From the IMG/VR virus record IMGVR_UViG_3300032240_000868, positions 1 through 30,656 of that record: a stretch of 30,656 nucleotides of DNA; one strand, given 5' to 3'. The first letter of the stretch is position 1, and the number at the start of each line of letters is the position of its first letter. Source of the stretch: a virus. Under the pieces are notes generated by a model, which saw only the letters and a program-made list of their open reading frames with translations, was not told where the DNA came from and ran no database searches. The translations under genes were made by a program, and so were the position numbers. This document shows, piece after piece, positions 1 to 30,656 of the stretch.

Positions 1-44
1 ACTAATTGTGCTTCTCTTATCATAATGTGCAAATTTAAGGGTTT

Positions 45-431
45 TTATTGGGATAAAAAAGGAACATCACCAACAGTTTCAGGCTCTAATGCTATATCTA
101 TTGTTGGATTAAATATAGCTGGATAGGACTGAACACACTCATTTGTCTTAGCATTGTATATAGCATATTTTACACCATATTTGTTAAGAAGATGTTCTAT
201 GTACGGTAGTTCCTCTTTATAATAGAACAGGCTTTCTTTCTTATCATAATGGAACATTAACATTGGATCTGATTGTGTAAACTTAAGAACACTAACACAT
301 CCTTCTATATATACAGGCTTTTTAATCACCTCATCAAACTCTAAATGTCTTCCTAATTGTCTTCTAAGTTTATCATTAGCAGGCTTGAAAGGAACATTAA
401 ACCATCCATGAGTTTTAAATACGTATAACAT
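45..431 (-). CDS. Hypothetical protein, 128 aa
   Basis: I do not recognise this family. It is a soluble mixed-charge protein without signal peptide, membrane segment or Cys motif. The middle is rich in Tyr, Glu and Lys (around residues 60-90). The start is an ATG preceded by an A-rich leader at 432-455 with the AAACCA/AAAACCA pattern shared by other minus-strand genes here, which supports this start. It is the leftmost gene of the minus-strand arm seen in the window and lies 24 bases after the lipoprotein-like gene. It is probably an early or accessory phage gene, inferred from position only. Confidence 0.7.
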   Translation of the reverse strand: MLYVFKTHGWFNVPFKPANDKLRRQLGRHLEFDEVIKKPVYIEGCVSVLKFTQSDPMLMFHYDKKESLFYYKEELPYIEHLLNKYGVKYAIYNAKTNECVQSYPAIFNPTIDIALEPETVGDVPFLSQ

Positions 432-455
432 AATTTATTGGTTTTAAATGGTTTA

Positions 456-563
456 TCATCTAACTCTTGTCATAATTCTGCTATTTCCATGACATCCCCA
501 TCCTGATGTGTAACAGCTACTGAATACAATAGCTGTTACAATGAATATGATTAATGTTTTCAT
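456..563 (-). CDS. Tiny lipoprotein-like peptide, 35 aa
   Basis: This short frame begins MKTLIIFIVTAIVFSSCYTS: a Lys, a hydrophobic stretch, then Ser-Ser-Cys resembling a lipobox at Cys17. The mature part would be only about 19 residues. Three ATGs in a row (569, 566, 563) overlap the TGA stop of the upstream membrane-protein gene, and an AGGAG lies 6 bases before the third ATG. That is one of the few clear Shine-Dalgarno sites in the window, so 563 is chosen. A membrane protein coupled to a tiny lipoprotein resembles phage lysis (holin/spanin) gene pairs, but that role is a guess. The -3 residue is Phe, which is weaker than the usual Leu. Confidence 0.5.
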   Translation of the reverse strand: MKTLIIFIVTAIVFSSCYTSGWGCHGNSRIMTRVR

Positions 564-565
564 CA

Positions 566-799
566 TCATCTCCTTTTATAGTTTTTGCTATAAAAGTTCT
601 CATCAAAGCACTCAGAGAATAGAAATCCCTGAAATGGCAAAGCAAGAATAGAGAATATAATAACATAAATAGGATGCTGAGCAACCTCTTTAAAACTTCC
701 TCCAAATATCCATACAATAGATGGAAGGATTGAATAAAACAATACAAGCATAGCTACAAATAATAATGCAGCAACAATAAATCTGATTAACTTTTCCAT
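566..799 (-). CDS. Small membrane protein, 77 aa, two predicted membrane segments
   Basis: Residues about 5-32 form a long hydrophobic stretch containing FIVAALLFVAMLVLFYSILP. Residues about 43-63 form a second (IYVIIFSILALPFQGFLF). The C-terminus is charged and basic (KNYKRR). This topology fits holins, but no family is recognised. The ATG is preceded by the AAACCA-type leader (800-823), and the stop overlaps the start of the lipoprotein-like gene, suggesting translational coupling. A competing frame at 517-747 on the same strand is judged a shadow because it lacks that leader. Confidence 0.65.
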   Translation of the reverse strand: MEKLIRFIVAALLFVAMLVLFYSILPSIVWIFGGSFKEVAQHPIYVIIFSILALPFQGFLFSECFDENFYSKNYKRR

Positions 800-833
800 A
801 ACTTAATGATTTTAAATGGTTTAGGTGATAAAT

Positions 834-864
834 TTGCATGAATTTTCAATAAGAATTCATGCAA
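834..864. repeat. Perfect 11-bp inverted repeat
   Basis: TTGCATGAATT at 834-844 is mirrored by AATTCATGCAA at 854-864 around a 9-base loop. It lies between two minus-strand genes, upstream of the small membrane-protein gene. It could be an mRNA hairpin or an operator; there is no T-run after it in either direction. Confidence 0.75.
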
Positions 865-899
865 TTTGGCTGGATATAATTGCTTACACCCAGCCAAAT
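864..899 (-). terminator. Hairpin after the 60-aa gene; possible terminator
   Basis: A 10-bp stem (ATTTGGCTGG at 864-873 with CCAGCCAAAT at 890-899, loop of 16) sits just downstream of the stop of the minus-strand 60-aa gene and directly abuts the inverted repeat at 834-864. It lacks a proper T-run, so it may be an mRNA-stabilising or processing hairpin instead of an intrinsic terminator. Confidence 0.5.
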
Positions 900-903
900 G
901 TTG

Positions 904-1086
904 TTAATAAATAAAGTCTCTAAATGGATCTTCTGATCTCTCATACAGATCATTAATCCATTCCTCTTCATAGGCTTCAGCCTTCTGAAGAGCATTAGAA
1001 AGAGCTAATGTGAGATCTGTTGGTGAACTAACAAGGCTAAGAGATTCCTGAATCTCTAGCATTAATGATTCGAATGTTTGTGACAT
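904..1086 (-). CDS. Small acidic protein, 60 aa
   Basis: It is an acidic, probably helical protein with Leu/Ser-rich N-terminal two thirds and an acidic C-terminus (EEEWINDLYERSEDPFRDF). I do not recognise it. The ATG has the leader pattern AAACCA-ATTT-AAACCA immediately upstream (1087-1110). A strong terminator lies between it and the preceding minus-strand gene, so it must be read either by read-through or from a promoter I cannot identify. Two tandem hairpins follow its stop. Confidence 0.65.
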   Translation of the reverse strand: MSQTFESLMLEIQESLSLVSSPTDLTLALSNALQKAEAYEEEWINDLYERSEDPFRDFIY

Positions 1087-1111
1087 ATGTTTGGTTTAAA
1101 TTGGTTTAAGA

Positions 1112-1140
1112 AGAAAAAAAGAGCCCTGTTACAGGCTCTT
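1112..1140 (-). terminator. Rho-independent terminator (minus strand)
   Basis: Read on the minus strand, AAGAGCC (1134-1140) pairs with GGCTCTT (1119-1125) around an 8-base loop and is followed by a run of Ts (complement of 1114-1120). The stop codon of the 70-aa gene lies in the first arm. This is the textbook form and ends transcription of that gene, possibly leakily because more minus-strand genes follow. Confidence 0.85.
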
Positions 1141-1351
1141 AATATTGATAAACATAAGGAGCAATAGCAAACACATTAGTGTATGTTTTCAGCTCTCCAT
1201 TAATAGATATCTTAACTGTATCTTCTGCATAAGGAATAACATATCTCTTGTCTGAATCAACAACAATACTATTCTTACTAAACATTGTACACTCAGGATA
1301 TAACTTACTATCTATCTCAGGAGCGTCAAATATAATTTCAAATGTGTTCAT
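1139..1351 (-). CDS. Hypothetical protein, 70 aa
   Basis: This is a small soluble protein likely to be rich in beta strand (for example DSDKRYVIPYAEDTVKISIN at residues 32-51). No family is recognised. The ATG is preceded by an ACCA-rich leader (1352-1375) like the other genes of this arm. A near-perfect inverted repeat (1375-1406) lies just upstream and may control it, and an intrinsic terminator overlaps its stop codon, so it probably forms its own short transcript or the end of one. Confidence 0.65.
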   Translation of the reverse strand: MNTFEIIFDAPEIDSKLYPECTMFSKNSIVVDSDKRYVIPYAEDTVKISINGELKTYTNVFAIAPYVYQY

Positions 1352-1374
1352 GGTTTTATGGTTTTTGGTGAATT

Positions 1375-1406
1375 AATGCTATATGTATTGTCATACATTT
1401 AGCATT
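1375..1406. promoter_or_regulatory. Inverted repeat upstream of the 70-aa gene
   Basis: AATGCTA at 1375-1381 and ATGTAT at 1383-1388 mirror ATACAT at 1393-1398 and TAGCATT at 1400-1406, with one T-T mismatch and a 4-base centre. The position, 24 bases before the start codon on the minus strand, suits an operator or a leader hairpin. The rest of 1407-1537 is non-coding as far as I can see; it contains two CCCACCC blocks (within about 1478-1506) around GTCA-CTTAA-TGAC. Confidence 0.6.
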
Positions 1407-1537
1407 TTTCATATTGATAAACATATACATACAGGATGGTAGTGGTTACACAACTGCTCATTTGTGCCTTGATGATCCCCACCCAAATGTCACTTAATGA
1501 CCCACCCTTATATATAATCAATTTATTTTCAATTAAT

Positions 1538-1566
1538 TAAAGAAGAAAACCCCCATTTGAGGGCTC
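1538..1566 (-). terminator. Probable terminator of the 135-aa gene (minus strand)
   Basis: On the minus strand, just after the stop at 1579, the sequence GCCCTC, AAAT, GGGGGT can form a short stem with G-T pairs and is followed by TTTTCTTCTTT. It is weaker than the terminator at 1112-1140 but is in the right place. Confidence 0.6.
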
Positions 1567-1578
1567 TCTTCTATTAAT

Positions 1579-1986
1579 TTAGAATGGTGTGTTAGCCATT
1601 GCATTGATGCTTGCATCATCGAGTTTGAAACTCTTAACAGCATCATTAACCATTCTGTTAATGCGTGCATCAAGAGTCTTTTCATCAATGAACACTTGAC
1701 CCAATGCTTCAACACTTTTGAACACTGATGTTGCAGTGAGACGGTTCTTAATACCAAATGTTCCGTCAGCATTAGGAATTGGTTGACCTGCTGAATCCAT
1801 TCTTGGAGGATAACTCTTGGCTTCAGCAAGGACGTAGAATGGAAACTTACCTTCCAAATTGTCGCCTTTCTTAATACCAATTGCTTCCAATTGTCTGTCA
1901 AACAAATGGATTCTTTCGCCTTTCGCTGTGTAACCTGAAAAGCCTTTCTCTGTAAAGTTTCCGTTGTTAATGGTATACTTTTCCAT
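1579..1986 (-). CDS. Conserved-looking hypothetical protein, 135 aa
   Basis: The start chosen is the ATG giving MEKYTINNGNFTEKGFSGYT. A longer in-frame start at 2076 would extend into a G/C-tract-rich region that looks regulatory, while the chosen ATG has the A-rich AACCAAAA leader. The N-terminal 85 residues look like a small beta-barrel or binding domain (GERIHLFDRQLEAIGIKKGD then PFYVLAEAKSYPP). The C-terminal 50 look helical, with a repeated INxM pattern (INRMVND, INAMANT). I cannot name it. It is the first gene of the minus-strand arm, next to the divergent control region, so an early DNA-transaction or regulatory role is possible but unproven. Confidence 0.7.
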   Translation of the reverse strand: MEKYTINNGNFTEKGFSGYTAKGERIHLFDRQLEAIGIKKGDNLEGKFPFYVLAEAKSYPPRMDSAGQPIPNADGTFGIKNRLTATSVFKSVEALGQVFIDEKTLDARINRMVNDAVKSFKLDDASINAMANTPF

Positions 1987-2190
1987 TTTTCGATTTTGGT
2001 TGACCTTTACACCACAAGGTTTAAAAAGTTTGGGGTCATAGCACAACATTCGACCCCTGTTTGAGCGTTTTATCAAATGGGGGATATCCCCAACCGCTCA
2101 CTCTGCACTGGGGGTCACAACATGGAGTAACCTCCTCTCTCATTGATATAGCCCCTACACCCCCCTAGAAAAAAATTTTGTAAAATAAAT
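1987..2190. promoter_or_regulatory. Divergent control region with inverted and direct repeats
   Basis: No convincing gene lies here. The stretch separates the minus and plus arms and is rich in G and C tracts, unlike its surroundings. It holds GGGGTC/GACCCC arms (2032-2037 and 2052-2057), the perfect palindrome GGGGATATCCCC (2080-2091), TGAGCG/CGCTCA arms (2062-2067 and 2095-2100) and a direct repeat of GGGGTCA with CACAACAT (2032-2049 and 2111-2123, the first with three extra bases). It may serve as operators for both arms or as a replication origin; both are inferences. No clear minus-strand promoter was found. Confidence 0.5.
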
Positions 2191-2222
2191 TTGGAAGCTA
2201 TTGTTAAATAGCCCTACCTTTG
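2191..2222 (+). promoter_or_regulatory. Bacteroidota-type promoter with internal palindrome
   Basis: TTG (2191-2193), 21 bases, then TACCTTTG (2215-2222) matches the Bacteroidota TTG/TAnnTTTG pattern exactly in the second box. The first box lies inside an AAATAAATTTGGA block also found at two other promoters in the window. The spacer contains GCTATT-GTTA-AATAGC (2197-2212), a perfect small inverted repeat where a repressor could sit. It drives the plus-strand arm. Confidence 0.75.
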
Positions 2223-2267
2223 GGGGACGGTGGGTGGGTTATAGGGAATAAATTAAAACATACATAT

Positions 2268-2510
2268 ATGAGTTCTATTCTATTGTTAGCTGTTCTTTTG
2301 ATTCTTATTATTTCTGTTGTCTATGCTTTGTTACATTCCTCAGAGCTGACGTTTGGTTTAGAGCTTAACACGTTAACCTCTCCTTTCTATAAGCTGGGAA
2401 TATCGTTCCAGAGATATAGTCTAGAAGATGGGACAGTGGAAGATGAGTTGGTTATTGGGTTGTTCTTTGTTAACATTGTAATGGTGGCTTGGAAAGAAAA
2501 TGAAGCATAA
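2268..2510 (+). CDS. Small membrane protein, 80 aa
   Basis: The first gene of the rightward arm. The ATG at 2268 is preferred over a TTG at 2220, because 2220 lies inside the promoter box. Residues about 3-23 form a strongly hydrophobic segment (SILLLAVLLILIISVVYALL), and residues about 61-74 a second, weaker one (IGLFFVNIVMVAW). The part between is polar with an acidic patch (EDGTVEDE). No family is recognised; an inner-membrane location is likely. Confidence 0.65.
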   Translation: MSSILLLAVLLILIISVVYALLHSSELTFGLELNTLTSPFYKLGISFQRYSLEDGTVEDELVIGLFFVNIVMVAWKENEA

Positions 2511-2546
2511 TATAGCATTCAGTGTAACAAATAACTATATTGGTTA

Positions 2547-2577
2547 TTGTTAATGAATTAATTCATACCTATCTTTG
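2547..2577 (+). promoter_or_regulatory. Bacteroidota-type promoter before the winged-helix gene
   Basis: TTG (2547-2549), a 20-base gap, then TATCTTTG (2570-2577), an exact match to TAnnTTTG. The start codon is only 10 bases after the box, so the mRNA would have a leader of a few bases. This also shows that the upstream in-frame TTG start at 2540 cannot be used. Confidence 0.75.
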
Positions 2578-2587
2578 CATTAATTAC

Positions 2588-2944
2588 ATGGAGAATAGAA
2601 AGACGATAGTACAGAAGCTTAAGAGACAAGAGGAAGACATCTTCCAATGTGCTCAGAGGTATTATTCTGTCTTGTCTGCTATTAACGATCTCTCATTGAC
2701 AGAAAGGGAAATACAGCTTATAGCCTTTACAGCTGTTAAGGGGAACATCTCCTATAAGAACATCAGGGATGAGTTCTGTGAGAAGTATAAAAGCTCTGCT
2801 CCTACAATTAACAATCTGATTTCCAAGCTTAAGAAGCTGGGAGTGTTTGTTAAGGATGGGACAAAGGTGAAGGTGAATCCACAAATAGGGCTGAATTTTG
2901 AGAACAATATTGTCTTACAAATAACAATTGTTCCTAATGGATAA
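2588..2944 (+). CDS. Winged-helix-like DNA-binding protein, 118 aa
   Basis: Residues about 33-97 read like a winged helix-turn-helix: LSLTEREIQLIAFTAVKGN, then ISYKNIRDEFCEKY, then SAPTINNLISKLKKLGVF, ending in a basic hairpin (KDGTKVKVNPQ). The N-terminal 30 residues are a charged helix that could dimerise. The start ATG at 2588 follows a close promoter. It overlaps the HU/IHF-like gene by 8 bases, so the two are probably made together. A role as a transcription regulator of the phage arms is likely but inferred; partner DNA is unknown. Confidence 0.65.
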   Translation: MENRKTIVQKLKRQEEDIFQCAQRYYSVLSAINDLSLTEREIQLIAFTAVKGNISYKNIRDEFCEKYKSSAPTINNLISKLKKLGVFVKDGTKVKVNPQIGLNFENNIVLQITIVPNG

Positions 2945-3353
2945 GCCTATAAGCATGTCCGTTAAGGACTATTTAATAAGGAAAATGTCTGTCAACCTGA
3001 TGATGAGTGAGAAGACAATAGAGGCTATTGTCAATCACCAGTTTCGTTCAGCCAATGCTGCTCTTCAGGATAATAACACAGTGGAAATCTCTGGATTTGG
3101 GAAGTTCCATTTCAACTATAAGAAGGCTGTAAGGAAGATGGAGAAGATGGTGAGCAAAGCCAATTTATTCCATGCCCAAATGAATAACATGGAGCTGACA
3201 GAACAGAAGAGACAATCAGCCACAAACAAATTAGTTAATACATTAGCACAGATAGAAACATTAAAACCAAAACTAAATGTTGAACATCAGCCAGATTTAC
3301 GAGGGATGGAGGAACAAGTTGGTTCCCCCAGCTCATTTGAAGGAACAGATTAA
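2937..3353 (+). CDS. HU/IHF-family DNA-binding protein, 138 aa
   Basis: Residues about 6-70 carry the HU/IHF pattern: an N-terminal helical part (VKDYLIRKMSVNLMMSEKTI, then VNHQFRSANAALQDNNTVEI) and the hallmark SGFGKFHFNYKKAVRKMEKM, where GFGKF begins the DNA-binding arm. The Pro-tipped beta arm typical of HU is replaced by a helical, Met/Lys-rich tail of about 65 residues, so it is longer than the usual 90-100 residues. It likely bends or coats phage DNA. The start at 2937 overlaps the regulator gene by 8 bases; a nearby alternative ATG is 2955. Confidence 0.75.
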   Translation: MDKPISMSVKDYLIRKMSVNLMMSEKTIEAIVNHQFRSANAALQDNNTVEISGFGKFHFNYKKAVRKMEKMVSKANLFHAQMNNMELTEQKRQSATNKLVNTLAQIETLKPKLNVEHQPDLRGMEEQVGSPSSFEGTD

Positions 3354-3588
3354 AGCTATTGGTGAGGAGAGAATGACAATATGTGAAGCATGTCCCCATC
3401 ACTCAAAGCATCATAAGACAAGAAGACCAGATGCTCATTGTATAATGTGCGGATGTACACTCTCAGCTAAGACAGTTTGTTTGTCCTGTAGCTGCCCAGC
3501 AAACAAATGGGAAGCACATATGACAGATGAACAATATGATGAAATAAGAAAAGATGTAATTGATGAAGCAGAAACAAGTCAAACTTAG
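3277..3588 (+). CDS. Small zinc-ribbon protein, 103 aa
   Basis: The centre has Cys pairs: CEACPHHS near residue 36, CIMCGC near 55 and CLSCSC near 68, spaced as in treble-clef or ribbon zinc sites. The stretch IYEGWRNKLVPPAHLKEQIK before it and AKTVCLSCSCPANKWEA after it recall a small protein family I remember from Bacteroidota phages near structural genes; its function is unknown to me. It overlaps the HU-like gene by 77 bases. The first ATG is kept because the residues just after it look like part of that family; a later Met at 3373 would remove them. Confidence 0.7.
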   Translation: MLNISQIYEGWRNKLVPPAHLKEQIKAIGEERMTICEACPHHSKHHKTRRPDAHCIMCGCTLSAKTVCLSCSCPANKWEAHMTDEQYDEIRKDVIDEAETSQT

Positions 3589-3820
3589 AAAGATTCATTT
3601 AGACACGCTTATGAAGCTACTTGTTGAGCTATATGACAAGGGGGTGGATTACATTGATATTATAGGAACATTGGACAAGGTGCAGGACTCAATAGGCATT
3701 TCCTTCTGTAGTGAATATATGAATGAGGATATGAAGGAGAATTTTGACAATATTCCTTCTAAAGAGATTGATGATGTGAAGCCTCTATCAGATGAAGATG
3801 ATTTAAACCAATTAATATGA
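3563..3820 (+). CDS. Hypothetical protein, 85 aa
   Basis: It is a small protein with a helical Leu-rich N-terminal half (IHLDTLMKLLVELYDKGVDYIDIIGTLDKV) and an acidic C-terminus (SDEDDLN). No family is recognised. It starts inside the end of the zinc-ribbon gene (26-base overlap) and its stop overlaps the next start by ATGA, so it belongs to one translationally linked operon leading to the terminase. ATG at 3563 is chosen over a TTG one codon earlier. Confidence 0.65.
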   Translation: MKQKQVKLRKIHLDTLMKLLVELYDKGVDYIDIIGTLDKVQDSIGISFCSEYMNEDMKENFDNIPSKEIDDVKPLSDEDDLNQLI

Positions 3821-3999
3821 ACCCAATAGTAGAAGCATGGATTGTTATTGAGAAGCTTGGGGCTCTTGTAGCCACACCAGGAATTTCTGAAGAAGTGAAA
3901 CAGTCAGCTAATGAACAGATTAAGAAGCTATTAGATGATGTTGTAAGCCCTAGCTTAACAAGACTGTCAGCATCTTCAGCAGGAATAATTACGAAATAG
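3817..3999 (+). CDS. Hypothetical protein, 60 aa
   Basis: It is a short helical protein; residues about 22-46 (GISEEVKQSANEQIKKLLDD and following) suggest a helix pair. It begins in an ATGA overlap with the preceding gene and ends 7 bases before the next start, as expected in a tight phage operon. There are no motifs I recognise. Being conserved in position upstream of the terminase would support a packaging-related role, but I cannot check that here. Confidence 0.6.
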   Translation: MNPIVEAWIVIEKLGALVATPGISEEVKQSANEQIKKLLDDVVSPSLTRLSASSAGIITK

Positions 4000-4006
4000 A
4001 AGAGAA

Positions 4007-4294
4007 ATGAGCAGAAAACCCAATTATTATAATCAGGTGATTTCCATTCTGCAAGACCTACATACTGTCTATCCACAATACAATTTGGGAAGACACATTG
4101 CTACAGCTCTTGATGGATATGGTGATGCGTGGGGAATTACAGATAAGGAATTGTTATTTGCCTTTACAAAATACAAAGGAGAGCTTGAGCTAGACATTCC
4201 TCATACAGATGACAAAGAATTAGATCAGATTATAAAGGAAGGACTAGACTTGGAAAACATGTTTAAAGAGGAAGATGATGGCGACAACTATTAA
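4007..4294 (+). CDS. Conserved phage protein of unknown function, 95 aa
   Basis: The N-terminus (KPNYYNQVISILQDLHTVYP then YNLGRHIATALDGYGDAWGITDKELLFAF) resembles a small protein I recall upstream of the terminase in crAss-like and related Bacteroidota phages. No enzymatic motif is visible; the C-terminus is acidic (LENMFKEEDDGDNY). It overlaps the next gene by about 17-20 bases. Its place between regulators and the packaging genes suggests a packaging or assembly helper, unproven. Confidence 0.65.
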   Translation: MSRKPNYYNQVISILQDLHTVYPQYNLGRHIATALDGYGDAWGITDKELLFAFTKYKGELELDIPHTDDKELDQIIKEGLDLENMFKEEDDGDNY

Positions 4295-4616
4295 GAAAAC
4301 TACATACATTAATACAGAACTTGAATGGGCTGAGCAACAGCTGAAAAGCTGGAAGGCTTATGTTGATGCAAACCCATTACACGAACTAAAAGACAGGATT
4401 GAGTGGAAACCTACAGCTAAGGGAGGAATGCTCCCTATGGTGATTGCATCTATTGAGGCTCAGGGCAAGTTTGTCCAAGAAACCATGAAGAACTACCTAG
4501 CTCTGGTGGAAGTGGTGGATAAGCTTAGAAGTGCGGAAGAAGCTAAGGTGGAGGTGAGAGGTAAAGGAGAACTTAGCTCTATGGCTGAAGATTTCCTTAA
4601 GAGCAGAAGATCATGA
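4278..4616 (+). CDS. Possible small terminase subunit or packaging helper, 112 aa
   Basis: It lies directly before the large terminase and shares ATGA with its start, which is the usual place of a small terminase. The protein is helical and charged: an N-terminal amphipathic helix (LEWAEQQLKSWKAYVDANPL), then GGMLPMVIASIEAQGKFVQE and a second helix (NYLALVEVVDKLRSAEEAKV), ending basic (FLKSRRS). No clear helix-turn-helix motif is visible, so the call rests on position and size. Two adjacent ATGs (4275, 4278) are possible starts; they differ by one Met. Confidence 0.5.
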   Translation: MATTIKKTTYINTELEWAEQQLKSWKAYVDANPLHELKDRIEWKPTAKGGMLPMVIASIEAQGKFVQETMKNYLALVEVVDKLRSAEEAKVEVRGKGELSSMAEDFLKSRRS

Positions 4617-6640
4617 ATATACAATCTATAGATTATAAGGATTGGTTCATTAACCAGAAAAGAATTCCAGATAAAGATAGCCAAGAACATAAGGCTTTCT
4701 TTGAGTTCCATAAAGACTTATGCCTAAATGGAGCTATGATGAATGGTGTCTACATAAATCCATTCCTCTATTGGCACTTAAATATATGGCACACAGAGGT
4801 GGATGTTATTGATGAGAGAGGTAGAATTAGCCAAAGCTACGCTAACCCATTGCTTAGAGATAATGAATGGATTGTAACAAATGAAATTGATAGGGCTCAG
4901 CAGGAGAAGAAAGGACTTGTTATTCTAGGAATCAGACGTTTTGCTAAGTCTGTTATTGAGGCAAGCTACATAGCATGGGGTGCAACATTTGATGAAAACT
5001 CTCAAAACATTATTGCTGGATTAAACGCTCCAGATATTAAGCTTATCACTGATAAGATTGATAAAGGACTCAACTTCCTACCAGAAGCTTGGAGATGGCA
5101 AAGGATAGAAGACAACTGGAAGAACCAAGTGACACTGGGAATTAAGACCAAAGGAGGAGAGAGAATACCGTTCTCTCAGATTCTTATCAGAAACCTTGAT
5201 GAGGGTAATAACGAAGAGGCTATTGCAGGTACAAAACCACGTAAACTAATTATAGATGAGATTGGTAAGGGATCTTTTCTTAGAGGTTTCCAGGCAGCTG
5301 TGCCTGGTTTCACCACACCATTTGGATGGGGTTGCTCTCCTATTCTTACAGGTACAGGTGGTGATATGAAGAGATTTATGGATGCAAAGAGCTTAATGTT
5401 CGATGTAGACAACTTTAACTTTCTTACATACAATAATGAAAAAGACACCATGAGGGTGCATGGCTTATTCATCTCTAATAAGTACAGGATGGAAGCCAAA
5501 GAGCAGTCTACATTAGGAGCTTTCTTAAATGAGCCAGAGGGTAGTGATCTTAACAACATCCCAATGCTTGTTAGCAATGAGGAGAAAGCTAACGAAATAA
5601 CAACCAACAACTTAGAACGCCTGAAGAAAGCAGGTGACAGGATAGCCTATCTAAAGGAAAAGATGTACTATCCAGTAGAAGTTGATGATATATTCCTTAA
5701 CGAGGACACTAATATATTTGATATTGAAGCTGCCAAAAGGCAGAAGACAAGGCTTATTCAAAATGAGCGTACAGGCACTCCTGTTATTCTCTACATGGAT
5801 GAGGATAAAATAGGGCATCAGTTTACAGACAAACAACCCATCACCAACTTCCCTCTAAAGAACAGTGATCTTAAAGATGCTCCTGTTGTAATATATGAAT
5901 TCCCTGTAGCTAGTCCTCCATATGGACTCTATGTTGCAGGTGTGGATCCCTATAGACAGGGACAATCAGCATATAGCTCCTCCTTAGGAGCAGTTTATGT
6001 TTATAAACGAATGCATGATTTGACAGGTGAGAAATATCAGGATATGTTCGTAGCTTCGTATGTAGCTAGACCTGATAAGAAGGAAACATGGGAAGAACAA
6101 GCTAGACTCCTCATCAAATATTATAATGCTAGAACGCTTTGTGAGAATGATGACATATCCTTTATAGAATATATGAAGGCAAAAGGAGATGCTCACTATC
6201 TAGAAAAACAACCTCAGTGGCTGCAGGAGATTGTTCCTAACACCACTGTAAAGAGAGAATATGGTATACACAGAAGCTCTCAGAAAATAATTGACTACCT
6301 TCACAACTGTTTGAAGAAGTATTTGGAAGAGATAGTGGTTGTAGAGAAAGATGATGATGGGAACATCACTAAGCAATTAACAGGAGTGAACAAGGTGTTT
6401 GATCCTGTTCTATTGGAAGAAGTGATACAATATAACGATCAGGGTAACTTTGACCGTATTGTGGCAGCAGAACTAGCTATTGCCCAGGCATATAAGATGG
6501 ATCCTATTATAGGGAGAGTTGGGGGGAGTGGTGATTCTAGAGTGGTGGCAATGTTTGCAAAGAAACACAATAACTCAAAACTATTTGATACAAGAGCCTC
6601 AGGCTTATTTGGAAATAAAAAACGTAAACTTTTTACATAA
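4613..6640 (+). CDS. terL: Terminase large subunit (packaging ATPase and nuclease), 675 aa
   Basis: It powers DNA translocation into the prohead and cuts the concatemer. Residues 106-113 (GIRRFAKS) are a variant Walker A and residues 212-216 (LIIDE) the Walker B with catalytic Glu; GTGGDMKRFMD near 247-257 fits the coupling region. The RNase H-like nuclease domain shows three acidic positions: D445 (VAGVDPYRQG), E511 (TLCENDD) and D614 (GNFDRIVAA). Length and layout fit crAss-like terminases. Its start overlaps the previous gene by 4 bases, and its TAA shares an A with the portal ATG. Confidence 0.92.
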   Translation: MNIQSIDYKDWFINQKRIPDKDSQEHKAFFEFHKDLCLNGAMMNGVYINPFLYWHLNIWHTEVDVIDERGRISQSYANPLLRDNEWIVTNEIDRAQQEKKGLVILGIRRFAKSVIEASYIAWGATFDENSQNIIAGLNAPDIKLITDKIDKGLNFLPEAWRWQRIEDNWKNQVTLGIKTKGGERIPFSQILIRNLDEGNNEEAIAGTKPRKLIIDEIGKGSFLRGFQAAVPGFTTPFGWGCSPILTGTGGDMKRFMDAKSLMFDVDNFNFLTYNNEKDTMRVHGLFISNKYRMEAKEQSTLGAFLNEPEGSDLNNIPMLVSNEEKANEITTNNLERLKKAGDRIAYLKEKMYYPVEVDDIFLNEDTNIFDIEAAKRQKTRLIQNERTGTPVILYMDEDKIGHQFTDKQPITNFPLKNSDLKDAPVVIYEFPVASPPYGLYVAGVDPYRQGQSAYSSSLGAVYVYKRMHDLTGEKYQDMFVASYVARPDKKETWEEQARLLIKYYNARTLCENDDISFIEYMKAKGDAHYLEKQPQWLQEIVPNTTVKREYGIHRSSQKIIDYLHNCLKKYLEEIVVVEKDDDGNITKQLTGVNKVFDPVLLEEVIQYNDQGNFDRIVAAELAIAQAYKMDPIIGRVGGSGDSRVVAMFAKKHNNSKLFDTRASGLFGNKKRKLFT

Positions 6641-9234
6641 TGGCAATTATTAGGTATACAAAAGATGCTACAATACGTTATGCGTATTTAAACATATTCC
6701 CTGACCAGTTCAAAACTGAGAAGGAGAAAAGAGATGAGAGCTGGATTAAGAACACAATGGATTATTTTGCAAATAAAGCTTATGCTGAATATGTAAAGAA
6801 CCGTGACACCTTTGTCAAGAACTATGATCTTGTAAAAGGAATTCTTCGTATGGAGGATTTCTATCAAGAGCCTGAAGTGAGGAGTTTTACAGATATGCTT
6901 ACAGCTGACCTTCAGCTTCCTGCATACGTGAAGCACTATTCCATTATAACAACACCAATTAATGAACTTGTAGGAGAGATAAGCAAGAGACCTGATGCAT
7001 TCAGGATTAAGGCATTTGATGATGACTCTCAGTCTGAAGAGCTGGAATATAAAACACAGATTTTGCAAGAATATATAATGTCTGAAGCAAGACAGAAGAT
7101 TCAGCAAAAAATGATGATGGAAGGAGTGGCACCTGAAGAAATAGATAATGAGCAAGTGGAAAAAATGACTTTTGAAGAAGTGAAAGATGATCTTGATTCA
7201 TACACATCTATAGCTGAGAAATGGGCAAATCACATTCTTACATGTCAAAAAGCTGATTTCAATTTAAAAGAAAAGAGCGAAGATGCATTTAGAGACATGC
7301 TTATTTCTGCTCGTGAATACTATCATATATATGAAGACAACTCAAAGGTGGGGTATAATATTGAAGTGGCTAACCCAAAAAATACATGGTTTCTCACCAC
7401 TCCTGATAGAAAGTACATCTCTGATCCTACAGGTAGAGCTCAAGGAGCCTATGCTGCTGGTACAGTGCAAGTTATGGAGCTTTCAGAAATTATTGAAGCA
7501 ATTCCTGACCTCACAAAAGAAGAAATAGATCATCTAAGAAGTTCTCTCCAAGACTATGGACTAATTAATGTCCGTGAATCAAATCTAGGTAATCCAAATG
7601 TCACTCCTGGTATTGACTCTGTAACCTATGATACATATGATCCACTGGTCCTTCAGACTCGTATGATTATCGAAAGTGAAATGAAGGAGAATAATGATGG
7701 TCTTAAAGATTTCTTAGGACTCACATCTAATGTGAGTTCATTTGGATATAAATATGTTGTTGTTAGAACTTATTGGATCTCTAAGAGAAAGATTGGAAAA
7801 CTTATTTATTTAGATGAATTAGGTAATGAGCAATCTATGCTTGTAGATGAGAATTACAAATCAGGAACTATTCCTACAGAGCAATCTTTGGAATGGGGAT
7901 GGATTAACCAATGGTATCAAGGAATAAAGATTGGTCCAGACATCTATCACATTAAACCATATAAGCTTCTTAACTACTGTCCTATCATTGGTCTAACTCA
8001 TGAGATTAAAAACACAGAAGCTAAGAGCTTAGTGGATATGATGAAACCTTTTCAGGTGTTATACAATGTTTGTATGAATCAGCTTTATAAGCTTCTTGAG
8101 AAGGAAGTGGGTAAGGTGTATTTGACATCCATTAGACATGTACCTGTTCCTAAGGATGGAGATGCACAAGATGCTCTTGATATATGGGAAATGGAAGCTA
8201 GGAATAGAGGCGTGGTGTTTATAGACGACTCTCCTGAGAATCTAAAGAGTCCTTCAAGCTTCAATCAATTTAGAGACATTGACCTTACACGTACACAAGA
8301 AATACAGTCTCGCTATCAGCTTGCTATGCAGCTTAAAAACGAATGTTGGGAATTGATTGGTATGAGTAGACAAAGACTTGGATCTGTATCAGCTAGTGAG
8401 TCTGCTACAGGAACTAACACAGCAATAGCTCAATCTTATTCTCAAACAGAACCTTTGTTTGTAGCACATGAATATGTTCTTGGTCAACTTTATCAAGCTG
8501 TCATAGATGCTTCATTATATATTGAAAGTAAAAAACCTCAATCCACCCTATCATACATCACATCTGAAGGAGAATCTGCTTTTGTTCAAGTGAATGGTAC
8601 AGATCTTAAATTCCGTGATCTTAAAGTGTTTGCTACAAACAGACCTGAAGACAAACAGATGTTTAATGAGATTAGAGGACTTTCTCAAGCTGTTATTCAA
8701 AACGGTGGAAGCTTACATGATGTAATTGAGCTATATTCTACCAACTCTATGAGAGAAATGAAGAAGGTGTTCAAGACACTTAAAGATAGACAAGAGCAAA
8801 TGCAAGATCAGCAAATGCAACAACAGCAGCAACAATTGCAACAGCAACAACAACAAGCAGAAGCTCAAATGCAAATGGCTCAACAGCAACAAGCTGAGAA
8901 ACTTGCACATGATGATTATCAGAAAGAGCTTGATAGGATTAATAAGAAAGAGATTGCCATCATTCAAGCTACAGGATATGGTAAGGTGGGATCAGAAGAT
9001 GTTAATCAAAATGAAGTTCCTGATGTATTGGAAATGAGCAAGTTAGCTAATGAACAAACAAAAGCTGCTAAAGATTATGAGATGAAAATGGCTGATATAC
9101 AGTCAAAAAATACATTAGCTGCTCAAAAGCTTCAGCTTGAAAGAGAGAAGCTTCAAGTGGCTAGAGAAAACCAAGCAAATGACTTAGCTGTTGCTAAAGA
9201 GAATGCTAAAGGAAGAAACAAAAAATCTAAATAA
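6640..9234 (+). CDS. Portal protein, 864 aa
   Basis: It would form the dodecameric DNA gate at the capsid vertex, docking terminase and neck. Identification rests on position (directly after the terminase, TAATG overlap), length typical of crAss-like portals, and the helical core followed by a long coiled tail. Residues about 720-757 are a Gln-rich stretch (many CAA/CAG codons at 8797-8900), then a charged coiled coil to the basic C-terminus (GRNKKSK). The Gln-rich part probably lies in the portal barrel or an exposed tail. It overlaps the SPFH gene by one base. Confidence 0.87.
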   Translation: MAIIRYTKDATIRYAYLNIFPDQFKTEKEKRDESWIKNTMDYFANKAYAEYVKNRDTFVKNYDLVKGILRMEDFYQEPEVRSFTDMLTADLQLPAYVKHYSIITTPINELVGEISKRPDAFRIKAFDDDSQSEELEYKTQILQEYIMSEARQKIQQKMMMEGVAPEEIDNEQVEKMTFEEVKDDLDSYTSIAEKWANHILTCQKADFNLKEKSEDAFRDMLISAREYYHIYEDNSKVGYNIEVANPKNTWFLTTPDRKYISDPTGRAQGAYAAGTVQVMELSEIIEAIPDLTKEEIDHLRSSLQDYGLINVRESNLGNPNVTPGIDSVTYDTYDPLVLQTRMIIESEMKENNDGLKDFLGLTSNVSSFGYKYVVVRTYWISKRKIGKLIYLDELGNEQSMLVDENYKSGTIPTEQSLEWGWINQWYQGIKIGPDIYHIKPYKLLNYCPIIGLTHEIKNTEAKSLVDMMKPFQVLYNVCMNQLYKLLEKEVGKVYLTSIRHVPVPKDGDAQDALDIWEMEARNRGVVFIDDSPENLKSPSSFNQFRDIDLTRTQEIQSRYQLAMQLKNECWELIGMSRQRLGSVSASESATGTNTAIAQSYSQTEPLFVAHEYVLGQLYQAVIDASLYIESKKPQSTLSYITSEGESAFVQVNGTDLKFRDLKVFATNRPEDKQMFNEIRGLSQAVIQNGGSLHDVIELYSTNSMREMKKVFKTLKDRQEQMQDQQMQQQQQQLQQQQQQAEAQMQMAQQQQAEKLAHDDYQKELDRINKKEIAIIQATGYGKVGSEDVNQNEVPDVLEMSKLANEQTKAAKDYEMKMADIQSKNTLAAQKLQLEREKLQVARENQANDLAVAKENAKGRNKKSK

Positions 9235-9764
9235 TGTTTGACAAACTCATAGACTTAATTATAAATTGGTTTAATTATCTCACACCTGCTGTAATTATTC
9301 CAAATTATGAAGAGGCAGTGCTTCTCAGGAACGGACATTTTAAGAAGGTGTTAGGTCCAGGATTTCACGTGAAACTGCCTGTATTTGATGAGGTGATTAC
9401 ACAACACGTTGTTGTAACTACGCTTAGCTTAGCAGCTCAGTCTCTTTATACAAAGGATAAACAAAACATAGTTGTAAAGGGAGTGATTAAATACAGGATA
9501 GCAGATGTTAAAATATTCCTTCTAGAAGTGTTTGATGCACAAGACGCTTTAGCTGATATGACACAGTCCATCATCAAGAACATAATCATATCCTCTTCCC
9601 TGGAACAATGTATAGATCCTGAGATGGATAACGTTCTCACTAAGAAGGTGAGAGCAGAAGCAAGAAAATGGGGAGTGGATATACAACAAGTGACACTAAC
9701 AGATATAGCTCCAATCAGAAGTTTTAGGATAATAAATGACACTGTTCTAAACAAACTTGATTAG
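9234..9764 (+). CDS. SPFH/band-7 (stomatin/prohibitin-like) domain protein, 176 aa
   Basis: The start is a hydrophobic helix (LIDLIINWFNYLTPAVIIPN), followed by the band-7 core: VLLRNGHFKKVLGPGFHVKL, then TLSLAAQSLYTKDKQNIVVK, VIKYRIADVK, a long helix, and WGVDIQQVTLTDIAPIRSFR, which matches the end of band-7 domains. The coiled-coil C-terminus usual in stomatins and flotillins is missing. Host relatives scaffold membrane microdomains and regulate proteases such as FtsH. The TAATG overlap with the portal shows it belongs to the structural operon. Its phage role is unknown to me; membrane-associated assembly or host-protease control are possibilities. Confidence 0.82.
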   Translation: MFDKLIDLIINWFNYLTPAVIIPNYEEAVLLRNGHFKKVLGPGFHVKLPVFDEVITQHVVVTTLSLAAQSLYTKDKQNIVVKGVIKYRIADVKIFLLEVFDAQDALADMTQSIIKNIIISSSLEQCIDPEMDNVLTKKVRAEARKWGVDIQQVTLTDIAPIRSFRIINDTVLNKLD

Positions 9765-9823
9765 AGTAAAATATTTTAATGCTATATTATCTTGAAAAAC
9801 AGGGTGTATAGGCACTATTCTCT

Positions 9824-9853
9824 TTGTTAATAATATAATGTTATATACTTTTA
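9824..9853 (+). promoter_or_regulatory. Probable promoter before the scaffold and capsid genes
   Basis: TTG (9824-9826), 19 bases, TACTTTTA (9846-9853) resembles TAnnTTTG with A in the last place, as in the promoters at 18480 and 28482. It lies in the 117-base gap before the scaffold gene, the largest gap since 2588. A second weaker combination (TTG 9792-9794 with TCTCTTTG 9819-9826) overlaps it. Confidence 0.55.
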
Positions 9854-9858
9854 CATTG

Positions 9859-9881
9859 AAAACCAGATAAATAAACTACAT
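9859..9881 (+). promoter_or_regulatory. A-rich translation leader, copy 1
   Basis: AAAACCAGATAAATAAACTACAT precedes the scaffold ATG in three pieces (AAAACCAGAT, AAATAAACT, ACAT). Almost the same leader recurs before the gene that follows the capsid protein (12909-12932). It has no Shine-Dalgarno sequence. Confidence 0.6.
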
Positions 9882-11141
9882 ATGGCCGAAAATTTGGACA
9901 ACCCACAGATGGGTAACTTCAGCATTCAAGACACAATGGAAATGGGAATGGGTAGTACAGAGCTTTTAAATGATCTGTTTGCTCCTGAAACATCCACTAG
10001 TTCACCTGATGATATTCAGGAAATTAAAGATGAAACACCAGCTCCTGCTCCTAAGAAATCAGCAAAAGCTCCAGTTGCAACAGAAGTAGAACCTGAAGCT
10101 AAACCTGCAGAAGATGCCTCAAAATCTATACAAGATTTTCTTCTTGGTGGTAATGATGATGAGGAAGAAGATGATGAAATTCCTGCTCCAAAAGCAAAGA
10201 AACAAGAAGCTGCTCCTGTAGCTGAAGAAACAGAAGAGTCTGAGGAACAAGAAGTTAGCCAATTTGCTGCTCTATCTAAGGATCTTCTTAAACTTGGTGT
10301 ATTCTCAGCTGATGATGAAGAAGAAGAGTTTAACATTTCCACTCCTGAAGAATTCCTTGAGAGATTCAACATGGAAAAGAAGAAGGGAGCTATTGAAGTG
10401 GTTAACAACTTCATTGGACAGTTTGGTGAAGACTATCAAAATGCTTTTGAAGCAATATTTGTTAAAGGAGTTGATCCAAAGGAATATTTTGGCACATATA
10501 ACCAAATTCAGAGCTTTGCTGAAATGGACTTGTCACAAGAGAATAATCAAGTGGCAGTTTTGAAACAAGCTCTAACAGACCAAGGATTTGATCCTGAGGA
10601 TGTTGATACAGAAGTGGAGCGTCTGAAGAATTATGGTGATCTCGAAACTGTTGCAGCCAAACACCACAAGGTGTTGGTTAAAAAGGAAGCTGCAAAGCTT
10701 GCTCAAATGGAACAGCAAAGAGAAGTACAATTACAACAACAAGCAGCTATAAAGCAGCAATATTACACCAACGTACAATCTGTCTTACAGGAAAAACTTA
10801 AGACAAAAGAGTTCGATGGTATCCCTATTAATCCCAAGCTTGCTGGCGAACTACAAGATTTCCTTCTAGTTGATAAGTACAAAACACCATCTGGTGAGAC
10901 ACTCACTGATTTCGATCGTACCATCCTAGAACTAAAGCGTCCTGAAAACCACGAAATGAAGGTGAAGGTGGGACTTCTTCTCAAGATTCTTGAGAAAGAT
11001 CCTACGCTCTCTACAATTCAGAAGACAGGAATCACTAAGAAGTCAAACGAACTTTTTGGTGAGGTAGCAAGACAGGCTAGTAAGTCTGGGGTTAAATCTA
11101 GTTCAAATAAATCCAGTAAGCCAAATTCATGGTTTCTCTAA
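9882..11141 (+). CDS. Probable scaffolding protein, 419 aa
   Basis: It sits just before the major capsid gene, the classic place for a scaffold. The N-terminal 130 residues are low-complexity Ala/Pro/Glu/Asp with strong acidic runs near 93-99 (GGNDDEEEDDE) and 112-125. The middle and C-terminus are helical and Gln/Lys-rich (around residues 265-305), ending with a Ser/Lys tail (SSSNKSSKPNSWFL). Scaffolds line the prohead interior and are lost before packaging. An alternative would be a fused inner-head protein; no protease motif is seen. A promoter-like pair and A-rich leader lie upstream. Confidence 0.78.
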   Translation: MAENLDNPQMGNFSIQDTMEMGMGSTELLNDLFAPETSTSSPDDIQEIKDETPAPAPKKSAKAPVATEVEPEAKPAEDASKSIQDFLLGGNDDEEEDDEIPAPKAKKQEAAPVAEETEESEEQEVSQFAALSKDLLKLGVFSADDEEEEFNISTPEEFLERFNMEKKKGAIEVVNNFIGQFGEDYQNAFEAIFVKGVDPKEYFGTYNQIQSFAEMDLSQENNQVAVLKQALTDQGFDPEDVDTEVERLKNYGDLETVAAKHHKVLVKKEAAKLAQMEQQREVQLQQQAAIKQQYYTNVQSVLQEKLKTKEFDGIPINPKLAGELQDFLLVDKYKTPSGETLTDFDRTILELKRPENHEMKVKVGLLLKILEKDPTLSTIQKTGITKKSNELFGEVARQASKSGVKSSSNKSSKPNSWFL

Positions 11142-11173
11142 TTTTTTTATATTAACTTAAAAGATAACACAAA

Positions 11174-12739
11174 ATGGCAATTCAAACAATCCCAGGTTTA
11201 ACTGGATTTACGTATGCTCGTGTTGCTTCAATGGATAAGCGTGCTGTAGGTAAGCTTACAGATGCCAACCACCTTGAAAGCTTCCACAGCACAGAGCCTG
11301 CTGATTATGACAAAAAAATCATCAGTCTCTACACTCAAAGCTCATTGTATAGCAATGACTTCTTGGACATGATTAACAAGAGCACTCCTTATTACATCGA
11401 CAATAATAGCGATGCATGGAAGTGGCAAGTACAGGTTCCTTACAAGTTTCCAAAAATCATTGACATCCCAACATCTACCATGGATATTATCGAAGGTAGT
11501 GGTAAGGTGGGTATCGATGGTCAAGAGTTTTCTCTTATCTTGGATACAAATGAGTTCTCTAAGAATGCAATTATTTCTGTAGGTTCTCGTCAGTATGGTC
11601 CTCGTTTCTACGTTATTAAAGATCCAGTTCCTTGGAACATGGGCTATCTTTATTCTTTCACACTCGTAAGTGACAATCCTACAGTAGATTTTGTATCTCC
11701 TACATTCCTTCAGTATGGTATTGAACTTGAGCTTGTTGATGCTGCAATTGGTGAATTCGATCAAGATCTTCTAGGTCTTCCTCGTTTGGGTGAGCAAATC
11801 ACTATGTTTGAATCTCTTGGTTCTGCATATGGTTATGAGCACAAAATCACTGAGTGGGCTGATGACAAAATGATGGTTGATGCTTCTGGCAAACCTCTAG
11901 ACATCTTGGTTTATGCTCCACAGCGTAGGAACCAACTTCCTCTAACTAGGAATGATGTTAAATGGGAACCGTTCATCGAGTTCTGGATGCGTAAGTCTAT
12001 GCTTGAATTGAAAGTTAAGCGTATGATTTGGAGCAAGCCTGGAACAGTTAAAACAAATGGTTCTAAGCAAGAATTGAAGCGTACATCTGCTGGTGTTTAC
12101 CACAGAATGCGTAACAATGGTAACTTGGTTCAATATAACCGTGGTGAATTCACTGCAAACTTGATACGTTCTGTATTTGGTGATCTATTCTACAGAAGGG
12201 TGGATGTGAAAGACCGTAGGGTTAAAATGTATACTAATGAAGCTGGATTTGACGTATTCCAACAAGCTTTGAAGAATGACGCTTTGAACAGTGGTCTTAC
12301 TTTCATGGCTGATTCTGGAAATCGTTACATGCAAGGCGAAGGTCAGCACATCACTTATAACTTTGCATTTGATGCAATGGTTACACGTGAAACTGGTCGT
12401 GTTGAGTTGATTCACTTGAAAGAGTTGGATCTTCCACAATCTAACCTTGAATTCGGTCAGAACAAGAAATCTACTCCTGTATTCATGGTGTTTGATGTAT
12501 CTCCAATGAGCGATGGTTCAATGGTGAACAACATTCGTGAAGTAAGGATGAAGGGTGCTCCTTCAATGACTTGGGGATATATCGATGGAACTCGTCACCA
12601 CTTAGGCTTTGCTAAGTCTCAGGGTATGAGCTCTGCTAACAAATTCCCTGGTTATGAGATTTGGATGAAAGATCGTTGCGATGTGTTCATTGAGGATTTG
12701 TCTCGTACAGTTCTTATTGAGGAAATCCCACAATTCTAA
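11174..12739 (+). CDS. Major capsid protein, 521 aa
   Basis: It forms the icosahedral shell, expected to have the HK97 fold. The call rests on its position after the scaffold, size close to crAss-like capsid proteins, and codon use: Arg is mostly CGT here, whereas its neighbours use mainly AGA/AGG, a sign of very high expression. The N-terminus (IQTIPGLTGFTYARVASMDK) and C-terminus (CDVFIEDLSRTVLIEEIPQF) look intact, so no obvious cleaved prodomain. The 32-base gap before it has a T-run followed by an A-rich leader. A structured, gene-free 193-base region follows. Confidence 0.88.
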   Translation: MAIQTIPGLTGFTYARVASMDKRAVGKLTDANHLESFHSTEPADYDKKIISLYTQSSLYSNDFLDMINKSTPYYIDNNSDAWKWQVQVPYKFPKIIDIPTSTMDIIEGSGKVGIDGQEFSLILDTNEFSKNAIISVGSRQYGPRFYVIKDPVPWNMGYLYSFTLVSDNPTVDFVSPTFLQYGIELELVDAAIGEFDQDLLGLPRLGEQITMFESLGSAYGYEHKITEWADDKMMVDASGKPLDILVYAPQRRNQLPLTRNDVKWEPFIEFWMRKSMLELKVKRMIWSKPGTVKTNGSKQELKRTSAGVYHRMRNNGNLVQYNRGEFTANLIRSVFGDLFYRRVDVKDRRVKMYTNEAGFDVFQQALKNDALNSGLTFMADSGNRYMQGEGQHITYNFAFDAMVTRETGRVELIHLKELDLPQSNLEFGQNKKSTPVFMVFDVSPMSDGSMVNNIREVRMKGAPSMTWGYIDGTRHHLGFAKSQGMSSANKFPGYEIWMKDRCDVFIEDLSRTVLIEEIPQF

Positions 12740-12932
12740 TAGCCTCCCTAAGGATCGTATCCTTAGATTGCTTCGAAAGAAGCTCGTTAACCTACCGAGA
12801 AGAGCCCTCCTCCCCCCTCCCACCTTTGGAGGGCTCTACTCAAATCACAGAGTGTTGGATTGGGGAATTCTCAGTCGCTGTTCCTTCGATGGAAATCACT
12901 CTGCAAAATAAACCAGATATAAAAACTACATT
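12740..12932 (+). ncRNA. Structured intergenic RNA downstream of the capsid gene (candidate)
   Basis: This gap holds successive stems: CTAAGGAT/ATCCTTAG (12748-12766, 3-base loop), GCTTC-GAAA-GAAGC (12770-12783, a GNRA-type tetraloop), AGAGCCCTCC/GGAGGGCTCT (12801-12837, 10 perfect pairs, C-rich loop) and CAGAGTG/CACTCTG (12848-12903) enclosing a small TTCC/GGAA stem. It is richer in G and C than the genes around it. No T-run follows any stem, so simple termination is not the best explanation. It may protect the 3' end of the capsid mRNA, be a processed RNA, or bind protein. Confidence 0.5.
12909..12932 (+). promoter_or_regulatory. A-rich translation leader, copy 2
   Basis: TAAACCAGAT, ATAAAAACT, ACATT just before the ATG at 12933 nearly repeats the leader at 9859-9881 in front of the scaffold gene, with one or two single-base differences and small indels. 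Confidence 0.6.
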
Positions 12933-13901
12933 ATGGGTAAAACAGGAAAAATCTCCACAATTAAGAAGGAGTATAATAGCTCTCAGTTGCAAACAATGCA
13001 AAGCGGATTAGCTTCTAAAGGATTAACAAGAATCCCTGGAACAGGCGTATTTAAGTATCCTTATAAGGAACTTGATGGTCAATATAGAACAGGACTTGAT
13101 CCAAACGCTGCTTACATTCGTAGAATAAATGATCCTTTAGAAAGGGACATGGAAAAAGAAAGAGTGACAGCTCTTCGTGAAAGACTTCAGAATGCTCTTG
13201 GAGGAATCGATCTAGGATCTAGATCAACTTTCTGGAACTATGGTCTTTCAACATCTACAAGTGACACAATGCATGTGCAACCTGTAAAATTAATTGATGG
13301 AGACAACTATTTTGATATGTCTGTTCCTCTACAAGAATTAGCCTTTGCATGGCTTAGAGTTCATCCAACAATTGCAAGCTCTTATCAAGCTTGGGAGCGT
13401 GGTGAATTTCCAGCTGACACACAATTCTATGTAGCAGATGATGAGATTGAAAATGCTGTAATCTTCAAGAAGAAACAATTGATCAACAAGGCTATTGCTA
13501 AGTTTGATGCAATGACTCCTGAGAAGAAGCGTAAGGTTGCTCGTCTATTAGGACTTCCAGTAACAGAAGAAACTAAAGAAGAAGCAGTGTATAACCAAGT
13601 GGATAATGTTTTGAAACAAACAGAATTCAAGAATGGTAAATACCAAGGCCTTTCTACAGTGGAAGTTTTTAACAGATTTGCTGATATGAAGGAAAACCTT
13701 CTACACATCAAAGATCTTGTTAAACAAGCAATTGGTCATTCAGTGTATAGGGTTAAACCTAATGGAAGAATTTACGAAGGTGAATTTGAAGTGGCTACAG
13801 ATGAAGATGAATTGGTTAGATATTTAGCAGATGATGATAATCAAGATGCCCTGATTACCCTAGAACAAAGATTAAAAAGTAAAAAACTGGCAGCTGTATG
13901 A
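12933..13901 (+). CDS. Probable structural (head or neck) protein, 322 aa
   Basis: It follows the capsid gene and starts an operon with the next gene (ATGA overlap). The N-terminus is basic (GKTGKISTIKKEYNSSQLQT), the middle mixed, and residues 185-275 helical and charged (FKKKQLINKAIAKFDAMTPE onwards). The C-terminus is acidic then basic (ATDEDELVRYLADDDNQD, LKSKKLAAV). I do not know a named function; crAss-like phages carry uncharacterised structural proteins at this point. It could be a head-completion or minor capsid protein. Confidence 0.6.
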   Translation: MGKTGKISTIKKEYNSSQLQTMQSGLASKGLTRIPGTGVFKYPYKELDGQYRTGLDPNAAYIRRINDPLERDMEKERVTALRERLQNALGGIDLGSRSTFWNYGLSTSTSDTMHVQPVKLIDGDNYFDMSVPLQELAFAWLRVHPTIASSYQAWERGEFPADTQFYVADDEIENAVIFKKKQLINKAIAKFDAMTPEKKRKVARLLGLPVTEETKEEAVYNQVDNVLKQTEFKNGKYQGLSTVEVFNRFADMKENLLHIKDLVKQAIGHSVYRVKPNGRIYEGEFEVATDEDELVRYLADDDNQDALITLEQRLKSKKLAAV

Positions 13902-14629
13902 TACCTGTAGATAGTTTATTATATAAAATAGACCAGAAACTAAATAAACTATCAACAAACGAACATCAGCAAATCCAGTTAGAAGATAAGATTTTAGCTT
14001 TAAATGAAGCTCAAATAAAGCTGATAAAACAAAAGATTGATAGTATTAGTACAGTTTCTGGAATGGGACTTGATTCCTTCAAGAAAAGGTATGAAGACCT
14101 ACAGAGTTTGGTTATAACATATAACAACCAGCCTCTTGATTTAAAAATCAAAAATATAGAACTAAATCAGTGGTTTGCAAACATACATTTATTAGTTCCT
14201 AAATACATGTTCTATATTGATAGTTATGTATTAGCTGATAAGGGTAGATGTAAAGATAGGAAGATATGGATCAATAGAGATCTTGCTAAACATGGTGATC
14301 TTCAGTTTATTCTGAACAACACACACTATAGACCATCTTTCGAATACCAAGAAACATTCAACTTCCTCTCATCTGATGAAATATCTATATTCACAGATGG
14401 TACATTTACACCAACTAAAATTTGTGTATCATATATGCGTTACCCTCAATACATAAATAAAGAGGGATATATAATGCTAGATGGCGAACCATCGTTTGAT
14501 CAGAATTGTGAATTGGAATTATACCTGGAAGATGAACTTCTAGACTTGACAGTTCAAAACCTTGCAATGTACACTGAAAACCAGTCTGCTGTCCAAAACA
14601 GTATGTATAGGATACAGACAAATGAATAA
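13898..14629 (+). CDS. Probable neck or head-associated structural protein, 243 aa
   Basis: The first 70 residues are helical with coiled-coil character (LNKLSTNEHQQIQLEDKILA and following). The C-terminal part looks beta-rich and ends with a helix (LELYLEDELLDLTVQNLAMY). That final helix and general build recall the ring-type protein at 19792, so the two may be distant relatives, but I cannot verify it. It is coupled to the preceding gene by ATGA. There are no catalytic motifs. Confidence 0.55.
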   Translation: MIPVDSLLYKIDQKLNKLSTNEHQQIQLEDKILALNEAQIKLIKQKIDSISTVSGMGLDSFKKRYEDLQSLVITYNNQPLDLKIKNIELNQWFANIHLLVPKYMFYIDSYVLADKGRCKDRKIWINRDLAKHGDLQFILNNTHYRPSFEYQETFNFLSSDEISIFTDGTFTPTKICVSYMRYPQYINKEGYIMLDGEPSFDQNCELELYLEDELLDLTVQNLAMYTENQSAVQNSMYRIQTNE

Positions 14630-14657
14630 GTTTTTTTATAATTTAAAATAAAACAAA

Positions 14658-15812
14658 ATGGCAGATTTTTCTCTAACTACGCTCTTCGTGGTTCCTGTTG
14701 GCACAACAATAGCCAGTAGCGGTTCTACGCAAGACTTGGTTCCTGGAAAGGTTGGTTTCTTTGATAAAGATTATCAAGCTACCACCACTCCTAGCACCTC
14801 CCCTTATTTCTATGTTGCTCAAGGTAGGGTTAACACCTACTTGCAAGGTTCTAAACGTTCTGATAAAATTTCAGGATGTCCTAGTGGATCTTCTTGCAAA
14901 TCTAATGTAACTGAATGGTATAAAGTACAGGGTTGCCCTACTGCTGCTGTTCAAATTACAAATGTATCTGAATGGAATGTAAAATGTGGTGATGTTGTAA
15001 CTCTTACACTTCGTGCACATTCTTCATACCTCGATACATTGTACTTCAATGGTTTCACTCGCTCAGTGACTGTACAAGCTCCTTGTTGTGACTGTGGTGG
15101 TGATCCATGTACTAACGTTGATACCAATGCTTTGATTAATCAATTCATTGTTAAATTAAATCAGCATGCTCCTGGTAACAACCCAGACAACATCACTCTT
15201 AGTCAGTTTTACACTTTTCAGAACATAGGTGGTACAATCCTCCGTATTTCTGGTAAGCCTCTTACTAAGTATGGTCAGCCTTGTGACGTTGCTGCATTCC
15301 CTTGGGAATATGACAGAATGTACTTCAGAACTTTTGTTTACAGTGGTCCTGCAACTACAGCTGACTTCATCGTTGCTGATGCTTGTAACATTGTAGCTGA
15401 AGCTCAAGTGGTACAGCGTGCTTCTTATCCTTCTGGTACATCTGATGAAATTAAGCAGTTGGAGAAGAACTTCTACAGCTACCAAGCTGGTTACTTGAAG
15501 CATCTTTACAGGATGGCTGGTTATAACGAAAACTTTGAGTCTTGGGTAACAGACGGTACTAACTATGATACCTACTACATCAAGTTTAACGAGTATGACA
15601 AATCAGCTTATTCTTGGGGTGATTATATCAAAGAAGACTCAACAGTGATTATTGCTGTACAACACGGAAGTGCTGCTGCAACATCTGTTGATGCTATTCT
15701 TGCTAATGCTCTTGGTACAATTTCGTTTGATAATGCTTGCATTACTACAACTACTACCACTAGTACATCATCTTCTTCTACCACTTCAACAACTACCACT
15801 CTTATCCCTTAA
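14658..15812 (+). CDS. Abundant virion protein, possible auxiliary capsid protein, 384 aa
   Basis: Codon use is strikingly like that of the capsid gene (CGT Arg, many GGT and GCT), and the 28-base leader has a similar T-run then A-rich stretch, both pointing to very high expression. It is beta-rich, with Cys clusters (GCPSGSSCKS near 73-82, CCDCGGDPC near 144-152). It ends with a Thr/Ser tail of about 22 residues (364-382) before LIP. Abundance and place suggest an auxiliary or decoration capsid protein. A Thr tail could be a flexible or glycosylated surface extension. A strong terminator follows. Confidence 0.6.
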   Translation: MADFSLTTLFVVPVGTTIASSGSTQDLVPGKVGFFDKDYQATTTPSTSPYFYVAQGRVNTYLQGSKRSDKISGCPSGSSCKSNVTEWYKVQGCPTAAVQITNVSEWNVKCGDVVTLTLRAHSSYLDTLYFNGFTRSVTVQAPCCDCGGDPCTNVDTNALINQFIVKLNQHAPGNNPDNITLSQFYTFQNIGGTILRISGKPLTKYGQPCDVAAFPWEYDRMYFRTFVYSGPATTADFIVADACNIVAEAQVVQRASYPSGTSDEIKQLEKNFYSYQAGYLKHLYRMAGYNENFESWVTDGTNYDTYYIKFNEYDKSAYSWGDYIKEDSTVIIAVQHGSAAATSVDAILANALGTISFDNACITTTTTTSTSSSSTTSTTTTLIP

Positions 15813-15841
15813 GAGGTAGGACGAAACAATATCAAATAACC

Positions 15842-15890
15842 TAAGCCAGAGGGTGAGAGGATCTTCTCAAATCCTCTGGCTTATTTTTTT
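15842..15890 (+). terminator. Strong intrinsic terminator
   Basis: TAAGCCAGAGG (15842-15852) pairs with CCTCTGGCTTA (15873-15883), 11 perfect pairs, with a smaller GAGA/TCTC stem inside, followed by seven Ts. The next start codon is only 6 bases further on, so transcripts reaching the next gene must pass through it. Confidence 0.9.
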
Positions 15891-15896
15891 AAGAAT

Positions 15897-16451
15897 ATGG
15901 CAACAACATTAGATTTTTTGGTGATTCCTACATATAATGTACAGACATTAGGTATTGCTGATAATTCAACATATGACACACCTCCTACATCTCCCACCAT
16001 GCAAATCACTGTTCCTGGTTTTGGGGTTGTTAGCCTTCCTTTTAATATAAACGATTTCAACATATACAATTCTACATCCTTAGGAATAACAGGTGTTGGA
16101 GAAGCTCTTCTTCCTCTTCCTGATGGTGTATATTATTTTACATACTCAATTGCCCCTGCATATGAGAACTATGTAAATAAAACAATAATGCGTATTGATC
16201 AGATTCAAGAGAAGTTTGACAGTGCGTTTATGAAGCTTGATCTAATGGAGTGTGACATGGCTGTTAAGAAACAACAGAAAGTGAATTTAAATAGCATCTA
16301 CTATCTCATACAGGGATCATTAGCTGCTGCAAACAACTGTGCTATAGATACAGCAAACAAGCTGTACAATCAGGCAAACAGAATGCTTAACAATTTTATT
16401 AGAAATAATTGTAATTGTTATGGCAATAACTATTTAACCAACCCTTATTAA
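15897..16451 (+). CDS. Virion-associated protein with beta N-terminal domain, 184 aa
   Basis: Residues 1-85 look like a small beta-sandwich (TLDFLVIPTYNVQTLGIADN, PTSPTMQITVPGFGVVSLPF, DGVYYFTYSIAP), similar in flavour to attachment domains of fibre proteins. Residues 95-184 are helical, with paired Cys/Asn-rich ends (NNCNCYGNN). It probably forms part of the fibre or appendage set with the three genes that follow. The ATG lies immediately after a terminator T-run, so its transcription depends on read-through or on a promoter I cannot see. Confidence 0.6.
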   Translation: MATTLDFLVIPTYNVQTLGIADNSTYDTPPTSPTMQITVPGFGVVSLPFNINDFNIYNSTSLGITGVGEALLPLPDGVYYFTYSIAPAYENYVNKTIMRIDQIQEKFDSAFMKLDLMECDMAVKKQQKVNLNSIYYLIQGSLAAANNCAIDTANKLYNQANRMLNNFIRNNCNCYGNNYLTNPY

Positions 16452-16452
16452 T

Positions 16453-16596
16453 ATGGCAAATTGTAGAGAATGTGGAATTAAAGTGGGCTGCGGATGTCAA
16501 CTTATAAATGGACTCTGTGCAGCTTGCAATGAAAAGCTTAAACAAGCAACTAAAAGAATAAAAGATGTTATATCCAAGGCTTACAGATTGTATTGA
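16453..16596 (+). CDS. Tiny Cys-rich (zinc-binding) protein, 47 aa
   Basis: The ATG is one base after the previous TAA. The protein begins MANCRECGIKVGCGCQLING and continues LCAACNEKLKQATKRIKDVI: CxxC at residues 4-7, CxC at 13-15 and CxxC at 22-25, which can make a small zinc knuckle, then a basic helix. It resembles short Cys-rich proteins I recall between fibre genes in crAss-like phages. It overlaps the next gene by 32 bases in another frame. Function unknown. Confidence 0.7.
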   Translation: MANCRECGIKVGCGCQLINGLCAACNEKLKQATKRIKDVISKAYRLY

Positions 16597-16834
16597 ATGT
16601 ACAACTATTCCTGTTCTAATAGCTGACATTGATTGTAAGCTTACAGAACTGGCTAATAATGAATACAACAATATTGTATTCTCTCTAAACTATCCCACCC
16701 CTGGAATACTGATTGACGATCTTCTTAATTATAAAAGAATACTTAGGTATAAATATTGTAATATAGATTATGCTTCTTGTGGTGTTTCATTAAGTCAGAT
16801 AGCTAGTAGAGTTAAAGTGTTAATCAACAAATAA
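16565..16834 (+). CDS. Conserved small protein in the fibre cluster, 89 aa
   Basis: It contains LTDCIECTTIPVLIADIDCK, then LANNEYNNIVFSLNYPTPG, ending with a helix (LSQIASRVKVLINK). I recall a similar Cys-containing protein beside tail-fibre genes in crAss-like phages, function unknown. The ATG lies inside the end of the 47-aa gene. The length and mixed helix/strand content suit a fibre chaperone or small structural piece; this is an inference. Confidence 0.65.
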   Translation: MLYPRLTDCIECTTIPVLIADIDCKLTELANNEYNNIVFSLNYPTPGILIDDLLNYKRILRYKYCNIDYASCGVSLSQIASRVKVLINK

Positions 16835-16845
16835 ATAAATTAAAA

Positions 16846-18018
16846 ATGTCCACAAATTGCTCAAACTGCTTTAATGGATGTGCTCAGATTGTATCAGACA
16901 AATGTGTCAGATATACAGGACTTCCTTCAGAGGCTCTAGGAATACAAACAGGAGATACGCTTCTCTCTGTTGAAGAAGTTTTAATAAACAATGTAGTGTC
17001 TTTTCTTAATGGAACAGGAATAGACATCACTATTAATTTTTCTGCTTATTGTAATCTTGTTACAAAATATCTTCCATCATGTAAACCATCGTGTCAACCT
17101 CCTACAGCTGTAGAGCTTTTTGAAGCTCTTGTTAAAGCTGCTTGTGATTTACAAGGACAAGTGGATGCTGTTGCTGCAGATATTGCTACAATAGAAGCAA
17201 ATTATTCAATAGGATGTCTTACAGGCGTAACATCTTCTTCAGGAACACATGCTATTGTTCAGGCAGTAATTACAAAGCTTTGTCAACTAGGTGTAGACTT
17301 AACAGCACTTGCTGTTGATGTAGATACAAACTATGTTAAACTTGCAGATCTTAACTCACTTATTGCTGCTTATTTAGGTGGCATAGGAGCAGGAACAAAA
17401 CAATATTTAAGAATGGTTCCCTACACTGTAGTGGAATACTATGGACCATTAGCAAACTATCCTACAACTTCTGATGGATTTAATGGATCAGGTGTAGGAT
17501 TTGGAGCATGGGAAAAGGTCTATCTATGTAATGGTTTAAATGGAACTCCTGACAAACGTGGTAGAGTGGCTGTAGGTGTTACAAATGGTGTAGGTGGTGG
17601 AGCATTTGATTCTGCTGTAGATCCTACAATTCCTGGTAATCCTACATATTCAATAGGAACTAAAGCTGGAGCTAATGTAATAACACTCACATCTGCACAG
17701 ATTCCTTCTCATACACACCCAGCAACAGGCACTGCATCAGACACTGGACACACTCACCTCACTGTAGGATCCACTGATAGTGGCAATATAATAGATGCTA
17801 CACATCCTATAGCAAAAGAGGTAACTGGTGATCCTGTTGAATATAGCTATACATTAAACTCAGCAGCATCCACCACTGCTACACTAGGTAAGACAAGTTC
17901 AAATACATCACTTGGTCTCACTATAGGTGTCACTGTTAACAATAACACTGGTGGTGATGGATCTCATGCTAACAATCAGCCAGCTCTTGCTTGTTATTAC
18001 ATTATGTACATTCCTTAA
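16846..18018 (+). CDS. Tail-collar fibre protein, 390 aa
   Basis: The C-terminal half fits phage tail-collar domains (T4 gp12-like receptor-binding fibres): WEKVYLCNGLNGTPDKRGRV near 222-241, then LTSAQIPSHTHP (281-292) with metal-ligand type His289/His291, a second GHTH (301-304), and the closing SHANNQPALACYYIMYIP. The N-terminal 180 residues are Cys-containing and helical, probably the virion anchor and trimeric stalk. It likely touches the host surface as a trimer. Its leader is A-rich and it follows the small Cys protein gene by 11 bases. Confidence 0.85.
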   Translation: MSTNCSNCFNGCAQIVSDKCVRYTGLPSEALGIQTGDTLLSVEEVLINNVVSFLNGTGIDITINFSAYCNLVTKYLPSCKPSCQPPTAVELFEALVKAACDLQGQVDAVAADIATIEANYSIGCLTGVTSSSGTHAIVQAVITKLCQLGVDLTALAVDVDTNYVKLADLNSLIAAYLGGIGAGTKQYLRMVPYTVVEYYGPLANYPTTSDGFNGSGVGFGAWEKVYLCNGLNGTPDKRGRVAVGVTNGVGGGAFDSAVDPTIPGNPTYSIGTKAGANVITLTSAQIPSHTHPATGTASDTGHTHLTVGSTDSGNIIDATHPIAKEVTGDPVEYSYTLNSAASTTATLGKTSSNTSLGLTIGVTVNNNTGGDGSHANNQPALACYYIMYIP

Positions 18019-18028
18019 ACTAATATAA

Positions 18029-18361
18029 ATGGGTTGTTCTCCAGGCTCTCCTTGTAATCCCTATCCTCTTCCTATGGTGTATGCTGCCTATCCAGCTAAC
18101 TGTGCAGACATACCTAATGGTTGCTGCCCAACTAGCAAGACATTATATGATGGACCTAACCTTCCAAATACAGGAATTGAGAATAAGGATAATGTAAGTG
18201 TGGCTTTTCATAAGATAGATGATGCACTAGATCCAACAACTATAGTGCAAAACTTCATTAACATCATATCTACAAACCCTTCACTTGCTGTTCTCTTTTG
18301 TGATCTTGTAGATAACTGTCTCAGCACTACCACAACTAGTACAACAACTAGTCCACCATAA
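18029..18361 (+). CDS. Small fibre-associated protein with Thr tail, 110 aa
   Basis: The N-terminus is Pro/Cys-rich (GCSPGSPCNPYPLPMVYAAY), followed by a stretch like fibre anchors (NVSVAFHKIDDALDPTTIVQ) and a Thr tail (LSTTTTSTTTSPP). It is probably a short fibre or an anchor relative of the preceding fibre's N-terminus, or the remains of a longer fibre that lost its receptor part. It is the last gene before a terminator pair. Confidence 0.55.
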   Translation: MGCSPGSPCNPYPLPMVYAAYPANCADIPNGCCPTSKTLYDGPNLPNTGIENKDNVSVAFHKIDDALDPTTIVQNFINIISTNPSLAVLFCDLVDNCLSTTTTSTTTSPP

Positions 18362-18368
18362 ATTATCA

Positions 18369-18398
18369 AAACCCTACTTTGTTGGTTTTGTAGGGTTT
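18369..18398 (+). repeat. Hairpin preceding a terminator
   Basis: AAACCCTAC (18369-18377) pairs with GTAGGGTTT (18390-18398) around a 12-base T/G-rich loop. It touches the terminator that follows, so the two stems can stack and protect the mRNA 3' end. Confidence 0.75.
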
Positions 18399-18426
18399 CT
18401 CCCAGGCTCAGGTCTGGGAGTTTTTG
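18399..18426 (+). terminator. Strong intrinsic terminator closing the head/fibre operon
   Basis: CTCCCAG (18399-18405), loop of 8, CTGGGAG (18414-18420), then TTTTT. It separates the first structural operon from the neck/tail unit, which has its own promoter 54 bases further on. Confidence 0.92.
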
Positions 18427-18479
18427 TTTAAACTATAACCAGTTTGATTATTATGGATAATCTAATTAATTAAATAAAT

Positions 18480-18511
18480 TTGGAGAATTTCAAAAATAGT
18501 TTGTATCTTTA
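18480..18511 (+). promoter_or_regulatory. Promoter of the neck/tail unit
   Basis: TTG (18480-18482), 21 bases, TATCTTTA (18504-18511), inside a block that starts AAATAAATTTGGA as at 2191 and 28482. A leader with AACCA and AAAACCA follows up to the ATG at 18539. Placement right after a terminator makes a promoter here almost required. Confidence 0.78.
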
Positions 18512-18538
18512 CGTCAATTTTAACCAAATAAAACCAAT

Positions 18539-19792
18539 ATGGTAGGTAATCAACACCTCTTAGACCAGCTTCAGCAGATGTTGAACTGGAAGAAAAGTAA
18601 GAAATTCTATGCAGACAAATTAGGAATTACAGAACTAGAGGTGGATGAGCTACTAAAAGAACTAAGAAAGAATAGTGAGGATATAAGGGAAGAAGCTGAA
18701 GTGGCTAGTTACATTCAGGCTTTAGAAGATACAATCATTAAGTTTGAGGAAGATCTTGTTAGAGGTACAGGAGAGATTATTCTCAATTCTCCTGAGGAAA
18801 TCAAATCATTAGATGATCTTATTGAGAAGTGTAAGATTGACACAACTAAGTGGGATATAGCTAAATATGTACAGAACTATTGGGGAAACTCTGAACAACC
18901 TCATTGGCAAGTTAAAGCTTGGCTCAGTAAGAAGACAAATGAACAACTGTTTCAGGATTCATTTATAGAGTTTTTAGGTAGTTATTCTCCTATTTCTCAG
19001 GAAATTATAAACCCAAAGGTGCATCCATCAAAGGGTAATGCAGCTCTTGTAATTAATAAACAAGATGCTCATTATAACAAGCTTGATGTAAATGGAGATA
19101 ATAGTATTGAGGAGAGGTTTGCTAGAATGGCTTATAGGATAGAAACAATCCTAAATCAAGCAGCTCTATCAAACAATCTAGACAGGATAATCTACATAGT
19201 TGGATCAGATGAATTCAATAGTGAGTTCACTGGAATGACAACCAAGGGCACTCCTCAACAGAACATCAGTGGTTATCATGATTCATTTCAAGCTATCTGC
19301 AATCATGAAATCTTGATGATTACACTTCTTCTACAATATGCTAATGATGTAGATGTTATTTATGTAGCAGGTAATCATGATGAGTTTGTAGGATGGCATA
19401 TGATCAATTGGTTGAAAACATATTTCAGAAATACAGAAAGACTAACATTTGATTGCTCTCCTAAATACAGGAAGTATGTTAGCTATGGTGTCTCTGCTAT
19501 GATGTTCAATCATGGTGATGCAATCAAACCAGCAAAACTAGCATCTATATTTCCTATGGAATACAAAGATGCATGGTCAAGTCATGAGGTGTATTACATC
19601 TTCACAGGAGATAAACATCATGAAGTGAGCCAAGATTTTAATGGTATTAAGTTCTATCAAATTCCAGCATTCTCAAATGCTAAGAGTGGATGGGATGAAA
19701 AGAATGGATATACATGTGCACGAGGTGAGGTTACAGCATTCTTAATTGATCATTCAGATGGAATGACAAACATATTCAAACAATATTTATAA
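18539..19792 (+). CDS. Calcineurin-like metallophosphoesterase, 417 aa
   Basis: A two-metal phosphoesterase core spans about 168-390: DAH (176-178), GSDEF (222-226) in place of GD, GNHDE (278-282), NHGD (324-327) and GDKHH (357-361), covering the usual metal-ligand motifs. The N-terminal 55 residues resemble a helix-turn-helix (KKFYADKLGITELEVDELLK). crAss-like phages keep such an enzyme in their structural block; substrate unknown (nucleic acid or nucleotide possible). The start follows a promoter and leader, and its stop shares an A with the next ATG. Confidence 0.88.
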   Translation: MVGNQHLLDQLQQMLNWKKSKKFYADKLGITELEVDELLKELRKNSEDIREEAEVASYIQALEDTIIKFEEDLVRGTGEIILNSPEEIKSLDDLIEKCKIDTTKWDIAKYVQNYWGNSEQPHWQVKAWLSKKTNEQLFQDSFIEFLGSYSPISQEIINPKVHPSKGNAALVINKQDAHYNKLDVNGDNSIEERFARMAYRIETILNQAALSNNLDRIIYIVGSDEFNSEFTGMTTKGTPQQNISGYHDSFQAICNHEILMITLLLQYANDVDVIYVAGNHDEFVGWHMINWLKTYFRNTERLTFDCSPKYRKYVSYGVSAMMFNHGDAIKPAKLASIFPMEYKDAWSSHEVYYIFTGDKHHEVSQDFNGIKFYQIPAFSNAKSGWDEKNGYTCARGEVTAFLIDHSDGMTNIFKQYL

Positions 19793-20520
19793 TGTCAACA
19801 GTTAGAAAATTAATATCAGATGTACGCTCAATGCATAAGCTGCTCTCTACAGACAGTCTTATCACTGATAGGGCTATTGCATCTGAGATTAAAAATAATG
19901 CTCTTTTGCTTATCAAAAGGGAAACAAACCTTAGGAAACTTTGGGCTACAGACACTGTATTCACCACTATTCCTTGTTTGGAATTAATAGAAGTGCCTAT
20001 TTCAGAATGTTGTGATTTTGCAGATCCTTGCACTGTAGCAAGAACTAAATTTCAACTTCCACGTATAGCAGAAGGTAATTACCAATACATCATTCAAGGT
20101 GTTTATTCAATAAACGCTATGAGTGGCAGAGGAACAAAGATTAAGGAGATTACAATCAATAGATACGTAAACCTAATCAAACTTCCTATTATTAAGAAAC
20201 AAGAATACTATTGGATATCCAATGGATATTTGTATGTTAGTAATCCTCTTCTTCAAGCTATTAGGCTTGTTGCTTTATTTGAGGAAGATGTTCCTAATGA
20301 GATTCTCTATCCTGATTCATGTAATTGTGGACTTGAAGTTTCTACAGAAGATTGGTGTATGAATCCATTAGATAAGGAATCTCCTTGTCCTGGATATTTA
20401 GAGAAACAAGTGCTTGAATTAACATCTCAGAAACTACTACAAACTTATTTTGCACTTAAAACAGATATGACAGAAGATGGTGTAGATGGTCAGGCACCAA
20501 ATGCTAAACCAACAAATTAA
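19792..20520 (+). CDS. Probable neck ring protein, 242 aa
   Basis: The N-terminal 45 residues are a basic helical stretch (VRKLISDVRSMHKLLSTDSL). The middle is beta-rich with Cys (LELIEVPISECCDFADPCTV), and the C-terminus is a helix (KQVLELTSQKLLQTYFALKT) with a polar tail. It is linked by TAATG on both sides, to the phosphoesterase and to the IHF-like gene, which is the usual crAss-like order for portal-proximal ring proteins. No sequence motif proves the role. Confidence 0.65.
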   Translation: MSTVRKLISDVRSMHKLLSTDSLITDRAIASEIKNNALLLIKRETNLRKLWATDTVFTTIPCLELIEVPISECCDFADPCTVARTKFQLPRIAEGNYQYIIQGVYSINAMSGRGTKIKEITINRYVNLIKLPIIKKQEYYWISNGYLYVSNPLLQAIRLVALFEEDVPNEILYPDSCNCGLEVSTEDWCMNPLDKESPCPGYLEKQVLELTSQKLLQTYFALKTDMTEDGVDGQAPNAKPTN

Positions 20521-20996
20521 TGAGAGTTAAAGTTGACTGGAGAAGCTCAAGTAGAGATAACTACAATAATTTTTGCAAAAACAACCCTTCCATAAAAATC
20601 TCTTTTGATGAATGGAAAAACATTGTCTACTCCTTCAATGAATCTTTCAAGAATTATATATTAGAAACTGGAGAGCGTGCAAAGCTCCCTTCTGGATTTG
20701 GTGAGTTTTCAATTAATAAAAAGAAGAGAAGAAAGATTAAAGGAACTAATGGAAAAGAGTTCATCAATCTTCCTGTAGACTGGAAAAAGACAAAGGCAAA
20801 AGGAAAAATTATATACAACTTCAACTACCACACAGAAGGATATTTTTTTGGTTGGACATGGTTTAAAGAAACAGCTAGACTAAAGAATTCAGATCTCTGG
20901 TATTTTAAACCATCACGCATCACTTCTAGACTCCTATCTCATTACTTAAAAACTGATGAGAAATATCAACACATCTATTGCGAATGGAAAAAATAA
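20520..20996 (+). CDS. HU/IHF-like structural-block protein, 158 aa
   Basis: Residues 27-75 match the HU/IHF pattern loosely: a helical part (FDEWKNIVYSFNESFKNYIL) then LPSGFGEFSINKKKRRKI, similar to the GFGTF plus basic arm of HU proteins. The remaining 80 residues are aromatic and basic (YFFGWTWFKETARLKNSDLW). crAss-like phages encode an IHF-like protein at this place, and it may be used as a virion part instead of a free DNA bender. It differs clearly from the HU-like protein at 2937. It overlaps its left neighbour by one base. Confidence 0.72.
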   Translation: MRVKVDWRSSSRDNYNNFCKNNPSIKISFDEWKNIVYSFNESFKNYILETGERAKLPSGFGEFSINKKKRRKIKGTNGKEFINLPVDWKKTKAKGKIIYNFNYHTEGYFFGWTWFKETARLKNSDLWYFKPSRITSRLLSHYLKTDEKYQHIYCEWKK

Positions 20997-21001
20997 TATA
21001 A

Positions 21002-21976
21002 ATGGCATACTATTACAAATATAACTTCACTAGTCCTGAGATTGTCTACTCCACTGTTAAAGAGGAACTAAAATCCTACTTTGACACAGGAGCTGTAGAT
21101 GATCTTATGTTTCCTACATATCTGGATAAGTGTCTTAGGAAACTAGGAAGAGCAACATATGTCATAGCTGAGGACATACTAAATGTGTGTGACTTTGAGG
21201 CTAGGCTTCCAGACAACTTTGTTGCTATGAGAGAAGCTTGGATGATGACAGAGATTCCTCAATATCCCTACCAAACAGCTAACTCATTTTATTCACAGGC
21301 TGCTGATCTTACAACTATTCAGGTGAGTCCTAGAACCACAGATAGAGCATGTACTAATTTAGATTGTACAGAACCTACATGTGATGGATCATGTATGCCT
21401 GAGATTATACAGACAGTGTACAAAACAAATAGTCAAGCAGCAAGAAGTTATGCTAGACAGTATTTGCTTAAACCAGGAAACATTTCTGCAAAAGCACAAT
21501 GTAATCTTCCATATACAGAATCTTGGGCATTTGTTAACACACCTCCTCCAATAAATGAATTTACACCAGGATCTGCTGGATATGATTCATTTGATATTAG
21601 AGACAACAAGTTTGTCACTAATTTCAGAAATGGTGTTGTTAATATTATATTTTATGTTTCAGAATACGATGGACTAGGAAATCAAATGATTCCTGACAAC
21701 TATCGTATCAGGGAATATATTGAGGCATTCATTAAATATAAAGTGTTTGAAACTCTATCTAATCAAATTAATGATGAGACATTCCAACAGATACAACAAA
21801 AGCTAGCCTATTATAAACAATTGTCAGATGAAGCATTTATTATGGCTGACATTGAAATCAAAAAGCAAGATCCTTGGACTAAACAAAGAAGGATTAAAAA
21901 CGATCTTAACAGGTTTAATATGTATGAGCTTCCAAACAGAACCAATAGATATGGTTGGAGGAGAAATGGACAATAA
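21002..21976 (+). CDS. Tail tube/head-closure protein (P22 gp4-like), 324 aa
   Basis: The start (YNFTSPEIVYSTVKEELKSY) and the helical second segment (YLDKCLRKLGRATYVIAEDI) fit crAss-like tail tubular proteins that attach below the portal. The middle carries a Cys patch (CTNLDCTEPTCDGSCMPEI near 116-134), unusual for this role and perhaps a metal site or disulfide set. The C-terminal 90 residues are helical and end basic (NRYGWRRNGQ). It shares TAATG with the stabilisation protein gene, as expected for parts made in fixed ratio. Confidence 0.8.
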   Translation: MAYYYKYNFTSPEIVYSTVKEELKSYFDTGAVDDLMFPTYLDKCLRKLGRATYVIAEDILNVCDFEARLPDNFVAMREAWMMTEIPQYPYQTANSFYSQAADLTTIQVSPRTTDRACTNLDCTEPTCDGSCMPEIIQTVYKTNSQAARSYARQYLLKPGNISAKAQCNLPYTESWAFVNTPPPINEFTPGSAGYDSFDIRDNKFVTNFRNGVVNIIFYVSEYDGLGNQMIPDNYRIREYIEAFIKYKVFETLSNQINDETFQQIQQKLAYYKQLSDEAFIMADIEIKKQDPWTKQRRIKNDLNRFNMYELPNRTNRYGWRRNGQ

Positions 21977-24900
21977 TGGCTGATCAACAACAATCAAACA
22001 TAAAGCAAGAAGGTAATGTAGCTAGAACTGGCTTGAACATGGATCAAACATTGAACCAGGTTCAGCAAGGACAGCTTACATATGCTCTTAATGCTGCTGT
22101 AGAAAACTTTGACTCTAATTCTATTAACTATCAGAATGAGCCAGGGAATGAGCTATGTCTTAATTTCCCAGAAGACTATCATCTTATTGGGGAACATGCT
22201 ATTCTTGAACAAAACAAACATATATTCTTCCTTACAAATCCTGATACAGGGGATAGTGAGATTGGATATATGGATAATAATGACTGCATCTATCATACAT
22301 ATATTAGTGGAACCTGTCTCAATTTTAATATAAACTATCCAATTCATAAAGCTGTACATAAAATAACCAACTGTACAACAGAAGTGTATTGGACAGATGG
22401 ACTCAATCCACGTAGATATATTGATCTTAACAATCTTCCATATAAGATAAAGCCTGGAACAAATGTCTGTAATAATGAGACAGTTAAAGAACTAGACTGT
22501 AACAAGTTAAAGGTGCAGCCTAATTTTACAATTCCTGAGCTAACTATTGTAGATGTTGTAAATGGTGGTAATTTAATAGCTGGTACATACCAGTTTGCTA
22601 TTCAATATTGTGATGCTGCAGGTGATGCATATACATCATATTATTCTGTAACAAATCCTACACCAATCGCTATTACAACAATTACAACACCAGATTTTAA
22701 CTATCCTGTAGGAAGATCTATTGTAGTGAATATTACAAATATAGATGTTACAGGATATTTTAAGTATTATAATGTTGCTGTAATTAAAACAGTGAATGAC
22801 ATTACATCTGTAGAACTTGTAGGTACATATTTTATAGATGATAATTTTAACCAGATAACATATAGTGGTCAGAACCAAACACAGATTAGGCTAACTATTA
22901 ATGACATATTTGAGAAGTTTCCTTATTATGAAATAGCTCAAGACTTAACAGCTGTACAGGATGTTCTTGTTTGGGATAACATTACATCCATAGATAGGAT
23001 TAACTATCAACAGATAGCAAATCAAATAGCTCTTCAGTGGCAAACATACAAGCTTCCAGCTGATGAAAACTATGCTAATCCAATGAATGCTACAAACTTA
23101 AGAGGCTATCTCAGAGATGAGGTGTATGCTTTTGAGATTGTGTTTTTGTTGAATAATGGTAAGCAAACAGATGGTTTTCACATCCCTGGAAGGGTTGCTA
23201 CACCAAATGATCTCACTGTTGTAAACAGACTTACAAATGATGATTTTATAGGAGATGAAAACACTGCTCCTTATTGGAAGATTTACAATACAGCTTCTGT
23301 AACAGCAGATGCTACAGGAGATCCTATTGGTAATGCCACTCCATATCAATATGGGGAGTTTGCTTATTGGGAATCTACAGATGTCTATCCATGTAATACA
23401 GCTGTATGGGGTGCCCTTGCTGATCAACCAATTAGACACCACAAGTTCCCTGATGTTCTTGTAAGTCCTATATTTGAAAGTGCCACTCCTACAATTGGAT
23501 ATAATGGAAAATATACAAATCTTGTAATGAAAGATCAAATCATCTATCCAATAGGAGTGAGGATAGATGTTGAGAATGTATATAGACTAATAACAGAATC
23601 AGGTCTTACACAAGATCAAAAAGATAGTATAGTTGGATTTAAAATAGTTAGAGGAAATAGAAGTACAAACACATCAATTGTAGCTAAGGGTATTCTTAGA
23701 AATGTTGGTGAATATGAAAGAGAAGGAACATCATATTATTTCCCTAACTATCCATATAATGACCTAAGAGTTGATCCATTCCTTCTTACAAATAATAATG
23801 CATTTGATGCTGTATGTAGACAATATGAAATAGTAGTGAGTGCTGCTACAACAACATTAACATATTATAGTTGTGATACAGGACTACCAATAACAGAAAC
23901 TGTAACAATTGGACAGAGGGTGAATGTTTGTTCTACAACATTTCCAACTCTATCACATTCTACAGATGGCACCATCACTGCAACTAATTACAGTACATGG
24001 GATCTTTGTACAAATGCACTTGCTGCTGGAAATAGATTTTCTTACATCCCTCCTACAACAGGTGTTCAAACATTAATATGGGTTTCTGGTGAAATTGAAC
24101 AACATTGTATTCAAGTTGATTCTATTACAAAACCTGTACATGTAGAGGGAAATAATAAATATCAAATCAATTTCATAGCTGAACACACAGGAAACTTAAA
24201 TTGTACTGTAAGTGTTGATCAGTTAGATGCGTTTAATAATACAAAGTCTCCATATAGATTTGTATTTAACTCTCCAGAGACATCATTTGGAAAACCTTTC
24301 CTTGGAAGTATTCTTAAACTTGAGAGTGCAATATATGGTGGAGGACATGCTCATTTTGTACAAGTGCAGAAGAATGCAATGTATAAACTTATAAGTAAAG
24401 AAGCTCAAGAAGATGCACTACAATCAAGTAATAAAATTGCAGGAATAACTACACCATTTAGTGCAACAGCAATGTTCACTGCCTATCAGGCATATTTACA
24501 GATTTATATAAATGGCATCACTAGAAGAAACTATGCTAGATCATACAACTCAATAGCTAAATATAACTATTGGGCACCTATAGCAAATGGTTTAGGAGTT
24601 AAACAAAGAGATCTTCAATTATACCAATATCTCATCCCTGGAGTGCAGAACGTTGGTGATGACTTAAACATAAACAATTTTAATAGGGAATCATCTGTTT
24701 ATTTAAAAACAATTAATACAAAAGAAGGATCTTCTATAAGTAGTCTTCCCTATCCTAATAAAACTCCAAGTCTGCTAGCAGGAACAATTCCTCTTATAGA
24801 TGATGAGTCTAGATTTACACTTTCTGATCAATCAAACTGTCTAACTCCAGAGAACGAGTTTGATATATCCACTGTAACGTATTATGCTTCATTAAAGAAT

Positions 24901-26520
24901 ATAGCTAGGAATCAATGGGGACAAATATATTCTTATGAAACAATTGATACAGGATTTCAAAATTTAAGAGTTGAAACAGCAAGTGTTCAAACAATATTTG
25001 GAGGAGATACATTCATTAATAAGTTCTCTTTCAAGACAAAACTTCCATTCTTTATTGATAATAGAGTGGGAGCTCCTGATGATTCAGACATATTCTATGA
25101 TGAAATAGGTAATGTAGCCTATCCTAAATATTGGCACTCAGCTAGATCTATTCTATATGATTATGCTGTAGAAAACACAACAGCTGTTCCTGATCCAGTG
25201 ATGAAAAACATTATTTCAATCAAGGCTCACAACTTTGATTGCTTTAATAGTCAGGCTGTAGGTAGTCCTGGAAGAACATTCTATGATGGTAGTTTCTATT
25301 TATTTGCTTATGGTATTCCTACATTCTATTGTGAAACAGCAGTGAATGTAGATCTACGTCAGGCATTTAATAATAGAGAAGGAGATTTCTTTCCACACGT
25401 GAGCACAGGTATTCCTGATCAATGGTTCCAAGAAAGTTATGTACCTATTGCACAGGATAATACATACTATTATAATGTAACATTCTCTAAACAGAACAAA
25501 GAGAACTATTTTTCTCATTTGCCTGTAGATTGGAACGGTAATCAATGTTACACTAATTTCCCATTCAGAGCAATATATTCTGATAGACAACAGAGCTATA
25601 CAGATAATAGAATTAACAGCTGGCTCATCTATCGTCCTATTAGCTTCTTTGATTTCCCTCAAAACTACGGAAAGCTTACAAGCTTAGATGGTATTCAGAA
25701 CAGAGCTGTTTTAGCTAGATTTGAGAACAAGAGTTTATTATACAACACTCTCCTAACTGTTGAAACAAGCAATCCTCAAGCTGCCTATTTAGGAAATGAT
25801 AGCTTATTTAGAAGTGCTCCTCCAATAGACTTTGCAGAAACAGATCTTGGATATGTAGGAGCTCAAAACAAAATGCTTCTTAAAATTCCTCAAGGACAAA
25901 TCACTGTAGATGCTAAAAGAGGACAGGTGTTCCTCATAGCTGGAAACCAAGCACAAGATTTGTCAGCACTTGGATCTGGACTAACTAGGTTCTTTACAGA
26001 CCATTTAGCATTTGAAATCCTAAGATATTTCCCAGATGTAAACACAGATAACCACTTCAATGGAATAGGACTACATGGTGTATATGATTCCAAATATGAT
26101 AGGGTGATCATTTCCAAGCTAGACTATATTCCTCAAAACTCTAGTGTTTTATATGATTCTGCTCTACAACAGTTTTATGTAAACAGAACTCTAGGTGAAA
26201 CAATATTAAGAGAATATGTAGATTTAAATGATGTAGAATATTTCTGTAACAAGTCTTGGACTCTCTCATTTAACGTAAACACAAGAACTTGGGTGAGCTT
26301 CCATAGCTACATTCCTAATTTCTATATAGCTGAAAATAACTTCTTCTATTCTGGATTGAATAGTGGATGTGACTTAGAAGCAATAGCTGCTGAAGAAATA
26401 GCTGTCCTAGATTGTAACTTTGGAGGAACAGCTATTCCTGAACCAGAAGCAACAACAACAACCACCACCACTGCATATGTTTTAAAATGTAACTTTGGTG
26501 GAACAGCAAAACCTCTATAA
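21976..26520 (+). CDS. Tail stabilisation/muzzle protein (P22 gp10-like), 1514 aa
   Basis: This is the largest gene in the window. ATG at 21976 (MADQQQSNIKQEGNVARTGL) is chosen over an upstream frame start at 21955, because it shares TAATG with the previous stop. The first 150 residues fit the gp10-like N-terminal beta-propeller pattern (GQLTYALNAAVENF, then PHF-free repeats such as FLTNPDTGDSEIGYM and VYWTDGLNPRRYIDL). The remainder is long beta-rich repeats typical of crAss-like stabilisation proteins. The end has two copies of CNFGGTA flanking a run of Thr residues. It probably plugs the tail end. Confidence 0.85.
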   Translation: MADQQQSNIKQEGNVARTGLNMDQTLNQVQQGQLTYALNAAVENFDSNSINYQNEPGNELCLNFPEDYHLIGEHAILEQNKHIFFLTNPDTGDSEIGYMDNNDCIYHTYISGTCLNFNINYPIHKAVHKITNCTTEVYWTDGLNPRRYIDLNNLPYKIKPGTNVCNNETVKELDCNKLKVQPNFTIPELTIVDVVNGGNLIAGTYQFAIQYCDAAGDAYTSYYSVTNPTPIAITTITTPDFNYPVGRSIVVNITNIDVTGYFKYYNVAVIKTVNDITSVELVGTYFIDDNFNQITYSGQNQTQIRLTINDIFEKFPYYEIAQDLTAVQDVLVWDNITSIDRINYQQIANQIALQWQTYKLPADENYANPMNATNLRGYLRDEVYAFEIVFLLNNGKQTDGFHIPGRVATPNDLTVVNRLTNDDFIGDENTAPYWKIYNTASVTADATGDPIGNATPYQYGEFAYWESTDVYPCNTAVWGALADQPIRHHKFPDVLVSPIFESATPTIGYNGKYTNLVMKDQIIYPIGVRIDVENVYRLITESGLTQDQKDSIVGFKIVRGNRSTNTSIVAKGILRNVGEYEREGTSYYFPNYPYNDLRVDPFLLTNNNAFDAVCRQYEIVVSAATTTLTYYSCDTGLPITETVTIGQRVNVCSTTFPTLSHSTDGTITATNYSTWDLCTNALAAGNRFSYIPPTTGVQTLIWVSGEIEQHCIQVDSITKPVHVEGNNKYQINFIAEHTGNLNCTVSVDQLDAFNNTKSPYRFVFNSPETSFGKPFLGSILKLESAIYGGGHAHFVQVQKNAMYKLISKEAQEDALQSSNKIAGITTPFSATAMFTAYQAYLQIYINGITRRNYARSYNSIAKYNYWAPIANGLGVKQRDLQLYQYLIPGVQNVGDDLNINNFNRESSVYLKTINTKEGSSISSLPYPNKTPSLLAGTIPLIDDESRFTLSDQSNCLTPENEFDISTVTYYASLKNIARNQWGQIYSYETIDTGFQNLRVETASVQTIFGGDTFINKFSFKTKLPFFIDNRVGAPDDSDIFYDEIGNVAYPKYWHSARSILYDYAVENTTAVPDPVMKNIISIKAHNFDCFNSQAVGSPGRTFYDGSFYLFAYGIPTFYCETAVNVDLRQAFNNREGDFFPHVSTGIPDQWFQESYVPIAQDNTYYYNVTFSKQNKENYFSHLPVDWNGNQCYTNFPFRAIYSDRQQSYTDNRINSWLIYRPISFFDFPQNYGKLTSLDGIQNRAVLARFENKSLLYNTLLTVETSNPQAAYLGNDSLFRSAPPIDFAETDLGYVGAQNKMLLKIPQGQITVDAKRGQVFLIAGNQAQDLSALGSGLTRFFTDHLAFEILRYFPDVNTDNHFNGIGLHGVYDSKYDRVIISKLDYIPQNSSVLYDSALQQFYVNRTLGETILREYVDLNDVEYFCNKSWTLSFNVNTRTWVSFHSYIPNFYIAENNFFYSGLNSGCDLEAIAAEEIAVLDCNFGGTAIPEPEATTTTTTTAYVLKCNFGGTAKPL
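26413..26515 (+). repeat. Direct repeat around a Thr-codon tract
   Basis: A 27-base unit beginning TGTAACTTTGG (26413 and 26489), encoding CNFGGTA, occurs twice at the very end of the stabilisation gene, separated by an ACA/ACC codon run. This looks like an internal duplication at the C-terminus. Confidence 0.75.
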
Positions 26521-26537
26521 CTTAATACACGGATTAT

Positions 26538-27599
26538 ATGTCAAAAGTAGTAAAAGTAACGTTAACAACAATTGGAGCTGATGCAGGTCCATTTAGCATT
26601 TATCAGGATTCTGATTCATATTCAGCTCCTGTTGCAACAGGTTTGTCTAAAACTGTTATGGCAGCAGGATATAACGTAACACTTAATAGTGCAGCCACTA
26701 TGGTGAAGGTGGTTTCCACTGGTGTATGTAGCACTTATGAATATATACCAATTAGTAACACCACTACATCTACCACCACTAGTACATCCACTAGTACATC
26801 TACAACAACATCAACATCTTCAACTACCACCACAACAACTAGCTCTGCTCCTGAGTGGTATCAGTTTACAGATTGTTTTAATGGAGAGGTTAACTATTCT
26901 CAGCAATATCCTGGAAACACATTCAATGTTAATGATACAGTGTCAAGATCAGGATATGATGCTAACTTTTATGTATATAGAATTACAGCAGTGTATACAA
27001 CTAATCCTGCACCATTTCCTCTTCCCACTCCACCACCAAACTATAATCAATCAATAAGTGCAGTTGTTAATCCAATTACAAGTGCTCAATTAACAGGATG
27101 CCCTGTTCTTGTGGAAATAAGTCTAGAGCCAGGATATTATGGAGATTTACCAACCCCAGGATATTATGTACGTGGTGAATTCACCAATCCAGGAGTTGGT
27201 ATTGGAGCACCTGCGTTAGGATTTACAGGACAAGTGAGTATCTACCCAACAAATGGTTGTGTTGGTTCTCCTACAGTTTACAACTTTAATCCTGGTGGAA
27301 CAAATGCCATCACTCTTGAAAATCCAGGATATACAACACAATTAAGTTGCAGTCCTGTTTTTGCTACAGGAGATGGATCACTTAGTAAATGTAAGATAAC
27401 AAAATTTAGTGTACTAACTGGAGCTGTAACATCAAGAGATGGTAGCGATTGTCCTAATGATTATTCTACAGCAACAACAATTATATTAAACGCAATGTCA
27501 AATAACTATCCTTCTGTACCATCATATAGGTTTAGGATATTTAGTGGTAGTCAATATATATATTATCAAATCACTGGATGTTTCAACTGTCCGTTATAA
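26538..27599 (+). CDS. Surface/adhesin-like protein with Thr-rich linker, 353 aa
   Basis: Three parts are seen. Residues 1-72 form a small beta domain (KVTLTTIGADAGPFSIYQDS and onwards) related to the N-terminus of the next protein. Residues 75-102 are an almost pure Thr/Ser linker. Residues 105-353 are beta-rich, with Pro-rich and Cys-containing stretches (PFPLPTPPPNYNQ, ITGCFNCPL). A short anchor, mucin-like linker and beta head suggest a host- or mucus-contacting appendage. The family is not recognised. It follows the stabilisation gene by 17 bases. Confidence 0.6.
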   Translation: MSKVVKVTLTTIGADAGPFSIYQDSDSYSAPVATGLSKTVMAAGYNVTLNSAATMVKVVSTGVCSTYEYIPISNTTTSTTTSTSTSTSTTTSTSSTTTTTTSSAPEWYQFTDCFNGEVNYSQQYPGNTFNVNDTVSRSGYDANFYVYRITAVYTTNPAPFPLPTPPPNYNQSISAVVNPITSAQLTGCPVLVEISLEPGYYGDLPTPGYYVRGEFTNPGVGIGAPALGFTGQVSIYPTNGCVGSPTVYNFNPGGTNAITLENPGYTTQLSCSPVFATGDGSLSKCKITKFSVLTGAVTSRDGSDCPNDYSTATTIILNAMSNNYPSVPSYRFRIFSGSQYIYYQITGCFNCPL

Positions 27600-27609
27600 T
27601 AACCTGTGA

Positions 27610-28479
27610 ATGAATAAGACAATTGTAATAAAGCTTAAAGCAGCTGGTAACAGATTAAGTAGGTTCTCCATCTATGATGATAGGGGAAATTTACTTGCGG
27701 CTGATGTACCTAAGAGTGAGCTTATTTCTGGGCTTGCTGTTGTTATTGATGATACAGTGACTGTTGTTATAATTAAATCAGAAGGAAAGAATTGTTGTGG
27801 CAAGTTTTGGAATATTCCTGTTACAACAATTAAGAAATATGAACTAGCAGCAATACAATATAAAGAACAGAACACAGCATCTCTTTGGAGACATCTTAGT
27901 AATCCTATAATATATAACACATATTACGGATGTACAGAACCATATGTTATTGAATATCCATTTGCCTATCAGTATTATGATGAGATTCTTCAGAATGTAA
28001 AGGATTATACAAAGGCTTATAAATATCTTCCTACAGATGATGGCATATTTAACTACAATAGAAGACTAGCTATTGATGGATATTTTAATAAGGCTATTCT
28101 TTATAATGATCAACAGAGTACAGGAATCCTTGAGCTTGTTGCTAAACCAATGCACAATCTAAAGGAATACTTGAAATATCCTATATACAACACTGATAGT
28201 AAGACAATTACATACACCAAATCAGATAATTTCTATCAATATAACACCTTCTGGGGACTGGTTAAAGATAAATCTCTACCTTTGTTTACAAAGAGCTGTG
28301 AGTCTTTGTCTATTGATAAATTGGTTAACCAGCTTAACATGGACTATGGCAAGAGATCCTTTAAGAAGGAACCTCTTAGAGCTAAGGATTTAAAGGTGAG
28401 ACATATTCTTGACTCGCACAGTGACGTGCATCTAGTTAGCCAATTTATCTATGCTCCTTCCCAAATTAGTTATAAATAA
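27610..28479 (+). CDS. Appendage-like protein sharing an N-terminal domain, 289 aa
   Basis: Residues 1-75 (IVIKLKAAGNRLSRFSIYDD, then a GLAVVIDDTVTVVIIKSEG strand pair, CCGKFWNIPV) align by eye with the first domain of the preceding protein: the FSIY-D signature, a central hydrophobic pair and a final Ile-Pro strand. The rest is Tyr/Lys-rich (PFAYQYYDEILQNVKDYTKA), unlike the Thr/Pro-rich neighbour, and has no Thr linker. It probably attaches to the same virion site through the shared domain. It ends the tail unit; a promoter begins 2 bases beyond its stop. Confidence 0.55.
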   Translation: MNKTIVIKLKAAGNRLSRFSIYDDRGNLLAADVPKSELISGLAVVIDDTVTVVIIKSEGKNCCGKFWNIPVTTIKKYELAAIQYKEQNTASLWRHLSNPIIYNTYYGCTEPYVIEYPFAYQYYDEILQNVKDYTKAYKYLPTDDGIFNYNRRLAIDGYFNKAILYNDQQSTGILELVAKPMHNLKEYLKYPIYNTDSKTITYTKSDNFYQYNTFWGLVKDKSLPLFTKSCESLSIDKLVNQLNMDYGKRSFKKEPLRAKDLKVRHILDSHSDVHLVSQFIYAPSQISYK

Positions 28480-28481
28480 AT

Positions 28482-28512
28482 TTGGAAATATCAAAAAGTC
28501 TCCTTACCTTTA
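28482..28512 (+). promoter_or_regulatory. Promoter of the HNH endonuclease gene
   Basis: TTG (28482-28484), 20 bases, TACCTTTA (28505-28512), with the same AAATAAATTTGGA lead-in as at 18480 and a similar spacer start (ATC or TTC then a run of As). The coding start at 28532 lies 20 bases downstream, so an earlier in-frame ATG at 28451 is not the start. Confidence 0.72.
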
Positions 28513-28531
28513 TGTCTTTAAAATAGGTAAC

Positions 28532-29182
28532 ATGAGACAGAAAATAGAATACAAAACAGGAGATACATTAGGTAACTGCATCTTTTTAGAAGAAAAACCT
28601 ACAAAAGTTATAGGTAAAAGTGGAACTAGAAAAAGAATGGGATTGTTCAAATGTGAGTGTGGTAATGATTTTGAAGCAATTATACTACAAGTTAAGAATG
28701 GTAACACTAAATCCTGTGGATGTCTTAGAGATAGTAAGATAAAAAAACAAGGATTTAAAAATGCTATTCATGGTCAAAGAAATCATCCTCTGTATAAAAT
28801 GTGGCAAGGTATGATTAGACGATGTAATGATCCTAAAGATTTTGGATATTATAACTATGGGGGCAGAGGAATTCAGGTATGTGATAGGTGGAAAGACATT
28901 AATCTTTTTATAAAAGATATGTATCCTTTGTATAATATTGGTTTAGAGCTAGATAGAATTGATGTAAATGGAAATTATGAACCAAGTAATTGTAGATGGG
29001 TTACTAGAAAACAGAACATGAATAACATGAGAAGAAATAGAATAGTTGAATATAATGGAGTGAAAAAGACCGTTAGTGAATGGTCTGATGAACTTGGTAT
29101 TCCTTACAAACGACTATTAGCAAGATTAAATAATTGGGACACTGAGAAGTCCTTTACTTATCATAGATATCAACATGGCTAA
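28532..29182 (+). CDS. Free-standing HNH homing endonuclease, 216 aa
   Basis: Residues 41-64 have a Cys-rich ribbon (CECG, SCGC), a DNA-binding element. The core YNYGGRGIQVCDRW (107-120) and LELDRIDVNGNYEPSNCRWV (138-157) is the known phage HNH nuclease pattern, with N149 and H-like metal residues to be confirmed. The C-terminal VEYNGVKKTVSEWSDELGI (172-190) resembles the helix-turn-helix tail of such endonucleases. It is a selfish gene that likely cuts phage relatives lacking it. It carries its own promoter and overlaps the next gene by 8 bases, signs of insertion between two structural genes. Confidence 0.9.
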   Translation: MRQKIEYKTGDTLGNCIFLEEKPTKVIGKSGTRKRMGLFKCECGNDFEAIILQVKNGNTKSCGCLRDSKIKKQGFKNAIHGQRNHPLYKMWQGMIRRCNDPKDFGYYNYGGRGIQVCDRWKDINLFIKDMYPLYNIGLELDRIDVNGNYEPSNCRWVTRKQNMNNMRRNRIVEYNGVKKTVSEWSDELGIPYKRLLARLNNWDTEKSFTYHRYQHG

Positions 29183-30422
29183 GAAACTTACACAAGCAAA
29201 AGCAGAAGAAATGCTTCATAATCCTCCTCATGGGAAACCTCTTACAGATAAACAGAGGAAGTTCTTTGGAGCTGTTGCTAGTGGTGCTCCTGTTAAGCTT
29301 GAACATGGTGGAAAGATGATTACATGCCCTAATTGTGGACACTCCTGGGATAAATCAACATCCACTGGTAAAGATGCACATGTATGTCATATATGTGGTA
29401 AGGGAAATGTTCCTACAGCTCAAGATGGTGCTACAACAAAAATCACTCCTGAGATGATAAAGGGATGGGGAGAATATCGTAATTATTTAAGTGAACAAGG
29501 GTTATATGGTGATCCAAGACTGAACACTGCTTTTGGTAAAAAGACATTTGTTGACTGGGCAACTAAAAATCCAAATTACGGAGTTAACTGGGAAACACTT
29601 CCTATAATTGGTGAAGAACTTGCTGCACATAAGCAAAAAGTTAAAGAAGCTGTTGCAAGGGGTAAAGTTTCTTTAAGTACACCTATTTCAGAATTTAATG
29701 CTACAGATGTAACTAATGCTAAATCAAAAAATCCTTGGTGGCCAGGAACAGAGTTTACATCTCAAGAGTTTGCTGACTATGTAGAAAAGGTAAAAGATTC
29801 TTCAGGAAAGGTTATAAAAGAAAAAAACTATGGTGTACTTCCTTCTACAGAAACTTATGATAAGAATAGACTTAATGTAGATAAAAAAGATATTCCTGTA
29901 AAAATTGTTAAATCTATTGCTAAACAAAAAGATGGTGGATGGTTAGATAAGTATGAAGACGGTGGTGAAGAATATCTAGGAACCACAAATAAAGGATTTA
30001 ATTACAATGGTGCATGGGGTGGTACAATGGCAATGGGTGGATCTATGCCTGGTGCTGTAGGATTCACATACGCACGCACAGGGAGCATTCCTGATAATGG
30101 TCCTTATGCTAAGAAGACAATGGCTAGTGCTCAGAATGGAATGGAAATGAAATTCTACCAAGAAGGACTAGATTGGAAACCAAAGAGTATTAGTAAGAAT
30201 GGTTCTGTAATAAAAGATGACAGAGGACAATGGGCACATCCTGGAGAGATAACGGAAATAGGTTCTCCATATATAACAATGGAGGGTGTACCATATCCTG
30301 TTCTTGGTGTTTCTGACACAGGACATACACAGATGATGTATCCTGGAGAAGATTATAAATTCAAAGGAAAGAAGGTTACAGAATACCCTGTTACTAAAAA
30401 CTGGTTAGAGAAATATAAATAA
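29175..30422 (+). CDS. Probable virion cargo/ejection protein with zinc ribbon, 415 aa
   Basis: The N-terminal part has NPPHGKPLTDKQRKFFGAVA (16-35), a motif I recall in phage virion proteins, and a zinc ribbon with Cys51, 54, 71 and 74. Residues 250-330 are Gly-rich with DGGW and DGGEEYLG repeats. The C-terminus is charged (KFKGKKVTEYPVTKNWLEKY). Its place before a further cargo-like gene fits the crAss-like block of internal proteins and virion RNA polymerase, but no catalytic motif is seen. The start lies in the 3' end of the HNH gene. Confidence 0.55.
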   Translation: MAKKLTQAKAEEMLHNPPHGKPLTDKQRKFFGAVASGAPVKLEHGGKMITCPNCGHSWDKSTSTGKDAHVCHICGKGNVPTAQDGATTKITPEMIKGWGEYRNYLSEQGLYGDPRLNTAFGKKTFVDWATKNPNYGVNWETLPIIGEELAAHKQKVKEAVARGKVSLSTPISEFNATDVTNAKSKNPWWPGTEFTSQEFADYVEKVKDSSGKVIKEKNYGVLPSTETYDKNRLNVDKKDIPVKIVKSIAKQKDGGWLDKYEDGGEEYLGTTNKGFNYNGAWGGTMAMGGSMPGAVGFTYARTGSIPDNGPYAKKTMASAQNGMEMKFYQEGLDWKPKSISKNGSVIKDDRGQWAHPGEITEIGSPYITMEGVPYPVLGVSDTGHTQMMYPGEDYKFKGKKVTEYPVTKNWLEKYK

Positions 30423-30443
30423 AACCCTGTACAACAATACGTT

Positions 30444-30656
30444 ATGAAAAAAGACATTCTAAAAATTGCTGGTGTTAAATCTGAGAAGGAGTTTTACAAG
30501 AAATATCCTACAGAGGTAGCATTCATGAAAGCTCATAAGAAAGAATTTAAGAAAGCTGCTATGGGTGCTGCTATGGTTAATAAACAATTAACACAGCTTA
30601 CAGATTTCTCTAACCCCCCACAAGCTCAGGATGGTAAAGTTCTTTGGCATCCAGAA
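30444..30656 (+). CDS. Partial gene, probable virion cargo protein (N-terminal 71 aa)
   Basis: The reading frame is open to the window edge. The start (MKKDILKIAGVKSEKEFYKK, then YPTEVAFMKAHKKEFKKAAM) recalls the N-terminus of cargo-type virion proteins placed before the giant RNA-polymerase-like genes in crAss-like phages. It has PPQAQDGK near 59-66, similar in style to the Gln-Asp-Gly motifs of its neighbour. Nothing can be said about its full length. It starts 21 bases after the previous stop. Confidence 0.6.
   Translation, partial: MKKDILKIAGVKSEKEFYKKYPTEVAFMKAHKKEFKKAAMGAAMVNKQLTQLTDFSNPPQAQDGKVLWHPE

Follow-up and report, generated by a model that had tools for sequence, protein, structure and literature searches.

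An accessory, tail-less SPFH gene beside the portal gene of crAss-like phages

SPFH proteins are membrane organisers found in all domains of life, and the presence of a gene for one in the packaging and capsid block of a phage raises the question of what such a protein might do there. The gene lies in a 30.7-kb virus record (IMG/VR record IMGVR_UViG_3300032240_000868, 30,656 nucleotides), the whole of which is here called the window. An earlier note, made from the letters alone, had placed a band-7 gene between portal and scaffold in a packaging/capsid setting. That setting holds, with a P22-like/crAss portal, a TerL (phrog_6681) and, two genes downstream of the SPFH reading frame, a crAss-type MCP (Crass_capsid PF23898, 99.9 bits); these three genes in conserved order identify the window as a member of the Crassvirales. 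The portal border is secured by profile matches, whereas the downstream border is called scaffold by position and composition only, phrog_16294 being its sole hit of note. The immediate neighbours of the SPFH gene are thus the portal and this putative scaffold, with no NfeD-family gene beside it, and a search of the window against Rfam gave no matches. The features of the locus are collected in Table 1; we refer to the 176-residue product as the mini-SPFH.

Table 1. Features of the mini-SPFH locus, in window coordinates.
Feature	Position	Strand	Basis or remark
Portal gene, flanking the slot upstream	6640..9234	+	P22_portal and phrog_6547
Mini-SPFH (Band_7) gene	9234..9764	+	176 aa, ATG start
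Predicted N-terminal amphipathic helix FDKLIDLIINWFNYL, codons 2-16	9237..9281	+	likely membrane-surface anchor
SPFH1+SPFH2 domain, codons 21-160	9294..9713	+	Pfam residues 21-160; predicted models
Conserved short C-terminal end APIRSFRIINDTVLNKLD, codons 159-176, in place of a coiled-coil tail	9708..9761	+	low model confidence
Intergenic region, 117 nt	9765..9881	+	invariant TTAATGCTATATTA and promoter-like motif before the scaffold ATG
Putative scaffold gene, flanking the slot downstream	9882..11141	+	position and composition; phrog_16294, unknown function

The assignment to the SPFH/band-7 family is borne out by profile search and by structure prediction. Pfam Band_7 (PF01145) matches with 88.8 bits (E 6e-25, cut-off 23.6), and a PDB profile search with 29 relatives returns stomatin (E 3e-14), as well as QmcA and HflK/HflC; with 32 more diverse rows the stomatin match reaches E 8e-17. 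An AlphaFold2 model from the diverse-row alignment (pLDDT 79) spans the whole SPFH1+SPFH2 unit, in agreement with the complete core claimed earlier, and Foldseek matches the predicted model to the cage subunits of human stomatin and E. coli QmcA (TM 0.76-0.77, E 4e-14 to 1e-10). The predicted fold ends near residue 160, some 15 further residues follow, and the protein then stops; the coiled-coil is absent, as the earlier note had read it, from every copy. Nine columns of the C-terminal end are invariant (A159, P160, I161, S163, R165, N168, D169, N173 and D176), and residues 167-176 have pLDDT values below 50.

The gene is evidently a working one. In the first set of loci, to which some contigs contribute several times, all 106 window-type copies are 176 residues long and all five divergent copies 175; no frameshift was observed. 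Median dN/dS across 49 genomes is 0.088 for the SPFH gene, compared with 0.092 for TerL, 0.102 for the portal, 0.18 for the scaffold and 0.053 for the MCP. We conclude, on this sequence evidence, that it is a functional gene under purifying selection; fixed length and dN/dS together rule out a single-protein artefact or a pseudogene.

The N-terminus bears on where the protein would sit. It had been described as hydrophobic, but by a simple hydropathy test an amphipathic helix (hydrophobic moment 0.60) fits better than a transmembrane segment, the best 19-residue Kyte-Doolittle mean of 1.37 falling under the usual transmembrane range. In the divergent alleles hydrophobicity at the N-terminus is lower again, and hydropathy analysis of the mini-SPFH shows no clear export signal or transmembrane segment. 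Because the N-terminus is amphipathic and not clearly transmembrane, these features suggest a cytoplasmic protein of the membrane surface. In E. coli the SPFH domains of QmcA and YqiK face the cytoplasm and those of HflKC the periplasm (PMC10434171), and this topology makes a QmcA-like orientation the more natural guess for the mini-SPFH. Truncated E. coli constructs that retain the transmembrane and SPFH parts stay membrane-bound and lose normal clustering (PMC10434171).

The one-base overlap with the portal, which had seemed to couple the two genes, is real: portal stop and SPFH start share a base in TAATG. Among 66 non-redundant genomes the window-type start lies at -1 (28 genomes) or +2 (34) relative to the portal stop, or else at +3 or +6, giving an overlap or a spacing of at most 6 nt in 64 of them; in the remaining two the distance is about 200 nt. 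An unrelated 78-residue gene that can occupy the same slot is packed just as tightly on to the portal, and the overlap therefore reflects how genes are packed within the slot and need not imply joint function. Correlation of Band_7 and portal distances is r 0.42, compared with means of 0.43-0.63 for 176-residue pieces of neighbouring genes.

Downstream of the gene, the 14-mer TTAATGCTATATTA (9776-9789) is invariant in relatives whether the SPFH gene is present or absent. The near-complete genome G028 has one copy, the last 13 bases of which occur once more elsewhere in that genome. A Bacteroidota-type promoter-like motif, TTTG-N19-TActTTTa (9808-9850), is likewise seen with and without the SPFH gene. 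Since this motif lies downstream in both kinds of genome, the SPFH gene is probably transcribed with TerL and the portal and not with the scaffold and MCP, a placement made by motif match only.

Comparison of 97 non-redundant, MCP-centred relatives shows that the gene is accessory rather than core. The portal-scaffold slot holds a window-type SPFH gene in 40, a divergent one in six and other genes in 12, and is empty in 39, leaving a gap of about 99-152 nt; thus neither SPFH type is present in 51 of these close relatives, which share portal, scaffold and MCP. The divergent proteins are about 28% identical to the window type, tail-less, and about equal to it in length. No Band_7 match was found in near-complete empty-slot genomes of 113.7, 114.0, 114.5 and 114.7 kb, or in other large records without SPFH in the slot; one empty-slot record (G009) has a longer SPFH gene at another site. 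The other slot genes are mostly two small reading frames, of 78 residues and of 84-89 residues with an HExxH motif (LHEHFHLKHPD), present together in 11 genomes, in none of which does the same locus hold an SPFH gene. The pair lies at L282:5102-5570 and in 10 similar loci. In a phage resembling Leptolyngbya phage Lbo-JY46 the slot (L271:5280-5711) carries a 143-residue frame that contains the motif HECVH; BLAST shows no relation between this frame and the 78/84-89-residue pair.

On a portal tree these slot states cluster, and the starred branches force at least four changes for the empty state and three for the divergent SPFH. The root is poorly placed, with a very long outgroup branch, so that gain and loss are not separable with certainty; the nested positions nevertheless make recurrent loss, with two or more in-place replacements, the likelier history. 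Strongly conserved where it occurs, yet missing or swapped in close relatives, the mini-SPFH probably serves as an optional means of managing the host membrane, and not as a part that every virion needs.

The gene also appears to have moved further afield. Within the window's group, mean divergence is 4% for the MCP and 23% for the SPFH protein. This pattern is reversed in L267, a deeply divergent crAss-like phage from a set related to Lbo-JY46, in which MCP, portal and TerL are only 26%, 28% and 43% identical to those of the window and the SPFH protein (176 residues) is 56% identical. That reversal is strong evidence, at the level of sequence comparison, for horizontal transfer between lineages. 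In L267 the gene lies immediately upstream of a TerS-like frame, followed by TerL, and its start is overlapped by a GIY-YIG homing-endonuclease-like frame; a second contig (L353) has the identical arrangement. A homing endonuclease of this type is a plausible vehicle for the transfer. Frames resembling GIY-YIG or NUMOD homing endonucleases were noted at L350:6073-6834, beside the L267 SPFH gene, and in the L131 slot.

A third setting is provided by the podovirus ctgrD200 (45-kb genome), in which a tail-less SPFH protein of about 178 residues is encoded directly after TerL. The mini-SPFH gene thus adjoins packaging genes in all three contexts located, namely the portal-scaffold slot, L267 and ctgrD200; this is suggestive of a link to assembly, three contexts from a biased sample of loci being too few for a firm claim. 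With the ctgrD200 protein as query nothing was confirmed among viral contigs, and among genome contigs, scanned for cellular relatives and for integrated copies, no relative was confirmed either.

Lbo-JY46 (L160, PP438436.1), the isolate closest to the window by portal (268 bits) and by MCP, is recorded on a cyanobacterium; crAss-like phages are for the most part associated with Bacteroidota. Tissierellales were considered as hosts on the strength of a lone MAG contig (L258, JACIXZ010000023.1) whose MCP is 88% identical, and were set aside since this is probably a mis-binned phage contig.

How might such a protein act? In cellular SPFH proteins, SPFH1/SPFH2 units pack side by side on the membrane and the coiled-coil forms the wall of a cage. 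We tentatively prefer, at somewhat less than an even chance, the view that the mini-SPFH is a mobile accessory factor of the membrane surface that acts on SPFH assemblies of the host. Its amphipathic helix would probably hold it on the cytoplasmic face of the inner membrane; with the SPFH1/SPFH2 unit present and the coiled-coil needed for the cage wall absent, it could insert into, cap or replace stomatin/QmcA-type assemblies late in infection, altering membrane domains or the environment of membrane proteases in the phage's favour. Its target would then be the host, and it would not be a required part of the virion. Against this stand three points: contact with a host SPFH protein is something that we infer; constraint equal to that on head genes is unusual for an accessory gene of host interaction; and the packaging neighbourhoods fit a role in packaging or assembly at least as well.

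This last point leads to the main rival, which we rate as rather unlikely: that the mini-SPFH is a membrane anchor or helper for the portal, comparable to T4 gp40, which would keep portal protein at the inner membrane through coupled translation, with the prohead starting there and host factors substituting where the gene is missing. The tight spacing to the portal (64/66 genomes), the packaging genes beside every located mini-SPFH gene, a dN/dS like that of packaging genes and the gp40/gp20 precedent in T4 (PMC9958956) all speak for it. Absence from 51 of 97 close relatives argues against a strict need, unrelated slot genes sit equally tight on the portal, the correlation with the portal does not rise above that of pieces of neighbouring genes, and in L267 a 56%-identical SPFH copy stands alongside a portal only 28% identical. 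The earlier proposal that the protein places prohead assembly on the membrane is a possibility weakened by the 39 empty slots and by the near-complete empty-slot genomes without a Band_7 match. A broader form, less probable again, is that a distinct tail-less phage SPFH family, spread between unrelated phages, perhaps carried by homing endonucleases and settling again and again near packaging genes, forms a membrane platform for portal or prohead initiation; if true, this would be a viral use of SPFH domains without a known cellular counterpart.

The remaining explanations are more doubtful. Patchy presence, in-place swaps with a divergent homologue or with unrelated genes, and mobility between lineages would suit a superinfection-exclusion or anti-defence factor at the membrane; selection is purifying and not diversifying, the gene sits among late genes, PADLOC models give no match to the mini-SPFH up to E 0.1, and our literature search found no SPFH anti-phage system; we rate this explanation as improbable. 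By the last two results, the idea of a block on host band-7 defence finds no support here. Slightly less probable is an HflK/C-like modulator of FtsH that shields late phage proteins from degradation. HflK and HflC are FtsH modulators, and the hflK (65.7 bits) and hflC (45.7) models match, the former well above chance, but these scores lie far under the equivalog cut-offs and similarity to stomatin/QmcA is at least as strong. Moreover, the SPFH domains of HflK/HflC are periplasmic (PMC10434171) and the mini-SPFH shows neither a clear export signal nor a clear transmembrane segment, so that the shielding proposed earlier could operate only indirectly. Least probable is a minor virion or ejected protein easing genome passage across the inner membrane: a longer Band_7 protein of jumbo phage CBB (gp29) is annotated as structural, but it is a distant relative of 291 residues encoded outside the packaging block, and the mini-SPFH is missing from over half of the close relatives.

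Whichever reading is correct, selection has here maintained a minimal SPFH protein that lacks the coiled-coil, the presumed builder of the cage, and its carriers are a widespread, abundant, water-borne crAss-like group with natural pairs that have or lack the gene and an in-place swap. They offer a tractable system for the effect of an SPFH domain alone on a membrane, and for whether tailed phages beyond T4 rely on a membrane helper in portal assembly.

Among known systems, the closest to the mini-SPFH are stomatin and QmcA (YbbK), the best sequence-profile matches in the PDB, with which it shares the full SPFH1+SPFH2 fold. It differs from them in length (176 residues against 256-308), in lacking a coiled-coil or cap, in its amphipathic anchor where theirs is transmembrane or a hairpin, and in having no adjoining NfeD partner. 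A C-terminal coiled-coil or cap is a feature of the cage-forming SPFH proteins stomatin, QmcA, HflKC, prohibitin and flotillin alike. HflK and HflC have the same domain and both NCBIfam models match the mini-SPFH, but neither equivalog cut-off (159.4 for hflK, 134.4 for hflC) is reached, and the mini-SPFH comes from one gene where HflK and HflC are two, without the coiled-coil or a clear transmembrane segment. T4 requires gp40, a chaperone of portal assembly at the membrane, for prohead assembly, which begins on the inner membrane (PMC9958956); gp40 may be an analogue of the mini-SPFH in position and membrane association, the analogy being functional only.

Band_7 proteins of full length (phrog_200, 'lipoprotein') are also encoded by phages, including Rhizobium phage RHEph10, Escherichia phage Skarpretter, Pectobacterium phage CBB and Pseudomonas phages, and SPFH genes of unclear role have been remarked on in Pseudomonas phages (PMC8540360). 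Those examined (RHEph10, Skarpretter, CBB and XbC2) are 283-291 residues long, and their neighbours are genes of nucleotide metabolism, replication or small unknown genes, whereas mini-SPFH genes neighbour packaging genes. Longer SPFH proteins were also seen at L349:3193-3996 in the L111 genome (267 residues, with a lipoprotein-type signal at the start) and at L348:2367-3149 in Lbo-JY46 (260 residues). Two fecal-phage hits, MT835563 and MT836173, were rejected as cellular-type, being full-length coiled-coil SPFH proteins, one beside an NfeD-like frame. In a tree, a branch with 94/98 support separates tail-less from long forms, the latter falling with cellular proteins, except for OLIVR1; the 'band 7-like' entry of OLIVR1 was discarded, its annotated CDS being opposite in strand to the match and having no domain hit.

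Two further tail-less proteins are the 'prohibitin-like protein' of ctgrD200 (MW202733), whose C-terminal end (IRAVRLLID) resembles that of the mini-SPFH, and the uncultured-phage protein A0A6J7WFI0 (173 residues), the top viral fold match of the mini-SPFH (30% identity). Both are of tail-less length (173-178 residues) and only 24-30% identical to the mini-SPFH. Our literature search found no SPFH proteins in crAss-like phages and prohibitin only in passing mentions. Phage SPFH proteins as such were already known; the mobile, tail-less form beside packaging genes appears to be new.
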